Program-made: the position numbers and the translations under genes
Virus record (IMG/VR): IMGVR_UViG_3300042346_000702
Coordinates: 1 to 64,000 of that record
Length of the DNA: 64,000 nt
Direction: 5' to 3' (one strand)
Source of the DNA: a virus
In this document: positions 1-64,000 of the stretch, piece after piece
Layout of the letters: each line of letters begins with the position of its first letter
How positions within the stretch are numbered: position 1 is the stretch's first letter
The notes under the pieces: model-generated
Told to the model about the DNA's origin: nothing
What the model saw: the letters and a program-made list of their open reading frames with translations, nothing else
The model's database searches: none

Positions 1-99
1 CTTCTGGTTTGTCTTTTTCTAAGTAGTTGATTTTATTACTAAAAATATTTATCATTATCTTCGTAACTTATTGATTTATATACTAGTTTTCAAACACAT
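1..99. repeat. Long inverted repeat, left arm
   Basis: Positions 1-99 are the exact reverse complement of 37212-37310. The match breaks at position 100 and continues imperfectly for about five bases. The repeat starts at the window edge, so the true arm may be longer. It contains a late-promoter-like GATAAATA on the minus strand, so it looks like a promoter/leader segment for minus-strand genes that lie outside the window to the left. Confidence 0.95.
46..53 (-). promoter_or_regulatory. Late-promoter-like box (GATAAATA)
   Basis: The minus strand reads GATAAATA, one base from the T4 late promoter consensus TATAAATA. It lies in the left arm of the inverted repeat and points out of the window, downstream of the gp6 terminator, so it could start the next minus-strand late operon. 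Its twin in the right arm is at 37258-37265. Confidence 0.45.
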
Positions 100-138
100 T
101 ATTTTTACCGACCGATATGGCAGTACTTTTTAAGCAAA

Positions 139-171
139 AAAGACGAAATGCTTAAAAAACATTTCGTCTTT
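139..171 (-). terminator. Intrinsic terminator after gp6
   Basis: A 12-bp perfect stem (139-150 with 160-171, AAAGACGAAATG and its complement) with a 9-base loop is flanked by A-rich and T-rich tracts. It lies 35 bases beyond the gp6 stop codon. The symmetry means it could work in both directions, but the gene on its right is the one it would terminate. Confidence 0.85.
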
Positions 172-205
172 TATATTTCTGCTAAAAGTTTGACAAGTAA
201 TGTCT

Positions 206-3200
206 TTACAATCCACCTTGTCTAAGAACTGATGCATTCAATTCAGCAACAAGTTCAATGTCACTTAGCTGAGCACATGATTGAAGTATTTCATCAAGTC
301 CTGAACTTACAGTAAATAAAGAACCAAATGAATTCACTGCATAAATTGGAACAAGAACTACAGATGCAATTTCAGTTGGAAGTCTTTGGTGTATCAATGA
401 GAACAATTCGGTTGCATAGAAAGTTTCGCCAAAGTCCCAGTTCTCAATTCCAAAGTAAGAGTTGATAACGGCAAGAACTTCAATCTTTAACTTCTCATCG
501 GATAATGTTGATGTAATGGCTTTAACAACTTTGAATTTTGCACGGAACTGAGGTTCAGCTAATGCGCCAAACAGTAACTTAATCTTGCCAGGATGCAAGA
601 CCACAGTATCCGATAACATTTTGTTATCAAGCAAGTCTGCAAATTGATTACGTAATTCAAGAGGTGTTGGTGGTGTCGGCAATACTAAAGTTCGTCCTTG
701 TACATAGTTACTAATCGAGTTATAATAACCTTGAGTAAGAACGTAAGTATCATGAATGTTAGACACTGACGGGTCAATCAAGTTTTCGTATGGCGTAAAG
801 TGTTGCCACATAAAGTCAAGTGTCGTTCTTTTTAGAGTTCTTCCATAATAAACACCACCAATTTTTGCATTACTAACAAAACTTCCAGGAGCAAAGTAAG
901 TTGTGGGGTCAAATGTTATATTAGCTGCATTTATTTCTGTTCCTGGAACTCTGATGCCTGAACTATCAAGTTGAAAGTATTCATAGTAATTACTTTCATT
1001 AGAAGCTGCTTCTGAAAACTCAGCAAATTGAAGAACACTATCCGGCAAAGTATTACCTGAAGTATCAATGTTTAACATATCCGATGGAATAACTTCAAGA
1101 GCATGCAAATTGACTATACCATTACTATCAACTATTGGTCCAACTACATCATAGTTTTCATTATGTCCAAGTGGTCTTCCGTCAGGTTTCAAATTAGAAC
1201 GCAATACTCGTATAGTATCATATACTCGATTTTTTGTTTGCGAGTCAATAATTTGAACTCCGGCATTATACCAAAACTTAGTATTCTGACTTGATACTTG
1301 TAACTTCAGTTCACGGAAATTGACAGTGAAACTGGTTGGCAATTGAGTTATAGGATTGAGAGTTGCTTTGACCCATATTAGCCATGAATTAGGATTTCTT
1401 ACTCCAGGTGATATGTATAAAGTCGGGTCATAAGGAAGGACGTTTGGGTTGACTGTATTTCCCGAAGTAAGGTCAATACCATCAATCAATTCCCAACGAC
1501 CGAGTAAGTTCAGTGTTGACACATTACTTGATGCTAGTGTAAATGCATATGGTCCCGGACCAACATCAGCTACTAAGTCAAGCGAATAACTTATCTTGAT
1601 TGCATCACCTGGCATTACTTGATAACTTGCAGTTGATAATTGTGATAAGGTAAAATCAATAGTATCAGAAGTAAAAGGTAAGTTCATCTCACCTGTGCCA
1701 ATATACCCACGAAGATTTGAACTAACATGAAGTAATGAACCGTTAGCAGCAACTTCAATCGTAATAACTTCTGCACCATATGTTAATGCATCAACTAAAA
1801 TACGAGAAGTTAGTTGTCCAGTAAAGGTCAAGTCAGTCCCAACAATAGGAGTATGACGATTGAACGCAAGACCGAACTGAGATTGCCATGCAACTGATTG
1901 AAGACCTGAACCAACATCTCCAGGGATGTAAGGGTTTATACCGTCAATAGTTCGAGCAACAGTGTTTAGCCATATCTTCCCGTCATCCTCTGGATGTAAC
2001 CCTGGGTCTTGTATACGTGCATATGAAATACCACTTATCGTTACAAAGTCAAGAGGTTCTCCATACCAATGTTGGTCAATTGCACCCTGTATCAATGTCT
2101 TTTCTTGAAGTGCACTTCGTTGACCAGTAGAATTCCAGTAGAGTTGTCTATTATCTTCAATGAATTGACGTCGTGTCAAACTTACCATGCCTGATGTAAG
2201 TGGGTCAGTTGAAGAAATATGTGCAAGCGTATTGATGATACCTGTAGATGATAGAAGAGGTTCAATGATTTCATCAATCAATCCTCGACTTGAAGTACTT
2301 GTTCCAGTTGAAAGAGAATTGATACCAAGTGCTAAGTCAATTGTCAAATCGTCGCCAAATAGTTTGATGTTTTGATATTGACCAGAAGCATCGTTCCATT
2401 CAATGTATTTTGGTTGCCCTGCAAAAGTTCTATTCACTGAAGTCAATCTAAGAATAGATTGGTCTTTCAACATATAAGTATTGTAATCTTGAGCATTCAC
2501 CATTCTATTTTGAGCATAGTATGTTGAAGGTGCAGATTGACGAATATGTTCAATACTTTCTGAAGCAGCAGAGTTTTGAATAGTTGATGTAAGCGAGAAT
2601 GTCATACCACATGTTTCTGCCATACCTGTTGTAGGAGAAACATATTGAAACGCAAGTGGCTGATTGATAAGTCTATTTGTTGGAATGACGATACTTCTAT
2701 TAGCTGATTGACGCATCCAAAAGAAGAAGCGACCTACAGGAATATCTGAGAAGTCGCCATCGCCAAACATCAATTTAATTGCATCATTCTCTAAAGTTTC
2801 TACTTCAAACTTTTTACGATTTTTGATGATATTGAATGATAAGTTTTGGTCCGCTAAAGTTTCTACTTCTTCCCAAATTTCTTCGATTGCTCCAGAAGAA
2901 CTAACTCGTGTAACCCATACATCTGTATCATTGACATTGATTGGAGCTAATGATAACGCTCTATTCGGAATTGCTTCATTCATAACATATTCCAAACGGG
3001 TCAAGACACCTTGCTTAGCATACATCAAAAAGCCAGTATAATCAGAACCATCACCAAGCCCATCATTTGAATAGATAACTGAAAGTTGTGAATTGACATC
3101 TGGAGTCTTTTCATACGGTCCATTTGAGTCTAACAAAACTGGCACAAGTTCCATTGGGAATGTTTCGATTCCAGTATCAACATTGAACGAGAAGATACCA

Positions 3201-3775
3201 TTAGGAATAGTATTCAAAGAATTGTTGAATGTATAGAGCTGCATTGATACATCGCCAATCTGTTGAAGACTTGCAAACTGTCCAAAGCTACCGGTCAAAC
3301 ATCTATTCATGACTAAGAAGAAACGTTCTTTCCAAAGTGGAGAATTAGGGTCATTCCAAATGATGTTCAGCCCCGCTAAGTTGACGCCTTGGGAATCGAT
3401 TACTCGTTCAGTAGTAGAGATTGAAGTAATCTTGACTAAACCACGAGCCGGGATATTGCGAGAAGGTGCATACGATATTAGTTTCGCTAACTTTAGAATT
3501 GATTGCTTTCTTTGCGCTGTACTAATAAAGTTTTCATGCGATAACATATCAACTCGATAAGCTAATTGTTCTGCAACATATGCAAAGCTTTCAATTAAAG
3601 TAATTAGCTCAGAACTTTCAATAAAGTCGTTGAAACTTTCTGGAAAGTAAATGCGAATATAATCAATGATACTTAGTTTAATTGTGCTATAATCATACGC
3701 TGCAAAATTGATTTGCGAAAACGCTTGATATATCTTAGTCCAGCTTTCAGCTTGATAAAGGTTTTTGATTGACAT
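206..3775 (-). CDS. gp6: Baseplate wedge protein, T4 gp6-like
   Basis: A 1189-aa protein related to the T4 gp6 wedge subunit, which forms the continuous ring of the baseplate around the hub. The N-terminal 130 residues carry the family pattern: an ESSELITLIESFAYVAEQLAYRVD-like segment (about 55-80) in which a stretch close to the FxxLIExxAYVxExLxYRxD pattern is followed by a proline-rich strand. The protein is about twice the length of T4 gp6 (660 aa); the extra mass lies in the middle and C-terminal beta-rich part. It is the last gene of a minus-strand late operon, after gp5 and gp25, and ends just before a strong terminator. The start ATG at 3775 was chosen because the conserved N-terminus begins directly after it. 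The identification is firm for the N-terminal half; the insertion has no assigned role. Confidence 0.85.
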   Translation of the reverse strand: MSIKNLYQAESWTKIYQAFSQINFAAYDYSTIKLSIIDYIRIYFPESFNDFIESSELITLIESFAYVAEQLAYRVDMLSHENFISTAQRKQSILKLAKLISYAPSRNIPARGLVKITSISTTERVIDSQGVNLAGLNIIWNDPNSPLWKERFFLVMNRCLTGSFGQFASLQQIGDVSMQLYTFNNSLNTIPNGIFSFNVDTGIETFPMELVPVLLDSNGPYEKTPDVNSQLSVIYSNDGLGDGSDYTGFLMYAKQGVLTRLEYVMNEAIPNRALSLAPINVNDTDVWVTRVSSSGAIEEIWEEVETLADQNLSFNIIKNRKKFEVETLENDAIKLMFGDGDFSDIPVGRFFFWMRQSANRSIVIPTNRLINQPLAFQYVSPTTGMAETCGMTFSLTSTIQNSAASESIEHIRQSAPSTYYAQNRMVNAQDYNTYMLKDQSILRLTSVNRTFAGQPKYIEWNDASGQYQNIKLFGDDLTIDLALGINSLSTGTSTSSRGLIDEIIEPLLSSTGIINTLAHISSTDPLTSGMVSLTRRQFIEDNRQLYWNSTGQRSALQEKTLIQGAIDQHWYGEPLDFVTISGISYARIQDPGLHPEDDGKIWLNTVARTIDGINPYIPGDVGSGLQSVAWQSQFGLAFNRHTPIVGTDLTFTGQLTSRILVDALTYGAEVITIEVAANGSLLHVSSNLRGYIGTGEMNLPFTSDTIDFTLSQLSTASYQVMPGDAIKISYSLDLVADVGPGPYAFTLASSNVSTLNLLGRWELIDGIDLTSGNTVNPNVLPYDPTLYISPGVRNPNSWLIWVKATLNPITQLPTSFTVNFRELKLQVSSQNTKFWYNAGVQIIDSQTKNRVYDTIRVLRSNLKPDGRPLGHNENYDVVGPIVDSNGIVNLHALEVIPSDMLNIDTSGNTLPDSVLQFAEFSEAASNESNYYEYFQLDSSGIRVPGTEINAANITFDPTTYFAPGSFVSNAKIGGVYYGRTLKRTTLDFMWQHFTPYENLIDPSVSNIHDTYVLTQGYYNSISNYVQGRTLVLPTPPTPLELRNQFADLLDNKMLSDTVVLHPGKIKLLFGALAEPQFRAKFKVVKAITSTLSDEKLKIEVLAVINSYFGIENWDFGETFYATELFSLIHQRLPTEIASVVLVPIYAVNSFGSLFTVSSGLDEILQSCAQLSDIELVAELNASVLRQGGL

Positions 3776-3817
3776 GTTAGTTAGATATTCCGTGTCGGCG
3801 AATGAAATGCGATATTG

Positions 3818-3825
3818 TATTTATT
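3818..3825 (-). promoter_or_regulatory. Possible late promoter (AATAAATA) for gp6
   Basis: The minus strand reads AATAAATA 43 bases upstream of the gp6 start, in the 70-base gap between gp25 and gp6. It differs from the consensus TATAAATA by one base. It could give gp6 its own late transcript, but AT-rich gaps produce such matches by chance. Confidence 0.35.
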
Positions 3826-3845
3826 AGGAATAGCATAAGATAATC

Positions 3846-4223
3846 CTATGCACTGGTTTTGACTTCTATTTTTAGCATATCTTGAACTCCAAACTCAAGA
3901 TAGAAAACATCGACTAAACCGAGGATAACATTATTATCAGTTAATGAAACTACTTGCATATCAACCAATCTTACACGCGGGTCATATTCTATTACGTAAC
4001 GAAGGTCATCTTCTATGATCTTACGAGTATTCTCATCATTTGGTTCAAACGTAAGTAAAGGAATACGAGTTCCAAACGTGGGCATCATTACTCTATCACC
4101 TTTAGCAGTAAAGATGTGGTTGTATAAGTCTTGCTTGACTACTTCAAAGTTAGAGATACCAAACTGTTTAGAGCTCATCCACTTATTAGAAGAGAAGCCA
4201 TGATACAAAGTTTTGAATGCCAT
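3846..4223 (-). CDS. gp25: Baseplate wedge protein, T4 gp25-like
   Basis: A 125-aa protein of the gp25/W family, the small wedge component that, with gp6 and gp53, makes the conserved core bundle linking the inner ring to the sheath. The family signature is visible: a VMMPTFGTRIPLLTFEP-type strand-turn (about 45-62) in which a regular GTRIPLLxFEP motif is followed by an amphipathic helix (NDENTRKIIEDDLRYVIEYDPR) and the DPRVxLxxM strand. Its length matches T4 gp25 (132 aa). It lies 7 bases after gp5 and before gp6, so it is co-transcribed with both. Confidence 0.9.
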   Translation of the reverse strand: MAFKTLYHGFSSNKWMSSKQFGISNFEVVKQDLYNHIFTAKGDRVMMPTFGTRIPLLTFEPNDENTRKIIEDDLRYVIEYDPRVRLVDMQVVSLTDNNVILGLVDVFYLEFGVQDMLKIEVKTSA

Positions 4224-4230
4224 TTACTTA

Positions 4231-5469
4231 TTATCCTTTATAATGCGAATTGCGATTTTTGTTTGCGGGTCTAACGAAAGGTTCATGCGATGGAACAATA
4301 GATGCACCCGATGCTTCTTGTGCACATTCACCTGCTGCAGCGGGTCCACCTGGTAAGATACGTTCGTCTTTGTCAGCATCGGTTGGCGTTGTTTCTACTG
4401 CCGCAGTAATCTTACTTCCTTGCATAGCAAATAAACCCAAACTTTTGATATCAACTGTGTCACCAGTCAAACGGGTTTTTGTACCAACTAAGTCTAATGT
4501 ACATCCTGTCGCAGCAAGAGTTGCTCCGGCTTTAATATGTACATTCCCACCCTGAACCCTAGTATCTGCTTCGCTTTTGATGTTGATACCAGTCTTTGCT
4601 TCAAGATTAATGTTACGACCTGCCGCTAAGTTAATGTCTTCTTCTGCTCGCACTGAGATAGACTTTGCCCCATACATATGAATGTGTCCGTCTTCATCAA
4701 GTTCTACCCAAGTATTACCTGAAGCAGTTGATATGTAGATACGTTCGTTAGTATCGTCAAGAATGATTTGATTGCCTTCACAAGTCTTGACTCTTATTCG
4801 ACAGTTATCAGCAGTGTCGTTCATTGTGATGACATGATGACCTGGAGTTACCCAACAATAAGTTTGCGGGTCAAGATACTCAGTTGGGTCAGCCGCTGCC
4901 GGTGCATATCCTTCATTCCCGTCTGGGTGAAGTTTTGGTTGGGCAACTTGTCGTTCACTTACCCCACGAGTTTGAGCGATTGGATTACTTACGTCTCCAT
5001 TGAAAGCTGCACGTAAGTTAGAGTAAGCAGGTTCCAGAGGGTCATACGAGTCGGTAAACGGGCCAACTGTTGTTTCATCAGGTTTCTTATTTCTTCCAGA
5101 AGGTAGTCCTCTATTTCGATGTAAGTCATACGCCGCAGCAAAGAAGAACCTTCGATTAGGATTACCATTCAGAAGAAAGACTAACACTTGAGAATTGAGT
5201 TTAGGTAAGCAATAGAAACCATAAGGTACAGGTCCTTTAGGTGCTTTTCTATTTCGACCAGCTGGGAAGTCATTAGTAACTCCACCAAAAGGTGCTGCAT
5301 ATTCTGCCCAAGGTAATTGGCTAATATTATAAGACTCACCATCTAAAGCTGGACACCATACTTTCATTCTTCCCATTTGATTTGGGTCGTCCGTATCCAT
5401 CACGAAACCATTAGTGATAAATGGAAAATGATTTTGATATCGATTTAGGATTGATTTATTAGTTTGCAT
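4231..5469 (-). CDS. gp5: Baseplate hub spike, T4 gp5-like, without lysozyme domain
   Basis: A 412-aa central-spike protein. Residues about 15-130 form the OB-fold domain seen in gp5 and VgrG-type spikes, with DPNQMGRMKVWCP, a PWAEYAAPFGG strand and a GFYCLPKLNSQVLVFLLNGNP-type strand pair. From about residue 210 to 370 short repeating strands (GNTWVELDEDGHIHMYG, INLAAGRNINLEAKTGINIKSEA) fit an intertwined triple-stranded beta-helix needle. T4 gp5 has a lysozyme domain between these parts; here only about 80 residues of linker are present and no lysozyme motif is seen. Peptidoglycan digestion must therefore come from another protein. The gene overlaps the upstream hub gene by 11 bases, which suggests coupled translation and partnership. 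Confidence 0.85.
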   Translation of the reverse strand: MQTNKSILNRYQNHFPFITNGFVMDTDDPNQMGRMKVWCPALDGESYNISQLPWAEYAAPFGGVTNDFPAGRNRKAPKGPVPYGFYCLPKLNSQVLVFLLNGNPNRRFFFAAAYDLHRNRGLPSGRNKKPDETTVGPFTDSYDPLEPAYSNLRAAFNGDVSNPIAQTRGVSERQVAQPKLHPDGNEGYAPAAADPTEYLDPQTYCWVTPGHHVITMNDTADNCRIRVKTCEGNQIILDDTNERIYISTASGNTWVELDEDGHIHMYGAKSISVRAEEDINLAAGRNINLEAKTGINIKSEADTRVQGGNVHIKAGATLAATGCTLDLVGTKTRLTGDTVDIKSLGLFAMQGSKITAAVETTPTDADKDERILPGGPAAAGECAQEASGASIVPSHEPFVRPANKNRNSHYKG

Positions 5470-7525
5470 TATTCACACCTTCTTGTGCCTTTAGCGTACT
5501 TATTGCACCATAATTATGTTGCATTATTAGTATAAGTTCTTGCGTAAAATCACTTCCGCTAAAAGTATGAACAACTGATTGTATCATATACCAATCATCA
5601 TAAAATAGTTTGACTTTGTATTCATCTACATTACCTTCTTGGTTGAATGGATAATCTCGTGGTCCATATACATTCACTTTAGCGAATTGGGTTTCTCCTA
5701 AAAACTTCTTATCAATCATTTGACGTTCAACAAACTTACGATGTTCAAGATGAGCTTGAACAATACTTCCATTTCCAGTTGCAGCGGTTTCATTCTTAGG
5801 GTCGTATTCCCATTTAGATAATTTGTCAATATAAGATGCATCGCCATTTTCAATATAGTCTTTGACCGAAGTAGTAATTTTTGGAACAGGAGCAATTGCT
5901 TCAACTACGAAGTTAGAAAATAAGTTAGGGTTTCCTCGAATTTTGACACTTGTTGTTCCCATTGCAAAATGCATATCTGCCAAAGTTTGATGAAATGCTT
6001 GCGCATTTTTAAATACTTCTTTTGCTAATGGATTATTCGTAGGTGCAACATCTGCCTGATTAGAACGTTGAGTAGTTGTTTTTGGCGGTAGATACATAGG
6101 CTGATTTTTACCAGGATTCCCAACGAATGTTTTCTTATCAACTTCAGGAGAAAGTTTATCTTTCTTCTTTTGAGATTGGCTTGTAATATCTTTTCCTGTT
6201 TCATAAGGCGCACCTGATGATGTTTCAAGTCCTACAAATAAATTATCTATTTTGATGTTGAAGTCTAATACGTCAGGATTATGTCCTGAATAAAGATAGT
6301 CAAATTCAATTGAACCGTCAGGATTTTTTGCATCTCGTTCCGGTCCGGTTCTTGTGCCTTCACTTACTTTCTTTTGGTCGGCATCTGGGTTTGGCATCTT
6401 ATACTGTATTACATCAAAATGTATAACCATTTCTTCTTCATTTGAAGAAACTGATTGATTGATTTTGAATTTAGTTATTTCATCAACCTTTGATATTTGA
6501 CTAGCCATACCTGTAACTTCAGGACACAATTTCAGTAAGTTTTCTAAGATTTGTTTGACGTCATTAGAAATTTGAGATGAATATACTCCGCTATTTGCCT
6601 TATTATCTTCCATCGATTTTTGAACTTTAGCATACTCTTCTTCAGCCGCCGCTTTTGAACCGTCTCCATAAAAGATGGTTTCTGGAGTTCTATCATTAGT
6701 AGCACATACTGTAAGATAGAACCAATTAGGTGGAATAGTAATCATATAACGAATGATGCGACCTTTTCTTTCAGTCTTATCTTTCTTTTCGACGGGTTGT
6801 CCAGCTTCATCACGAGGTTTACTAACAGGATTAGCTTTTAGATACCATTCACGTGCAGCAACATTTAGTTGGTTTTCAATTGCTTGAACAGCCGTTCCAA
6901 GTAACGAGTTTTCGAACTTGACAGAAAGAACTTTTGGTATTTCTGACATTTGCGGCATTTGGCCGATACCCATAGTCTGAGCACAAAAGCCCATATCATA
7001 AACAGCACCACGAGTTGTGTATTCTGATAAAGTAAACTCTCCACCCATTATCATAGGAATACCAACCGTTGACACATGTTCAGTTGTTCCAGTATCAGTA
7101 TGTCCAATGAAGGTGATATGTAAACAAAAGACTAATCCACTCCCATCCGTTTTTAGCTTATCAAAAGTAAGGTATCTAAAGTAATTGAAGAACCCAACAC
7201 CGGATGGGTCAACAACTTGAATATGAATAAGCCCTTCATTAGTAAGGGTTTGTCCAGCATATTCACCTGAAGCATTCACGAGAGTAGTAAAGGTCACATT
7301 AGCAATTGAGAACTCTGATGTCTTTCTTGAGTCAACAAGTAGATAAACACCTCCACCTATATCATCTCCTAGCTTCTTCCCTGTAACATTTGCTAGGAAC
7401 CCTACCCCATCTGGTTTGCTAGGTGCTAGATATGGTTGAAATGCTTCTGAATTACTCGCAACGGTCATAATGTAATGGATACTATGTGACCTATACTTGT
7501 CTAATGGATTTGCTGGGATGCTCAT
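5459..7525 (-). CDS. Putative baseplate hub protein (gp27-like position)
   Basis: A 688-aa protein with no signal peptide or membrane segment. Its place between gp53 and gp5, with an 11-base overlap with gp5, is where a hub partner of the spike would be encoded, and T4 gp27 forms the trimeric torus that holds gp5. The N-terminal 300 residues are beta-rich. The middle (about 400-520) is charged and low in complexity, rich in Lys, Gly and Pro, which suggests a flexible linker. The C-terminus has a YKVKLFYDDWYMIQSV segment followed by a strand ending in ELILIMQHN, reminiscent of tail-hub folds. No motif proves the assignment; it rests mainly on position and size class. It could also be a large-phage specific hub component. 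Confidence 0.5.
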   Translation of the reverse strand: MSIPANPLDKYRSHSIHYIMTVASNSEAFQPYLAPSKPDGVGFLANVTGKKLGDDIGGGVYLLVDSRKTSEFSIANVTFTTLVNASGEYAGQTLTNEGLIHIQVVDPSGVGFFNYFRYLTFDKLKTDGSGLVFCLHITFIGHTDTGTTEHVSTVGIPMIMGGEFTLSEYTTRGAVYDMGFCAQTMGIGQMPQMSEIPKVLSVKFENSLLGTAVQAIENQLNVAAREWYLKANPVSKPRDEAGQPVEKKDKTERKGRIIRYMITIPPNWFYLTVCATNDRTPETIFYGDGSKAAAEEEYAKVQKSMEDNKANSGVYSSQISNDVKQILENLLKLCPEVTGMASQISKVDEITKFKINQSVSSNEEEMVIHFDVIQYKMPNPDADQKKVSEGTRTGPERDAKNPDGSIEFDYLYSGHNPDVLDFNIKIDNLFVGLETSSGAPYETGKDITSQSQKKKDKLSPEVDKKTFVGNPGKNQPMYLPPKTTTQRSNQADVAPTNNPLAKEVFKNAQAFHQTLADMHFAMGTTSVKIRGNPNLFSNFVVEAIAPVPKITTSVKDYIENGDASYIDKLSKWEYDPKNETAATGNGSIVQAHLEHRKFVERQMIDKKFLGETQFAKVNVYGPRDYPFNQEGNVDEYKVKLFYDDWYMIQSVVHTFSGSDFTQELILIMQHNYGAISTLKAQEGVNNAN

Positions 7526-7530
7526 ATGTA

Positions 7531-7905
7531 TTATAGGACTAATGGAGGGAGGATAGCTTCGCTACTTCTAGCACTATCTATTCCTCCAACTTTTTGGGTC
7601 AATAAGAGTTGAACTCGTTCGTTTGATGGTATCGTTAGCACACGACCGATGAAAGCTTCTTCATACGGGTCTAATAAGTAGTTGTATTGAGCAATGACCC
7701 ACCATAACCCCGGGTCATTGTAGAACCCATAAGCTACTTTGTCTAATCTTCCAGCAGTCGTTTCATTGATAGTATAGAGAACATCACTTGCTTCATCCAC
7801 TGGGAAATTGAAACGACCCCACCATTCTAAACCAATAGGACCGACTTCAGTTAGACCACCTTGAACAAATCGTGATAATTTTTGTTGAACACTTGATGTT
7901 GTCAT
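7531..7905 (-). CDS. gp53: Baseplate wedge protein, T4 gp53-like
   Basis: A 124-aa protein with the core pattern of T4 gp53: a short N-terminal region, then GFYNDPGLWWVIAQYNYL-like residues (about 78-95), in which DPxLWWVIAQxN is the recognisable part, and RVLTIPS near the C-terminus (LysM-like turn). gp53 joins wedges around the hub. It is shorter than T4 gp53 (196 aa) but keeps the conserved middle. The start codon shares one base with the stop of the upstream gene, so the two are likely translationally coupled. Confidence 0.8.
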   Translation of the reverse strand: MTTSSVQQKLSRFVQGGLTEVGPIGLEWWGRFNFPVDEASDVLYTINETTAGRLDKVAYGFYNDPGLWWVIAQYNYLLDPYEEAFIGRVLTIPSNERVQLLLTQKVGGIDSARSSEAILPPLVL

Positions 7906-9338
7906 TAATTACTTTGACCTCTACTGAAAGCCTTAGGAATAGTTTTTTCTGCTGTTGCTGAGTCTATGACTGAGTCTACAAAATCTTTACCTTCATAAAA
8001 TCCTAAAGTGCTAACTGCTTTTTTCAAAGTCGAGGTTGAACTATTCTTTTCTATGATTGCTTTTGCTTTTTGTTCTAATTGTTCTTTACCCCAAGAGCCG
8101 AGTGATGTCGTTGCTTCAGACTTAGCAGTCGACGCATTTGTAGCTGCTGGTGAAGTCGGTGTAACACCTGAAGAATTAGCTGGTGTTGGTGCCGCATCAA
8201 TTCCTTTTGGAGTTTCTGCAGGTTTAGCAGTTGGTTCTCCAGCTGAAGGAGTTGCTCTCGAACCATCATAAGCACCTTTCATATCACCTTTCTTGTAAGC
8301 ACTTAAACTAAATCCACTATATTCTCGTGGCGACCAAGCTTCTTTCAATGATATGCTTACGTTCATAATAACAGGAAATGCTTGACCATCTGATGTATGT
8401 AAGTAATCAACATCATTAGGCCAATCAATGTTTAGCTGTGTCAAAACGACTGAAATGTTTCCAATGTTCTTACTGCCATACGCATTCAGTTCTAATAAGT
8501 CAGGTGGTGCTCCTAACATATTCCTATTCTCTGCTTCAGTTCCATAACCATAATATGGCATCAACCAGCTTCGTAATACATTGAGCACTCGTTGGTTTTC
8601 AGTTGCTTCAGAAATGTTTCGTGAAATTAGTTTGATTGAACCAATAGACCAACCTCTCGCTGCAGTATGATTATACTTCAACATCGAACCAGGATGATGA
8701 GCAGGTGTCACATCATCATACATTGCACCACGTTCTTCAGAAATAGTTGGAGTCACATTGAAATAGACAATCTCACCACTTGTAATAGACTTTAGCTCAA
8801 CTCCTTGACGTTTAGGACCACCTGCGTCTGAAGCAATTCCGCTACTCAATAAGGCTGAAGTCACATCAGTCGAACCGATAATCTTATCCACAAAACCAGG
8901 TTTCAAACTATCAAAATTGAGTGAGTCTCCAATTCCCTTGATAGCATTCTCAGTTACCGATGAAAAGTTTCCGTTAGTCAATGATTTGAACGATTGAGGT
9001 ATCATATTGTTTAAAGCATCGCTACTTCCTAATGCACCAGAAATCATATGCCCTGGAGTATTAGAATCGCCTGAAAAGAAGTCACCGATGTTGTCCATCA
9101 TTTTAGATGCACCCCATTTGATTTGACTTGCAACTTCACCAAGCTTTTCGAAAGGCTGTGTCAAGTCAGACATGCTCGGTAATGAAGGCAGGTCACTTTT
9201 TATTGCATCCCACGTAGAACCGGTGCCGTTATTTGCCGCATGCCAAGCCCTTGCTTGTTCAATAGTATATGCCTGACCATTAGGTCTATTGATTTGACTA
9301 GTCGGATAGATTGGTGGAAAAGAAGCATCCCAAGTCAT
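7905..9338 (-). CDS. Putative tail-tube cap/baseplate junction protein (gp48/gp54-like)
   Basis: A 477-aa protein. Residues about 1-170 are helical and Gly/Ser rich. Residues about 180-350 form a beta-rich domain containing a ISVVLTQLNIDWPNDVDYLH stretch and an ISLKEAWSPREYSGF turn, the kind of domain found at the interface of tail tube and baseplate. The last 110 residues are a Pro/Thr/Ala-rich linker followed by a short helix. Position upstream of gp53 and the hub genes in the baseplate operon supports a gp48 or gp54 role, that is, tube initiation on the hub. Sequence likeness to T4 gp48/gp54 is weak by eye, so the name is an inference from context. Confidence 0.45.
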   Translation of the reverse strand: MTWDASFPPIYPTSQINRPNGQAYTIEQARAWHAANNGTGSTWDAIKSDLPSLPSMSDLTQPFEKLGEVASQIKWGASKMMDNIGDFFSGDSNTPGHMISGALGSSDALNNMIPQSFKSLTNGNFSSVTENAIKGIGDSLNFDSLKPGFVDKIIGSTDVTSALLSSGIASDAGGPKRQGVELKSITSGEIVYFNVTPTISEERGAMYDDVTPAHHPGSMLKYNHTAARGWSIGSIKLISRNISEATENQRVLNVLRSWLMPYYGYGTEAENRNMLGAPPDLLELNAYGSKNIGNISVVLTQLNIDWPNDVDYLHTSDGQAFPVIMNVSISLKEAWSPREYSGFSLSAYKKGDMKGAYDGSRATPSAGEPTAKPAETPKGIDAAPTPANSSGVTPTSPAATNASTAKSEATTSLGSWGKEQLEQKAKAIIEKNSSTSTLKKAVSTLGFYEGKDFVDSVIDSATAEKTIPKAFSRGQSN

Positions 9339-9341
9339 AAC

Positions 9342-10073
9342 TTATTCCCCTTCGTTATCGTCAGTAAACCCAAATGACTTTTGAAGTTTCTTGAACATTA
9401 ATCGTGCAAGTGTCTTATTATGTTCTAAACCAACAATAGTTGCAAATTCGTCTTCATACCCAAGCTCTACCGCTCGACGTGCAACTGAACCACTTATCTC
9501 GTCATCATTCAAGTTCCCTGACGTATGTAGTTTTTCCATTGCTCTATCTAAAGCGGATTGCTTATCAGCTTTCTTGGTCTCAACCGCATCGTCCGTTCTA
9601 TCAAGCCCTGGAATGATGATATGTTCAATAGGCTTATCATCTTCAGTCTTGAAGCCTTTGTCTAACATATCTTTATAACCCTTAGCCCTGTCAGAACCCG
9701 CACCAATTGCAATCGGTTCGAACCCTGCATCACGAATAGCACCAAGTGCAAAGAACGCACTTTTAGAAGTCAAGAACTCTACACCGTTAGCCTTACCTGA
9801 TGCTTGCATATAAGTAATACGTTCATCAGCGGTAAGGGGGTTTTTCTTCTTATCTAAAGATGACTTCTCGCCAGCAATCACAACAACTACAGGTTTAGCT
9901 TCAATGTCTAAATGAGGGTTCTTACGAATGAACTCTTTCATTTTGTTGATTACTTTATAGTGGCCTTGAGTGGGCGGATTTAGTCTGCCTATCATAAACG
10001 CCACTCTTTTATTCTGCATTGGTGGCAAAGCTTCAAATAGGAATTCTTCTTCTGTTTCGTTTAGTAATGACAT
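9342..10073 (-). CDS. Cytidylyltransferase-like nucleotidyltransferase
   Basis: A 243-aa protein with a nucleotidyltransferase fold of the NMNAT/cytidylyltransferase group. Residues 24-45 carry the dinucleotide-binding strand and the TxGH form of the HxGH motif (GRLNPPTQGH, 29-38); a late ISGSVARR segment (193-200) matches the ISSTxxR motif that binds the triphosphate. The family transfers NMP to a phospho-substrate, for example making NAD or CDP-compounds; the substrate here is unknown. Odd points: it is the first gene of a late baseplate operon, not a metabolic operon, and its first 20 residues contain FLFE followed by ALPP, which looks like a head-protease cleavage site after a targeting peptide. 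It may be a virion-packaged enzyme, though that is inference. Confidence 0.75.
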   Translation of the reverse strand: MSLLNETEEEFLFEALPPMQNKRVAFMIGRLNPPTQGHYKVINKMKEFIRKNPHLDIEAKPVVVVIAGEKSSLDKKKNPLTADERITYMQASGKANGVEFLTSKSAFFALGAIRDAGFEPIAIGAGSDRAKGYKDMLDKGFKTEDDKPIEHIIIPGLDRTDDAVETKKADKQSALDRAMEKLHTSGNLNDDEISGSVARRAVELGYEDEFATIVGLEHNKTLARLMFKKLQKSFGFTDDNEGE

Positions 10074-10107
10074 ATTGTTAATTCACACTTATTTTGGAGT
10101 ATAGAAC

Positions 10108-10115
10108 TATTTATC
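10108..10115 (-). promoter_or_regulatory. Late promoter (GATAAATA) for the baseplate operon
   Basis: The minus strand reads GATAAATA 35 bases upstream of the nucleotidyltransferase start. The minus-strand genes from 10073 down to 206 are tightly packed, so this is the likely start of the whole baseplate operon. Confidence 0.6.
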
Positions 10116-10136
10116 ATTCAACAAAGAATGAAAAAA

Positions 10137-10166
10137 TTACACAAAATATCAAAATAGTGATATAAT
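10137..10166 (+). promoter_or_regulatory. Extended -10 promoter for the gp55-gp47-gp46 block
   Basis: TTACAC (10137-10142) and TATAAT (10161-10166) are 18 bases apart, and the -10 is preceded by TG at one base (TGATATAAT), an extended -10 that host RNA polymerase reads without an activator. It lies 53 bases upstream of the gp55 start and is divergent from the late promoter at 10108, which gives a clean early/late switch in the same gap. Confidence 0.65.
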
Positions 10167-10218
10167 TGATTAGTGGTCATTTATAACAGCACTAACCTTA
10201 CAAGGGAGTTCCAATCAA

Positions 10219-10782
10219 ATGACCAAATCAATTTTAATTTTTGAACCTAATTCTAACGATACACCTTTAGAAGAACCAACAGCTTTAGAACCTCAGATAG
10301 AACAAAAAACAAAGAAAGAAAAACCACCTAAACCTCCAAAATTCAAACGTCCAAAGGCAACTTCTACTGAAGGGCATTATGTAACCAATGCCGTCTTATT
10401 GCCTGAAATGCTCCGTGCTAAAGCTCTCGGCCGAGTAACACCCGAACTCGCCGAAATGTTTTTGAAGATTGCTACTCGTTATTCAATGAGTAAGAATTAT
10501 GCTCATCTATCATCTATTCGTGATGATATGATTTCCAATGCAGTTCTCAATCTACTTCAAAACGGTCTCAAATTCAACCCTGAAAAATCTAGTAATCCAT
10601 TCAGTTATACTACGCAATGTTGTTATCATAGTTTCTTAATGGTTATTGCAGAAGAAAAGAAACAACGCGAAATTCGAGATACATTACTTTTAGATAATGG
10701 AGTAAATGCATCGCTTGGACATATGGAAAAAGAACACGATAGTTATCGCGAAAAACATGCGGAGTTCTTTGATAATGAGTAA
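10219..10782 (+). CDS. gp55: Late transcription sigma factor, T4 gp55-like
   Basis: A 187-aa protein close in length to T4 gp55 (185 aa), the sigma70-related factor that lets host RNA polymerase recognise TATAAATA. Family features seen are YVTNAVLLPEM (about residues 54-64), a helix with RDDMISNAVLNLLQNGLKF and FNPEKSSNPFSYTTQCCYHSFL (about 110-140), which correspond to the region-2-like core. The first 45 residues are acidic then Pro/Lys rich. A good ribosome binding site (AAGGGAG) lies 10 bases before the ATG. Its stop overlaps the gp47 start, as in the T4 order 55-47-46. It fits the many TATAAATA-type boxes in this window. Confidence 0.88.
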   Translation: MTKSILIFEPNSNDTPLEEPTALEPQIEQKTKKEKPPKPPKFKRPKATSTEGHYVTNAVLLPEMLRAKALGRVTPELAEMFLKIATRYSMSKNYAHLSSIRDDMISNAVLNLLQNGLKFNPEKSSNPFSYTTQCCYHSFLMVIAEEKKQREIRDTLLLDNGVNASLGHMEKEHDSYREKHAEFFDNE

Positions 10783-11860
10783 TGATATTGCTTTCATTGA
10801 CATTTGTACAGAATACGGTATTCATATTTCATCAATCAGTAAAATTGCAATGTTTACTGATATTCATTGGGGAAATCATCATAATTCAGTTCAACATAAT
10901 ATAGATTGTGCAACTTATATTGAATGGTTTATAAAACAAGTTGCAAAGAATGATGTTGATTGTATCTTCTTTCTTGGAGATTGGTTTGAACATCGTGGTG
11001 CAATCAATAGTTTGACTGCACACTATTCAATTAACGCTCTTAGACGATTAAACTCGTTAGGTATTCCAATATTAATGTTAGTAGGGAATCATGATTTATA
11101 TCATAGACATAATCGAGAAATCCATTCAGCGGAAACTTTCAAAGAATTGAACAATGTTCATATTATCGATGCTCCGGCTAAACTTAATGATATGTTATTA
11201 TTGCCTTATCTTTTCAAAGATGAATATCCATTAGTTGCACCACAAGTTAATAAATCTAAATATGTCTTTGGTCATTTTGAGTTTAGAAACTTTTATTTGA
11301 CTGGTACTAATGCAAGAGCCGAACATGGATATCATCATAAATTATTTGATGGTCCAACTCATATCTTCTCTGGTCATTATCATAAAAGACAAGCAACTGA
11401 TAATGTTATCTACATAGGTAATCCGTTCGGCACTTCATATGCAGATGCTGGCGATTATGAACGAGGTTGTTGTATCTTAAATGTTAGTACAGCTGAAGTA
11501 TCTTTTATTGATTATGAAGCAGGTCCAACTTATCTAAAAACTGAGTTAAGCTCGTTACTTGATGAATTAGTAAAACCTAAGAATAAAGCACGAGTTAGAT
11601 GTTTATTAGATGTGGAAGTAACTTACTCTGAAGCTCAAGCACTAAAGCAAGAGTTTATGGAGTTATACGACTTACGTGAGTTAATACTTGAAGAAAATGT
11701 CAAAGAACAACAAGCGGCTCTTGAAGAAAGTATTGCTGAGCTTGAAGAATTAGACTTAAGTTCTTTAGATGAAACTGTTATGAAACTTATTGAAACTGGG
11801 GTTCAAGCAACATCAACTATTAACCCTACCACATTAGTATCAATCTACAAACTATTATAG
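10775..11860 (+). CDS. gp47: Recombination nuclease subunit, T4 gp47-like (Mre11/SbcD family)
   Basis: A 361-aa metallophosphoesterase that with gp46 resects DNA ends for recombination-dependent replication. The five phosphoesterase motifs are present: FTDIHWG (D29, H31), FLGDWFEHRG (GD at 68-69), VGNHDLYH (103-110), FGHFEF (about 165-170) and SGHYHKR (199-205). The start at 10775 is chosen over an upstream in-frame ATG at 10706 because it has GGAG ten bases before it and overlaps the gp55 stop by 8 bases, typical for coupled translation. The gp46 gene follows four bases after the stop. Length fits T4 gp47 (339 aa). Confidence 0.93.
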   Translation: MSNDIAFIDICTEYGIHISSISKIAMFTDIHWGNHHNSVQHNIDCATYIEWFIKQVAKNDVDCIFFLGDWFEHRGAINSLTAHYSINALRRLNSLGIPILMLVGNHDLYHRHNREIHSAETFKELNNVHIIDAPAKLNDMLLLPYLFKDEYPLVAPQVNKSKYVFGHFEFRNFYLTGTNARAEHGYHHKLFDGPTHIFSGHYHKRQATDNVIYIGNPFGTSYADAGDYERGCCILNVSTAEVSFIDYEAGPTYLKTELSSLLDELVKPKNKARVRCLLDVEVTYSEAQALKQEFMELYDLRELILEENVKEQQAALEESIAELEELDLSSLDETVMKLIETGVQATSTINPTTLVSIYKLL

Positions 11861-11864
11861 AATT

Positions 11865-13616
11865 ATGCAAAGATTAAAAGCAATAAGATTACGTTTTAGA
11901 AACTTCATGTCATTTGGTAACCAATGGACTGAAATCAATTTTGAAGACTCTACTTCTACTTTCATTTACGGAGAAAACATAGATACTAATACTAGAAATG
12001 GTGCTGGTAAAACTTCAATTCTAAATGCTATTGTATATGCCGTCTATAATCGAGCTTTTGATAATATCACCTTACCTCGACTAATCAATATCACTAATGC
12101 GGCAAAGAATACTTTGATGGAAGTTGAGTATCTTTTTTCTAAAGGTTCTGACATATATGAAATCAAACGTAAGCGAGGTGAATCTCACGGTGTAACTTTA
12201 GAAGAAAATGGAATTGATATTACTCCAGATAGTATTAACGAAACTGATGCATTGATAGAACGTATCTATGGTAGAAGTTATGAACTTTTTACTAGAGTAA
12301 TTGTCTTTGCTGGTAATACTACGCCATTCCTTGATTTACCGGTTAGTTTGCAACGAGCTCATATTGAAGAACTATTCAACATTACAGTCTTAAGCGAAAA
12401 AGCTCAAAAGCTGAAGAAGGTTATTCAAACTAGTGAAAGTGATGCAAAGGTAGAAGAAGCCTTATTGAAAGAACGAGAAACTTCGTCAAAGCTGAAGCAG
12501 AAACGTTTAGCAGAGTTTGAACAAAAGGTCATTAGTTGGGAAGAACAGAAAGAAGCTAAGCTAATAAGTTATCGCAAGCAATTAGCTTCAGTAGAAGGCA
12601 TTGACTTTACTAATGAACGAGAACTATTTGAACGTAAGACAAAGTTGTCAGAAGAACAACAACGAACCTCTTCAACTAAGGCATCGCTAACACGAGCTAA
12701 AGAACGACTTGATAAAGATATTGCAACACTCCTAAAACAGCAACAGCATTTGGAAGATGACAAGTGTCCGTATTGCTTACAGAACATGGCAGATGCAGCT
12801 TCTAAGCTACATGACATTGAAGAGAAGCTGTTAGCTCTTGTTGCTTCTTTAGAAGAGCATGAAGAAAAACTAGCGACAGAAACGACTAAGCTAACTAACA
12901 TCCAAGCTGAATTGAAAGAAGTCAACGAAAGTATGACATATGATAATCTTCCAGTGTTACTTGATACATTAGCAAACATGAATACCTTACAAGTTCAATT
13001 ACGCGAACTCGAACTAGCAGAAAATCCATACTTTGAAACATATGAACAAATGGAGTCAGAAGTAAATGAAAGTTCTATTAGCTATGAGAAACTAGATGAA
13101 TTGAAAAGCACCATTGAACACCAACAGTTTCTTTTGAAACTTTTGACTGATAAGAATAGCTTCTTAAGACGTCGCATTATCAGTCGAACTATCCCGTTTC
13201 TAAATCTTAGAATGAATACTTATGCTAAGCAATTAGGATTACCACATGTCATACAGTTCAAAGATGATATGACTTGTATGGTGTCTCAGTATGGACGAGA
13301 ACTTGATTTTGGTAACTTATCCGCTGGCGAAAAGAAACGTGTCAATCTTGCAATGTCATTAGCTTTTAGAGATGTCTTACATCATTTACATGCAAAAGAT
13401 AACTTACTGTTTGTCGATGAAATTGATGCTTCGTTATGTGCATCCGGGGTTGAAAGTGTTGTTGCTTTACTAAACCAAAAGACAAAAGAAGATGAACTAT
13501 CAACCTGGGTCATTATGCATCGTGAAGGTGTAGAAGATAAGTTTGATAGAAAGATGTTGGTCATAAAGGAGAATGGCTTTAGTACCGTTAGTTTGCAAAG
13601 CGAAGAGTGTAAATAG
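11865..13616 (+). CDS. gp46: Recombination nuclease ATPase, T4 gp46-like (Rad50/SbcC family)
   Basis: A 583-aa SMC-like ATPase, close to T4 gp46 (560 aa). Walker A is NGAGKTS (45-51), the ABC signature is LSAGEKKRVNLA (about 484-495) and Walker B is LLFVDEIDAS (about 513-522). Two coiled-coil arms (about 175-290 and 310-430) flank a zinc hook CPYC (about 301-304) that would pair two molecules. It works with gp47 in the preceding gene. All key residues are intact. Confidence 0.95.
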   Translation: MQRLKAIRLRFRNFMSFGNQWTEINFEDSTSTFIYGENIDTNTRNGAGKTSILNAIVYAVYNRAFDNITLPRLINITNAAKNTLMEVEYLFSKGSDIYEIKRKRGESHGVTLEENGIDITPDSINETDALIERIYGRSYELFTRVIVFAGNTTPFLDLPVSLQRAHIEELFNITVLSEKAQKLKKVIQTSESDAKVEEALLKERETSSKLKQKRLAEFEQKVISWEEQKEAKLISYRKQLASVEGIDFTNERELFERKTKLSEEQQRTSSTKASLTRAKERLDKDIATLLKQQQHLEDDKCPYCLQNMADAASKLHDIEEKLLALVASLEEHEEKLATETTKLTNIQAELKEVNESMTYDNLPVLLDTLANMNTLQVQLRELELAENPYFETYEQMESEVNESSISYEKLDELKSTIEHQQFLLKLLTDKNSFLRRRIISRTIPFLNLRMNTYAKQLGLPHVIQFKDDMTCMVSQYGRELDFGNLSAGEKKRVNLAMSLAFRDVLHHLHAKDNLLFVDEIDASLCASGVESVVALLNQKTKEDELSTWVIMHREGVEDKFDRKMLVIKENGFSTVSLQSEECK

Positions 13617-13653
13617 TAATAACTTTCCACGAATACGTACAGGATTACTTTAC

Positions 13654-14250
13654 ATGAGCATATTACAAGAACTATTAGAACTTCGCCGTCAATCACTAAC
13701 TGAAGAAGGCGAACAAGAACAACAGCAAGAAGGTGGGGATAAAGAGGATGCACCTAAAGATGAACATAAAAGCATGAAAGACCATCTTCAAGATATGTTC
13801 AAAGAAGCTGATGGTAATGGCAGTCTTCAACCTTATGTAAAGAATGAAACTTTACAAGCTAAGGAAGCAAATGTTGGAGAAGAAATCCATCAAAACTTTC
13901 CTGGTGTTCCGTCAAAGAACATTGTGACAAAAGAAGGTGACTTAGTTGTTCGTGATAGCGAAAATCCAAATGCAATGAAAGTTGTTCCAAAACACGAGTT
14001 TGAAGTTGAATACGAAATCGAAAAAAGCGATAGCAAACCAGATGCAGAAGGCTATACATCATATCGTTCAAAAGGGCAAATCTTAGCATTTCAATATAAC
14101 GAACATGAACCTCTTAGACTGCAAGATGAACATGGACATACCATTCACGTAAAGTTCGGTGACTATCTCGGCTATCCAACCGATGATGCTTCAACTCTAA
14201 TCCAACTTGATAAGACTCATTTTGAACAAAACTATCGATTAGCGGACTAA
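13654..14250 (+). CDS. Conserved hypothetical protein
   Basis: A 198-aa protein of unknown function. The start at 13654 is preferred over an upstream one at 13573 because the earlier frame runs inside gp46 and the segment from MSILQELLELRR starts a clean helix. The first 70 residues are strongly charged and disordered-looking (Glu/Gln rich). Residues about 75-195 form a compact beta-rich domain with VVPKHEFEVEYE, YRSKGQILAFQYNEHEPL and a closing KFGDYLGYP. It lies 37 bases after gp46 and one base before a nuclease gene, so it belongs to the replication/recombination operon. No motif suggests an enzyme. Confidence 0.7.
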   Translation: MSILQELLELRRQSLTEEGEQEQQQEGGDKEDAPKDEHKSMKDHLQDMFKEADGNGSLQPYVKNETLQAKEANVGEEIHQNFPGVPSKNIVTKEGDLVVRDSENPNAMKVVPKHEFEVEYEIEKSDSKPDAEGYTSYRSKGQILAFQYNEHEPLRLQDEHGHTIHVKFGDYLGYPTDDASTLIQLDKTHFEQNYRLAD

Positions 14251-14251
14251 T

Positions 14252-14791
14252 ATGCAAACAGAAACTATAACAATACCTATAAAGAAGAAGCGAATAAATT
14301 CCAAAAGTAAAGGTTCTTCAAATGAACTGAAGCTCTCAAAACTTTTAGCAGAACATTTGGCACCCCTTAAATTCGTAAGAACACAACAATCTGGTGCAAT
14401 TACTGGCGGAAAGAACTTTGGGTTTAGAGGACATATGTTCTCTAAGCAAACACTTGAACATTATGTTGGTGATGTAGTGCCAAGTAATGAAGAAGAAGCA
14501 GGAGTAAAGTTTCGATTTGTGATTGAGACTAAAGCATACAAAACTCCTGATAGCTTTGAGTCCCTCTTTGTCGGAAAGCATAGTGTGTATGGTTGGCTTG
14601 ATGAAGTTGATGTTGATAAAGTCAAGGTCAATAAAGAAGGAATTGTGATTATGAAATGGAACAACACCCCTTACTATGCCGCAGTAAGACCTCACATTGA
14701 ACTCCCATGCAAACATATGACTTTACCATCTGGCGATAAAGTCTGTCATTTGTTAGAGCTTCTAAAACATAACTCTTTTTGGATATTGTGA
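14252..14791 (+). CDS. PD-(D/E)XK nuclease-like protein
   Basis: A 179-aa protein with the layout of a PD-(D/E)XK nuclease: a conserved acidic residue in the first helix (SSNELKLSKLL, E25), a GD (D74) and the ExK of IETKAYK (E92, K94), followed by a basic strand-helix region. This is the core found in Holliday-junction resolvases and some restriction-type nucleases; the spacing between D74 and E92 is wide but plausible. Its location directly behind gp46/gp47 suggests a part in DNA processing or recombination. The exact substrate is unknown, and the catalytic assignment is by eye. Confidence 0.6.
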   Translation: MQTETITIPIKKKRINSKSKGSSNELKLSKLLAEHLAPLKFVRTQQSGAITGGKNFGFRGHMFSKQTLEHYVGDVVPSNEEEAGVKFRFVIETKAYKTPDSFESLFVGKHSVYGWLDEVDVDKVKVNKEGIVIMKWNNTPYYAAVRPHIELPCKHMTLPSGDKVCHLLELLKHNSFWIL

Positions 14792-14797
14792 TATAAT
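14789..14797 (+). promoter_or_regulatory. Extended -10 promoter
   Basis: TGATATAAT, with TG at 14789-14790 and TATAAT at 14792-14797, overlaps the end of the nuclease gene and lies 34 bases before the next ATG at 14831. The same TGATATAAT string occurs before gp55. No good -35 is seen, consistent with extended -10 function. Confidence 0.5.
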
Positions 14798-14830
14798 ATA
14801 ACTTCAATAATACTTTTAGGAAATACCCAT

Positions 14831-15115
14831 ATGAACTTAAAAACTGCAAAAGCATTAAGAAAAGCTGCTCGTGTTATGGCTGCTTCTAGTGGCATTGTCT
14901 TAGACAGACAATTGGTTGAAAACGAAAGCCGTCGCAAGTATCACTTTGAACTATTGAAAGATATTGATGGTGGTCCAATTGTTGATAGCGAAACAGGTCG
15001 TCCAAAATACAATGCAACGTTTGTTGCTTATGGGCAAATGACCAACGAACCTGCTTCAGTTCGCGGCACTTACCGTTCGTTAAAACGTTCTTTCAAAAAC
15101 ACTCCTAATCGCTAA
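14831..15115 (+). CDS. Small basic conserved hypothetical protein
   Basis: A 94-aa protein with a basic N-terminal helix (MNLKTAKALRKAARVM), a central strand region (KYHFELLKD, YNATFVAYGQM) and a basic tail (RGTYRSLKRSFKNTPNR). The composition suggests nucleic-acid contact, but no known domain was recognised. It has its own putative promoter at 14789. Its 3' end overlaps the convergent gene at 15112 by four bases. Confidence 0.7.
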   Translation: MNLKTAKALRKAARVMAASSGIVLDRQLVENESRRKYHFELLKDIDGGPIVDSETGRPKYNATFVAYGQMTNEPASVRGTYRSLKRSFKNTPNR

Positions 15116-15336
15116 TACACAGGGTTGTGTTTCTTAGCTTCCTGCTCTAATCTTTTATTGATAAAGTCGGAAGCAATGTCACGTTCACCCGCTGTCATTT
15201 GCAAAGTTGTATGATAATCCCATGCACCACGAGAATACCAAGATAGTTCTAAACAACTTTGAATGATTGATTTTATCTCTGCTCCGAGCTGGTCAATTAG
15301 TGCTTGAATTCGTGCTAATTCACCTGAACGGAGCAT
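15112..15336 (-). CDS. Small tail-assembly-type protein, frameshift extension of the gp26-like gene
   Basis: A 74-aa ORF with the pattern of the second part of tail assembly chaperones: a helix, then LSWYSRGAWDYHTTLQMTAGER-like residues (aromatic residues, an M and an ER pair), then a short charged helix. Its ATG shares one base with the stop of the gp26-like gene (TAATG). The -1 frame from the slippery heptamer at 15342-15348 enters exactly this reading frame, so it is probably made in part as a fusion. Separate initiation at the overlapping ATG is the alternative. Its role would be at the tape measure or hub stage of tail assembly. Confidence 0.7.
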   Translation of the reverse strand: MLRSGELARIQALIDQLGAEIKSIIQSCLELSWYSRGAWDYHTTLQMTAGERDIASDFINKRLEQEAKKHNPVY

Positions 15337-16121
15337 TAGGAGAAAAAACTTATAGGGTTCAATGGAAGTTCAACATCAAATTTTTCACCACAATCACGAC
15401 ATACTAAAGTAGATGTCAAATCTAATCCCCAATTATTGATATCATCAAGATATCCTGCTATTCGGTCAATATGATTTGCTCCAGCAGATCTAATCCATTC
15501 GCTAATCAAATTTCTATCTTCAATTCCGTCAATACTCTGAATAACACTCATTAGGTTCATAAAGATATTGTTTTGAATATCCTCAACTGAGAGTTTTTCT
15601 TTGCCTTCGTTTGCTTGTAACACTTCAATAATTTTGTCATATCTAGCAGGTTGAAGTTTTACTATTTGTCCATTTTCTAATCTAACCACAAACTGATTTT
15701 CTAGAATAGTTGAGTCAAGATACTTTATTGTTGATAATACTTGTTCTAAATCAATAGTATATGTATGTTGTCTTCCGTTTTCGCAACGATGATTGGCAGT
15801 AATTTCATAACTTGGTCCATAAGTCACTAATCTCAAGAATAGCATAATAGCATCAACATCTTTACCAAATAGTTCAGTTGGTTTTATAATTCCTTGAATA
15901 CAATTTGAGAATACTGGGTCTAATGCTTTACCGGTAAATAACATATCAGGATTCTTGAGAACTACTTCATCAAATGCATTCATTGGCTGAATATGTAATT
16001 CTCCAGCAGTAATACTACTATCTAATTCCCCGTTCGAATATAGAAGACCTCTAGAAGGTAATTGAAGAACTCGGCCTGGAAGTTTTAATTTAGCGAGAAG
16101 TGGATTGTGTTCATTTAACAT
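15336..16121 (-). CDS. gp26: T4 gp26-like baseplate hub assembly protein
   Basis: A 261-aa protein of the T4_baseplate family (T4 gp26 type). The N-terminal strand LKLPGRVLQLPSRGLLYSNGEL followed by a TAGELHIQPMNAFDEVVL segment and the FVVRLENGQIVKLQPARY strand fit the family. Near the C-terminus a CRDCGEKFDVELPLNPISFF segment resembles a single zinc-binding CxxC knuckle with the usual FF ending. T4 gp26 acts in hub assembly. Here it ends at the TAATG overlap with a small ORF and carries a slippery heptamer just before its stop, so it may be the first half of a G/GT-like pair beside the divergently oriented tape measure gene. It has its own late promoter at 16175-16182. Confidence 0.75.
   Translation of the reverse strand: MLNEHNPLLAKLKLPGRVLQLPSRGLLYSNGELDSSITAGELHIQPMNAFDEVVLKNPDMLFTGKALDPVFSNCIQGIIKPTELFGKDVDAIMLFLRLVTYGPSYEITANHRCENGRQHTYTIDLEQVLSTIKYLDSTILENQFVVRLENGQIVKLQPARYDKIIEVLQANEGKEKLSVEDIQNNIFMNLMSVIQSIDGIEDRNLISEWIRSAGANHIDRIAGYLDDINNWGLDLTSTLVCRDCGEKFDVELPLNPISFFS
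15342..15348 (-). promoter_or_regulatory. Candidate -1 ribosomal frameshift site (T TTT TTC)
   Basis: On the minus strand the gp26-like gene ends AGT TTT TTC TCC TAA. The heptamer T TTT TTC fits the X XXY YYZ rule in the correct frame, two codons before the stop. After a -1 slip the reading continues CTC CTA ATG into the small ORF, giving a 336-aa fusion. No stimulatory stem-loop or Shine-Dalgarno-like sequence was identified by eye. Confidence 0.6.
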
Positions 16122-16159
16122 GATGTAAGAAACCTTATAATATAGAGTTATGATTATAC

Positions 16160-16167
16160 AATAAATA
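16160..16167 (+). promoter_or_regulatory. Possible late promoter (AATAAATA) for the tape measure operon
   Basis: AATAAATA lies 76 bases upstream of the tape measure ATG, one base from the consensus. It is divergent to the exact TATAAATA at 16175-16182. The distance to the gene is longer than for most late genes here. Confidence 0.35.
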
Positions 16168-16174
16168 CTAAAAC

Positions 16175-16182
16175 TATTTATA
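16175..16182 (-). promoter_or_regulatory. Late promoter (TATAAATA) for the gp26-like operon
   Basis: The minus strand reads the exact T4 late consensus TATAAATA, 53 bases upstream of the gp26-like start codon. Confidence 0.75.
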
Positions 16183-16243
16183 CTTTGTAAATACCCACCA
16201 TATACCCAACATCACTGCAAAGCAAGAGAGAGAAATACAAATT

Positions 16244-19200
16244 ATGGCAAGAGCAGTTTCTGAAGCACAATTACGAGAAGAAACATACCAAATTCTTCTA
16301 AAGATAGAAAGAGCACTTAGTAATGGTAGTGCTTCAGTTGGTTCGGGTGGTGATAGAGGAAGTGACCGACGAGGAGCAGGAAGTGGGACTAACGATAGCG
16401 GAAGTAATACTCAAAGTGATGCTGCTCAACGACGTCGTGAAGCCCTACAGAACCGCACTACACAAGAGTTAGAACAAACTCTTGATAGTTTGATAAACTC
16501 TATTGAAGACTTAAAGAATAGCGTTGAAGGACATGAAGAAAGGTTATCAGATGATAGAAGACAACTTCTTGCTGACCAACGCGAAGAAGCTCAAATAGCA
16601 CGTGAAATCATTCTTGAAGCTAGACGTGGGGAAATAGAACAATCAGAAATTATCCAAAATAGTTCGAGAAGATTAGGTCGAGCTTTATCAAGTTTGACCG
16701 AACCTGTTCGTGCAAACTGGAATGCTTTTGAAGACTATAACTTGAGCATGAACAAATCCATTTCCGCTCAGTCTTCAATGTTAGCTGGAATGGTCGAAGG
16801 TTCAAGTCTTCAAAATGCGGCATATGATAAGTATATTACTAAGCTACTTGATGCAAGTGATACACTATCAAGCTTTACTAATTTAGGTCGAGAGTTGTCT
16901 TCGGTTCAAGATTTGTCTGAAGCAATTGATGAACTGAATAAAGATGGTAAAGTATTTGAAGCATTACTGAAAGAGCACGGAAATCAAACATCGGAATACA
17001 TTGAAAGTCTATACGAGCTTGAACAAGCTACTGGTAATTTAACAGACCATCAACGAGAGATTCTGGAAATTGCAAGAAAAACTAATATGATGGATGAACA
17101 TGGACGAGTTCAAAATGTTCAGGCTATTCGAAATCATACAAATCAAATCAAAGCTGATATGATAAAAATGCAAGAGATTGCAGTCAAGCATATGACTATT
17201 GCTAAAATGACACAATCGTTCCATGATAAGTTTGGAAAATACGCTAGCGCATTATTTGGAGGCAAAGGCCCATTTGGGTTATTTGCTTTAGGTGTTATGA
17301 TGCTTGGCGATAGCATTGTCAAAGTCTATGACCAGTTTACTAAAGCTGCTGATATTGGTATGCTTGGCGCAAATGATTACTTAGGAAGTTTTGCAAGACT
17401 CAAAGAAGCACAAGTTCAGTTAGGTATTAGTTTTGAAGAAACTGCTAAAATCTTCCAAGAGAACCGAAGAATGGCTTATAGCGTTGGTGATAATGTTGGT
17501 GATTTTGCAGATGCCTTAGATGAAGGTCAAAAGAGTTTGATTTTGTTAGGCATGGGTAATGAAGATGCTGCTAAGACTGCGGTTGATTTTGCAAAGAATG
17601 CAACTAAAGCAGGTATTGACATCACAAGTAATGATAAAGTAAGAAAGGCTATGAAGACTCAAACGGAAGCATATGGCCGATTGAAAGTATTGACAGGTGC
17701 TTCAGCTTCAGAGTTCAAAGCTCTTAATGATGAGCTTTTTGACGCTCAATCTGTTCAAGAGCAATTGAATGGTATAGGTCGAGACGAGCGAGAAGTAAGA
17801 ATGAATGCGATGTTCAAATTACGTGAAGACTTCGTCAAGTTAGGACTTTCAGCTCAATCCGCTAATAAAGCACTTATCTCTATTCAGGATTTAGGCAAAG
17901 AAAAGTTAGCAGACAGATTTACCCAAGCAGCAAAGTTCCAACAATTAGCAGGTGTTCTTGGAATGAAGAATGCAGCTCAACTTGGTCAAATAGTTCGTAA
18001 AGGTGATAGAGCTACAGCTGATGAGAAGAAAGAACTAATGGAAGCTGCGGTTGAAATGCAAAAACGCGCTGATGTTAGAAGACGCGGAAGTTATGGCGAT
18101 GAGAACATTATCCAGTCTTTAGTTGGTGGTTTATCAGGACCGTTACTTGCTATGATGGAACAAGGACGAGAAGCTTCTAAAACAACCGATGCTTTAGGCA
18201 AGTTTGCTGAGAAAGCTTTTGGTCGTCAAACCGTTGATGGAGATATCAAGATACCGCCTTGGGCAGCAACATTGATTGACATTGGACATAGTATTGAGAC
18301 TGTTATCACTGACCCGATTGTAAAAGCTATTGGTGGAATTGCTCTTGCTGCTGGTGGCTTGCTTCTGCTTTTTAGAGCCGGAGGTTCAGTTATTGAAACT
18401 TTCAGAAGCATGAAAAATTCGTTGTTCAATATTGACAAGAACACTGGTAGTATGTCATCATCGACAGGTGATGATAGTAGTGGTGGAACCGCACAAGAAA
18501 GAGCTGAACGACGTAGAAGAGAAGAAAGTCAAAGAAGAAGACGAGGTGGGGTTAGAAATAGAACGACACCTGCAAGACCAAGAGCTGGAAATGTTAGCCG
18601 ATTAGCTGGGGCGTTGAAGCCAACAGGTTTTGGAGTTGGTGCATTAGCTTCAGGTTTAGCGGCTAATGCTATTATTGACAATCAAACTAACCCGGAAACT
18701 GGCGAAGTATCAACTGGCGGAAAATTGGCTGCAATGGCATCAGGCGCGATGTCCGGTGCATCATTGGGAATGCTATCTGGTAACCCGTTAGTCGGTTTAG
18801 CAGGTGGAGTGATTGGCGCAGGTGTTGGTTTATATGGTGCATCGGGAGGAGGAGAAGGTTCAAGTGATGCGTCTCCAACATCTGGTATATCAAGTTCATA
18901 TCCGGTAGGAACGAATCCCCCATCAATCTATAGTCCACAACCATCTGCGTCAACAGCTTCTAGAGTAACCCCAATAGGTGGTTCAACTGCTGGAACATCA
19001 AGTTCAAGTAGTTCAAACGAAGCTGATGCTCCAGTTATTAGGCTGTCAAAAGATACTATCGCTAAACTTGGTAATTATCTAACAACTTTGAATGACACAC
19101 AAACTAAGTCACTAAATATAGAACAAGACCAGCTTGATATGCTTGCCGCATTAGTGACAGCAAGTGATGAAGCTTATAAGAATGCAAAAAGTCTCAAACC

Positions 19201-19258
19201 AATTCCAGGTCATTCATCATTATTTGGCAGAGGTGGTCGTTATGAATATATCAACTAA
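16244..19258 (+). CDS. Tail tape measure protein
   Basis: A 1004-aa protein with the composition of a tape measure. Residues 1-100 are helical with Ser/Gly-rich spacers, about 70-640 are long coiled-coil helices with heptad-like Leu and Glu/Lys patterns, and the C-terminal part contains hydrophobic helices (about 690-712, IGGIALAAGGLLLLF, and about 826-866, Gly/Ala-rich, AGGVIGAGVGLYGA) that would contact the host membrane. T4's equivalent is gp29 (590 aa). By the rough rule of 1.5 angstrom per residue a tape of about 1000 residues would specify a tail near 150 nm. It begins a plus-strand run (portal, protease, scaffold, capsid) and lies back to back with the gp26-like gene. Confidence 0.75.
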   Translation: MARAVSEAQLREETYQILLKIERALSNGSASVGSGGDRGSDRRGAGSGTNDSGSNTQSDAAQRRREALQNRTTQELEQTLDSLINSIEDLKNSVEGHEERLSDDRRQLLADQREEAQIAREIILEARRGEIEQSEIIQNSSRRLGRALSSLTEPVRANWNAFEDYNLSMNKSISAQSSMLAGMVEGSSLQNAAYDKYITKLLDASDTLSSFTNLGRELSSVQDLSEAIDELNKDGKVFEALLKEHGNQTSEYIESLYELEQATGNLTDHQREILEIARKTNMMDEHGRVQNVQAIRNHTNQIKADMIKMQEIAVKHMTIAKMTQSFHDKFGKYASALFGGKGPFGLFALGVMMLGDSIVKVYDQFTKAADIGMLGANDYLGSFARLKEAQVQLGISFEETAKIFQENRRMAYSVGDNVGDFADALDEGQKSLILLGMGNEDAAKTAVDFAKNATKAGIDITSNDKVRKAMKTQTEAYGRLKVLTGASASEFKALNDELFDAQSVQEQLNGIGRDEREVRMNAMFKLREDFVKLGLSAQSANKALISIQDLGKEKLADRFTQAAKFQQLAGVLGMKNAAQLGQIVRKGDRATADEKKELMEAAVEMQKRADVRRRGSYGDENIIQSLVGGLSGPLLAMMEQGREASKTTDALGKFAEKAFGRQTVDGDIKIPPWAATLIDIGHSIETVITDPIVKAIGGIALAAGGLLLLFRAGGSVIETFRSMKNSLFNIDKNTGSMSSSTGDDSSGGTAQERAERRRREESQRRRRGGVRNRTTPARPRAGNVSRLAGALKPTGFGVGALASGLAANAIIDNQTNPETGEVSTGGKLAAMASGAMSGASLGMLSGNPLVGLAGGVIGAGVGLYGASGGGEGSSDASPTSGISSSYPVGTNPPSIYSPQPSASTASRVTPIGGSTAGTSSSSSSNEADAPVIRLSKDTIAKLGNYLTTLNDTQTKSLNIEQDQLDMLAALVTASDEAYKNAKSLKPIPGHSSLFGRGGRYEYIN

Positions 19259-19271
19259 TACGGAATACTAA

Positions 19272-20996
19272 ATGGCAACTTTACAAAGTTACTTCAGAAT
19301 AATCACTCCAGTATCGAGTCAGAAGCAATATACTCAATTGCATGCTGACTCGACTAATATGAATGGACCTAACGGGTTCTCAAACGCTGCATCGTCTGTT
19401 GCTTTTCTAACTCAAGTAATGAAAGGCGCTGGAACTCGTATGCAACGATACATTCAGTATGATAGCATGGATAATGATATTGACATCTCTCGTGCTCTTG
19501 ATATTATCGCTGAAGAAATATCAAATGACGACGAAACCACCAATCTTCCATTCGAAATAGAGTATCAAACTGAAGATGACCAGGAAGTATCGGAAAATAC
19601 CGTTACTACTATTCGTGCGGCTCTTAGACAATGGTCTCGCGTTCAAGACTTTAGCAATCGCATCTTCCGCATTGGTCGCATTATGTCAAAGTATGGCGAC
19701 TGCTTCTTCAAGAAGTCGGCTGATACTAAAAAGTGGGAATACCTTGACCCATCTAAAGTATTGGGTATCTATCTTGACGAAAATGGTGACCGAGTTGCAT
19801 ACCAACTAAAAGGCGATGGTGGTGGAATGGTTGGATATGCAGGTAAGGTGACTGATGTAGAGGTCGTACCTGCTGCAGGGATTATCCACTTTACCCTGTC
19901 TGATGACATGGGTGAAAGTGCTCCATTCGGCGAAAGTGTTCTTCAACCAATCTTTAGAACCTTCAAACAGCTTTCAATGTTAGAAGACTCTGTCATCATC
20001 TACCGTCTTGTTAGGGCACCTGAACGTCGAGTCTTCTATGTTGACGTTGGTAATATGCCTCAACAACGTGTTAAGCAATATCTTGAGAACATCAAGAATG
20101 AGATACGTCAAAAGAGAATGCCTAACACAACCAACAATCAAGACGTCATCGACGGAACTTATAATCCTAACAGTATCTCTGAAGACTATTACTTTCCAGT
20201 GACTGCCTCAGGTCGTTCTTCTCGTGTAGAAGTATTGCCAGGTGGCGAAAACTTGGGTGAATTGAATGAGTTGAAATACTTCCGTGAAAAGCTTTACAAA
20301 GGCTTACGTGTTCCAACCTCTTACTTAGGTGGAGCAGATGCACAACCTCAACAATACAATGACGGTAAGTTAGGTGTTGCACTTCTTGACGAGTTACGAT
20401 TTGCCAACTACATCCGTCGATTACAGAACAAGATTGAATGTGTGATGGACGAACAGTTCAAACTCTATCTCAAAACGATTGGTATCAATGTCGAAGATTG
20501 GTTATTCCTTCTTAGATTACCTGAACCACAAAACTTTGGTATCTACCGTCAAAATGCTCTTGACTCAGACTTAATCAATGCATTCAAATCGATTGAAGAT
20601 GTCAAACAGTTGTCAATGAGATGGAAACTAAAACGTTACTTAGGCTTAACTGAAGATGACTTGCAAATGAATGAGAAAATGCTCAAACAAGAACTTGAGA
20701 TTGATGAAGATGCTAATGTTTCTGATTTACGTCAAATCTATGACCCAGTTCAAATGGAAGCTAGACAAGCCGCGAAAATCAAACCTAAACATATCGAGTC
20801 AGATGAAGCTCCGGCTGGTGGAGGCGGAGGCGGAGATGAGTTAGGTATGGACATGGGAGGAGGAAGCCCTCCTCCAGGTGATGATTTAGGTGGTGGTCTT
20901 GGTGGTGATTTAGGTGGTGGTCTTGGTGGTGGAGCTGACGACATGGGACTTGGAGCACCAGGAGCCGGTGGTGGCATGGACAATTTAGGTCTATAA
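19272..20996 (+). CDS. gp20: Portal protein, T4 gp20-like
   Basis: A 574-aa portal (T4 gp20 is 524 aa), forming the dodecameric DNA channel at the head vertex. Familiar segments are MQRYIQYDSMDNDIDISRALD (about 57-77), FSNRIFRIGRIMSKYGDCFFKK (about 123-145), EDSVIIYRLVRAPERRVFYVDVG (about 238-260), a KNEIRQKRMPN loop and ENLGELNELKYFREKLYKGLRVP (about 324-345). The C-terminal 55 residues are a Gly/Pro/Asp-rich tail with tandem GGGLGGDL units, longer and more repetitive than in T4; it is likely flexible and may be processed. It precedes gp21 as in T4. Confidence 0.95.
   Translation: MATLQSYFRIITPVSSQKQYTQLHADSTNMNGPNGFSNAASSVAFLTQVMKGAGTRMQRYIQYDSMDNDIDISRALDIIAEEISNDDETTNLPFEIEYQTEDDQEVSENTVTTIRAALRQWSRVQDFSNRIFRIGRIMSKYGDCFFKKSADTKKWEYLDPSKVLGIYLDENGDRVAYQLKGDGGGMVGYAGKVTDVEVVPAAGIIHFTLSDDMGESAPFGESVLQPIFRTFKQLSMLEDSVIIYRLVRAPERRVFYVDVGNMPQQRVKQYLENIKNEIRQKRMPNTTNNQDVIDGTYNPNSISEDYYFPVTASGRSSRVEVLPGGENLGELNELKYFREKLYKGLRVPTSYLGGADAQPQQYNDGKLGVALLDELRFANYIRRLQNKIECVMDEQFKLYLKTIGINVEDWLFLLRLPEPQNFGIYRQNALDSDLINAFKSIEDVKQLSMRWKLKRYLGLTEDDLQMNEKMLKQELEIDEDANVSDLRQIYDPVQMEARQAAKIKPKHIESDEAPAGGGGGGDELGMDMGGGSPPPGDDLGGGLGGDLGGGLGGGADDMGLGAPGAGGGMDNLGL
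20883..20930 (+). repeat. 24-bp tandem repeat in the portal gene tail
   Basis: Two identical 24-base units coding for DLGGGLGG lie next to each other, at 20883-20906 and 20907-20930. They sit in the Gly-rich C-terminal tail of the portal and could expand or contract by slippage without changing the frame. Confidence 0.9.
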
Positions 20997-21004
20997 AAAT
21001 CAAA

Positions 21005-21025
21005 GATTATCCTAAATAGATAATC
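21005..21025 (+). other. Small hairpin between portal and protease
   Basis: GATTATC (21005-21011) pairs with GATAATC (21019-21025) around a 7-base loop. There is no T-tract, so it is not a classical terminator; it may protect the mRNA end or attenuate. Confidence 0.35.
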
Positions 21026-21061
21026 ACTTAAAAATCTACAAATACATGGAGAGACAATATC

Positions 21062-21682
21062 ATGTCACAACAAATATTACTTACTGAAGACCTAACTCCT
21101 GATCAAGCTAACTTAATTGAAAGCATTGATGATGGCAAAAACTATTATCTTTCTGGCATTATGATGCAAGCAGGCGTTATCAATGGAAATGGCCGCGAGT
21201 ATCAATTAGCAGAAATGTTGAAAGTTGTTGAAGAAAACTCTAAAAAGATTGCAAGCGGTCAGCTAATCATGGGTGAGCTGACCCACCCTAACAATATCGC
21301 TATCAACCTTGCCAACGTATCTCATGCTATTACTGAAATGAGAATGGATGGTTCAAACGTAGTTGGTAAAATGAAACTTTTGAATACTCCATCTGGTCAA
21401 ATTGCAAAAGCGATTCTTGAAGGTGGTGTTAGACTTGGTGTTTCTTCTCGTGGTACAGGTTCAGTCGGTGCTGACGGTAAAGTATCTGGCTTTAGCTTTG
21501 TGACTGTTGATATCGTTGATAATCCTTCAGCTCCTGATGCTCGCCCTAACCTTGTTCGTGAAAGCTTAGAAAATCAAAAGATAGTAACCTTAGCTGAAAT
21601 TGTGGTAGAAGACAAAAGTGCTCAAAAGCATTTAGAAAAAGAAATCAAAAAATTCTTACTATCAATAGTTACAAAAAAATAA
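21062..21682 (+). CDS. gp21: Prohead core protease, T4 gp21-like
   Basis: A 206-aa serine protease (T4 gp21 is 212 aa) that matures the prohead by cleaving scaffold, capsid and internal proteins after Glu in sites such as (L/I)xE. The family features are the GELTHPNN motif (His75), the GVSSRGTG catalytic serine turn (S128/S129) and the VTVDIVDNPSAPDA strand with downstream Asp. It is preceded by GGAG and follows the portal gene. Downstream lie the proposed substrates: internal proteins, core proteins, scaffold gp22 and capsid gp23. Confidence 0.93.
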   Translation: MSQQILLTEDLTPDQANLIESIDDGKNYYLSGIMMQAGVINGNGREYQLAEMLKVVEENSKKIASGQLIMGELTHPNNIAINLANVSHAITEMRMDGSNVVGKMKLLNTPSGQIAKAILEGGVRLGVSSRGTGSVGADGKVSGFSFVTVDIVDNPSAPDARPNLVRESLENQKIVTLAEIVVEDKSAQKHLEKEIKKFLLSIVTKK

Positions 21683-21703
21683 AGAACCAGGGAGAAAATA
21701 AAA

Positions 21704-22180
21704 ATGAAACCAGAAAAATCAATGAAAGAATTGTTTGAAATTGCTGGTATTAAAGATATTGATAAAGCTCTATCTTTGATTACCGAAGTTAATCTACGAG
21801 AAGTCGACCTTACTACAAAACAAATTGCCGATAAAATAAGTGCAGCATTTGAAAAAGATTTTGGTTCGCTTAGAACCAGCGAAACTGAAAACCTGTCGAA
21901 TAAAATGTATAAGCTAATTGTAGATAAAGATTTTCTTGATGGAAAAACACCTGTTGCTAGATTTAGAATACCAGTTATTACAAAAGCAAATGATTTGCAT
22001 AACATTCACAATTCTTATGAAGCATTTAACAAAATACTAGATAAGTTCTACAATTCTTTACGTAATGAAGGATATCTTATAACTCAACCAAAAGGCGGGT
22101 ATATTAAGGGTGATACTTGGGAAGGCAATGGAACAGTTGGAAATATCATGACATTTTTTGTAGCAGGAAAACCGGAGTAA
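21704..22180 (+). CDS. Probable internal head protein 1 of the array
   Basis: A 158-aa protein of unknown fold. It begins with a tag shared by its neighbours: SMKELFEIAGIKDIDKALSL, followed by ITE, a likely gp21 cleavage point (about residue 29). The rest (DKISAAFEKDFGSL to FFVAGKPE) has no recognised domain and is unlike the next three genes. Position between the prohead protease and the scaffold, plus a cleavable N-terminal tag, matches T4 internal proteins that enter the head and are injected with DNA. The function of the mature part is unknown. Confidence 0.65.
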   Translation: MKPEKSMKELFEIAGIKDIDKALSLITEVNLREVDLTTKQIADKISAAFEKDFGSLRTSETENLSNKMYKLIVDKDFLDGKTPVARFRIPVITKANDLHNIHNSYEAFNKILDKFYNSLRNEGYLITQPKGGYIKGDTWEGNGTVGNIMTFFVAGKPE

Positions 22181-22186
22181 GTCAAA

Positions 22187-22813
22187 ATGAAATCAGAAAA
22201 ATCAATGAAAGAGCTGTTTGAGATTGCAGGTATTAAGGATATTGACTCAGCTCTGTCTTTGATTACTGAGGCATCAACTTCATCAGCAGGTTGGGCAGAC
22301 TGGAATGATACTTTACGAGATGCGTTACAGATAATACTTATTGGTAAAGAACTTACCCGAGTTACTTTATCTGACCCATCATCAGCAGTCATTATAAAAA
22401 ATGTTGCATTTAATTCTTTTCGTGACCCTGAGAAATTGTTAATCATTTATGATAAAACTATAGATTGGCATCCGCTAAGAGAGCATAAAGAATATCAACA
22501 AGGCATGCTCAAGAAGATAAAAAGCTTTTTACCAAAAGGTAGTAAAGTGGGTGGATATGAAAGTCAAAACTATCAATCACAAGGGATGATAGGCATTGAT
22601 GGAGTAAAAATAAAAGCTCAATATCCTGGCAATTATGTTGGCGGTTTATTGTCTAATGTCAAAGATAAAGTTCCGGTTATAGTTGGAGCTAAAGCATCAG
22701 AACAATTATTAGAGGCAGCAAAGATTGTCAATGACGCCATTAAGAATAACGTAAATGTCATTGCATGCCAACGAGAACTAATTGAAAAGAATTTAGACGA
22801 GTACGCAGAATAA
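22187..22813 (+). CDS. Probable internal head protein 2 of the array
   Basis: A 208-aa protein. Its first 28 residues are nearly the same as the previous gene's tag (KSMKELFEIAGIKDID, then SALSLITE followed by A, a likely gp21 site). After the tag comes a variable domain of about 110 residues, then a conserved C-terminal domain with a VGGLLSNVKDK loop, an Ala-rich helix and a closing IACQRELIEKNLDEYAE. The last domain is shared with the next two genes, so the three are paralogues. The stop overlaps the next start (TAATG). Confidence 0.65.
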   Translation: MKSEKSMKELFEIAGIKDIDSALSLITEASTSSAGWADWNDTLRDALQIILIGKELTRVTLSDPSSAVIIKNVAFNSFRDPEKLLIIYDKTIDWHPLREHKEYQQGMLKKIKSFLPKGSKVGGYESQNYQSQGMIGIDGVKIKAQYPGNYVGGLLSNVKDKVPVIVGAKASEQLLEAAKIVNDAIKNNVNVIACQRELIEKNLDEYAE

Positions 22814-22823
22814 TGAAAATTAA
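22793..22823 (+). repeat. Array junction repeat, copy 1
   Basis: A 31-base sequence spanning the last codons of one array gene, the TAATG overlap and the first codons of the next (starts TTAGACGAGTACGCAGAATA). It is identical at 23386-23416, and its first 21 bases recur at 23988-24008, while the gene interiors have diverged. Confidence 0.9.
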
Positions 22824-23406
22824 CGAACTATTTACTGAAGCAGCACCAACTAAGTTTAATAAAGACCTATACGTTTTAAATTATATAAAAGAAAAACTTA
22901 TTGGAAAAACATTAGTGATGCATAATGAAAACATGGCAGTACGTGATTCACGTAGTATGATGAAATTAGAAATAACTGATATTGATATATGGAAACGTGG
23001 ATGGAATGATTATCAGATTTATGTAAATGGACTTAAGAAGATGCCTATATGGCATAATCCAAGTAAGAAAGCGCTAATGCATCCCTATGGAGATAATTCT
23101 ATAATTTCTCAAATTAAAGTACTTCTCGGAACTGATATGAGTTTTTCTGTTAGTTGGACTGAAAATGGGCAACAATCAAAAAACTCTTTAGGAGTTTTTA
23201 TTGATATGTGGGAGTATGATAATAATTTTAAAGGGGGCTTATTGCATCATCTTAAATCTAAAAAACCAATTTTAGTTGGCCCAAATGCCAGTAGTGAATT
23301 AAGAATGTCGGCTGATATTATCAATTCTTGTATTCAAAAAAATACCGACATCGTTGCATGTCAACGAGCATTAATTGAAAGAGACTTAGACGAGTACGCA
23401 GAATAA
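22813..23406 (+). CDS. Probable internal head protein 3 of the array
   Basis: A 197-aa paralogue of the proteins before and after it. It starts with a short tag MKINELFTE followed by AAP, consistent with gp21 cleavage after residue 9. It keeps the pattern YIKEKLIGKTL in the first domain, the KGGLLHHLKSKKPILVG loop and the C-terminal VACQRALIERDLDEYAE. The interior shares little with its neighbours. Its start codon overlaps the stop of gene 2, and its stop overlaps the start of gene 4. Confidence 0.65.
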   Translation: MKINELFTEAAPTKFNKDLYVLNYIKEKLIGKTLVMHNENMAVRDSRSMMKLEITDIDIWKRGWNDYQIYVNGLKKMPIWHNPSKKALMHPYGDNSIISQIKVLLGTDMSFSVSWTENGQQSKNSLGVFIDMWEYDNNFKGGLLHHLKSKKPILVGPNASSELRMSADIINSCIQKNTDIVACQRALIERDLDEYAE

Positions 23407-23416
23407 TGAAAATTAA
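23386..23416 (+). repeat. Array junction repeat, copy 2
   Basis: Identical over 31 bases to 22793-22823. It joins the end of array gene 3 to the start of gene 4 through the same TAATG overlap. Confidence 0.9.
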
Positions 23417-24008
23417 TGAACTGTTTGAAAAGGTAACTTTACAAGAAGCATCGTTAGGATTTGCTGAGCATAATGATATTCTATTGTTTTTTATTCAAAA
23501 GAAACTTGTCAAAAAACAATTGAAAACCAGTAAATCGCTAATCATTGATGAAGTAACCAAAATAGCTTCTCCTGATAGTAAAGAATATAACATTAGTTAT
23601 ACAATTCAAGGTGAAGAACCAGGTCCACGTAAACATCAAGTAGATTACAATGAAGATGCGGAAAATTTAGCAATTTCAAAAGAAAAACAATTATTTGGAA
23701 AATTAATTGAACCATTAATTGCTAACGGGACACAAGTTGAAGTTTTACGTCAATCACGAAATTTTGTTAAAGGCAATGGTTCTTTTGGCACAACAATACA
23801 GGTGCCAATTCAATACGACAATAAGTTTGTTGGTGGTTTATTGCGTCATGTCAAAGAAGGAATCCCTGTTATCATTGATGAAAATGCAATACCTGCGTTA
23901 AAACAAGCAGCAAAAAAAATAAATGAATATGTTTTAAAAAATAACACAGACATTATTGCATGTCAACGAGAAATGATTGAGCGTGATTTAGACGAGTACG
24001 CAGAATAA
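23406..24008 (+). CDS. Probable internal head protein 4 of the array
   Basis: A 200-aa paralogue of array genes 2 and 3. The N-terminus is MKINELFEKVTLQE followed by A, again a plausible protease site (after residue 14). It shares FIQKKLVKKQL with the helix of its relatives, the VGGLLRHVKEG loop and the C-terminal IACQREMIERDLDEYAE. The middle (about 35-115) is specific to this gene. It is the last of the three related genes; the array then changes to different families. Confidence 0.65.
   Translation: MKINELFEKVTLQEASLGFAEHNDILLFFIQKKLVKKQLKTSKSLIIDEVTKIASPDSKEYNISYTIQGEEPGPRKHQVDYNEDAENLAISKEKQLFGKLIEPLIANGTQVEVLRQSRNFVKGNGSFGTTIQVPIQYDNKFVGGLLRHVKEGIPVIIDENAIPALKQAAKKINEYVLKNNTDIIACQREMIERDLDEYAE
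23988..24008 (+). repeat. Array junction repeat, partial copy 3
   Basis: Identical to the first 21 bases of the junction repeats at 22793 and 23386, ending at the stop codon of array gene 4. The downstream part (ATGAAAATTAA) is missing because a different gene family follows after a 41-base gap. Confidence 0.85.
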
Positions 24009-24049
24009 CAAAATTTAACCCCCGAACACTTCATACGGAGAATTATAAA

Positions 24050-24427
24050 ATGAAAGACTTTGAAAAACTAATGAAAATTGCTGGAATTACTAATATCAAT
24101 GAAAATGCTTTCAGCCAAAGCATTTATAGTGATGAAAAAGATTTTGAAACTAAAGAAAAAGCAATCAAAGGAAAACTCTTTAATGATCTTAAATCAAAAG
24201 ATGAAAAGAAAATTGCATATGACTTAATATCAGAAGCAGAGCTTCTTCTTGGTCAATTCAATATGATGGTAAACGATTTTGATAAGTATCTTGGTGTTCC
24301 TAAAACTGAAAGATTTTACCATGAAGTAGTACGTTTTGGTGAGGCACTTCAGGCTCATTGTAAAAAAATAACCGGGTTTGACGGCGTTCAATCCTTAAAT
24401 TTACATGTACATAGCTTAAAGGACTAA
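24050..24427 (+). CDS. Probable internal head protein 5 of the array
   Basis: A 125-aa mostly helical protein. The N-terminus MKDFEKLMKIAGITNINE carries the IAGI tag seen in the first genes of the array, with NINE a weak protease site. The body has two long helices and an LQAHCKKITGFDG segment. A GGAG ribosome binding site lies 10 bases upstream. No known domain was recognised; its place in the head-gene run is the main clue. Confidence 0.6.
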   Translation: MKDFEKLMKIAGITNINENAFSQSIYSDEKDFETKEKAIKGKLFNDLKSKDEKKIAYDLISEAELLLGQFNMMVNDFDKYLGVPKTERFYHEVVRFGEALQAHCKKITGFDGVQSLNLHVHSLKD

Positions 24428-24431
24428 GATA

Positions 24432-24731
24432 GTGAAAACTCTTCAACAACTATTTGAAATTGCTGGCATCAAAGACATTGATAAAGCAATGGCAATTCTG
24501 AATGAAGACGACTTTCACACAATACTTTACAAGATTGATAAATGGATGCCTAGTGATTTATCAATTCAAGATGAGTATGATGATTTAGTTAGTAAAAAAC
24601 ATAAATCTTCAGCTGATGTTGAAGATTTAGCAGCTTTATTGTATAGAGAAGCAGATGAAGAAGTATTAAAGAAATACGGTTTTAGTGGTAATTGGAAAGC
24701 TTTAGCTAATTATATTATTACTAATAAATAA
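24432..24731 (+). CDS. Probable internal head protein 6 of the array (GTG start)
   Basis: A 99-aa protein that starts with GTG four bases after the previous stop. The tag TLQQLFEIAGIKDIDKAMAI followed by LNE (about residue 26) is close to those of array genes 1 and 2. The rest is helical and acidic (EYDDLVSKKHKSSADVEDLAALLYREADEEV), which suits a charged core protein. No function is known beyond the positional inference. Confidence 0.6.
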   Translation: MKTLQQLFEIAGIKDIDKAMAILNEDDFHTILYKIDKWMPSDLSIQDEYDDLVSKKHKSSADVEDLAALLYREADEEVLKKYGFSGNWKALANYIITNK

Positions 24732-24779
24732 AATCTAATAATGTAAATAGATTTTTATAATAATTGTAGTAGGAGATTT

Positions 24780-25511
24780 ATGTATTCGTTTTATCTAATT
24801 TATAGAACTATATGTATAGTGAATAATAAATTTTATATAGGAAAACATAAAACAAACAATCTTAACGATAATTATTTAGGTAGTGGAAAACTTCTAAAAA
24901 CCGCTATTGCCAAATATGGCAGAAATAATTTTGTTAGAGAAATATTACATTTTTGTTCCTCAGAAGAAGAAATGAACGAGTTAGAGACAAAAATTGTAAA
25001 TGCCGAAATGATTATGCGAGAAGATACTTATAATATTGCTATTGGCGGACAAGGAGGGTTAGGTGTAGCTCAATGTATTTCTGACGAAAAACGAAAAGAA
25101 ATGACTGATAGAATGGCACAAACCAAATCGGGAAGGACAAAAGAAGATTTTGAGTATCTACAGCGAATTAGTAATAAACTGCTTGGTAAAAATAAATTTA
25201 ATACAGAACATCATAGAAAAAATTCAGAAAGAATGTCTAAAGAAAATAAAGAAAACTCTGAAAGATGTAGAACACATTCTGAATTTATGAAAATAAAAAT
25301 GAAAGGAGCAAATAATCATAATGCAAAAAATTGGATATTAGAAAATCCAATCGGAGAAGTGATTGAGACCGGAGACATAACGCTCTTTTGTCAAGAACTT
25401 GATTTAGCATATTCAATTTTTAGATATAAAGCTCAAGTTCAAAACACTCTTCCTGTAACTAGGGGTAAAAGTAAAGGATGGAAAGTCATTTCATCATATT
25501 CAAAAACGTAA
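24780..25511 (+). CDS. GIY-YIG homing endonuclease, Seg-like
   Basis: A 243-aa free-standing homing endonuclease like the T4 Seg proteins. The catalytic module is at the N-terminus: YLIYRT in the GIY strand (about 5-10) and YIGKHKT (19-25), followed by NYLGSGKLLKTAIAKYGRNNF, a hallmark of the Seg group, and a Glu further on (NELETKIV). NUMOD3-like DNA-binding repeats (HRKNSERMS) and a C-terminal helix-turn segment follow. It has its own AGGAG site and splits the array from the small core gene, so it is a likely insertion. Such enzymes cut related phages lacking them and spread the flanking genes. Confidence 0.88.
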   Translation: MYSFYLIYRTICIVNNKFYIGKHKTNNLNDNYLGSGKLLKTAIAKYGRNNFVREILHFCSSEEEMNELETKIVNAEMIMREDTYNIAIGGQGGLGVAQCISDEKRKEMTDRMAQTKSGRTKEDFEYLQRISNKLLGKNKFNTEHHRKNSERMSKENKENSERCRTHSEFMKIKMKGANNHNAKNWILENPIGEVIETGDITLFCQELDLAYSIFRYKAQVQNTLPVTRGKSKGWKVISSYSKT

Positions 25512-25532
25512 TAAAACTTAGGAGATACACAT

Positions 25533-25712
25533 ATGTCAGAAACGAAAGATTCAATAAGAAACTTCATTCAAAGCTTAATTAAAGATAATACAACTCAAGC
25601 AGAAATGGATTTACATCCAGTTTTTACCACTAAAATGAAAGAGATAGCCGGCATTCAATCAAAACCTTCAGGCGAAGATTCTATTTCTTCTGAAGAAGAT
25701 AATGACGAGTAA
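25533..25712 (+). CDS. Small prohead core protein (59 aa)
   Basis: A 59-aa ORF too short for a normal length cut-off. It has a GGAG ribosome binding site 8 bases before its ATG. The sequence ends in an acidic tail (EDSISSEEDNDE), and the middle contains MKEIAGI, the motif shared by the array tags and the scaffold C-terminus. T4 has small acidic core proteins (gp67, gp68) at this location between protease and scaffold. It lies just before the late promoter of the scaffold gene. Confidence 0.65.
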   Translation: MSETKDSIRNFIQSLIKDNTTQAEMDLHPVFTTKMKEIAGIQSKPSGEDSISSEEDNDE

Positions 25713-25735
25713 AAATCAAATTTATAGGTAACTAC

Positions 25736-25743
25736 TATAAATA
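25736..25743 (+). promoter_or_regulatory. Late promoter (TATAAATA) for scaffold and capsid genes
   Basis: Exact T4 late consensus, 56 bases upstream of the scaffold ATG. It would give the scaffold and major capsid genes, which must be made in large amount, a separate strong late start. Confidence 0.8.
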
Positions 25744-25751
25744 AAGTTAGC

Positions 25752-25770
25752 ACCCTTGAATTAGGGTTTT
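25752..25770 (+). other. Leader hairpin before the scaffold gene
   Basis: ACCCT (25752-25756) pairs with AGGGT (25763-25767) around a 6-base loop, followed by a short T-run. It sits just downstream of the late promoter, so it is in the mRNA leader and may stabilise it, or weakly terminate read-through from upstream. Confidence 0.4.
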
Positions 25771-25799
25771 AGATAATCAATATATCTTTGGAGGTAAAT

Positions 25800-26720
25800 A
25801 TGGATGAAATTTTACAAAAGTTGTTAGAAACAGACCTACTTAGCGAAGACACAAAAACCGAAATCTCAGAAGCATGGGCTGAAGCTGTTGAAGCTAAGCG
25901 TGCAGAAATTAGAGAAGAAGTATCTTTGGAAGTTCGCGCAGAGTTAGCTGAACAATTTGTTGTTGCTCGTGAAGCATTAGTCGATAAGGTTGATGCATTT
26001 GTTACTGAACAACTAAAACAATCATACATCGAATTGAAAAGCGATATCGAACGTTTTCGCGATTTGGAAGCTGAGTTCGCTGGTAAACTAGTTGAAGAAA
26101 AGAAAAGATTAGCAGAAGAAGTTGAGTCTGAAATCGAGTCTTTAGTTGATAAATTGGATTCTTTCTTGGAAGTTAGACTTTCAGAAGAATTTGAAGAAAT
26201 GAAAGAAGATTTAGAAGTTGTAAAACAAAATGACTTCGGTAAACGTGTATTTGAAGCGTTCGTAACCGAATATTCAAAATCATATGTTGATGAAACTTCT
26301 ATTCAATCACAATTAAGTATTGCAGAAAGTAAATTGGCTGATGCTGAAAAACGTATGCAAGAAGTTGAAACTGAAAAAGCACAATTAGTTCGCGAAGCTA
26401 AAATGCAAGACGTGTTAAGACCACTTTCTGGTTCAAAACGTGAGCAAATGAGTTTTGTTTTACAAAACGTTGAAACTGAAAAATTAGAAGAAGCTTATGG
26501 TTACTTCATCGGTCGTATTTTGAAAGAAGAAGCTGCTGCACCTAAATCATCCGCTACTGTCGCAAAAGACAAAGTTATTTCTGAAGACAAAGCTTTAGAA
26601 GACGCAGTCGTTCTTGCAACTGGTGATGATGAAACTAAACAGCCAATCATTTCTGAACAACAACAAAAATCTATTGCTGATTTAGCGTTCTTAAAAAGAA
26701 TTGCCGGCATAACATCTTAA
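25800..26720 (+). CDS. gp22: Prohead core scaffold protein, T4 gp22-like
   Basis: A 306-aa acidic, almost wholly helical coiled-coil protein, as expected for the scaffold on which the capsid assembles before being degraded by gp21. LLE (8-10) and ISE (about 20-23) are possible cleavage sites. The C-terminus ends FLKRIAGITS, sharing the IAGI motif with the array proteins. The start at 25800 is chosen because GGAGG (25790-25794) lies five bases before it; a TTG in frame at 25788 would overlap that site. Position between gp21 and gp23 and a length close to T4 gp22 (269 aa) support the call. Confidence 0.88.
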   Translation: MDEILQKLLETDLLSEDTKTEISEAWAEAVEAKRAEIREEVSLEVRAELAEQFVVAREALVDKVDAFVTEQLKQSYIELKSDIERFRDLEAEFAGKLVEEKKRLAEEVESEIESLVDKLDSFLEVRLSEEFEEMKEDLEVVKQNDFGKRVFEAFVTEYSKSYVDETSIQSQLSIAESKLADAEKRMQEVETEKAQLVREAKMQDVLRPLSGSKREQMSFVLQNVETEKLEEAYGYFIGRILKEEAAAPKSSATVAKDKVISEDKALEDAVVLATGDDETKQPIISEQQQKSIADLAFLKRIAGITS

Positions 26721-26758
26721 AAATAAAATCTTAATATATCTGAATAGGAGTTAACTAT

Positions 26759-28051
26759 ATGGAACTTTTTGAAAATTGGTCACAAACCAAAGAAGCTTTA
26801 CTAACTGAATTACCTGCTCATAAAAAAGCCTACATGGGCCGTATTATGGAAAACACTAAACAACAGTTGATGGAAACTGCTGCTGCTGGTGTTAACGCTG
26901 CAGGCGCAATTGGTAATTTCCAAAAAATCATTATCCCAATGATTCGTCGTATTATCCCTGGCACTATCGCTACTGAACTTGTTGGTATCCAACCAATGTC
27001 AGGTCCAGTATCTTTAGCGTACTCATTACGTTTCCTTTTCTCTCAAAATACTGATGTTCCAACTGTTAGTTATGTTACTAATCCAGATGGAACTATTTCT
27101 GCTGTGAACTTAACACCAGGTGCTGGTCCTGAAGACATCATCGGTGCTGGTTTAGTTGACCCAGTAACTGGTACTTATTTAGGTGCTACTGAAGTATTTG
27201 GTAACAACAGCAAAACTAAACGTTGGTATTCTGGTGCAATCAATGCTGGTGGTATGGCTCTTGGTACTGCAGCTCTTACAGCTGACTTCGAAGCGTACGG
27301 CGGACGTCAATTGCAATTAGAAGTATTGAAACAAACTGTTACTGCTGGCTCACGTAAATTACAAGCTAAATGGACAGTTGAAGCGATGCAAGACCTTTCA
27401 GCACAACATGGTTTAGACCTTGAAGCTGAAATCACTGCAGCTCTTTCTGCTGAAATCGTTTCTGAAATCGACAACGAAATCATCAATGACTTGATTGCTC
27501 TTGCTGGTACTGTTGAAACTTTCGACATGAATGGTACTTTCACTGGTGTTCCTAACTATGTTGGTGACCGTCATGCAGTTCTTGGTACTTTAATCAATAA
27601 AGTTGCAAACGAGATTGCTCGCAAAACTCGTCGTAATGCAGCTAACTGGATTGTTGTATCTCCAATCGTTGCTTCAGTATTACAATCTGCTGCAAAATCA
27701 GTATTTGCTCCAGCAGTAAGCGGTTCATTCGAAGGTCCTAACAACACCAAATTGATTGGTACTTTAAACGGTTCTATCAAAGTTTACACTTACATCTATC
27801 ATGACACTGGTTCTGAGCCAATCTTGGTTGGTTACAAAGGTGGAAACGGCGAAATGGATACCGGTTATTTCTACTGCCCATACGTTCCACTTATGAGCTC
27901 AAACGTATTGTTTGACCCTGCAACTTACAACCCACAAGTAAGCTTGATGACAAGATATGGAAAAGCTACATTTACCGATACTGCTACTTCGTTGGGCAAT
28001 AGTGCCGATTACTATGGTCGTGTGAATGTTGCAAATCTTTCATTCATCTAA
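26759..28051 (+). CDS. gp23: Major capsid protein, T4 gp23-like
   Basis: A 430-aa capsid subunit of the HK97 fold (T4 gp23 is 521 aa). Family features include the N-terminal region with LMETAAAG (cleavage expected after E39), FQKIIIPMIRRIIPGTIATELVGIQPMSGP (about 54-83), a glycine-rich centre with RWYSGAINAGGMALGTAAL and a C-terminal stretch with YCPYVPLM. Codon use is strongly biased to fast codons (GCT, GGT, ACT), typical for a very abundant protein. It is preceded by AGGAG and followed by a strong terminator. Confidence 0.96.
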   Translation: MELFENWSQTKEALLTELPAHKKAYMGRIMENTKQQLMETAAAGVNAAGAIGNFQKIIIPMIRRIIPGTIATELVGIQPMSGPVSLAYSLRFLFSQNTDVPTVSYVTNPDGTISAVNLTPGAGPEDIIGAGLVDPVTGTYLGATEVFGNNSKTKRWYSGAINAGGMALGTAALTADFEAYGGRQLQLEVLKQTVTAGSRKLQAKWTVEAMQDLSAQHGLDLEAEITAALSAEIVSEIDNEIINDLIALAGTVETFDMNGTFTGVPNYVGDRHAVLGTLINKVANEIARKTRRNAANWIVVSPIVASVLQSAAKSVFAPAVSGSFEGPNNTKLIGTLNGSIKVYTYIYHDTGSEPILVGYKGGNGEMDTGYFYCPYVPLMSSNVLFDPATYNPQVSLMTRYGKATFTDTATSLGNSADYYGRVNVANLSFI

Positions 28052-28073
28052 TAGAAATTAGAAATACGAAAGT

Positions 28074-28102
28074 AAAAAAACCCGCTTCATGGCGGGTTTT
28101 TT
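28074..28102 (+). terminator. Intrinsic terminator after the capsid gene
   Basis: A-rich tract, then CCCGC (28081-28085) pairing with GCGGG (28092-28096), extended by A-T pairs and followed by a T-tract. The symmetric A and T tracts allow it to work in both directions, so it can also end the convergent homing-endonuclease gene at 28107. Confidence 0.92.
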
Positions 28103-28106
28103 GTTA

Positions 28107-29654
28107 TTACCCATCTGACAGTTCTAATTGATATTTTAGTTGTCCTGCATCCGAAATAGAATACCATCCTAGTGAGTCCCAATAATCTTTAGTGATAATA
28201 TCATGTCCTAAATGAGCAGGTCTTCTAAATCCCCATCGATGTTTTCTTTCAGTAAAGTTAGTAAAGAATACGCCAATCTTAGTTTCACCTACTAATGAAA
28301 AGCCCAAGGTTTGATATACATTTTTATTATAATCAGTCCATCGCAAATCTGCCCAAGAAATAATTTTCTTTGTTGGATTATTTTTTATAAAACATGATAA
28401 TAATTTCCCTGCACCACCAATAATCTGATAATCACTATGAGTTGCATAACGTAATAACTCCCACGTATTACCATCATCAATTTGGTTCATCATTATTCGA
28501 GGTCTGCAAAATGTCATTACTGCTACTAAATCAATACCAGTGAATAATCCAATTTGCACTTTAGATTTTGCTGAACCTTGAATATGATATTGATTTAGAA
28601 ATAACGTAGCTTCATTTGATGAAATAATTTTAGCTTGTAATTTACGTGCAAAAAGTTTCGTTGAAACATTACAACCAATAATGTTGATGATTTTATTTTT
28701 TACTAAATCTTTTTTTGACAACCATTCATCTTCAAAAATTTGAACTAATCTAATTCCACGTTCTTTACATAATTCATATTTTTTCCGATGCTTATACCTA
28801 TCATAACCAGCTTTACTTGAATGCCAATATAAGCCATGATATTCGATAGCAATGTTTTTGCTTGGAATATAAATGTCAAGTTCTAAGTTATTCGGAAGAA
28901 TACTTTTATTATGTCTAACAATTTCAACATATTGAGACACAAAGTCAGCCAATTCTACTTCAGCTTTACTTTCTCCTTTTAGAGGAGGGAAGCAAGTATG
29001 ACATAAAGTATTAGCAAATTGATGCTTTTTCAAAGTAACTAATGCAACATTCGAAACGTTATTACATGTACTGCATTTGATACTAAATCTAAAATTGCCT
29101 GATATGAAATGTTCACTATTTTCTAAAACTTCACCCCATTCAATTTGAAGATTAGTTTCTAGTTTTTTAGCGGTTTCTTCTTTCCTTCGCTTAGCAATTT
29201 TTTCTAGGTGAGGTATTTGAAACTCCATTCTTTCATCAGAAAGTGGAGGTTTTGGATTGTTATGATAATATTCATTTAGCGCAATACTCAGTTTTTCACG
29301 ATATTCATCTGAACGTTCATGAGTTCTACCAGTATTGAAATGCTCTCCATTTTCTGCAGCTTCTTTAGATCGTTGTCCAATACCATTCTTTTGTTTATCA
29401 GAAACCCTACCTTCTTGCCAAAGTTTTTTTGTAGTTTCAACAAGTTTAGCTTTAGTTTTAGTTTCTTCTGAATGACCTTTACCTTTTAGGGGATGATTGT
29501 CACCAGACTTTTTTGCTTTTAGCTCTGGTGAATATCCAAATGGAGCATCATTTCCAAACTGTTCAAAGTATTCTTCTTTAGAAAAACCATGAGCTTTTAG
29601 ATGTTGCTTATCAATTTTAGATAGCTTTCGGTTACATATTGGACATTCAATCAT
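28107..29654 (-). CDS. Hef-like homing endonuclease with Vsr-type nuclease domain
   Basis: A 515-aa protein resembling free-standing phage homing endonucleases of the Hef type. The N-terminus is a zinc-finger-like module (CPIC...HLKAHGFSKEEYFEQFG). NUMOD-like helix repeats follow, then a second zinc ribbon (CSTC...CHTC), and from about residue 250 a Vsr/PD-(D/E)XK nuclease core: LDIYIPSKNIAIEYHGLYWHS, then a RYKHRKKYELCKERGIRLVQIFEDEW segment. The last 180 residues form a separate domain with a GLFTGIDLVAVMTFCRP strand typical of the family. It sits next to the capsid gene, a frequent target site, but on the opposite strand. Its start overlaps the stop of the next gene upstream by four bases. 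Confidence 0.8.
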   Translation of the reverse strand: MIECPICNRKLSKIDKQHLKAHGFSKEEYFEQFGNDAPFGYSPELKAKKSGDNHPLKGKGHSEETKTKAKLVETTKKLWQEGRVSDKQKNGIGQRSKEAAENGEHFNTGRTHERSDEYREKLSIALNEYYHNNPKPPLSDERMEFQIPHLEKIAKRRKEETAKKLETNLQIEWGEVLENSEHFISGNFRFSIKCSTCNNVSNVALVTLKKHQFANTLCHTCFPPLKGESKAEVELADFVSQYVEIVRHNKSILPNNLELDIYIPSKNIAIEYHGLYWHSSKAGYDRYKHRKKYELCKERGIRLVQIFEDEWLSKKDLVKNKIINIIGCNVSTKLFARKLQAKIISSNEATLFLNQYHIQGSAKSKVQIGLFTGIDLVAVMTFCRPRIMMNQIDDGNTWELLRYATHSDYQIIGGAGKLLSCFIKNNPTKKIISWADLRWTDYNKNVYQTLGFSLVGETKIGVFFTNFTERKHRWGFRRPAHLGHDIITKDYWDSLGWYSISDAGQLKYQLELSDG

Positions 29655-29989
29655 AAAATCTGCTTTACTTTTACCGGTCGTACTTTCTTCAAATACTCTG
29701 CATAACGTTTTTCACTTTCTTCTTCGATTGCTAATTGTCTTTGGTTATACTCTTCAACTTTTTCATATGAAGTCAAAGTCTTTGCAAACACAATAGCTTC
29801 TTGATAGGTTCCTAACCATCGAGTCCAACAAAGTCCAGCATATGATACATCACCTTTAAGGTAATGATATTGTTCAATTGTAACCCAAGTCTTGAATAAA
29901 CCAAAAAACCAGTATTCAGTGTATTCGATTTGATAATATTTGCTTGCCAAGCCAAGGGATTTGATGCGAACTTCAAATGGTCTTTTCAT
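29651..29989 (-). CDS. Hypothetical protein
   Basis: A 112-aa protein with an aromatic, tyrosine-rich N-terminal half (YYQIEYTEYWFFGLF) and a charged helix at the end. No domain was recognised. It overlaps the endonuclease gene by four bases (ATGA) and the upstream gene by four, so three genes share one mRNA. The early-type promoter at 30287-30315 probably drives them. Confidence 0.6.
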   Translation of the reverse strand: MKRPFEVRIKSLGLASKYYQIEYTEYWFFGLFKTWVTIEQYHYLKGDVSYAGLCWTRWLGTYQEAIVFAKTLTSYEKVEEYNQRQLAIEEESEKRYAEYLKKVRPVKVKQIL

Positions 29990-30255
29990 TTCACTAATGG
30001 CTCTTTTGAGTAAATCGATTCAAAGTATTTGTTGGTAAAGTACTTGTAAGCTTCATGGGAAATGTTTCGCATTGTCATAATAACACCGCCAGAATAATCG
30101 ATGTTTGCTTCCCATTCTTGGGCTTTTTCTCGTAACAGACAATCACCAATTATACTACTTTTGTTGAATCGTTGGTCATCAGCAACAATTTCTTTCCAAT
30201 CATCTTCTGTAAAGGATTCCAAAAATTTGGTCCAGGTCATCGGTTTGGTTGTCAT
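29986..30255 (-). CDS. Hypothetical protein
   Basis: An 89-aa protein, first gene of the minus-strand run behind the promoter at 30287. A mixed charge pattern (FTEDDWKEIVADDQRFN) and a closing hydrophobic/aromatic strand were seen, but no known motif. A good GGGGAG ribosome binding site lies before its start. Probably an early host-takeover protein by position. Confidence 0.6.
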   Translation of the reverse strand: MTTKPMTWTKFLESFTEDDWKEIVADDQRFNKSSIIGDCLLREKAQEWEANIDYSGGVIMTMRNISHEAYKYFTNKYFESIYSKEPLVK

Positions 30256-30286
30256 CGTAGTTCTCCCCTCTTTAGAATATGTAGCT

Positions 30287-30315
30287 ATTATAAAAGGAAT
30301 AAAGTCAGATGTAAA
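30287..30315 (-). promoter_or_regulatory. Early sigma70-type promoter, minus strand
   Basis: On the minus strand, TTTACA (30315-30310) and TATAAT (30292-30287) are separated by 17 bases. It lies in the 76-base gap before the gene at 30255. A perfect palindrome ends exactly 10 bases upstream of the -35. Confidence 0.85.
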
Positions 30316-30325
30316 CGGTTAAAAG

Positions 30326-30341
30326 TGATAACTAGTTATCA
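30326..30341. promoter_or_regulatory. Palindromic operator, copy 1
   Basis: TGATAACTAGTTATCA is a perfect 16-base palindrome. It overlaps the stop codon of the metallopeptidase gene and ends 10 bases upstream of the minus-strand -35 box at 30310-30315. The same sequence class sits at the same distance from two other early promoters, at 31137 and 32247. Confidence 0.7.
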
Positions 30342-31096
30342 AAATCGACAATATGTTGATGGAGCTTCTTGAGGAACCGCTTCCAAATGCGTTGGTCAAG
30401 TCGTTCTTCTGAAGTGCCAAAGTGTGTCCAATACTTGGTGATAGATGTGCCAATGGTGTCTTGTTTGGAAGTCTCGTTCTTTAGGTTATCTATAGAGTGC
30501 AAAATTTTGTTCTTGTCATTGTCAAATCTATTCATTAGCATCTCTGCTGTATTGACAGCAAGTGCTTCAATTTCTGATGGGTTGCTAAGGTAAGGCTTTA
30601 TCATCACTTCCCCTTGGTCATCATGATAGTTAGAACGTTTGATGCTCTTTTCTGTAGGAGTTCTTTGGTTTTGAACTGCATGGGTTAGTTCATGCAGTAG
30701 GATAGCAATGGCAAGAGAAATGAACTTGTCTCGCTTAGCATCTCCAAAGTAGGTTGCTTTATTGACCAAATCGAATGGTATGTAAAACTCTAACCCACCA
30801 TACCCGGCTGCGAAAGAACCAATACGTGCATGTCCGCTGTCGAAGTAAGCTTCTTTAGCCCCTTGGATGACAACAGTCTTTACACCAAACTCTTTTAGCT
30901 CTTGTGCAATTTTAAGTTCAAGCTTTTTGATGGCTTGGATGCTTTCACTTATTTGTTCTAATGGTTTATAATGTTCATCAAAGATTTCAAGCTTACCGGA
31001 AAGCTTTTCAAGCTCTAAGCGGATGATTTTGTTCAACTTTGCTCGTATATCGGTAAGATTGATTTTTTCAGTTAGGAAGAGTTCGCGTACTTTCAT
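30332..31096 (-). CDS. Putative metallopeptidase with possible head-targeting tag
   Basis: A 254-aa protein with a zincin HExxH motif LHELTHAVQ (H135, E136, H139) in a hydrophobic helix. The third zinc ligand was not identified with certainty; several Asp/Glu/His follow in the 160-175 region (SNYHDDQGE). There is no signal peptide. The N-terminus MKVRELFLTE followed by K is much like the tags of array genes 3 and 4, so it may be packaged in the head and cleaved by gp21, although it lies outside the array. The substrate is unknown. It is read from the right of the early cluster, divergent from 31197. Confidence 0.6.
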   Translation of the reverse strand: MKVRELFLTEKINLTDIRAKLNKIIRLELEKLSGKLEIFDEHYKPLEQISESIQAIKKLELKIAQELKEFGVKTVVIQGAKEAYFDSGHARIGSFAAGYGGLEFYIPFDLVNKATYFGDAKRDKFISLAIAILLHELTHAVQNQRTPTEKSIKRSNYHDDQGEVMIKPYLSNPSEIEALAVNTAEMLMNRFDNDKNKILHSIDNLKNETSKQDTIGTSITKYWTHFGTSEERLDQRIWKRFLKKLHQHIVDFDN

Positions 31097-31110
31097 TGTA
31101 TGTCCAAAAT

Positions 31111-31126
31111 TGTGAAGTAGTTATCA
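31111..31126. promoter_or_regulatory. Palindromic operator, degenerate copy 2
   Basis: The right half GTTATCA is intact and the left half is degraded; 13 of 16 bases match the palindrome at 30326. It ends 10 bases upstream of the -35 box at 31137, the same spacing as at the other two sites. Confidence 0.55.
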
Positions 31127-31136
31127 TTATTGTCTA

Positions 31137-31165
31137 TTTACATTTGCAACACTTCTGTATACAAT
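31137..31165 (+). promoter_or_regulatory. Early sigma70-type promoter
   Basis: TTTACA (31137-31142) and TACAAT (31160-31165) are 17 bases apart, 32 bases before the gene at 31197. It is the head of a run of small overlapping genes. Confidence 0.7.
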
Positions 31166-31196
31166 GGTTCCATCAACTAAAGAGAGGAACCTAAAG

Positions 31197-31382
31197 ATGT
31201 ATAGCTTAACATGTTTGAAAGATGCATTCCAATCTAATCCCAGTAACTTCAAAGTATTCAGTTTCAATGGTATGTTCATGACAACCATTCATGGCGAATG
31301 GGGAATGGCTGGAAACGAATACTACTTGAACCGTCAAATGATTTCTCGTAAAGAAATCAAAGCAATGTTGGCAGGAGCATAA
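31197..31382 (+). CDS. Small hypothetical protein
   Basis: A 61-aa protein. The start at 31197 is preferred over an in-frame upstream ATG at 31164 because AGAGAGG lies 10 bases before it and the earlier start would overlap the -10 box. Features seen: TIHGEWGMAGNEYYLN, then a basic end. No domain recognised. Its stop shares one base with the start of the next gene (TAATG). Confidence 0.65.
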   Translation: MYSLTCLKDAFQSNPSNFKVFSFNGMFMTTIHGEWGMAGNEYYLNRQMISRKEIKAMLAGA

Positions 31383-31639
31383 TGAACTTATATTCAGACC
31401 TTATAGATAAAGCAAAATACAACGTAAGATCATATGGGCATGGTGCATTTGGCGAACCTGAAGCTTATACTGATACATATGTCAATTCAGATAAGTTGAT
31501 TGAATTGACATATCAAGAGGTATTAGATATCCTTAATGAGCAAATAGCTCAAATACCTTTAGATGAAATCACTAGTGTTCGTCGAGGAGTTTTGCACTCT
31601 ATTAGAGGAGAAATCCTTGAACGGTTGGAGTTGAAATGA
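31382..31639 (+). CDS. Hypothetical protein
   Basis: An 85-aa, probably mainly helical protein without a recognised domain. It overlaps both neighbours (TAATG before, ATGA after), so it is coupled to them. Early-operon position is all that hints at its role. Confidence 0.6.
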   Translation: MNLYSDLIDKAKYNVRSYGHGAFGEPEAYTDTYVNSDKLIELTYQEVLDILNEQIAQIPLDEITSVRRGVLHSIRGEILERLELK

Positions 31640-31875
31640 GCGTTTTAGCATATCAAAAAACAGAAAAAGAATCTCGTTTCGGATTTGATGCATTCGATGA
31701 TGGGCGTGAAACTAATCACAAAATTGTCGCTCAAGATATGTCATTCATTGAAGTGTTTGACGAGCTTAATAGACAACTTGACGAGCTCAAAGAATGTACG
31801 TCAAGAGATGCGTTGAAGGCCAAACAAATCTTATTACATGCTAAAGCTAACCTAATCAAAAACTTCAAACAGTAA
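31636..31875 (+). CDS. Hypothetical protein
   Basis: A 79-aa protein with a long acidic-basic helix in the second half (FDELNRQLDELKECT, then LKAKQILLHAKANLIKNF), probably helical or coiled coil. No known family. It overlaps the previous gene by four bases and the next by one. Confidence 0.6.
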   Translation: MSVLAYQKTEKESRFGFDAFDDGRETNHKIVAQDMSFIEVFDELNRQLDELKECTSRDALKAKQILLHAKANLIKNFKQ

Positions 31876-32036
31876 TGTGGTATCTTTATAGACGACATAT
31901 GTATTCGACTTCTATGTCGTCTGAATTGATTGGCAAGTATCGCTACAAGTGGGTAGCATTTCTTATTGCTTTTAGACGCATATCCAAATTTCATACGCTT
32001 ACACTACGGTACCAAGACGATGACTACTCCTTCTGA
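31875..32036 (+). CDS. Small hypothetical protein (53 aa)
   Basis: A 53-aa ORF, too short for a usual length limit, with its ATG overlapping the previous stop (TAATG). It is rich in Tyr and Arg, with a short hydrophobic stretch (KWVAFLIAF) and an RYQDDDYSF end. The overlap and dense packing suggest it is real, but nothing shows its function. Confidence 0.5.
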   Translation: MWYLYRRHMYSTSMSSELIGKYRYKWVAFLIAFRRISKFHTLTLRYQDDDYSF

Positions 32037-32223
32037 TATTGATGAAAATCGAAAAGCTCTTTTTGGCTGGATGATATTGAACAAGCTTGGTAATGATGCT
32101 GTTCATCACGTGGAACGGGAACCATCAAAACTTCCCTTATGGAAAGAACGTGGTTATCAGTGTATCCCGGTCTATGTTACTCTCAAAGATGCTTTTGCAG
32201 TAGGTATGACTTACAAGATTTGA
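32020..32223 (+). CDS. Hypothetical protein
   Basis: A 67-aa protein starting inside the end of the 53-aa gene. The start at 32020 fits better than the upstream in-frame ATG at 31966, which would lie inside the previous ORF. It contains WKERGYQCIPVYVTL, but no recognised domain. Its stop codon TGA is the first triplet of the operator palindrome at 32221. Confidence 0.55.
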   Translation: MTTPSDIDENRKALFGWMILNKLGNDAVHHVEREPSKLPLWKERGYQCIPVYVTLKDAFAVGMTYKI

Positions 32224-32236
32224 TAACTGGTTATCA
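32221..32236. promoter_or_regulatory. Palindromic operator, copy 3
   Basis: TGATAACTGGTTATCA is palindromic in both 7-base arms. It ends 10 bases upstream of the -35 box at 32247, the same geometry as at 30326 and 31111. Confidence 0.7.
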
Positions 32237-32246
32237 CAAATAGCCA

Positions 32247-32276
32247 TTTACACTTTTACATTTTGTATAGTATAAT
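32247..32276 (+). promoter_or_regulatory. Early sigma70-type promoter
   Basis: TTTACA (32247-32252) and TATAAT (32271-32276) are 18 bases apart, 36 bases before the gene at 32313. Confidence 0.85.
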
Positions 32277-32312
32277 AGACACATATTCAAACAGTATAGA
32301 GAGTAAGTCATC

Positions 32313-32660
32313 ATGATGAAAATTGTATATGATCCCAAAGAAGGTCAAGTTGTTAGTGATGCAAACATTGAAGATTTCTACAAAATGTATTGTCGGTATC
32401 TTAAGCATAACCTGAAAATTGGGAAGACAATGAGAGTTCGAGTTGGTTCTGAACTTATTGTTCAACGCTTTCGTTTGGGTGTTGCTGAAGGTGATATCCC
32501 TGCATCTCAAATCGAGTTCTGGTTTGAAGGTAAGCAACTTGAAATGACTACATTCGGTAGCTACAACGGAATGCCTCCTAAAGGTTTCTGTGACTACTTG
32601 CAAACATACATTATGAGAATGTCCAAAAAACGTAGAGCAAATTTAACGGTAGTTGAATGA
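32313..32660 (+). CDS. Hypothetical protein
   Basis: A 115-aa basic protein with a strand-rich middle (TMRVRVGSELIVQRFRLG, SQIEFWFEGKQLEMTTFGSY). Two ATG codons follow each other; the first is taken. It follows an early promoter and overlaps the next gene by four bases. The fold is not recognised. Confidence 0.6.
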   Translation: MMKIVYDPKEGQVVSDANIEDFYKMYCRYLKHNLKIGKTMRVRVGSELIVQRFRLGVAEGDIPASQIEFWFEGKQLEMTTFGSYNGMPPKGFCDYLQTYIMRMSKKRRANLTVVE

Positions 32661-32938
32661 ACATTACATACCACGATTTTGGATTCTTTGCTCCAATCAC
32701 CCTTATTGCTGGTTGCATAATGTTGATATACATCTATCGTTATGCGCGAAAAGAATATTGTCGAAAGCGTCAAATGACATTAATGGACATTTTTGGACTT
32801 ACTTCATGGTGCATCTTATCATTTTGCCCAATTCTTGGATTTTGTATTTGTATTGTAGCATCAATCAATTTGGGCATTGATAAACTAATCAATCTTTTTT
32901 CTAAACTTGAAGACATTGTTATTTTTCGGAAGAAGTAA
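32657..32938 (+). CDS. Small membrane protein (two transmembrane segments)
   Basis: A 93-aa protein with two hydrophobic helices (about 9-26, FFAPITLIAGCIMLIYI, and about 47-72, FGLTSWCILSFCPILGFCICIV) separated by a basic cytoplasmic loop (RYARKEYCRKRQ). It probably sits in the inner membrane with the loop inside. Such early phage membrane proteins can act in superinfection exclusion or lysis timing, but this is not shown by the sequence. Confidence 0.65.
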   Translation: MNITYHDFGFFAPITLIAGCIMLIYIYRYARKEYCRKRQMTLMDIFGLTSWCILSFCPILGFCICIVASINLGIDKLINLFSKLEDIVIFRKK

Positions 32939-32940
32939 GT

Positions 32941-33114
32941 ATGGCAAAACTTGACCCTAACAATTGTTGCATAATGTTTGATGAATGCTTATTCTGGGCT
33001 TTAGTCCATGACATTATTGCACACCCGTTAATTGCACTAACATTGTATCAGTGGCAGCCAGCAATTGACTTCCATAACTGGACATCGCAAAAAGCATGGA
33101 AACGAAAGCTATAA
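32941..33114 (+). CDS. Small conserved phage protein (57 aa)
   Basis: A 57-aa ORF, too short for a usual length limit, starting two bases after the previous stop. The pattern FWALVHDIIAHPL, then LYQW and FHNWTSQKAW, resembles a small protein common in large phages, with HD and H residues that may bind a metal. It ends inside the TATAAATA promoter at 33110, which suggests the early run stops where the late run starts. Confidence 0.6.
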   Translation: MAKLDPNNCCIMFDECLFWALVHDIIAHPLIALTLYQWQPAIDFHNWTSQKAWKRKL

Positions 33115-33117
33115 ATA
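33110..33117 (+). promoter_or_regulatory. Late promoter (TATAAATA) for the vWA operon
   Basis: Exact late consensus, 79 bases upstream of the vWA gene and overlapping the last codons of the previous gene. A 7-base inverted repeat follows in the leader (33120-33126 with 33143-33149). Confidence 0.75.
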
Positions 33118-33196
33118 GATATACGAGCTTATACTATTCGGTTCGTATACTTTATTGATTTTTACTTTTTACACACATTTTAGAGGTTTATACTTT

Positions 33197-34288
33197 ATGG
33201 ATACTTTAGCACAACAATACAAAACTCACGTCCTTATCTCCTTAGACCATTCTGCGTCTATGCGTGGTATTGCCAAACAAGCAGCTCGCGATTACAATTC
33301 CCAAATTGCAACAATCAAACAAAATGCAATTGACCTATCGCAAAACGTAGTCGTATCATTAGTCAATTGTGGTTATGGTCGAACTCGTGAAGTTCGAACT
33401 GAATTCGTCAATGCATCAATCACTGGCCTTGCTTCCATTCCTGAACACAGTTATGAAACTGATGGTAGTGGTACTCCGCTTTACGACAGCGTCGGCGAGC
33501 TTATTGACATTGCAAAAAAATCTCCAGACTTTGCCGACCCAAACACTTCATTCTTGGTGTTGGTTGTAACTGATGGTGAAGAAAACAGCTCTTATAACTG
33601 GAGAGCAACAACATTAGCGGCTGAAATCAAAGCACTTCAAAGCACTGACCGTTGGACCTTTGCTTTTAGAACTCCAAAAGGCTATGCACGTCAATTAGTC
33701 CGTGACCTTGGCTTATACGATGGCAATGTTCAAGAATGGGAAACTACTGCTCGTGGTATGGAACAATCAACAACCATTACGACTACTTCATTAGGTTCTT
33801 ACTTTACTGCTCGTAGCGAAGGTAAGACTGCAACTCGTTCGTTTTACGCAGACTTGCATAATGTATCACTTGACGAAGTCAAAGCTCAATTGGTCGATAT
33901 CTCATCTCAAGTCACTTCATGGTTGGTCCAAACTGAAGCTGAAGGTTCAAACATTCGTGAGTTCGTTGAACATAAGCTTGGCGACAAAATGTTGAAAGGT
34001 GGAGCATTCTACAAACTTGTTGGCGGCAAAAAGACTGCAGACAAAGTACAACAAACCAAGCTGATTATGATTCGAGACAAAAATACGAAAGTCATCTATT
34101 CTGGTCAAGCTGCTCGCGATATGTTGGGATTGCCAAAGTATGGTGATGCGAAACTTAGACCTGGCGATTTGGGCAAGTGGGAAGTATTCGTTCAATCTAC
34201 ATCAGTGAATCGCAAACTGCCTGTCGGAACTGAAGTTCTTTACTGGCCTCAAGTTGGTGTTCACTTCAAAGAAGGGATTAGCGCATAA
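33197..34288 (+). CDS. vWA-domain protein
   Basis: A 363-aa protein with a von Willebrand A domain and a complete MIDAS metal site: DHSAS (D17, S19, S21), T93 in DGSGTPLYD and D126 in VVTDGEENSS. The fold normally binds a protein partner through a metal-bridged acidic residue. The C-terminal part from about 240 (helical, then a SGQAARDMLGLPKYGDAK segment and a strand-rich end) is of unknown type. The start at 33197 has AGAGG 11 bases upstream and was preferred to an in-frame ATG at 33155. It heads a late operon of four overlapping genes. No AAA+ ATPase of the MoxR type, the usual partner, is nearby. Confidence 0.8.
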   Translation: MDTLAQQYKTHVLISLDHSASMRGIAKQAARDYNSQIATIKQNAIDLSQNVVVSLVNCGYGRTREVRTEFVNASITGLASIPEHSYETDGSGTPLYDSVGELIDIAKKSPDFADPNTSFLVLVVTDGEENSSYNWRATTLAAEIKALQSTDRWTFAFRTPKGYARQLVRDLGLYDGNVQEWETTARGMEQSTTITTTSLGSYFTARSEGKTATRSFYADLHNVSLDEVKAQLVDISSQVTSWLVQTEAEGSNIREFVEHKLGDKMLKGGAFYKLVGGKKTADKVQQTKLIMIRDKNTKVIYSGQAARDMLGLPKYGDAKLRPGDLGKWEVFVQSTSVNRKLPVGTEVLYWPQVGVHFKEGISA

Positions 34289-34557
34289 TGAAACTTACAG
34301 CTCTTAACGACTTATGCGATGCTATTCTAAATCACGCAAGATCATTTGACCGGGACGCTAATATGTGTGCTACAATGTATGCTCGGTCTGATAATCGTGA
34401 TGATAAAGCATCATTCCAAATGTATGAGGCTAAAGCGGCAACAGTTCGTGAAGTTCATGTCTTAATGTGTCAGCACTTACATTATTTTGAATCGCTTTTG
34501 ACTAAAGACGAAATTGCTCAATTGAACAAAATCGAAGAGGACAAAAAAGCAAAATGA
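34288..34557 (+). CDS. Hypothetical protein of the vWA operon
   Basis: An 89-aa helical protein with Cys/Met-rich patches (DANMCATMYARSDNRDD, VHVLMCQHLHYFESLL). It overlaps the vWA stop by one base and the next gene by four, so it is translationally coupled. No motif beyond helix propensity was seen. Confidence 0.6.
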   Translation: MKLTALNDLCDAILNHARSFDRDANMCATMYARSDNRDDKASFQMYEAKAATVREVHVLMCQHLHYFESLLTKDEIAQLNKIEEDKKAK

Positions 34558-35189
34558 AATTAAGTGAAGTGTTTATAGATTGGTCAAAAATCGATATTGA
34601 CCTTCAAGATTTATCTGGGCGGTTAGGTATACGACCAATCTATAATGGCCATGTATTACGAGAAGAATATGTTTATCCTCCAGTGTGGGATGAATTTGTT
34701 CTAAACGAAATGGCTTTACCGGTAAAATGGGAACGAGCTACTGAAACAGGGCTGAATGGATTCTTTTCATCACAAGGTTTTGATTACGTTATTCATTTTG
34801 AACTTTTTCAATACAAAGTAAATGATACTTTATTAAAAGGGGTTAATGTTAGTTTTGAAGTAAAAGTAGATGGTGAATATACAACTAATCTAACTTCTGC
34901 TGGACAACCCAATCAGGTAATAGGAACTATTCAAAACTCATTAGGTGAAAAGATTATTCATTTTGATGTTGATGTAGTATTATTTGTTGCTGTTGACAAC
35001 ATAGAACCTCGAATGCGACTCTATGGTAGAATGGCAGATAAATTTGCGAAAAAGTTTGGAAATGTGTATAGAGATATTATATTACCTAAAGGTAAAGCTA
35101 TAGCAATTATAGCTAGACATATACCAGAATTAAAGCAAAAAGAAATCTATCAATTAGTAATAGAGGCAGGTCAGGATAAAACTCTATGA
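34554..35189 (+). CDS. Conserved phage protein of unknown function
   Basis: A 211-aa protein starting with MKLSEVFIDW, which resembles the array tags but has no glutamate cleavage site at the usual place. The middle strand-helix pattern (YVIHFELFQYKVNDTLLKGVNVSFEV, QVIGTIQNSLGEKI, MRLYGRMADKFAKKFG) is one often seen in large phages without a known role. It overlaps both neighbours by four bases and so is co-translated with the vWA operon. Confidence 0.6.
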   Translation: MKLSEVFIDWSKIDIDLQDLSGRLGIRPIYNGHVLREEYVYPPVWDEFVLNEMALPVKWERATETGLNGFFSSQGFDYVIHFELFQYKVNDTLLKGVNVSFEVKVDGEYTTNLTSAGQPNQVIGTIQNSLGEKIIHFDVDVVLFVAVDNIEPRMRLYGRMADKFAKKFGNVYRDIILPKGKAIAIIARHIPELKQKEIYQLVIEAGQDKTL

Positions 35190-35602
35190 GTAGAACTCTT
35201 TCATGGGACGTTAATAACGACGGAGATAAGGTTGAAGTTTTTGTGTATAACAATACGTTACACGTTCAAGAACCAACCTTACTTTCTATTTCAATTAGCG
35301 AAATCAAACAAGCGGCTGATAGCAAAAAGTTCCAAAGAATGTCAAAAATCAATGAACATAGGAAGGATGTTATGCCATCAAACAAATCAAAAGCAAATTT
35401 GTCTATTACCGTTACAGAAGCTAAAGCTTTTGCTGAATGGATTTTAGAACATGCAGAAACGTGTCCTTACATCAAAGACCATGAAGAAGTCTTTACTCAA
35501 ATTCACTTCAAAACTTCTCATGAAAGTGGTATCGGTCCAACTCATATCGTCACATGTGATTGCGGTGAATCGATTGACATTACTGATGTAAGTTCTTGGT
35601 AA
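35186..35602 (+). CDS. Hypothetical protein of the vWA operon
   Basis: A 138-aa protein with two parts: an N-terminal beta-type segment (WDVNNDGDKVEVFVYNN) and, after a linker at about 55-65, a domain ending VTCDCGESIDITDVSSW. The CDC pair near the end could hold a metal. The second part could be a separate module translated from the ATG at about 35361, but there is no sign of a strong site there. Last gene of the operon. Confidence 0.55.
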   Translation: MSRTLSWDVNNDGDKVEVFVYNNTLHVQEPTLLSISISEIKQAADSKKFQRMSKINEHRKDVMPSNKSKANLSITVTEAKAFAEWILEHAETCPYIKDHEEVFTQIHFKTSHESGIGPTHIVTCDCGESIDITDVSSW

Positions 35603-35615
35603 TATAAGATAAACT

Positions 35616-35664
35616 GATTACAAGTGTGGCATATACGATTAAATAGTTTATGCCACTAGTAATC
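35616..35664. other. Imperfect inverted repeat in a gap
   Basis: GATTAC with GTAATC and GTGGCATA with TATGCCAC pair around a 15-base loop, with a small internal bulge. No T-tract follows, so it is unlikely to be a terminator. It lies in the 84-base gap between the vWA operon and the next gene. Possible mRNA-end structure or protein-binding site. Confidence 0.45.
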
Positions 35665-35686
35665 ATACAATAAGAAGGATAAAGAT

Positions 35687-35989
35687 ATGAACACTCTACA
35701 ATTACCCACACATCATGATGTAAATCTAAGCTTGGACTTCAATGATAATTGTATCATTATTCAATTAGAGCTAAATAGCCCAGAACGTTTTAGCTTTGAA
35801 GACGAATACGATATCAATGTTATTGATAAGGTAAGCAAAGAGTCCGGAGTTCCTATAAGCCAAATCATTCTCAAAGGTTTGTTTTTAGAACTTCAGGAAA
35901 TTGGTGTGACAGTAAGTTATGAAAATGAACAGTACATCAAACAACAAGTTGAAATGTACTGTGACTATTGCACCTTAGGCGACTACTAA
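35687..35989 (+). CDS. Hypothetical protein
   Basis: A 100-aa acidic protein with a strand-then-helix layout (VNLSLDFNDNCIIIQLEL, then GVPISQIILKGLFLELQEIG) and a CDYCTLGDY end. It is preceded by AGAAGGA and follows the gap with the inverted repeat. No domain recognised. Confidence 0.6.
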   Translation: MNTLQLPTHHDVNLSLDFNDNCIIIQLELNSPERFSFEDEYDINVIDKVSKESGVPISQIILKGLFLELQEIGVTVSYENEQYIKQQVEMYCDYCTLGDY

Positions 35990-35995
35990 AAACTA

Positions 35996-36024
35996 TTTAC
36001 AACTAGTAAAGTCTATGGTATAAT
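35996..36024 (+). promoter_or_regulatory. Early sigma70-type promoter with extended -10
   Basis: TTTACA (35996-36001) and TATAAT (36019-36024), 17 bases apart, with TG one base before the -10. It is 48 bases before the gene at 36073. Unlike the other early promoters, no operator palindrome precedes it. Confidence 0.85.
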
Positions 36025-36072
36025 AGACCTGTAAGTAAAGTTTTATTTCAATCTTTTATACAGGAAAATACG

Positions 36073-36324
36073 ATGACTACTAAACCTGATTATTCTGACA
36101 ATGCTTTCTTCTCAATGAAGTTTATTGCTTCATTGCAAAATGAAAAAGATTTGACAAAAGCAAAGGAACGTGCTTACGAAGAAGTTAAAGCTAAGTCAAA
36201 CGCTCGCCCAAAAAATATTGCAAAAGCAAATGCTCAAATCGCTAACGCTAAAAACATCAAACAACTAATGCAAGGTTGTGTCAATTTTCAGTTAGCCCAT
36301 GATGGATTAGGCGTTATCAAATAA
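36073..36324 (+). CDS. Small basic hypothetical protein
   Basis: An 83-aa, Lys/Ala/Asn-rich helical protein (KAKERAYEEVKAKSNARPKNIAKANAQI) without a known domain. It has its own strong early promoter, and its stop is 8 bases from the convergent nuclease gene. The basic, Ala-rich helix could bind nucleic acid, but this is not shown. Confidence 0.6.
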   Translation: MTTKPDYSDNAFFSMKFIASLQNEKDLTKAKERAYEEVKAKSNARPKNIAKANAQIANAKNIKQLMQGCVNFQLAHDGLGVIK

Positions 36325-36332
36325 TCCCGCTC

Positions 36333-37070
36333 TTAATTAGAAAGGGATGTTTGTTCTTTTACTTGCATCCCTTTCAAAAATTCAATTCCTGTCTCATCTT
36401 TTATATCTTTCAGCTTTACCAATTTACGAGGTAATAAGCTAGAAGATATCTTTTCATTCGGTACAATAAAAGACCAACTCTCAGATGACTTAGGGTCAAA
36501 AATGACTTTATACATTGCACGTGGAACTGGTATTCTATTTGGTCCGATAGTCAATGTAGTTTTACTCAACACAGGTCCAGTGAAGATAATCACTTCGCCA
36601 TGCGACTTAGCAGTATCTTTAGCAAACTTTTCTAATACCTTCCAAATTCCTCGATTGTTTGACGGCTTCTGAGGCATCATGTTTGACAACAAGAAACTAT
36701 CAGTCATTCCTTCAAGGGTATGCATATCTCCAGTTGGTACCATATGACCTCTATCAAAACCTGAGTTAGTATAATCATATAGTTCAGCACGTTGTCCTTT
36801 TTCTAACTCTGGGTCTGCTTTGAATAAACTCATTCTTGGTTCAGTATCTCGAGCTTCAATTGCAGTTAGTTTTTCACCTGCCCACAATGTTATTTTTTTC
36901 TCAGTAGAATAACCAAGTTCAAATTCAGACCTGCATAGTTTAGTAATTTGATATGATAGCTTCGGTTCCAATGTATCATCAAGTTCAGGACAAGCATTTA
37001 CATTGGATGCTACTAAAATGCTACTTAGAAGAAAAGATGTAGGAGTATAATGTTTGGCGAACCTAATCAT
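36333..37070 (-). CDS. Secreted DNA/RNA non-specific endonuclease (Serratia nuclease family)
   Basis: A 245-aa protein of the DRGH nuclease family. DRGHM is at 106-110, and SNMMPQ...NRGIW...LE (N130, N139, E147) holds the metal-binding Asn and Glu. The start at 37070 (MIRFAKHY) is chosen over an upstream ATG because it begins a clear Sec signal: a basic n-region, FLLSSILVA, then SNVNA before Cys27. The Cys after VNA could also be a lipoprotein site, but the lipobox is imperfect. AAAGG lies 12 bases before the start, and a CATAAATA box is 51 bases upstream. Late expression of an exported nuclease would act in the periplasm or outside the cell, for instance on DNA of competing phages or on DNA released by lysis. 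Confidence 0.85.
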   Translation of the reverse strand: MIRFAKHYTPTSFLLSSILVASNVNACPELDDTLEPKLSYQITKLCRSEFELGYSTEKKITLWAGEKLTAIEARDTEPRMSLFKADPELEKGQRAELYDYTNSGFDRGHMVPTGDMHTLEGMTDSFLLSNMMPQKPSNNRGIWKVLEKFAKDTAKSHGEVIIFTGPVLSKTTLTIGPNRIPVPRAMYKVIFDPKSSESWSFIVPNEKISSSLLPRKLVKLKDIKDETGIEFLKGMQVKEQTSLSN

Positions 37071-37120
37071 ATGAACGAGAACCTTTGTTTGAAAGTGTTT
37101 GTATAAGTATATTTTATCAC

Positions 37121-37128
37121 TATTTATG
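37121..37128 (-). promoter_or_regulatory. Late promoter-like box (CATAAATA) for the secreted nuclease
   Basis: The minus strand reads CATAAATA, one base from consensus, 50 bases upstream of the nuclease start. Confidence 0.5.
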
Positions 37129-37211
37129 ACACCCATAAACATCAAAATATGATTTTCTTCAAAATCCTCATTTTTCTTCAAAAATTGCCGAGTGATTAGT
37201 CATGGAAAATG

Positions 37212-37310
37212 ATGTGTTTGAAAACTAGTATATAAATCAATAAGTTACGAAGATAATGATAAATATTTTTAGTAATAAAATCAACTACTTAGAAAAAGAC
37301 AAACCAGAAG
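37212..37310. repeat. Long inverted repeat, right arm
   Basis: Exact reverse complement of 1-99. It contains a GATAAATA box reading to the right, toward the giant gene. The two arms flank about 37 kb of baseplate, replication and head genes. Confidence 0.95.
37258..37265 (+). promoter_or_regulatory. Late-promoter-like box (GATAAATA) in the right repeat arm
   Basis: Twin of the box at 46-53 by symmetry. It is 252 bases before the giant gene's ATG, so a transcript starting here would have a long leader that includes the direct repeats. Confidence 0.45.
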
Positions 37311-37450
37311 TAAAAGAGAAAATGATATGAAAATGAAGAAGAGGGAGAGACAACTGAATATAATATATACCCTTAGTCTGTCAGTTTTTCGAGTAATAAA
37401 ATCAACTGCTTAGACACAGGTGAAATCAATTATATAGTCTGTCAGTTTTT
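37271..37450 (+). repeat. Two pairs of direct repeats upstream of the giant gene
   Basis: A 23-base unit (starting AGTAATAAAATCAACT) occurs at 37271-37293 and 37392-37414 with 22 of 23 bases the same. A second, 16-base unit (TAGTCTGTCAGTTTTT) occurs at 37374-37389 and 37435-37450. The first unit's upstream copy lies inside the right inverted-repeat arm. Confidence 0.9.
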
Positions 37451-37468
37451 TCACAGTTTGCTAAAGTA

Positions 37469-37476
37469 CATAAATA
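37469..37476 (+). promoter_or_regulatory. Late promoter-like box (CATAAATA) for the giant gene
   Basis: CATAAATA lies 41 bases upstream of the giant gene ATG, at the typical late-promoter distance, and is the nearer of the two candidate late starts. Confidence 0.55.
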
Positions 37477-37517
37477 GTTGATATACATCCTTTTATACGA
37501 GAGAAGAAGAACCTTAT

Positions 37518-40500
37518 ATGTCAACATCTGATTACTCAAAACCGTTTAGAAGTCTAACTTCATTACTTCCAAATAGCATCAAGAACCCAGTCAATACCGC
37601 TCTCTTATCAGATTTGTTTGACAAAAGTTTGACACACGAAGAGTCTGTCAAACTATACGGACTAATCGGCAGATATTTTCCGAACGCTAAAGAAACCCGA
37701 CCTTGGGTAACACAATCAAGTATTGAACGTGCTTTCAACCAATTTGTTCCAATGATAGCTACTAAAGTTGGAACTGAAGAATATTTCCTGTCATTTGCGG
37801 ACTTATTGAACAAAGCAGAAATCTCTGGAATTGACTTATCAACAGTAAGTTCTTGGATGTCATCAAAAGCTTTCAATTTTGCACCACCTACTGACATTGA
37901 CAAGTTTGCAAATTACTCAAGTTACTTTTGGGTTCAATCTTCTTTACCTTATGAAAATATTAGTTGGAACCCTCTAAAGAAACCTGAATACTATACTATT
38001 GCTAAACCTTCTCTATCAAGTAAACAGAAACTTCCAGTCTTATTAGCAACAACTAACCCGCTTGAAGCTCTAAATGGAACAGGTAAACTCAATCAAGTTT
38101 GGACTATAACTTTTACTGGACCGACGTCATTTACTATTGTTGGTTCTATTGATGCAATTCCTGAGTCAATATCTTTTAGCGGTTCAACTTATACTTATGT
38201 AGGCGGAGGCGGTTCTAAACCTTTAGCTTTCACTATTGAAGTTGGAACTAATCCTTTTGTTAGTGGAGATATGTTTACTATTCAAGTTGAACATCTTTCA
38301 ACTTTACCTGCGCAAATAAGTTTTACCGGAATTGGAACAGGAGTCTTATCAGGAACAAGAGGAACTTTATCCTTTACTTCTATAGATGGAGTAACTCTTA
38401 CTGAAGGTATGAGAGTATTAGTCAAGAACCAAGCGGTATCAAGTGAGAATGGTATCTACTTAGTCTCTGCTGGTAATTGGGTTCGCACATATGATACAGA
38501 AGGTTCTTACTCTAATAATGGAATAGAAGTATATGTAAAGAGTGGAACGACTAATCATGGCAAGATGTTCAAATCTTTAGACGCAGAAACTTATACTGAG
38601 GATGCTAACCTAGAACCACTTTCTGATTGGCAAACTTCTAACTATTGGGTTCATGGCAAAGATTTACATCTATTTGGACTAAATCCTAGTGGTGAAGTTC
38701 AACGCGCAACAAGACCAATCATTGAGTATGATGAAGGTCTTGAACTTGTTCCAGGTCAAGTCAAGTCAAGGTTCAATCAGCCTCCGCTGTTCAACTTATA
38801 TTGGCCTCTTGATGGAACTAAAGCTCCATGGACTTCTTCAATCTTTTACTATGTCGAAGACCCTAATGAAGATTTTGATGCTGTGCTTCAACGTCGTGTC
38901 AAAGCAGATAAGACGGGTAACTTTTACTTTGCTCAAGGACTCAAAACCCCTGATAGCGATGGAAGAATGCTTGCATTCAAACAGGATGGCGTTATCAGAA
39001 CCATTTGGCGTTCATCAGAACAACCGGTTGAACCTTATGTAAATGAAGCCATCATTGATAGAAGTGGTACGGGCAATCTAACTTCGCTTGAAATCAATCC
39101 AATTCTTGATAGTCAAACATGGACTATTGTTCCACAAAGTGATGGGATTACTTTTACTGTCACAGGTTCAAGAGCAGGTATTCAGACACCCGATGCAGTA
39201 GCAGGAACTCCTTATACAAGTTCATCAGGGGACATCTCGTTCTTCATTCATCCAAAAGCTAATGGAACATATAGCCAGAGTGAGGTATTCATTGTCATCT
39301 CTGGTATCGAAGCTTCTATCTATACAAATAACGAAACTTGGACACTAACCTATAAGAACCCAACAACATATGAAGTAAGAGGTTCAAAAGCGGGTCAATT
39401 ACCTAATGCGATAATCGGTTCAACTTATCATAGTGATTTCATCGCATTCAACTTTGATGCACCTGTTCCATCTTCAGTAACATTTACTAGTGCCCAAAGC
39501 GATAATATGATATTCCGTGTTGCATCATCGTACGAAGAACCTCGTTATGCAATAAGTGATGCAGATGGCATGCCAAAAACAGGTACAATCTACAATGATG
39601 TCAATCATCCAGGATGCTGGCTTACGCCTCCCCAATTGATGATGAACCCTGAACGTGAAAACCGTTCTGAAATTCTATTTGGCGATTTGTCTAATCACTT
39701 TATCAACACTATAGCAAATCAACCTGAATTCTTTGGAAGTTCATTTGGTTCTAATAACTATCGATTATTGCAAAATGCTAACCCAGGTTTTGGTGGCAAA
39801 ATCAAAACATTGAATGGAGCTCATAACTTATTCTTCTCATTATTGAACCAACAAGATTTGACTCCGATTTCGTTGTTAGATTTTGCAGAACTTCAATATG
39901 GAAATGCACTAAACTCTATTCCTGAATACATTTTGACTTCTTTACCCGAAGCACTAGGTATGTCAGCTGACGGAAGTCTTGATAACTTGTTTAGTATGTA
40001 TGAAGCAGATTATGCTCTAAAAGGTGCTGCAGTTGGTGCGTTCAGTTCAACAACTGCGCCTATTACATATTGGCCAATCACTTTACCAATGATGGGAATG
40101 ATGAATGCAGTTCAACCATTACAAGTATATGACTTTGAACTTGATGCACATGTTACCATTCATCATGATGGACACCAATCTCCAATCTTTACAGCAGACT
40201 CAACATTGTCGCATAACATTGCTTTAGCTGAAGTATTACGATATGATGGAACTATTACGCGAGGAACAGTTTCGGTCTCGATGCCAACTCAACCTTATAG
40301 AGGTCAATTATGGTATAATGGTACAGAGCTTAAGTATCTTTCAGTTGATTATGAAGGTGAAGTTGCACCTGATGTATCTGGTGTGTTGAACCCAAGTGGT
40401 AAGTCTTGGTATAATCGAATTACGAATGAACTTAGACTTTACAATGCAACAACTTTAGTATGGGATATTACTTCAACTCCGCTGAATTGGGTTGTTGTCA

Positions 40501-43500
40501 ATATCCAAGATATAGTGAATGCATTAGTTCTAAAAGCAGAACAAAAACTCTATGATGCTTCTACTTTAGGTTCTTCTGTTAATACTCTTAGATGGGATAT
40601 TTCTAACCCAGTCTATCAAGACCCTTACAATTTGCAATATGAATTAGCTAAGTTTGCTATTCAAAACTCGTATGACCCATTAGGTTCTGTGTATAACATC
40701 AATGACCCGTTTTCATGGAACTATCATTTGGCAACAGTTGGAACCCTACCATCTATTGCAAGATGGCATAAACTATATGAAGCTTATTTTGCGACATTCG
40801 CTGGAATTGCTCCAGGTCTTACTCGTCCTGATGCAACACCTTGGAAGTTCTTTGGACATGACACTTATGCAGAAGCTATACTTGCACAACCTTCATCGAT
40901 TCCAGGTAAATGGGCATATGAAGCAGATTATCCATTATCATTATTAGCACAAGGAATTTTAAAACAAAGTGTAAGCATTGTATCAACTACTAACATTGAT
41001 TTATTGACAATTGTACCGCCTCTTAGTATTTCATCTTTTGGTTTAGGTAATGGTGATACTGTTCTATTGACATCTCAAACAGATGCTTCTGAGAACGGAT
41101 TATATGTTTGGAATGGATTGACTTTATCTCGTGTTGCTGGATATGATACTTCAGGTGATATTTCTTTATATGACTTCTTTATGATTGATAAAGGTCCTTA
41201 TGCTGGGTCTTTCTGGATAGTAACTTCAGTTCCATTGACTATTGATGTTGATGCTTTTATTATCAACGAGTGTAGAATATGGAATCCATCATTATGGACT
41301 GATGTTCAAGCATTATATCCTGGTATCAAACTTTGTGTTAATCCTAATACTGATACTTTATTGCCACCTTATGTCTCTCTTTCTTCACCGATAAGCTCTT
41401 ATGCTCTTTTGACAGCTGAACCGTTAGGAGTTCGTGACTCTTACTTGTTTGGAGATGAAGGTCCTGTTGAACTTATTTGGCGACATTCTATTGCCTTTGC
41501 ATATTCACAAGCACGTTCAAGTTATAAGATAAATCCTGTTAAGTTTCTTGAAACTAATTGGGGTTTCCAAACATTTGCTTCAAATGAACTTGAATTAGAC
41601 AGAATGACAGGTGATTTACTAACCCATTATAAGTTCTCGTTACATGGAGAACCTGTTCATACAAGTAATACTTTATTAGGAATTCCTGAAATTGTGTTTA
41701 GCAATGTATCAGTTGGAGGCACAAGAAACTTTACATTAGAAGTAGTTTATCAACAATTAGACCTTCAGCTTATTCTTGCAACTAAAGATGAAACTATTAT
41801 CATTTTACATAAAGGAACGTCTTTTACTAATGGTGCTGATATTGCATTCAACTTTGAGGTAGTTGAGAATGGGAGACCATTGATTATAGGAGATAAGTTT
41901 GAAGTTACTCTTCTTACTAATGGAACTGGAACATCAAATTTTGTTCCTGCAACTAAAGTTACATATAAAGGACTAAATCAACTTTATACACAATTCTTAG
42001 CGTATAATGCAATGGATTCATCAGTCTCTAAGAATGTTCAGTTACTAAGAAATTGGAAAACTCAACTTGCATATCGTTCAGGAACTTTAATTGAACAAGG
42101 TAATCTTCGTTTATCAAATGATGCTTATCGCAATATTCCTGACCCGTCATATCGACTATTCATGAATAAGAGCACTCTTGCTAAGAACCTTTGGCTTCAA
42201 GCACTTCGTGTTCAAGTAATTGAAATTGGATTAGACAAGATTTGGTTAGGTCAAGATTCAAATGGAAATAATATATATAAACCCGGTCCAAATCAAGGTT
42301 CTAATTGGAAGTTTAGAATAGAGAACTATTTCTCTCGTCATCCACAAATAGATACTTATACTCTAAATACAAGTGGAACATTTGAAACTTTCAATGCTTT
42401 TTCTAAAGCTCATTCAGTCGATGAATGGAGAAACTATTTAGAAGTAACAAGTATAGTATCAATTAATTTGCCAATCAATATCACAGGTATTCAAAACGTA
42501 GTCAATTTCTTACATGCTTATGCAATGTATACTGAAGACCAAGGCTTTGCCTTTGGTCAAGGTGATAATCCGGCTCAAGACCCTATCTCCGGAAGACTTG
42601 AGAATTGGCAACTTGAAATAGAGCGCTTCATTGATGGGTTGTATAAAGGAACAGTTCCAGGTAAAGGTTTTGGTGTCAATCCATTCATGGAAAAGTTTTG
42701 GTTGTTTACAAATAGAGGTTTGCCAGCTTCTTTTGTTCAACGTCGCTTTGATGACATTCTAACTTCACAGTTCATCTATGATGTAACTGGAGACATCATT
42801 CAGCCACATGGTTCAACGGTCATTCGTTTTGATGACCATACTGAAATCACGGGCTATGTTCCAATATTCGGGTCTCATATAACTATTGACGAGTATGAAC
42901 ATCTTATCTTATTTGAGAACTACATTACTTCTTCACCATTTCCAGAAGGTTTGTTCTATGACCCATTCTTGAACTTATCAGTTGAGAAACTATTGATTGA
43001 TGCTAAAGCTAGAAGAAATCATACTTTTAGACCAACTTTTGGTGGGTTCTTCCTGAATGATAGACATGACTTCAAGAAGAACTTGGCAGGCAGCATCGAT
43101 GATGTAGGTCATTATTACAATGCAGATAAAGTATATGATAACGATGATACAACTAAACATGCTCTTTCGTTATTAGGCTTTAGTAAGAAAGGATACTTTG
43201 ATTTACTTAGAACAAACGAACGTTCAGAGTTTAATTTCTGGAGAGCAATGGTCAATGCAAAAGGCACTCAGTACAGCATTGATGCATTCTTGAACTCTGT
43301 CAAATTTGAACATGCAAAACTTGATGAGTTTTGGGCTTATAAAGTAGCAGAGTATGGTGATGCAAGAACTCCAACTTATCCTGAACTTAAGTTGAATGCA
43401 AATGATTGCACTCTTAAACATACTAGGCTATTCTTTGAACAACCTGATAGCTTAGTCGTTCAAGCTCCGTTAACTTACATTTCAATCTTGCCTACTGACG

Positions 43501-46500
43501 AAAACCGTTGGTACACACTGAGCGACTTGAATACGTCATTGAAGTTTGAACCTGAGTTAAGAACTCATCGTTTAGAGGTTACTACTATTGGTGAAATGAT
43601 TGCTCTTCCAAAAGCTGATGCATATACTATTGTGAGCAAACCGGCTCCAACTGCTAATGTAACATTCCATACTCAATCAGTCATTTCATGTGATACTTTA
43701 GGAACTTATGAGTTTGAACTTCAAGTTCCAGCTAAACCAAAGTTCTCACCAATCAAACTGTTTGACTATGTTGATAGAGCTTTGATTGAAGACATTACTA
43801 CTTGGCATCCAGCATTTGATAATCATACTGCTATTGCAATGGAAGTCATCAATGTTGTATCGGAAAAAGACCCTGCATTCTACAACTATTCAACTTTGAC
43901 TGTTAAGAACCCTAACTTTGACCCTCAAAAATCATGGGGTGACAGAGAGGTAGGAAGAACTTGGTGGGACAAAACACTACTTGAATATGTGCCTTACCAT
44001 GACAAGCAAATCTTTCCAACTTTTGAAGAAAGACTTGGCCGTTGGGGTAGCATGGCTGAATACTCGTCAATCAATGTCTACGAATGGGTTAAGTCTTCAA
44101 TAGCTCCAAGTGAATATGATGCTCGTTCTGCAATCGACCAATTGTCAGCAGACGTTGCACTTGAAGATAAGAAAACTGGTAAAGCTGCTCGTAAGCAATC
44201 ATACAAAAGAACAAGAACTTGGGAAGCAAGACCTATTGCATGGTCATATGTTCCAACTCCACCTGAAGCACAAGATGTTCAATTGTTCAAAGCAGGAACA
44301 ACTCGTTTGACATTGAATAGCCCAGGTGTTGGCGAAACGTTTGTCTCGTTAGAGAAAGGTCGCTTTGCACAATACGGGTTAGTGCCAGGTATGCATTTTA
44401 GCGGGTTCTTAGGTGGCAAACCTTATGGTGAAGCAATACTTAACGGACCAATCGCGTTTACATTAAGTGATGGTTATCATTCTGGTGATATGCACGTAAG
44501 TGCTGGTGACGGGAATTACTTCGATGTTATTCAGTTTGTTTGGTCTGATAACAAGAACTACAAAGGTGCAGCAATTGGTCATATTGAATTTGAATGGAGT
44601 CAAGTTGGTTCAACTTATTACATTCGTGCTATTGAACAAGCATCAGGTGGGTCTCTATCTGTTACCCAACCACTATACGACTATAGTGGTCAAGTTGGCG
44701 GGTCTTATGAAATTGACTTCGTTCAATTAGGTATCAAGATGATAGCAACAACTGCTGTCGCTACTATGACAGGTGCTGAGATAAGTGTTGCCCTTCAACA
44801 AGTCTTATCTCCTGATGTTGGACTGTTCAACTTGGAAATCAAAGAAGTTGCTCCAGTGACAGTACTTATTCAGTTCCCTCATTCGATTTTGGACAATGTG
44901 TTACCTATCAATTTGCCAGTGTCATATGATAACAAATTGACAGTGACCGGCATCAATGCATTTAGTGAAGTCACTTTTGTGAAAAACCCAACTGCTTCAG
45001 TTGGCACATATTCAGTAACTGGAGAACTTAATACAACTAATGATACCTATTACTTGAAACTAATACAAGCGACACCGTCGGGTTCATCATTAGTCGTATC
45101 ATCACTTGCTATTGATACCTTGACTTCGGTTGCTTTAGCAATTCAACCTCTTGTAGAAACTTTTAGCTTCAATCTTGGACATATTACTATCAATGTGAAT
45201 GTACATCCTGATTACTTTGCTAGTGGAGTAGATGCTCAACAAGTCATAGATGAACTTGGCACTATTGGTGCTATGGTTGTCATTGGGTATGATGCATCTA
45301 CTGGTTCTATTGGCATCGAGAATAGCACTTCTACTGTACTTGACGAATACGGTTGGATTGGTTACAATGTTCCAACCCAAGAGATACTTGATAACGACCT
45401 CAAATACCCACATAATAGTTGGACTCCAGTGTATGGCGATTATGTTGAAGTGCCTTCGGTAAGACAAGTGATTGACGAAATTGTTGCATATGAAAAAGAG
45501 CCACTCGTATTGAATGACGGGACCACAGTTGAAAAGTTCAATCCTGTTTGGGGTGATTGGATATTATTGCAACAAGAAGTCATTCGTAAGTTTGGAAGTG
45601 GTAATACATTAGACTTGCAAGTTACTTCTTCTAACCGAATAGCGGACAATACATTACGTCTATACTTGAATGGCATTAGCCAACCTCGTACATTCTATTC
45701 AACTAACGGGACTTTGATTTCAACTACTCAAGCTATTCCACATGGACATGAAGTAGTTGCTATTATGTCTGCTTATGAACCAACTTCTGATGAACTTGCT
45801 TTTGACCCTGATGTATCTGATGACCCAAGTATCCAAACTCAATATAAGTCAGACTATCAATATGTTATACGTCCTTCACGTGATAGTTCTGGTAATATCA
45901 CTGGCGATACTTATTACTTTTGGGTAAAAGATAAGACAGTGCCTGTAGGTAATAAGCAATTGACTTGTCAGCAATCTGCTCAATTACTTCGTGAAGGACC
46001 TTCTACTTACTTAACTTTCCAAGAGTTGTTTGATGGCGCTTATCATGGTATTACGATTGCTGGATTGAACATGATGGTTAATAAGGATAATACGTATAAG
46101 CTTCGCTTTACGCGTGACTTTAGCTTACGTGATAACCCACAAGACCTTGATTTGAAGAACTCTCATACTGAATGGACATTGATTAGACCTCAACAAGATA
46201 TGAAGATACCTCTTACACTTTGGAACAAACTTGTTGACTCTGCTGCCGGTACTAACCTGGCAGGTCAAGCAATACCTGCATTGAACAAAGTCTTATATGA
46301 TGAAAGACATGGTACAAGAACTCGTTATGGTTTTAGAGATGACCAAGTATTAGCTGACCGTTCATTGATTATTGCTTCACTAACTAATAGCATTCTAAAT
46401 CCTAAAACTTCAGTTTATCTAAACGGGATAAATACTACAGCAACTATCAACGGGTTAGACCTATCACAATCATCAACTTGGTTCGTGACACCGGCTTCTA

Positions 46501-46697
46501 CTCGTCAAGTTTTAGACTATATCTGGAGACATGCTTTGCCACAACATATCAACGAACTATTCTTTGAGGTGCTAAATGATGCACTTGCCAATAACTATGA
46601 GTTCACTGACATCTTCAAAACTTCAAGACTTTCAGTTCATAGCATCATCACCGTTACTCCAGAAACTATTGTAAACAACGCAGATGTCTATTTCTAA
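37518..46697 (+). CDS. Giant virion structural protein (3059 aa)
   Basis: A 3059-aa protein, almost certainly part of the tail or baseplate appendage. The N-terminal 160 residues (helical, with LSDLFDKSLTHEESVKLYGLIG) precede a beta-rich body. Modules seen: a VxGSxAGxxPxA module three times (about 190-250, 535-590 and 605-650), an ENGIY module twice (about 285-350 and 1165-1230), a RRIIEYDEGLEL-like RPIIEYD segment (about 395-405) and several helical coils. No enzyme motif was recognised. T4 gp7, the nearest large wedge protein, is only 1032 aa. It is followed with a 14-base overlap by another large structural gene. Name kept general because sequence likeness to T4 baseplate proteins is not clear. 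Confidence 0.7.
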   Translation: MSTSDYSKPFRSLTSLLPNSIKNPVNTALLSDLFDKSLTHEESVKLYGLIGRYFPNAKETRPWVTQSSIERAFNQFVPMIATKVGTEEYFLSFADLLNKAEISGIDLSTVSSWMSSKAFNFAPPTDIDKFANYSSYFWVQSSLPYENISWNPLKKPEYYTIAKPSLSSKQKLPVLLATTNPLEALNGTGKLNQVWTITFTGPTSFTIVGSIDAIPESISFSGSTYTYVGGGGSKPLAFTIEVGTNPFVSGDMFTIQVEHLSTLPAQISFTGIGTGVLSGTRGTLSFTSIDGVTLTEGMRVLVKNQAVSSENGIYLVSAGNWVRTYDTEGSYSNNGIEVYVKSGTTNHGKMFKSLDAETYTEDANLEPLSDWQTSNYWVHGKDLHLFGLNPSGEVQRATRPIIEYDEGLELVPGQVKSRFNQPPLFNLYWPLDGTKAPWTSSIFYYVEDPNEDFDAVLQRRVKADKTGNFYFAQGLKTPDSDGRMLAFKQDGVIRTIWRSSEQPVEPYVNEAIIDRSGTGNLTSLEINPILDSQTWTIVPQSDGITFTVTGSRAGIQTPDAVAGTPYTSSSGDISFFIHPKANGTYSQSEVFIVISGIEASIYTNNETWTLTYKNPTTYEVRGSKAGQLPNAIIGSTYHSDFIAFNFDAPVPSSVTFTSAQSDNMIFRVASSYEEPRYAISDADGMPKTGTIYNDVNHPGCWLTPPQLMMNPERENRSEILFGDLSNHFINTIANQPEFFGSSFGSNNYRLLQNANPGFGGKIKTLNGAHNLFFSLLNQQDLTPISLLDFAELQYGNALNSIPEYILTSLPEALGMSADGSLDNLFSMYEADYALKGAAVGAFSSTTAPITYWPITLPMMGMMNAVQPLQVYDFELDAHVTIHHDGHQSPIFTADSTLSHNIALAEVLRYDGTITRGTVSVSMPTQPYRGQLWYNGTELKYLSVDYEGEVAPDVSGVLNPSGKSWYNRITNELRLYNATTLVWDITSTPLNWVVVNIQDIVNALVLKAEQKLYDASTLGSSVNTLRWDISNPVYQDPYNLQYELAKFAIQNSYDPLGSVYNINDPFSWNYHLATVGTLPSIARWHKLYEAYFATFAGIAPGLTRPDATPWKFFGHDTYAEAILAQPSSIPGKWAYEADYPLSLLAQGILKQSVSIVSTTNIDLLTIVPPLSISSFGLGNGDTVLLTSQTDASENGLYVWNGLTLSRVAGYDTSGDISLYDFFMIDKGPYAGSFWIVTSVPLTIDVDAFIINECRIWNPSLWTDVQALYPGIKLCVNPNTDTLLPPYVSLSSPISSYALLTAEPLGVRDSYLFGDEGPVELIWRHSIAFAYSQARSSYKINPVKFLETNWGFQTFASNELELDRMTGDLLTHYKFSLHGEPVHTSNTLLGIPEIVFSNVSVGGTRNFTLEVVYQQLDLQLILATKDETIIILHKGTSFTNGADIAFNFEVVENGRPLIIGDKFEVTLLTNGTGTSNFVPATKVTYKGLNQLYTQFLAYNAMDSSVSKNVQLLRNWKTQLAYRSGTLIEQGNLRLSNDAYRNIPDPSYRLFMNKSTLAKNLWLQALRVQVIEIGLDKIWLGQDSNGNNIYKPGPNQGSNWKFRIENYFSRHPQIDTYTLNTSGTFETFNAFSKAHSVDEWRNYLEVTSIVSINLPINITGIQNVVNFLHAYAMYTEDQGFAFGQGDNPAQDPISGRLENWQLEIERFIDGLYKGTVPGKGFGVNPFMEKFWLFTNRGLPASFVQRRFDDILTSQFIYDVTGDIIQPHGSTVIRFDDHTEITGYVPIFGSHITIDEYEHLILFENYITSSPFPEGLFYDPFLNLSVEKLLIDAKARRNHTFRPTFGGFFLNDRHDFKKNLAGSIDDVGHYYNADKVYDNDDTTKHALSLLGFSKKGYFDLLRTNERSEFNFWRAMVNAKGTQYSIDAFLNSVKFEHAKLDEFWAYKVAEYGDARTPTYPELKLNANDCTLKHTRLFFEQPDSLVVQAPLTYISILPTDENRWYTLSDLNTSLKFEPELRTHRLEVTTIGEMIALPKADAYTIVSKPAPTANVTFHTQSVISCDTLGTYEFELQVPAKPKFSPIKLFDYVDRALIEDITTWHPAFDNHTAIAMEVINVVSEKDPAFYNYSTLTVKNPNFDPQKSWGDREVGRTWWDKTLLEYVPYHDKQIFPTFEERLGRWGSMAEYSSINVYEWVKSSIAPSEYDARSAIDQLSADVALEDKKTGKAARKQSYKRTRTWEARPIAWSYVPTPPEAQDVQLFKAGTTRLTLNSPGVGETFVSLEKGRFAQYGLVPGMHFSGFLGGKPYGEAILNGPIAFTLSDGYHSGDMHVSAGDGNYFDVIQFVWSDNKNYKGAAIGHIEFEWSQVGSTYYIRAIEQASGGSLSVTQPLYDYSGQVGGSYEIDFVQLGIKMIATTAVATMTGAEISVALQQVLSPDVGLFNLEIKEVAPVTVLIQFPHSILDNVLPINLPVSYDNKLTVTGINAFSEVTFVKNPTASVGTYSVTGELNTTNDTYYLKLIQATPSGSSLVVSSLAIDTLTSVALAIQPLVETFSFNLGHITINVNVHPDYFASGVDAQQVIDELGTIGAMVVIGYDASTGSIGIENSTSTVLDEYGWIGYNVPTQEILDNDLKYPHNSWTPVYGDYVEVPSVRQVIDEIVAYEKEPLVLNDGTTVEKFNPVWGDWILLQQEVIRKFGSGNTLDLQVTSSNRIADNTLRLYLNGISQPRTFYSTNGTLISTTQAIPHGHEVVAIMSAYEPTSDELAFDPDVSDDPSIQTQYKSDYQYVIRPSRDSSGNITGDTYYFWVKDKTVPVGNKQLTCQQSAQLLREGPSTYLTFQELFDGAYHGITIAGLNMMVNKDNTYKLRFTRDFSLRDNPQDLDLKNSHTEWTLIRPQQDMKIPLTLWNKLVDSAAGTNLAGQAIPALNKVLYDERHGTRTRYGFRDDQVLADRSLIIASLTNSILNPKTSVYLNGINTTATINGLDLSQSSTWFVTPASTRQVLDYIWRHALPQHINELFFEVLNDALANNYEFTDIFKTSRLSVHSIITVTPETIVNNADVYF

Positions 46698-49600
46698 TAA
46701 ATCACAATATGTTCAGGGTTTAGTTGATTACGTTCTTGATACTAAACCTTATCATTGCAAAATCAGTGAAATCATAGAGCAGTATGACTTCTATGACTCG
46801 TTCAATGTCAATATCAAAGATAACATATTCATTGACATTGAACTTAGTTCAGTATGGGAGAAGTCGTATTTCAATGATGGACAACGTAGTAGGTTCTTGA
46901 CACCTTCTTACAATCTTCCGCGTTATTCATTAGAGTCTAACCAACATTACTATGATAGTACTCTTAGTACAGCTTCAAACTTTGGCAAAGCGAACTATCT
47001 TCTAACAAGTTACGGGATTGATAACGCATATCAATTACGAGCATCTAGAGGTATCGAGTCAGTTATAGTCAATGGAACTGAAAGTTTAGCTGAAGGACTT
47101 GACTACTATGTAAGTAAGGGTATGTTGTCTGTCAAGCTGAATGAACCTAGTTCTGCTGTTCGTAAATGGCAAGAACCTCATCGCGATTTTCAATCCCCAA
47201 TTCAGACTTGGGAAGGTTTGTTACTCGTTCAAAAAGACCCGCTCAATCCAATCAATGTTTCGAATATCTTCTTCAAAGATACTTCATTATCATTTGATAA
47301 ATGGACTATTGAACGAAATCCTATTGTTCAATTTGATTTTCCAATTGCATCGAATGTTTGGACGGTTCATCACAACTTTGATTCAACTAATATTATGTGG
47401 CAAGCATACATTGAATCGAATATTCCTGGAGTATATGAAGCTATTCTTGCAATGCAAGTTGTTGTTATTGATAACAATACTATTGAAATTACTTTAGGGG
47501 TGCCACATACTGGTAAAGTAGTGGTATATGAAACTATTCCTGACCAAGTATTTGTTCAATCAGTACCATCAACAACCTGGACTATTACTCATAACCATAA
47601 TAGTCTAAATGTATTTGCTCAACCACTAATTGAAGTTGCTCCATCTACTTATGAGTATCTTATTCCAGTTGAAACTAAAGTTCTTGATGCAGATACTGTA
47701 GAACTTCAGTTTAGCATGCCACAAGTTGGTAAAGTCTTTTTACCTAATTTGCCATTTGGATTTACTCAATCAACTCTTGCAACTACTTGGACTATTCCTG
47801 GAAACTTTAGTGGAACGGACTTGTCATTCTTTGCAATATATGTCGATGACGGTATAGGTTCTTATGTTCAAGACTATTCTCCTGACTTTGTTGTATCTCC
47901 AGTTGCAATGACGTTGACTTTCCCGTCAGCTTATAAAGGCTATGTATCTTACGGATATAACAATTCATATAAAGTAACTAGCAGAAATGAAGGACTATTA
48001 GGATATGCAAAACTTGTAACGACTGGCTCAATTGTTGTTACTCCTACTATTGAACAACAAGACTTCTATATTGCTCATGACCCGTCATCAGTATTAGTCG
48101 ATGGTCTAAACACCGGCTTTACATCAATCACACCGGGTCATATTCGACTTAATGAACCCGTTCATGATGACTTGACCCCAATCGTGTTTAGTCATGTGAT
48201 TGATAGGTTTGAGAATGAACATATCTCATTCGATATTACTGGTGGAAGTGGATTAGAAGCATACATTGAACTTCGAGAAGAAGGCTTTACTATTCATCCT
48301 AATGCACCGGAAGAAATCTGGACACTTATCAAAGTCAATCCGATTTCTTACCGTCAATTAGTTCATGAATATGTTGGATTACCACTTGTTCAAATACGAG
48401 CACTAAAAGATATCCCTAATCCCCTTGACCCGAACGGGTTTGACATTACTTTACCTGAATTTGACTACTTACGTCATCGTTATAAGATAGAGCTTGTATC
48501 ATTACCTGATACTTATTTGATTACCGACTTAGCAACCAATCAACCACCTTTTAGTGGAACAGGTTCATCTTTCACTATCAATAATGGAACTGATGACTTA
48601 TTTGAGTTTACGATTACTTCTTCTATAAGACAATTGCATGTAGGAGATTATGCATACTTTGCCTTTGGATATGATACTGATGACTATAGCTCACCAATCT
48701 ATAACCCATATGATAATGGTCTAACTAATGTTCCATACTTTGGAACCATCACTGAATTCCACCCAGGTCGCGAAACACTCAAGTTATTGCCTCTTGGACA
48801 AGCATACTCAAATGCAGTGACAGAAGTTATTCAGCTTACGTTCAGTGCATCCGAAAAGTGCTTCTATGTAGATGGTTCAGTAACAGGTGAGCATCCTAAT
48901 GCATTCCTTGGACATGAGTATGATAATGGTTTGGTAAGGTTCAGACTTGTCAGTTCATCAGAAGTCTTTGATATATCCAAGATGCTTGAAGATCCTCGTA
49001 ACTATATGCTAGGTTATACTGAAAGAAGTATAGCAGCATTAGACTTACTTGACGGAGATACTTTTCACTTTGAGATACTTGCTGAAAGACCTAACTACTT
49101 AGTACATGGTTCAGTCACAGGTTATACTAAACCTGCAGTGGTTGGACAATATTACTGGAATGGGAAGATAGGTTTTCAACTTGACTTACCGAAGTATCAA
49201 GTTCATGAAGGGAATACTTTACAAGGAGTTGCTCTTACAGGTGCTGGAGCTATAACTCTTTCAAATGGTAATGTCATTACTTTCAATGAACCTCCACGAC
49301 TTGATGCAGATGATGAACGATTAGACTTGAAGTTTCATCCAGAAATTGACCAATGCCCTCTTATAGATGAGTACGACCAGTTCTTAGTCTATTCAAGTTC
49401 AAGAGGACAACTTCAATCAGCCATTGTAGGAGGTAGTGACCCGTATGAAGTAGTATTTGCCGAATGTGCTGAACGTGGCGCCGAAAGAAGTAATATGTTC
49501 AACTTTACAATTGAACCTGGATCATATGCAAGTGACTTTGAGTTCTCTATTAGCATTATTGCTAATAAGTTCAAAATGTGTCATTCGCAAGATGTCTTAC

Positions 49601-50796
49601 TTCTTCCACATCAAGTAGGTCCAATCAATACATTACGTGTCAATACTTATCGTGAAGATAACTTGACATTAGAACTTAGAACTAATCATCCTGAACTTGG
49701 AAGCTATTCAGAACTTATCCCAACATATCTTGTCGCATCGGATGACTATAATGTTGGCAAAGGATATGATGGACATATCCTTAGACTTGGGTATGACGTC
49801 TTTGGACATACACTTACTCCACTGAACTATACAAGTCCTGCAACAACACTTATTCAAAATGGTCAAGTTATCTTCAATAGCTTCAACGAAATCAATGTTG
49901 ACCCTCAAGGTAACGGACCATATGATGCTATCTTTGAGTTTGAACCTTATGACACTACAGGTTACGGAACAGCAAATGACGGTGCGTTTCCTAATAAGCC
50001 ACATAAGCAGTCGCCAAACATTCCGGACCGAGCTTACATCTATGATGTCTTCTTAAGTAATGTTGCTTATCAATCAGAAGCAAAGCATAACAAAGTTGGA
50101 ACGATTACTTGGATGGCTGACCCAGTTGATAACGTCTTTAGACAAGTGCTTGATGTTACTCCACATTTTGCTTCTAATTACTTGAAGCTAAACACTGAAC
50201 TAACTATTCGTGTAGAACAAGCTGATGAATACAATGACTTAGTACGTGTGAAGATGTATGAGCAACTTGAAATGCTTAACATTGAGGTAGAGTCAATCAA
50301 CGTCAATTTACCGGATACCGGAGTTCCCGGAACTGATGATGGTGATAACTGGGCAGATACAAAATTTGATGACTTCTCGTTAGATGCAAGGTCTGATTAT
50401 GAAATACTTGCTTATCATGGATATGATATGTATGGATATGATATGGTTGATTTTGCAATCAATTTAGAAACTGGTCTTCCATACTTACTTGGTGGATATG
50501 ATGAAGATTTACCAGACCCATCTAATATTAGAGTATTAGACATCTTATTACAATTACATGATACTTACACTGACACTAGAATAGAACATCCTGTTGCAGA
50601 ATTGTTACTTCAGTTAGAAGATGCGACTAATGTTATTGAACTTTATACTAATGCGCCGTCAGTTCCTGGAATTGGAGTTAGAGGATACTTATTACAAGAA
50701 GGTCTGGATTATACTACAAGTAGTATTCCTGGACAGCCATCGTATAAAGCAATTACCATTCATAGACCTCAACCCTTGCAATTAGTATCTTACTAA
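46684..50796 (+). CDS. Large virion structural protein with beta-sandwich modules (1370 aa)
   Basis: A 1370-aa protein that starts within the last 14 bases of the giant gene. The N-terminus SQYVQGLVDYVLDTKPYHCKISEIIEQ is a conserved structural start seen in large-phage tail proteins. From about 220 to 430 three tandem copies of a beta-sandwich unit follow: W-T-V/I-x-H-N ... DNNTIEITLGVPHTGKVVV. The VxGSxTGxxPxA module of the giant gene recurs twice at about 725 and 805. The C-terminal part is acidic. Likely a fibre or baseplate component that works with the giant protein. Confidence 0.7.
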   Translation: MSISNKSQYVQGLVDYVLDTKPYHCKISEIIEQYDFYDSFNVNIKDNIFIDIELSSVWEKSYFNDGQRSRFLTPSYNLPRYSLESNQHYYDSTLSTASNFGKANYLLTSYGIDNAYQLRASRGIESVIVNGTESLAEGLDYYVSKGMLSVKLNEPSSAVRKWQEPHRDFQSPIQTWEGLLLVQKDPLNPINVSNIFFKDTSLSFDKWTIERNPIVQFDFPIASNVWTVHHNFDSTNIMWQAYIESNIPGVYEAILAMQVVVIDNNTIEITLGVPHTGKVVVYETIPDQVFVQSVPSTTWTITHNHNSLNVFAQPLIEVAPSTYEYLIPVETKVLDADTVELQFSMPQVGKVFLPNLPFGFTQSTLATTWTIPGNFSGTDLSFFAIYVDDGIGSYVQDYSPDFVVSPVAMTLTFPSAYKGYVSYGYNNSYKVTSRNEGLLGYAKLVTTGSIVVTPTIEQQDFYIAHDPSSVLVDGLNTGFTSITPGHIRLNEPVHDDLTPIVFSHVIDRFENEHISFDITGGSGLEAYIELREEGFTIHPNAPEEIWTLIKVNPISYRQLVHEYVGLPLVQIRALKDIPNPLDPNGFDITLPEFDYLRHRYKIELVSLPDTYLITDLATNQPPFSGTGSSFTINNGTDDLFEFTITSSIRQLHVGDYAYFAFGYDTDDYSSPIYNPYDNGLTNVPYFGTITEFHPGRETLKLLPLGQAYSNAVTEVIQLTFSASEKCFYVDGSVTGEHPNAFLGHEYDNGLVRFRLVSSSEVFDISKMLEDPRNYMLGYTERSIAALDLLDGDTFHFEILAERPNYLVHGSVTGYTKPAVVGQYYWNGKIGFQLDLPKYQVHEGNTLQGVALTGAGAITLSNGNVITFNEPPRLDADDERLDLKFHPEIDQCPLIDEYDQFLVYSSSRGQLQSAIVGGSDPYEVVFAECAERGAERSNMFNFTIEPGSYASDFEFSISIIANKFKMCHSQDVLLLPHQVGPINTLRVNTYREDNLTLELRTNHPELGSYSELIPTYLVASDDYNVGKGYDGHILRLGYDVFGHTLTPLNYTSPATTLIQNGQVIFNSFNEINVDPQGNGPYDAIFEFEPYDTTGYGTANDGAFPNKPHKQSPNIPDRAYIYDVFLSNVAYQSEAKHNKVGTITWMADPVDNVFRQVLDVTPHFASNYLKLNTELTIRVEQADEYNDLVRVKMYEQLEMLNIEVESINVNLPDTGVPGTDDGDNWADTKFDDFSLDARSDYEILAYHGYDMYGYDMVDFAINLETGLPYLLGGYDEDLPDPSNIRVLDILLQLHDTYTDTRIEHPVAELLLQLEDATNVIELYTNAPSVPGIGVRGYLLQEGLDYTTSSIPGQPSYKAITIHRPQPLQLVSY

Positions 50797-50832
50797 ATAC
50801 AACAAACATTTACACACGGAGTTATACATACT

Positions 50833-51423
50833 ATGCAAACACAAGATAAAGCAGCTGTTAAGTTTGCTTCACGAGTTATTATCGAAGATACCAATACTGG
50901 TGAAATCTTCTTAGATGATTGTAATGCAGTTCATCCAGAGAACATGGCCTATATCATTGCAAGAGGACTTGCTAACCAGAACAAAAGTCACATTTGGAAA
51001 GTAGCAGTTGGTAATGGTGGAAGCTATGTTGATAGCACTGGAGCATTACACTTCAACATTCCGAATACTATTGGCACTACTGCAAAACTATACAATGAAA
51101 CCTATTCAGAATTTGCTGATGCAGCCGGTAATTCAGTAACTGCTATGGCTTCTACGACTGATGTAACTTCATTAGTTGAAGTCATCTTTACGATTGCACC
51201 CGATGAACCGGGTAGTGGCCAATGGCTTACTGATGCGGATGGTGCTGGTAATATCAACGAACCTGGTGGATATGCGTTCGAATTTGATGAACTTGGCTTA
51301 TTCGCAGAAAGTGATGATGTCAATCATCCGTACTTACTAACACACATTGTCTTTCATCCAATTGCAAAAACTCAAAATCGTAACTTAAGACTTCGTTATA
51401 CTTTAACGATTAGTGTTTCATAG
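50833..51423 (+). CDS. Conserved virion structural protein (196 aa)
   Basis: A 196-aa protein with a structural-protein pattern: an N-terminal strand pair (VKFASRVIIEDTNTGEIFLDDCNAVHPENMAYIIARGLA), a GNGG loop, beta-sheet and a C-terminal LRLRYTLTISVS strand. It is likely a baseplate or fibre-attachment part by its position between the large structural proteins and the main fibre. A GGAG site precedes the ATG. No enzyme or receptor-binding signature was seen. Confidence 0.6.
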   Translation: MQTQDKAAVKFASRVIIEDTNTGEIFLDDCNAVHPENMAYIIARGLANQNKSHIWKVAVGNGGSYVDSTGALHFNIPNTIGTTAKLYNETYSEFADAAGNSVTAMASTTDVTSLVEVIFTIAPDEPGSGQWLTDADGAGNINEPGGYAFEFDELGLFAESDDVNHPYLLTHIVFHPIAKTQNRNLRLRYTLTISVS

Positions 51424-51435
51424 AAGCCTAGTTTA

Positions 51436-51443
51436 GATAAATA
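51436..51443 (+). promoter_or_regulatory. Late promoter (GATAAATA) for the main fibre gene
   Basis: GATAAATA overlaps the 5' arm of a 12-bp inverted repeat. The expected start, about 6 bases after the box, falls within the end of this arm, so late transcripts would lack most of it. Confidence 0.55.
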
Positions 51444-51481
51444 CCTGTATCACTCTTTACATACATTACGATACAGGTATT
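51440..51481 (+). promoter_or_regulatory. Hairpin that would hide the fibre gene's ribosome binding site
   Basis: AATACCTGTATC (51440-51451) and GATACAGGTATT (51470-51481) form a perfect 12-bp stem with an 18-base loop. AGG in the 3' arm (51475-51477) is the best ribosome site for the ATG at 51489, so a read-through transcript would be translated poorly, whereas a late transcript starting in the 5' arm would not form the stem. Confidence 0.7.
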
Positions 51482-51488
51482 CATCATT

Positions 51489-54400
51489 ATGGAACTAACT
51501 TTTAGACATGGCATCATACGTCATCAAATCGATACATCTGGTACTGCAACTTTCTTACGTAAGTCTGGTTCTAATGACGAATTCATTGACTTAGTATGTG
51601 ATGAAGATACTCTTATCTTTGCTATTGCTCATGGTGTCAATGCTGACTATCTTGTAACTGAACCAAGAACTGTCACTCATGCTTGGGGCCCTATGGCGGC
51701 TCATGGTGAAACCCAGTATCTTTACTGGGACATTTCACTTCTCAATGCAACCTTATCTCGTGGCTTTACTTCAGTTTCTCCATATGCTGGTCCTAATGAA
51801 CCAGCATCTCCGCAAAACGACCAACACTGGTATGATACTAACATCAACCAAATGAAAGTTTGGAGTGGGGCTAAGTGGATACCAAAGCTTCGTCTTTTTG
51901 CGGGAACATACTCAAATAACGCAATAGTCATCCCGTCACCTCGTGGTTCTCAAGCAGGATTGAATGTTGCATGTAAAGCAGGTAGCATCATTTTAGGGTC
52001 TTCAGCCCAACCTGTGCGTGATAGCGATGGCACATTCATTACATCTGAAAGCAACTTAATCGCTTCTCATACTTCAGGTGAAAATCTTAAGATTGAAGCA
52101 ATGCAACTATTTGGCGAAGCTGTCGAGTTCATCCCTGCATTTTCTTTCGTAACATATGAAATTCCTGGCAAAGTCAAACTTGCATCAAGCAATAGACCGG
52201 AAGAAATCATTAACGGTATTATGACCAATGAATACTTCCCTGGTCAAATCGGTAATGTTGTTGCTAACGGTCTTGTTCGAAATGAACAGTGGAACTTTGC
52301 TCCATCTCAAGTCAATCATCCTCTTTACATTGGCGTAAATGGGGAACTTTCATTAGTAGAACCTTCATTACAAGATAAGTATGTTGTTGGTTATGTCTAT
52401 GACAAAACTTCAATCTTTGTTGATATTCAATGGAGAGGTGGTATTGGACAGATACAAGCAGTTGTCGGTATTACTTTAGCGGGTGATGTATCAGGTGCTG
52501 GATTATCTTCATCTGCAATCAACACCACTCTTGCAAATTCCGGTGTTACCCCAGGTACTTATAACAATGTTACTGTAGATGCTAAAGGTAGAACTACTTC
52601 AGGCACAGTTGAGCCTTACTTGCTTCATAATGAAGTGATTACTCTTAGCGGTGATGCAACCGGAAGTGGTTCAACTTCAATACCTGTTACTCTTACTAAT
52701 GTTACAACACCGGGTACTTATAACTCAGTGACTGTTGATGCTAAAGGTCGTGTCATTAGTGGTTCATTCGTCCCAGACCAAAATGTTGCACCTCTTCTTG
52801 TAGATTTTGTCAATGGCGCGTCTCTTGACGTTACTGCATGGAATACAAAGTTATTGAACTTCGGTTCCGACTTCTTAGGAACTAATTATGGATTAGGAAC
52901 TATTACCAATCCAGGTGATGTCGTTTTTCAACTAAGTAACACTGGAGTAGCACCAGGTAACTATAACCGAGTGACTGTAGATGCTAAAGGTCGTGTGACA
53001 GCTGCAACTTTTGATGTGATTGACCTCTCTTCAACACTGACAGGCGATGTTACTGGAAGTGGTAGTGCAACTATTGCAACAACGCTAAGTAACACTGGAG
53101 TTACTCAAGGTACTTATAACAACGTAACCGTAGATGCTAAAGGTCGTGTGACAAACGGAACAAATGAGCCTTACTTGACAACTGTTACCTTGACCGGAGT
53201 AATTACTGGAAGTGGTTCAAATCTCATCAATACTTCACTTACTCCAACAGGTGTAACACCTGGAACATGGAATAACTTTACTGTCAATGCAGAAGGTCGA
53301 ATAGTTGGTGCATCTAATGTTGATTACGATAACGACACTACATTAACTGGTGATGTTCTTGCAAGTGGTCGTGGTATCATTTCAACCGCGCTAAGTCATA
53401 CTGGTGTTGTAGCTGGTACTTATAACTCAGTGACTGTTGATGCTAAAGGTCGTGTGACAGCTGCAACTAATGTGCCTACTTCAACAGCAACTACATTGAC
53501 AGGTGATGTTACTGGAACAGGAACAGGAACTATTACGACCACTCTTGCAAATTCTGGTGTGACACCAGGTACTTATAACTCCGTTACCGTTGATGCTAAA
53601 GGTCGTGTGACATCTGCGTCAAACATTGTTGATAATGTTGGAGCTACTAATCTTAATGAACTATCTGATGTTACTTTAACATCTCCATCAAATACTCAAG
53701 TACTTCAGTATAACGGAAGTCAATGGGTTAATGCTACTCTGTCAATTCCTTCTAGTATTCAGTACTTAGATGATTTACTTGATGTAACTATCACTACTCC
53801 AACTGCAAATCAATCTTTACTTTGGAATGGAACTGAATGGGTCAATCAACCATTAGACAGAATAGTTAGTCAATACAATAATTTGACAAGCCGCATTTTA
53901 GTTGACCAGACTGGTGAAATCATTACTCATAATATCAATGATACTACTTTCATCACAACAACTCCAACTATTACTGCAATCGGCAAAAGTGCTCCACCTG
54001 AATTTTGGTATGCTCTTTTTGATGCTGGAACAGTATTGCAATCTAATGTTGTGTTTCATGCAACATGTATTGATGCTGATACTAATGATGATATCGTTGT
54101 TGGTGGATATGCAAAAAATGTCAGTGTTGGAGATGCTATTCAGAATAAAGCTTTTGTTGTAAAGTACGATAGCTTAGGAAATATCATTTGGCAAAAGGGA
54201 TTCCAAGGAGTTGTAACTCAATCAAGTCCAACATTAACCCCAACAACTATTGAAGCATTAGTCATCAATCAATCTGATACCACAACTTACGTTGGTCTAA
54301 CATGTGATGCAGAAAGTTCAATAGTCAAACTTGATGTGCTTGGTAATATAGTATGGCAAACAAAATTTGATACTTACTATGGTACTATTTCTGATATGGT

Positions 54401-57323
54401 AGTAAGAGCTAATGATTCTTCACTATATGTATCAGGTTATCAAGATTCTGATGGTAGAGGTTATATTGGTAAAATCAATATGACAACCGGCGCAGTTGAT
54501 TTCTTCTACGAACTCCAAAGATTTAGAACTTATGCATTAGAACTAAGTTCTTCTGGAAATGAATTGTTTGTAGGTGGTGATTTATTTGATAGTCCATTAG
54601 ACGATAATTTTGCAAACATATTCAAATTCAATGTAACCGGAAACAGCTTTACATTTGTTTCTAATGTCACTGTAAATCTTACCGGTGGCAAAAGATATGT
54701 TGAACTGAAAAGGTCAGGAACTTCTATTTACGCATTGGGTACTCAACCAGCTTCTTGGACAATGGGTGATTATTCAATCATCAAATATAATGAAGCTACT
54801 TTAGCAGTTGAAGCTAGCAAACAATTCTATGATGCATTTTTTGTAAGATTTGTCAATGGTGTTGGTATGTCATTAGACATCAATGGTAATGTGTATGTCT
54901 TAGGTTATGAAGGCGATCAATATGCACCTGCTAATAATCAATTATCATTAGTCAAATTCAATTCGTCTTTAGTACTTGAATGGCAAAAAACTTTTGGACA
55001 TCCTACATTTGGGGATAGACATTATAATCTAAATGGAATTGTAACAAATGGGAATGCTGTTTATATAACAGGAAGTACTTTTGATATGTATGCTTCATCT
55101 GGATTGATACTAAAATATCCACAAGATGGTTCAATTACTGGAACTTTTGGAACACATGTTATTGCAAATGATAGCAAATTTGAAGGAACACCAATGCATA
55201 CTGTTCAATCAATCGTTCCGTCTGCAATTACATCGCTAACTCCAAGTACTACATCATCTGTTATTTCAATAGCCCAATCAAATGTTTCTCATTTATCATT
55301 TATAAGCATAAGTGGTGGTGTTGATTACTATATCGATTTGATAGGACAACTTCAAATTAATGGAAGTCCTGGGCATGCTGGAGAAGTATTAACTTCAAAT
55401 GGCGCGACTGCTTTACCATCATGGAACACATTAGCAATTCCTTCAACTTTAGATAATCTTTCTGATGTAAGCATAAATTCTACATTTCCACTTATGGCAT
55501 CTGATGTTCTTACCTATCATTTAGGTGAATGGAAAAACTCTCAGCTTCCAATAGCATCTTATATGACAACCGGTGTTGTCAAAATTGGTTCAGGACTTTC
55601 AATTGATGGAAGTGGATTATTATCTGCAACTGCTAGTGCAACAAATTTAGATGGATTATCAGATGTAGTTATTACTTCTCCAACTACTAATCAATTGCTT
55701 CAATATAATGGAACAAGTTGGGTGAATACAAGTGTGGGTATTAGCTCAACAAATTTAGATGGATTATCAGATGTAGTTATTACTTCTCCAGTTACTAATC
55801 AATTGCTTCAATATAATGGAACAAGCTGGGTGAATACAAGTGGAGGAATTACTTTATCTCAATATAGTACTGATGCTAATTTCGCTTCTATTACTACGCA
55901 GAAAGCTCGAGGAACTTCGACTACTCCAACTGCTATTCTTTCAGGTGATAGAATATTTGGTTTGTATTCTAAAGGTTATCATTCAGGTGCAGCTTTTAGT
56001 CCAAACTCTGCCGCAATTCAATTCATTGCAAGTGAGAATTATACTTCAACTGCTCAAGGAAATTACATATCCTTTGAAACAACTAAGAATACTACAAATG
56101 TAAGATTAGAACAAATTAGAATTACTGACCAAGGACATTTACAGTTTGTTCAATCAGGACAAAGAATCTGGGGTGATTTTGGAAATGCTACTCATGCAAA
56201 TAGACCATCGTTCCAATCGAATGTTACTAACAATAACACGATGATTCCAATACTTCCAAATGGAACTTCTACTACTGCTGGTATATTTGCAGCTAATAGT
56301 TCAAATGTCACAAATTCAGCTTTTGCTCAATTAGTTGTAACATCTACATATGCAGGGTTAGCATCAGGTGCATTGGGAACAGGAACTTTCTTGCCAATAT
56401 CTTTTCTTACAAATAATATTGAACAAGTAAAAATTACAACACAGGGTAATTTACAGTTTGTTCAATTAGGACAAAAGATATTAGGTGAGTTTGGAAATGC
56501 TAATCATGCACTTAGACCAACATTCCAATCAAGTGTTACTAATACAAATACTGTAATTCCAATCATGCCAAACGGTACATCACAGCAAGCTGGCATAATT
56601 GCATTTAATAATTCTAACATTGTAAATGCATCAAATATTCAAATTTACACAACTGATGTTGATACTCGTATTAGTTCTGGAGCATTTGGAACAGGAACTT
56701 ATCTTCCATTATCAATTTATACTAATAATACTGAACAAGTAAGAATACTTGAAACTGCATATTCAGTCAATTATCTAACATTGCAGGGTAATATAGCTAC
56801 TAATCCAGTACAAATAGGTGCTAATGGAACTGATACTAACATTACTATAAAAATTGCGCCAAAAGGTACAGGCGAAGTTCAATTTGCTGCAAATAACCTT
56901 GCACACAATAATGGAAACTTTAGTACTTATGGGGATGCTATTTCTCGTGATTACGTATTACGCAATTCAACTACAACTGCTACTCAAACTGAACTTTTCT
57001 TGAATGGAAGTTCAACCCGTATGGTATTAGCAAATGATTCTACTTGGAAGTTCCAAGTTCAAGTAGTTGCTAGAAGAACTGATGTAAATGATGAAAGCGC
57101 TTCATTTACGTTAGATGGATGTATTGACCGAAATGCTTCTGCTGCAACAACTGCATTAGTAGGAACGGTTACTCTTTCAAACGTCATCAAAGATTCACCT
57201 GCATGGGATGTAACTGCATATGCTGATACTACAAATGGCGCTCTTAGAATCTTAGTATCTGGTGAAGCTGGAAAAACAATTAGATGGGTTGCATTTGTCA
57301 AAACTATTGAAGTTATTGGATAG
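51489..57323 (+). CDS. Long tail fibre protein (1944 aa)
   Basis: A 1944-aa fibre. Residues 1-320 are an attachment domain (MELTFRHGIIRHQIDTSG to YVYDKTSIFVDI) that recurs as a separate protein at 58039. Residues about 330-720 have seven or so copies of a repeat with GDVTGSG, GVTPGTY and VTVDAKGRVT. A beta-propeller-like part (about 830-1240) has strands such as KYDSLGNIIWQKGFQG and KFNSSLVLEWQKTFG. Then come LDxVxITSPxxxQLLQYNGxSWVN units and two copies of a LQFVQxGQ/NATHANRPSFQ module. The C-terminal domain (SRDYVLRNSTTTATQTELFLNGSS to IRWVAFVKTIEV) resembles the receptor-end domain of many marine phage fibres. Convergent with the glycosyltransferase gene, overlapping by 11 bases. Confidence 0.88.
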   Translation: MELTFRHGIIRHQIDTSGTATFLRKSGSNDEFIDLVCDEDTLIFAIAHGVNADYLVTEPRTVTHAWGPMAAHGETQYLYWDISLLNATLSRGFTSVSPYAGPNEPASPQNDQHWYDTNINQMKVWSGAKWIPKLRLFAGTYSNNAIVIPSPRGSQAGLNVACKAGSIILGSSAQPVRDSDGTFITSESNLIASHTSGENLKIEAMQLFGEAVEFIPAFSFVTYEIPGKVKLASSNRPEEIINGIMTNEYFPGQIGNVVANGLVRNEQWNFAPSQVNHPLYIGVNGELSLVEPSLQDKYVVGYVYDKTSIFVDIQWRGGIGQIQAVVGITLAGDVSGAGLSSSAINTTLANSGVTPGTYNNVTVDAKGRTTSGTVEPYLLHNEVITLSGDATGSGSTSIPVTLTNVTTPGTYNSVTVDAKGRVISGSFVPDQNVAPLLVDFVNGASLDVTAWNTKLLNFGSDFLGTNYGLGTITNPGDVVFQLSNTGVAPGNYNRVTVDAKGRVTAATFDVIDLSSTLTGDVTGSGSATIATTLSNTGVTQGTYNNVTVDAKGRVTNGTNEPYLTTVTLTGVITGSGSNLINTSLTPTGVTPGTWNNFTVNAEGRIVGASNVDYDNDTTLTGDVLASGRGIISTALSHTGVVAGTYNSVTVDAKGRVTAATNVPTSTATTLTGDVTGTGTGTITTTLANSGVTPGTYNSVTVDAKGRVTSASNIVDNVGATNLNELSDVTLTSPSNTQVLQYNGSQWVNATLSIPSSIQYLDDLLDVTITTPTANQSLLWNGTEWVNQPLDRIVSQYNNLTSRILVDQTGEIITHNINDTTFITTTPTITAIGKSAPPEFWYALFDAGTVLQSNVVFHATCIDADTNDDIVVGGYAKNVSVGDAIQNKAFVVKYDSLGNIIWQKGFQGVVTQSSPTLTPTTIEALVINQSDTTTYVGLTCDAESSIVKLDVLGNIVWQTKFDTYYGTISDMVVRANDSSLYVSGYQDSDGRGYIGKINMTTGAVDFFYELQRFRTYALELSSSGNELFVGGDLFDSPLDDNFANIFKFNVTGNSFTFVSNVTVNLTGGKRYVELKRSGTSIYALGTQPASWTMGDYSIIKYNEATLAVEASKQFYDAFFVRFVNGVGMSLDINGNVYVLGYEGDQYAPANNQLSLVKFNSSLVLEWQKTFGHPTFGDRHYNLNGIVTNGNAVYITGSTFDMYASSGLILKYPQDGSITGTFGTHVIANDSKFEGTPMHTVQSIVPSAITSLTPSTTSSVISIAQSNVSHLSFISISGGVDYYIDLIGQLQINGSPGHAGEVLTSNGATALPSWNTLAIPSTLDNLSDVSINSTFPLMASDVLTYHLGEWKNSQLPIASYMTTGVVKIGSGLSIDGSGLLSATASATNLDGLSDVVITSPTTNQLLQYNGTSWVNTSVGISSTNLDGLSDVVITSPVTNQLLQYNGTSWVNTSGGITLSQYSTDANFASITTQKARGTSTTPTAILSGDRIFGLYSKGYHSGAAFSPNSAAIQFIASENYTSTAQGNYISFETTKNTTNVRLEQIRITDQGHLQFVQSGQRIWGDFGNATHANRPSFQSNVTNNNTMIPILPNGTSTTAGIFAANSSNVTNSAFAQLVVTSTYAGLASGALGTGTFLPISFLTNNIEQVKITTQGNLQFVQLGQKILGEFGNANHALRPTFQSSVTNTNTVIPIMPNGTSQQAGIIAFNNSNIVNASNIQIYTTDVDTRISSGAFGTGTYLPLSIYTNNTEQVRILETAYSVNYLTLQGNIATNPVQIGANGTDTNITIKIAPKGTGEVQFAANNLAHNNGNFSTYGDAISRDYVLRNSTTTATQTELFLNGSSTRMVLANDSTWKFQVQVVARRTDVNDESASFTLDGCIDRNASAATTALVGTVTLSNVIKDSPAWDVTAYADTTNGALRILVSGEAGKTIRWVAFVKTIEVIG
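52480..53640 (+). repeat. Fibre repeat array (GTY/VTVDAKGRVT units)
   Basis: About seven imperfect copies of a unit coding for TLTGDVTGSGS...GVTPGTYNSVTVDAKGRVT occur in a row. The best conserved DNA parts (GGTACTTATAAC, GATGCTAAAGGTCGTGTGAC) recur at 52555, 52712, 52960, 53111, 53413 and 53568. Such repeats make trimeric shaft segments and permit length changes by recombination. Confidence 0.85.
55641..55842 (+). repeat. Near-identical 94-base direct repeat in the fibre gene
   Basis: The unit at 55641-55734 recurs at 55749-55842 (period 108 bases) with about three differences. It codes for TNLDGLSDVVITSPxTNQLL and so on. The low divergence implies a recent duplication, in frame. Confidence 0.9.
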
Positions 57324-57963
57324 CGGCTCTTCTAGCTAAGTAAGACATCAATTGATGGAACTCCGTTATCTTTTTAGCGGAGTATCCATTGTTGTAGCGA
57401 CCTGCATTTCCGTCACTTCTCCAATGATATCCTAAATCAGGAAGCGCTTTCCATGGACCTAATAATCCAAGCAAAGTATAACGAAGATGTTCTACATAAG
57501 TATCCGAAGTATAACGACCTTCTTTAGTAAGTAACTCAATTTGTCTATTGATTATATCAGAATACTTTCGTCTAATCACAACTAATTGATGAATCTCAAA
57601 ATAGTTTTGAAACATATAATGGTCTCGCCATTCTCGATAGGGTTTCATATAGTCCTTGATAATATTAGCATTTTCATCTATAATACTTGAACGAGTATAA
57701 ACCCCAACTAAATGAGGATTCATATCTAATACTTTCTGACACTTAGCAAAAATGTCAGGTTCAATCAAATCATCAGGGTCAACGAAAGACACATATTCAG
57801 AAGTTCCAGTTGAATAACCATTAATGCGAGCTTGTTTGATATTACGAAAGATGCCAGGTAAATGATGAATGGTAATATTAGGTTCTCGTTCTAATATAGT
57901 AAGGCATTCTTGTGCCCATTGTTTGTTGTCACTTTCTAATTGTAACATATGAACGTCTATCAT
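57313..57963 (-). CDS. Glycosyltransferase-like protein (GT-A/family 2)
   Basis: A 216-aa protein with a GT-A-like core. The start at 57963 (MIDVHMLQLESD) has AGAAGGA 7 bases before it and was chosen over an in-frame start at 58020. SFVDPDDLIEPD (59-70) holds the DxD-type metal-binding residues (DPDD, 62-65), and the following strand and helix order fits family-2 transferases. Near the C-terminus, DLGYHWRSDGNAGRYN is typical of the acceptor side. It lies on the opposite strand between the main fibre and its attachment-domain paralogue, so it looks like a later insertion. It may glycosylate the fibre or other virion proteins or the host surface; the target is not evident. Confidence 0.75.
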   Translation of the reverse strand: MIDVHMLQLESDNKQWAQECLTILEREPNITIHHLPGIFRNIKQARINGYSTGTSEYVSFVDPDDLIEPDIFAKCQKVLDMNPHLVGVYTRSSIIDENANIIKDYMKPYREWRDHYMFQNYFEIHQLVVIRRKYSDIINRQIELLTKEGRYTSDTYVEHLRYTLLGLLGPWKALPDLGYHWRSDGNAGRYNNGYSAKKITEFHQLMSYLARRAAIQ

Positions 57964-57986
57964 AAAGTTCCTTCTGTCAGTAAAGC

Positions 57987-57994
57987 TATAAATA
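57987..57994 (+). promoter_or_regulatory. Late promoter (TATAAATA) for the adaptor gene
   Basis: Exact late consensus, 44 bases before the ATG at 58039. Confidence 0.75.
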
Positions 57995-58038
57995 TGTTTA
58001 ATGCTGTATAATAATTTCAATCAAATGGAACACCCATA

Positions 58039-58998
58039 ATGCAACTTAACTTTCGACATGGTATTGTCAGACATCAAACCGATACCTCCGGAACCTCGAC
58101 ATTTATTCGTAAGTCTGGAAATGGTGATGAACATCTTGATTTAGTATGTGATGAAGCCCCTTTGATTTTTACCGCGGCTCATGCTAATAATAACTATTTA
58201 GTACAGTTTAATAGGACAGTAATTGATGCATGGGGGCCAATGCCACCTTTAGGTCAAACCCAATACTTGTATTGGGATATCTCACTACTCAACGCTGCAG
58301 TCACTTTTGGATATACTACTGTCAATCCATATTTTGGTGTCAATGCTCCGCCTGCTCCAATTCTAAACGACCAACATTGGTATGATACTACTACAATGAT
58401 TATGAAAGTTTGGAATGGCTCAAAATGGATTCCAAAGATTAGAGTATTTGCCGCAACATATAACAATTCTGCTGTTATCATACCAAAACCCCGCGGAACA
58501 CAAATCAATAAAAATGAAAGATGTGATGCGGGTAACATCATGATTGGGAAGAATAATACTCCGCTTCGTGATAGTGACGGAACTTTTGTTACAACTGAAT
58601 GTGACCTTAGAGTAAGTCATACAACGGGTGAGAATGTTAGATTTGATACCGCTCAATTATTTGCTGAAGCTATAGGTTTTATTCCAGCTTTTTCATTAGT
58701 ATCATATGTTTCCCCGCGAAAAGTTCAATTAGCTTCTTATCTCAATGAATCTATTGAAGTTAGTGGAATTATGACTAACGAATACTTTATCGGAGAAGTT
58801 GGAAATGTTATATCTAATGGCTTAGTAAGAAACGAACAGTGGAACTTTTTACCAAGTCAAGTCAATATGCCGTTATTTTGCGGCCAAAATGGAGAAGTAA
58901 CTCTAACACCTCCACCTGTAGGAATGCTACAAGAAATAGGATATGTATATGATGCAGATACTATCTATCTTCGCATTCAATTACCAATTATCTTGTAA
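58039..58998 (+). CDS. Fibre attachment-domain protein, paralogue of the main fibre N-terminus
   Basis: A 319-aa protein collinear with residues 1-320 of the main fibre: MQLNFRHGIVRHQTDTSGTS, WGPMPPLGQTQYLYWDISLLNA, NDQHWYDTTTMIMKVWNGSKWIPK, RDSDGTFVTTE and NGLVRNEQWNF all have close counterparts there. It has no fibre shaft after the domain, so it may cap or share the fibre mount, or compete for the site. It has its own late promoter and is one gene beyond the glycosyltransferase. Confidence 0.8.
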   Translation: MQLNFRHGIVRHQTDTSGTSTFIRKSGNGDEHLDLVCDEAPLIFTAAHANNNYLVQFNRTVIDAWGPMPPLGQTQYLYWDISLLNAAVTFGYTTVNPYFGVNAPPAPILNDQHWYDTTTMIMKVWNGSKWIPKIRVFAATYNNSAVIIPKPRGTQINKNERCDAGNIMIGKNNTPLRDSDGTFVTTECDLRVSHTTGENVRFDTAQLFAEAIGFIPAFSLVSYVSPRKVQLASYLNESIEVSGIMTNEYFIGEVGNVISNGLVRNEQWNFLPSQVNMPLFCGQNGEVTLTPPPVGMLQEIGYVYDADTIYLRIQLPIIL

Positions 58999-59023
58999 TC
59001 ATTTTCTAAAGGTTCTCTAAGTA

Positions 59024-59764
59024 ATGCCTTCATCTTCAGATATCAAACGTTTAGTTTATCTCAATACCTTAGGTCGTTTACATCGAACTGCTAATGGTGA
59101 CATTGTCAATATTGGCGGAACTTCTCATACTTCATTCACCGTAAATGGAAAAGGGTTATTGTTTGATGATGGGTCATCTACTTCTCCTGGAGGTCCTGGC
59201 TCTGGCATTGGCTCTGTTACTTTACAAAAAGTTTATAACAATCAACTAAATTCAGCAGGAAAAGCAGTAGTTGTTCTAAACACTAACCAAGATATTTCAT
59301 GGCGAACTACTGACCAATTGCACCACTTCTCAATGAGTGCAACAACCGGTGAGCTAACATTCAATGGTCTGTTGAATGGTGTTGATTTCATGGGATTAGT
59401 TGATAATGTTTCAACTCATACAACATTCTCATCTGTCGGGAAACATATGGCTGCAGAGATTGCCATTACTCCAATCTCTGCTGACCCGTCCGCAACAAAT
59501 GTTCAACAAGTTTTAGATGAACTTAATAACCTCATTACTAATGTTAGCGGAAATGCTGGCTTTGGCATGGAGCATGTTCAACTTACTGCAGCAACACAAT
59601 GGATTATATCACATAATAAGAATACTAAACGAGTTCATTGGACACTATGGGATGAAAACGATGAAATGGTGATGCCAGATACTGTGAAATTGATAGATAC
59701 TAATACTATGCATGTCTTCTTTGGTTCTCCACAAGCTGGACGTTTAGTTCTAATGACCTTCTAA
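59024..59764 (+). CDS. Virion fibre-associated protein with one HN beta module
   Basis: A 246-aa protein. The N-terminal half is a collar-like region (VYLNTLGRLHRTANGDIVNIGGTS, then a Gly/Pro-rich turn). The C-terminus has a WIISHNKNTKRVHWTLWD ... DTNTMHVFFGSPQAGRLVLMTF unit matching the beta-sandwich module repeated in other genes here. It lies in the late fibre run, behind the adaptor gene. Function not assigned. Confidence 0.6.
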   Translation: MPSSSDIKRLVYLNTLGRLHRTANGDIVNIGGTSHTSFTVNGKGLLFDDGSSTSPGGPGSGIGSVTLQKVYNNQLNSAGKAVVVLNTNQDISWRTTDQLHHFSMSATTGELTFNGLLNGVDFMGLVDNVSTHTTFSSVGKHMAAEIAITPISADPSATNVQQVLDELNNLITNVSGNAGFGMEHVQLTAATQWIISHNKNTKRVHWTLWDENDEMVMPDTVKLIDTNTMHVFFGSPQAGRLVLMTF

Positions 59765-59789
59765 TAATAATTTTAAGAGATACTACATA

Positions 59790-60029
59790 ATGAATAATGT
59801 TAACGAAACTTTTGGCACATCGGATATAGTGCTTGCATCAACTTTAAAAACCCTTGGATATTCAATTAAGCGAATTGAAAAGGTTGGAAATAAAGGGACA
59901 TTCCATTTTGAAAATGTTCCGTTAAGTATTATAAACGAATTTGATATGGGGCAATGTAAAGTTGAACCTATATCTTTTAACAATCAAATAAAATCTCTAA
60001 CAACTGCGGTAAGAAGACAAGCATCATAA
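59790..60029 (+). CDS. Small DUF5659-like protein
   Basis: A 79-aa protein resembling DUF5659 (FGTSDIVLASTLKTLGYSIKRIEKVGNKGTFHFENV), a family of small phage proteins with a strand-helix-strand core. The role of the family is not known. It stands between two fibre-type genes, 25 bases after the preceding stop, and just before the late promoter at 60053. Confidence 0.65.
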   Translation: MNNVNETFGTSDIVLASTLKTLGYSIKRIEKVGNKGTFHFENVPLSIINEFDMGQCKVEPISFNNQIKSLTTAVRRQAS

Positions 60030-60052
60030 TATATGAAAAATGGCTTATCAAC

Positions 60053-60060
60053 TATAAATA
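60053..60060 (+). promoter_or_regulatory. Late promoter (TATAAATA) for the 828-aa structural gene
   Basis: Exact late consensus, 58 bases before the ATG at 60119. The next gene has a strong AAGGAG site and highly biased codons, so it is probably expressed strongly. Confidence 0.8.
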
Positions 60061-60118
60061 CCTATAGATTTTAAAACAATCTTTTATTTCAATAACATTC
60101 TCATAAGGAGATATAACT

Positions 60119-62605
60119 ATGCGTGTAAATGGTAACGTATCACTACCTACTGGTGGCCAAGGCGAGTTTCAAAATGCGTTAATTGAACGTGTTTCGGATG
60201 TACCTTCAGTCAATCCAGCCGAAAAAGGTCGTATTGTTTTTAATACGACTAGCAACACTTACTTCTATAACAATGGCACCGTTTGGATGGCATTTGCTAC
60301 TGGTGGTAATGCTACTGCTCTTCAAAACGAAGTTGATGCTCTTGAAGTTGCTTTAGGTTCTTCTATCAATGCTTCTGGACAATTCGTAACTGGTCAATTT
60401 ACTGGTTATGCATCTGGTGCTACTACAATCACTGAAGCTATCAATATGGTTCAACAAGCTGTTACTGCTCATAACACTTTAGGTGAGCTTGATAACGTTG
60501 CTGATACTGCTGACTCTGCTCCAGTAACTGGCAACTTCATCAAATACACTGGTTCTCAATGGGCTAACGTAACTCCAGTTTTAGCTGATATCTCTAATGT
60601 AACTGCTACTGCTTCTGAAGTTAACGAACTACATACTTCTGGTATCGTAACTGCTGACTTAGTAAAACTTCATGCTGTTACTTCAACTGCTGCTGAGCTT
60701 AACATCTTAACTGGTGCTACTCTTACAACAACTGAATTGAACTATGTTGATGGTGTTACTTCTTCAATCCAGTCTCAATTAAACAACAAACAACCTCTTG
60801 ATGATCAATTGACATCTTTGGCTGGTTTGACTCCTGATGCAACTTCTGCATTCTTGTTAGGTGGCGCTGGTGGCGTTTATAGCTTACAAGATGCTGCTGG
60901 TTTCCGTGCTGCTCTTGGTGTTTCTTTAGGCTCTAACGTTCAAGCATTTGATGCTGACTTAACCACTTTGGCCGGTTTCGCTCCTGCTGCTGATAGCTCA
61001 GAAACTTTGACTATTAACACTACTGAAATTACACACTCTGGTCTTAACGATATCATCGTTGGTACTGGTGGTGCTGAAGGTTCACGTTGGACTCTAGAAC
61101 GTGGTGCAGTTGCTCGTACTTCTTTAGGTTTGGGCAACATTGCAATCATGGACGAGCATGATTTTATTCGTGCAAATGCTGCTTCTTCTAACATTTCCAA
61201 TAATGTAGCATTCAATGGCTATAAAATCACTAACTTAGCTCCTGGTACTGCTGGTACTGATGCAATCAACTTAAACCAAATGCAATCTTTCATTGCTGGT
61301 TTATCTTGGAAACCAGCTGTTGTTGCAGCTTCTGTTGGTAACTTAACACTTTCTGGCGAACAAACTGTTGATGGTGTTGCTGTTGTTACTGGTAACCGTG
61401 TTCTTGTTAAAAACCAAACCACTGCTTCTGAAAACGGTATCTATGTAGTTGCTTCTAGTGCTTGGGCACGTGCTACTGATTTCGATGCATTAGCTGATAG
61501 CATTAACTCTGCTGCAGTATTCGTACAACAAGGTGCTACTCAAAACGACACTGGTTGGACTCAAACTGCTGAAGTTGTTACTTTCGGTACAGACCCTGTA
61601 GTTTGGACTCAATTTAATGGTGCTGCTGGTATCACTGCTGGTATCGGTCTTGCTAAAGATGGTAACACATTGAATGTAAACCTTGGTGCTGGTATCGTTG
61701 AACTTCCATCTGATGACGTTGGTATCGACCTTTATGATCCAACTTCTTCTGCTATCATCTTAACAGAAAATGCTACAACTCGTTCAACTGATACAAATGC
61801 TAAATTACACTTATTGTTAGATTTGACTGGCAATGGTAAATTAGTTCAATCTGTAGCTGGTTTGAAAGTTACTACAAACACTATCACTGAAGCTGAATTG
61901 ACTGCTTCTGTAGCTGGTAATGGTTTGACTGGTGGTAATGGTTCAGCTATTGCTGTTGTATCTCATGCCGGTACTGGTACTTCTGGTGCTCAAGATGATC
62001 CTGCAAACTGGGGTGGCGTTGGTCTTGTAACTGTAACTGCTGATAGCGTTGGTGTTACTTTAGGTAATGGTTCAACTCAAGCAGCTCCTGGTACTCACAC
62101 TCACAAAGCTGCTGCTATCACTTATTCTGGTGCAACTTCTACTTTGGTTGCTACTACGGTTCAAGGTGCTATCGACGAAGTTGAAGGTCGTGTAGATACT
62201 ATCGAAACTAATGCAGGTAACTTACTTACTGAAGTCAATGCAATTGAATCTGCAGTTGGTTTGAACACTGATGGTTCATTGAACAGCTGGTCAGGTACTA
62301 ACTATGTAAATAGTGCTACTACATTCAAAGCTGCAGTTTCTGCTCTTGATACTGCTACTAAAGCTCTTGATACTCAAATTAATAACAAAGTCAACAAAAT
62401 GTACTATTTGTACACTGGTGGTGCTGCTACAGGTCATACTGTAACTCACAGCTTGGGTCAAATGTATTGCAACGTAACTGTTATTGATGCTGCTAATAAT
62501 GAAGTTATCATTCCACAATCAATTGTATTTACTGATGCTAATAGCTTGGCAGTTACATTGAATGTGTCACTTGCAGTTAAAGTTGTAGTTATGGGTTTAG
62601 CATAA
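60119..62605 (+). CDS. Abundant fibre or appendage protein (828 aa)
   Basis: An 828-aa, Ala/Thr/Ser-rich beta protein. The N-terminus MRVNGNVSLPTGGQGEF...IERVSDVPSVNPAEKGRIVFN is shared in style with the gene at 62753. AELNxLxGxTLTTTELNYVDG repeats are at about 160-225, an ENGIY module (RVLVKNQTTASENGIYVV) at about 425-500, and an HN-type module ends the protein (HTVTHSLGQMYCNVTVID, ..., VTLNVSLAVKVVVMGLA). Codon use is strongly biased to GCT, GGT and ACT, like the capsid gene, so it is likely made in large amount. A terminator follows. The copy number suggests a fibre, whisker or head decoration, but which is not clear. Confidence 0.7.
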   Translation: MRVNGNVSLPTGGQGEFQNALIERVSDVPSVNPAEKGRIVFNTTSNTYFYNNGTVWMAFATGGNATALQNEVDALEVALGSSINASGQFVTGQFTGYASGATTITEAINMVQQAVTAHNTLGELDNVADTADSAPVTGNFIKYTGSQWANVTPVLADISNVTATASEVNELHTSGIVTADLVKLHAVTSTAAELNILTGATLTTTELNYVDGVTSSIQSQLNNKQPLDDQLTSLAGLTPDATSAFLLGGAGGVYSLQDAAGFRAALGVSLGSNVQAFDADLTTLAGFAPAADSSETLTINTTEITHSGLNDIIVGTGGAEGSRWTLERGAVARTSLGLGNIAIMDEHDFIRANAASSNISNNVAFNGYKITNLAPGTAGTDAINLNQMQSFIAGLSWKPAVVAASVGNLTLSGEQTVDGVAVVTGNRVLVKNQTTASENGIYVVASSAWARATDFDALADSINSAAVFVQQGATQNDTGWTQTAEVVTFGTDPVVWTQFNGAAGITAGIGLAKDGNTLNVNLGAGIVELPSDDVGIDLYDPTSSAIILTENATTRSTDTNAKLHLLLDLTGNGKLVQSVAGLKVTTNTITEAELTASVAGNGLTGGNGSAIAVVSHAGTGTSGAQDDPANWGGVGLVTVTADSVGVTLGNGSTQAAPGTHTHKAAAITYSGATSTLVATTVQGAIDEVEGRVDTIETNAGNLLTEVNAIESAVGLNTDGSLNSWSGTNYVNSATTFKAAVSALDTATKALDTQINNKVNKMYYLYTGGAATGHTVTHSLGQMYCNVTVIDAANNEVIIPQSIVFTDANSLAVTLNVSLAVKVVVMGLA

Positions 62606-62640
62606 GCTAAGTCTTAATACTTACAATTAAGTAAAAATAG

Positions 62641-62666
62641 AAAGGGTCTTTTCGGAGACCCTTTTT
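62641..62666 (+). terminator. Intrinsic terminator after the abundant fibre gene
   Basis: AAAGGGTCT (62641-62649) pairs with AGACCCTTT (62656-62664), 6-base loop, followed by T-residues. Confidence 0.93.
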
Positions 62667-62692
62667 GTTATCCTATGTTTGTGAGGAAAGTT

Positions 62693-62700
62693 GATAAATA
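62693..62700 (+). promoter_or_regulatory. Late promoter-like box (GATAAATA)
   Basis: GATAAATA is 52 bases upstream of the next gene (62753) and just past the terminator, so the small fibre genes beyond are a separate late unit. Confidence 0.55.
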
Positions 62701-62752
62701 CAGATAGTTTATTATAATCCTCACACCCCCTATTTCAAAAGGAACACTAATC

Positions 62753-63355
62753 ATGAGATTCTATGGCGATATTGCTCTTAACCAAAATGAAATCCAACAG
62801 GCAGTAATGCAAACGGAATATGATTGGCCCGCTAACCCAAAAGTCGGTCAATTAGTATTCAAGAACAGTGTAGTTTATATCTGCATTCAAATTTCTGGTG
62901 GTCTTCCAATTTGGGTTCCACTTACTCGCGAAATCGAAATGTATGTTCACGTTCAGGATGTCGCAAGTAACGAATGGATTATCAATCACCCTCTGAATAC
63001 TGCTTATGTTCTTGTTCAAGTATTTGATGGTAATAGTCAAATGGTTATTCCTAACGTAGTCACTATCAATAGTGCTTCTCAAATCACTATTGACTTTGGT
63101 GGTAATGCAGCAGGTCGTGCAGTTATTCTTTCAGGTTCTTTAGACGGGGCTCAAAAACCAACATATGCTTTAGAGTTTCATCAAACTACTCCTTCTACAA
63201 GTTGGGTTATTACACATAACTTAGGATACGCACCAATTGCTCGTGTATTCTCTGGTTCGTATGAAATACAACCATCGTCTATTTTCCACAATTCAAGTAA
63301 TCAAGTTACTTTGTCATTCACTACACCACAAACTGGTGTTGCTAAATTGGTGTAA
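62753..63355 (+). CDS. Virion protein with two HN beta modules
   Basis: A 200-aa protein. The N-terminus (MRFYGDIALNQNEIQQAVM ... PANPKVGQLVFKNSVVYI) resembles the start of the 828-aa gene. Two beta-sandwich units follow: WIINHPLNTAYVLVQVFD ... IDFGGNAAGRAVIL (about 60-130) and WVITHNLGYAPIARVFSG ... LSFTTPQTGVAKLV (about 140-200). It is the first of three small, module-type genes in a row. Likely a tip or accessory part of a fibre. Confidence 0.65.
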   Translation: MRFYGDIALNQNEIQQAVMQTEYDWPANPKVGQLVFKNSVVYICIQISGGLPIWVPLTREIEMYVHVQDVASNEWIINHPLNTAYVLVQVFDGNSQMVIPNVVTINSASQITIDFGGNAAGRAVILSGSLDGAQKPTYALEFHQTTPSTSWVITHNLGYAPIARVFSGSYEIQPSSIFHNSSNQVTLSFTTPQTGVAKLV

Positions 63356-63360
63356 TTTCT

Positions 63361-63594
63361 ATGGGAACTTATACTCTTAAATTGGCAAAAGAATATACCC
63401 ACACGCAGACAACTCCAAGTACAGAGTGGGATATTGACTATAAGATGGATTTTGCACCAATAGTTGATGTAATGATTGACAATAACGGAACTCTTGAAAA
63501 GATGTTACCAATGTCAATTGAACGCATTACTAATAGTCGTGTCAAAATCTTTTTCTCGCAACCGTTTTCAGGTAAAGCACACCTGGTAGGATAA
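63361..63594 (+). CDS. Single-module virion protein
   Basis: A 77-aa protein made of one beta module: HTQTTPSTEWDIDYKMDFAPIVDVMID ... NSRVKIFFSQPFSGKAHLVG. It is 5 bases after the previous gene and has the same unit as its neighbours, so it is probably a free-standing tip or decoration subunit. Confidence 0.6.
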   Translation: MGTYTLKLAKEYTHTQTTPSTEWDIDYKMDFAPIVDVMIDNNGTLEKMLPMSIERITNSRVKIFFSQPFSGKAHLVG

Positions 63595-63599
63595 TCAAC

Positions 63600-63833
63600 A
63601 TGGTATTTGTTCCTCAACCTGGTATATTAAGTTTAGCTCATGTGCAGAATACTGCAAGTGATACTTGGACAATTGTTCATAACTTGAACAAGAATCCTGT
63701 TGCAGTTGATGCAATGGTTTATGTAGATGGAAACCTTGAAACCGTTATCCCTTATAGTGTTGTTTGCACTGATGCTAACACCGTTGTTGTCAGTTGGTCA
63801 ACTCCTCAAACAGGAAAAGCTCGCATCGCATAA
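63600..63833 (+). CDS. Single-module virion protein
   Basis: A 77-aa protein with the same single module as its upstream neighbour: ASDTWTIVHNLNKNPVAVDAMVYVDG ... ANTVVVSWSTPQTGKARIA. Direct paralogue, 5 bases after it. Confidence 0.6.
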   Translation: MVFVPQPGILSLAHVQNTASDTWTIVHNLNKNPVAVDAMVYVDGNLETVIPYSVVCTDANTVVVSWSTPQTGKARIA

Positions 63834-63852
63834 CAACTAAGGATAACATCAA

Positions 63853-64000
63853 ATGACTCCAATATCATATGAACAAGCAAGAACTCTCATACAAGATGGA
63901 GACATTATTTCGGTTCTCCGTCGTGAAGACAAAACATCTTTACTTCAAAAGCTAATTACAACTTGGTCTAAGTCTCCTATCTATCATACCTGCATAGCCA
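63853..64000 (+). CDS. NlpC/P60-like (YiiX-type) protein, partial at window end
   Basis: Only the first 49 codons are inside the window. The sequence MTPISYEQARTLIQDGDIISVLRRED ... WSKSPIYHTCIA fits the permuted NlpC/P60 fold (a DGDII strand, then an aromatic-H-x-x-I-A strand where the catalytic residue lies). It could be a cell-wall hydrolase or amidase for entry or lysis. The rest lies beyond the window. Confidence 0.55.
   Translation, partial: MTPISYEQARTLIQDGDIISVLRREDKTSLLQKLITTWSKSPIYHTCIA

Follow-up and report, generated by a model that had tools for sequence, protein, structure and literature searches.

Why does a nucleotidyltransferase gene lead a phage baseplate operon, and does its product carry a cleavable N-terminal tag that would send the enzyme into the head? 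The question is raised by a locus in the window, by which we mean the whole stretch of 64,000 nucleotides analyzed here, taken from a 113.5-kb viral contig, perhaps a fragment, of a large T4-like phage. We found that the nucleotidyltransferase gene leads a minus-strand run of genes (9342, 7905, 7531, 5459, and 4231), which are as follows.

9342..10073, minus strand: nucleotidyltransferase gene, 243 amino acids, ATG start (open reading frame, profiles, alignment, and model)
7905..9338, minus strand: next gene after the nucleotidyltransferase, 477 amino acids, virion structural protein family phrog_12050
7531..7905, minus strand: gp53-like baseplate wedge protein (profile searches)
5459..7525, minus strand: virion structural protein of 688 amino acids (weak phrog_11190 match)
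4231..5469, minus strand: gp5-like baseplate hub protein (profile searches)

This confirmed the statement of the initial annotation that the gene starts a baseplate operon: it has a late heptamer of its own, and gp53-like and gp5-like genes lie downstream. The genes at 10219-13616 stand opposite this run. By sequence they look like gp55, gp47, and gp46, and the annotation of Agrobacterium phage Atu_ph07 has gp46 at the matching place. We found the same gene order in Atu_ph07, in Sinorhizobium phage Phosso, and in those loci of the enzyme's clade that were viewed in full (L006, L008, L114, L115, and L116). The nearest major capsid proteins are those of Xanthomonas XacN1 and Stenotrophomonas CM1/RAS14 (55-57%), which were absent among the organism groups of the nucleotidyltransferase matches at an E limit of 1e-3. 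In cyanophages, the homologous gene lies near mazG and head genes, away from baseplate genes. Leading a baseplate operon is special to the window lineage and the Agrobacterium and Sinorhizobium jumbo phages and is not shared by cyanophages.

TxGH and ISGSVARR motifs had been noted previously in this gene. We placed both, together with two further family motifs, in the protein.

9960..9971, minus strand: TQGH, residues 35-38, nucleotide-binding motif within GRLNPPTQGH (alignment)
9834..9845, minus strand: KNPL, residues 77-80, family motif, which aligns with NP of the archaeal NMNAT MJ0541
9687..9698, minus strand: GSDR, residues 126-129, family motif (alignment)
9474..9497, minus strand: ISGSVARR, residues 193-200, C-terminal nucleotide-binding motif (alignment: all 40 rows have S194 and R199)

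We used a 40-row family alignment whose members are 23-87% identical to the window nucleotidyltransferase. R30, P33, P34, G37, H38, P79, L80, G126, S194, R199, and F210 were invariant, and T35 was kept in at least 90% of the rows. Because these positions are invariant or nearly so, TxGH and ISGSVARR are real catalytic motifs. One close relative (L008:5986-6714) reads ILRGQPPTSGH where others read GRxQPPTxGH and has lost the conserved G preceding R. Profile searches matched the window enzyme to phrog_3041 (E 8.6e-17; 61.7 bits) and phrog_395 (E 2.6e-13; 51.5 bits) over residues 18-240, which covers the catalytic domain. The catalytic motifs of the phage cytidyltransferase family (GR..P..GH, NPL, G.DR, and S....R) are present, and the match to Pfam CTP_transf_like was sub-threshold at 20.6 bits (cut-off, 21). 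The AlphaFold2 model (pLDDT 88.9) resembled PPAT 6b7a (Z 12.3; 2.9 Å over 152 residues) and NMNAT 1m8f (Z 12.1; 2.8 Å over 152 residues). Judged by its modeled fold and its motifs, the window protein is a nucleotidyltransferase.

A heptamer of the T4 late promoter type lies 41 nt upstream of this gene's start codon.

10108..10114, minus strand: ATAAATA

We take this sequence to be the late heptamer of T4 without the initial T. It occurs at 16 sites in the window, 12 of which are followed within 100 nt by the start of a gene on the same strand; among 20 other A5T2 heptamers, which served as the control in the window, the best had 2 of 6 sites preceding genes. Of 30 distinct clade regions upstream of the nucleotidyltransferase gene, 25 contained ATAAATA, compared with a mean of 1.7 and a maximum of 6 when these regions were shuffled (500 shuffles). 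The position of the heptamer and its conservation in the clade indicate that the gene is very probably expressed late, together with virion genes. ATAAATA also serves as a marker of late transcription units in the window.

The N terminus of the protein has two features (here and below, a slash marks a known or proposed cut).

10032..10073, minus strand: proposed cleavable head-targeting propeptide, residues 1-14 (clade-conserved L/I-X-E)
10029..10040, minus strand: codons for L12-F13-E14/A15, proposed prohead protease site

The enzyme starts MSLLNETEEEFLFE/ALPP, in which L12-F13 followed by E14 fits L/I-X-E. T4 gp21 cleaves after L/I-X-E (PMC9026906). The strict ipII/ipIII-like motif (aromatic-xx-aromatic-[LI]xE) does not occur in the window enzyme, which was classed as LxE and not as T4-style. 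A review describes the capsid-targeting sequence as common to IPII and IPIII and not to other core proteins. Judged within its own record alone, the tag motif stands out only slightly: [FYHW][LIMV]xE was present in the first 20 residues of 7 of 125 called genes versus 2.4% of interior windows (113.5-kb record). Compared with the 87% identical relative L006, the first 20 codons had 3 silent and 0 replacing changes, and the remaining codons had 71 silent and 32 replacing changes. A lone L/I-X-E site proves little, and we therefore collected the clade of the window enzyme.

The clade set consisted of 53 loci (L195-L245, L274, and L275) plus a row for the window. Its sources were successive searches that yielded 79 loci, then two (one new), and then one. 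L246-L273 were left out as distant (identity below 44%, covering part of the query), and L232, L238, and L242 were not extracted by the motif pattern and are in no clade count. Because near-identical contigs recur, the 51 clade rows gave 32 distinct segments. Start codons were ATGs 14-30 residues before GR, with a Shine-Dalgarno-like sequence preferred; for the clustered counts below, the first ATG in that range was taken.

We found that 31 of the 32 distinct N-terminal segments have [LI]xE before the first strand of the fold, the one segment without it being L224. None of 20,000 composition-keeping shuffles reached 31/32 (mean, 12.2; maximum, 23), figures that are not strict probabilities, given that the sequences are related. 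When the sequences were clustered by catalytic identity, the counts were 29/30, 23/24, and 13/14. The last of these was obtained at 65% catalytic identity, and no shuffle of 5,000 reached it. Other spacings were far rarer in the 32 segments ([LI]E, 15; [LI]xxE, 15; [LI]xxxE, 6; [VMFA]xE, 3). As a control, we looked at the N termini of other genes in the same loci and found [LI]xE in 30 of 190; the gp55-like neighbor had it in 11 of 28 and the first downstream gene in 2 of 31. The P2 residue in the clade was of 11 kinds (F, Y, L, E, N, V, T, I, S, A, and K), and the tag spanned a variable 17-29 residues before GR. The longer open frame of L115 reads TLYE/D at the proposed cut site. A fixed L and E, a free middle residue, and a changing segment length make up the pattern that the protease rule predicts. 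It is the relatives, not the window sequence alone, that give the case for a tag its strength.

A candidate cutter and further candidate substrates are encoded elsewhere in the window.

21062..21682, plus strand: T4 gp21-type prohead protease (Peptidase_S77), the proposed cutter (Pfam PF03420, 8.1e-24; phrog_207, 5.6e-54)
21704..24731, plus strand: six small array proteins with N-terminal L/I-X-E

Of 8 long contigs of the clade, 7 encode an S77 protease that scored above the cut-off. Some of the array sites are followed by A (LQE/A and ITE/A; FTE/A has F at P3). The initial annotation held that FLFE/ALPP of the enzyme matches the gp21 sites of the array proteins. This is right insofar as E14 after L12-F13 fits L/I-X-E, but only [LI]xE is common to them, and the MKxxELF-type starts differ.

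Several of the array proteins start with ELFEIAGIKDI or MKIAGITNI, and a scaffold-like protein at 25800-26720 ends with LKRIAGITS at its C terminus. The shared IAGI motif might mark a contact between scaffold and cargo. The minus-strand protein at 30332-31096 starts MKVRELFLTE/K, contains HELTH, and has only weak Pfam matches; it is possibly a tagged metallopeptidase. Two more proteins with T4-style tags are encoded in the record outside the window. One, at G000:C1:88785-89546 (L112:4785-5543), starts MGTSFKQYLHE/K, has 253 amino acids, and matches NTP_transf_2 below threshold (17.8 of 21 bits), which would make it a possible second head-packaged nucleotidyltransferase. The other, at G000:C1:102300-103763 on the minus strand, is a 487-amino-acid protein starting MSISFKSFLLE/T.

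The N termini of cyanophage homologues resemble the capsid-targeting sequence of T4 ipII/ipIII (MKTYQEFIAE/A). They include those of S-SM1 (MKKFSAFLNE/A), S-SCSM1 (MKSFLQFLKE/A), S-CREM2 (MKNFSSFLTE/A), S-SZBM1 (MRFRQFIIE/A), syn9 (MKKFSAFLSE/A), and P-TIM40 (MRFLDFIKE/A). The strict motif was present in 3 of 69 tested coding sequences of S-SM1, the nucleotidyltransferase among them, and F-x-x-F-[IL]-x-E-A was seen by eye in 80 of 80 S-SZBM1-like viral loci. We also examined a diverse set of 80 family loci found via the catalytic motif, from which L163, cut at the contig end, was dropped; 27 of the 79 complete N termini have the strict motif. A loose [LIMVF]xE test over this set was abandoned. 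It was also passed by 196 of 489 neighboring open reading frames and discriminates poorly because many neighbors seem tagged and [LIMVF]xE is common; the clade [LI]xE test took its place. In L141, L142, L190, and L170 an extra domain precedes the enzyme, yet a T4-like tag stands at the extreme N terminus. Atu_ph07, Phosso, P-HM2, S-CAM3, K64-1, XG4, and Paride have untagged members, and the Atu_ph07 and Phosso proteins have no N-terminal extension despite the same gene order. On a quick tree, the window clade formed one supported group (99), and the three tag classes required 17 changes; because the classes change so many times, we conclude that the tag is gained and lost.

Homologues have been reported in virions. 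The "citidylyltransferase" T4-GC190 was found in virions of S-SM1 but not in those of S-PM2 (PMC3037559). The enzyme was found with 2 peptides in S-SZBM1 virions (PMC9146016) and with 3 unique peptides and 11.2% coverage in S-CREM2 virions (PMC10665884). It was also present, under the name NMNAT, in S-SCSM1 virions, and S-CBWM1 is cited alongside (PMC9602691). The authors left it possible that the enzyme is either virion carried or carry-over (PMC10665884 and PMC9602691). We found that 4 of 4 virion-detected homologues whose sequences were examined are tagged. The S-PM2 copy is untagged and has the second half of DUF6267 at its N terminus. In the open-access PMC literature, we found no paper linking a capsid-targeting sequence to the phage cytidyltransferase family.

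We propose that the enzyme carries a gp21-type cleavable tag, is packaged in the head and cut, and enters the host with the DNA, where it would carry out nucleotidyl transfer on entry. In this model, a soluble nucleotidyltransferase would have a propeptide (residues 1-14) that acts like the T4 internal-protein capsid-targeting sequence. The protein would be made late from its own ATAAATA promoter, a sequence that is present and predicted to be active, and the propeptide would bring it into the prohead scaffold core. The gp21-type protease, which like the site is seen in the window, would then cut after L12-F13-E14, giving a mature enzyme that starts ALPPMQNKRVAF. Like the T4 internal proteins and Alt, the mature enzyme would stay in the head and enter the host with the DNA. 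Given the fold and motifs seen, it would then, immediately on entry, attach AMP or CMP to a small phosphorylated molecule. Head targeting and cleavage, as suggested in the initial annotation, gain support from the 31/32 [LI]xE count, the 25/30 late heptamers, the S77 protease, and the tagged cyanophage virion homologues; the strict T4-style motif is missing. The tags of the relatives and the cyanophage homologues likewise back packaging in the head, and injection itself is suggested by analogy with the T4 internal proteins. We consider the proposal as a whole probable. We go no further because the strict motif is missing, the N-terminal helix is confidently modeled, and the Atu_ph07 and Phosso proteins are untagged. 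The exception L224, the strict count of 27/79, the many neighbors that pass the loose test, the low peptide counts in cyanophage virions, and the nondetection in S-PM2 also speak against it.

The initial annotation also suggested that the enzyme acts on a nucleotide or cofactor pool; NMNAT is the name usually given to it. Nucleotidyl transfer is backed by the fold and motifs, and the reading of NMN as the substrate is weakened by scores and by a survey of NAMPT genes. An NMN adenylyltransferase, which would be compatible with packaging, might give the phage an NAD+ supply against NAD-depleting defenses. The best named sequence models are indeed NMNAT (PRK01153, 8.3e-6), and the best PDB profile match is the archaeal NMNAT MJ0541 (2.4e-5), but the scores against NMNAT models fell below their cut-offs (25.5 versus 127 bits and 18.7 versus 181.2). 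NadM carries HxGH, and MJ0541 reads FHKGH at the aligned position; the window enzyme has no HxGH and reads TQGH instead. For CoaD-type PPAT, the modeled fold gave Z 12.3 with 6b7a, and no PPAT model was found among the NCBIfam matches at E up to 0.1. With PPAT and NMNAT tied near Z 12, the fold cannot tell which substrate is used.

All 4 giant records tested contained NAMPT-family genes, which first looked supportive of an NMN/NAMPT pathway. However, these giants have a second CTP_transf_like gene, located within about 2-7 kb of their NAMPT gene, and only 1 of 21 other records containing the cytidyltransferase family gave a NAMPT match. NAMPT was not found in the window's own 113.5-kb record, a fragment. 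Because of the other CTP_transf_like gene near NAMPT and the 20 of 21 records without NAMPT, we do not claim NMN as the substrate, and we regard an NMN adenylyltransferase as possible though doubtful. Most likely, the substrate is a phosphorylated nucleotide or cofactor precursor; our first guess is that ATP is used together with a nucleotide or cofactor precursor resembling NMN or phosphopantetheine.

A different explanation for the conserved L and E is that the N-terminal segment is a structural or contact helix, with the enzyme itself remaining in the cytosol as an ordinary late protein, unpackaged. In the AlphaFold model, residues 6-14 form a helix and the block of residues 11-20 has a mean pLDDT of 89, which would fit a structural role for the tag segment; conservation also extends to the LPPM/APMG stretch that follows the cut site. 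In contrast, the segment is variable in length and in its P2 residue, and it is absent from Atu_ph07, Phosso, P-HM2, S-CAM3, and K64-1, from which it follows that the fold does not need it. In addition, cyanophage homologues with a different-looking tag and the same cut rule were found in virions, as cited above. We think a purely structural role unlikely.

The published detections could also be carry-over of an abundant late protein, with the tag resemblance due to chance. The peptide counts are low (2 and 3), and the authors themselves raised contamination, but the clade tag statistics and the tags on 4 of 4 examined virion-detected homologues make this very unlikely. Finally, as the leader of a baseplate operon whose gene order is kept in L114, L115, L116, L006, L008, Atu_ph07, and Phosso, the enzyme might be a baseplate or tail-associated protein, but cyanophage family members adjoin mazG and head genes instead and a prohead protease site would be useless in a tail, so that there is hardly any chance of this.

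If the enzyme is head packaged, it may have company in other phages. DUF6267 (PF19782; T4-GC71) adjoins or is fused to the enzyme in cyanophages and pelagiphages and is often tagged. We found it in 13 of 13 such records and in none of 12 others, which included the window clade; it was not found in the window's own record. In S-PM2 (L013 4791-6570), DUF6267 is split over two open reading frames, the second half being fused to the enzyme, and no tag was seen on the fused frame. In pelagiphage HTVC008M, a zeta-toxin/PNK-like kinase gene and one more gene lie between DUF6267 and the enzyme. A DUF6267 model (L164:1451-2677) had a pLDDT of 81, with the tag at pLDDT 26, in contrast to the helix of the window enzyme. 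RNA and DNA ligases made up 48 of its best 50 structure matches (Z 7.8 down to 5); Foldseek gave no match in PDB at E up to 0.001. K58, D60, G61, G374, and V376 are invariant, and E373 and K387 are nearly so. From the model and the KxDG and EGxV residues, DUF6267 looks like an RNA-ligase-type covalent nucleotidyltransferase, which we offer as a lead.

Many T4-like phages might pack a tagged kit for nucleotide chemistry into their heads; on entry it would act on host RNA or nucleotides, repairing or modifying them ahead of phage gene expression. We hold this idea to be rather improbable at present. If it is true, the kit would hold the nucleotidyltransferase in all of them, DUF6267 too in cyanophages and pelagiphages, and a PNK/zeta-like kinase in one pelagiphage, with a possible use against RNA-cutting or NAD-depleting defenses. 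The cyanophage papers could not tell packaging from contamination (PMC10665884 and PMC9602691), and a conserved prohead protease site offers a mechanism. If our proposal for the window enzyme holds, an adenylyl- or cytidylyltransferase would join the few known enzymes injected with phage DNA, from a family that is common in marine viral contigs. Reading tags from sequence would be a way to list injected proteins.

Among known systems, T4 ipII and ipIII share with the window enzyme a short N-terminal propeptide ending in L/I-X-E/A, a gp21-type protease, and a late promoter. Unlike them, the window tag has no MKTYQEF-like first half, and its cargo is an enzyme of nucleotidyltransferase fold. The window enzyme is NMNAT/PPAT-like, which we take to be a fold and a chemistry other than those of the ADP-ribosyltransferase T4 Alt. 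The two would be alike as head-carried enzymes with an N-terminal gp21 cut, proposed here for the window enzyme; Alt is a head-packaged, injected ADP-ribosyltransferase (PMC9958956 and PMC9026906). The cyanophage "cytitidyltransferase" T4-GC190 (phrog_395 and phrog_3041) has the same profile and motifs, and its homologues were detected in virions. Compared with it, the proteins of the window clade are short, carry about 25 extra residues ahead of ISGSVARR, lead a baseplate operon, and have the tag L-F-E and not F-x-x-F-L-x-E. NadM NMN adenylyltransferase and CoaD phosphopantetheine adenylyltransferase are similar in fold (Z about 12) and in their GR/GH and SGxxxR-type motifs, whereas they are 12-18% identical to the window enzyme, which stays below the NMNAT cut-offs. 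The window enzyme mixes GR as in NadM with TxGH as in CoaD.
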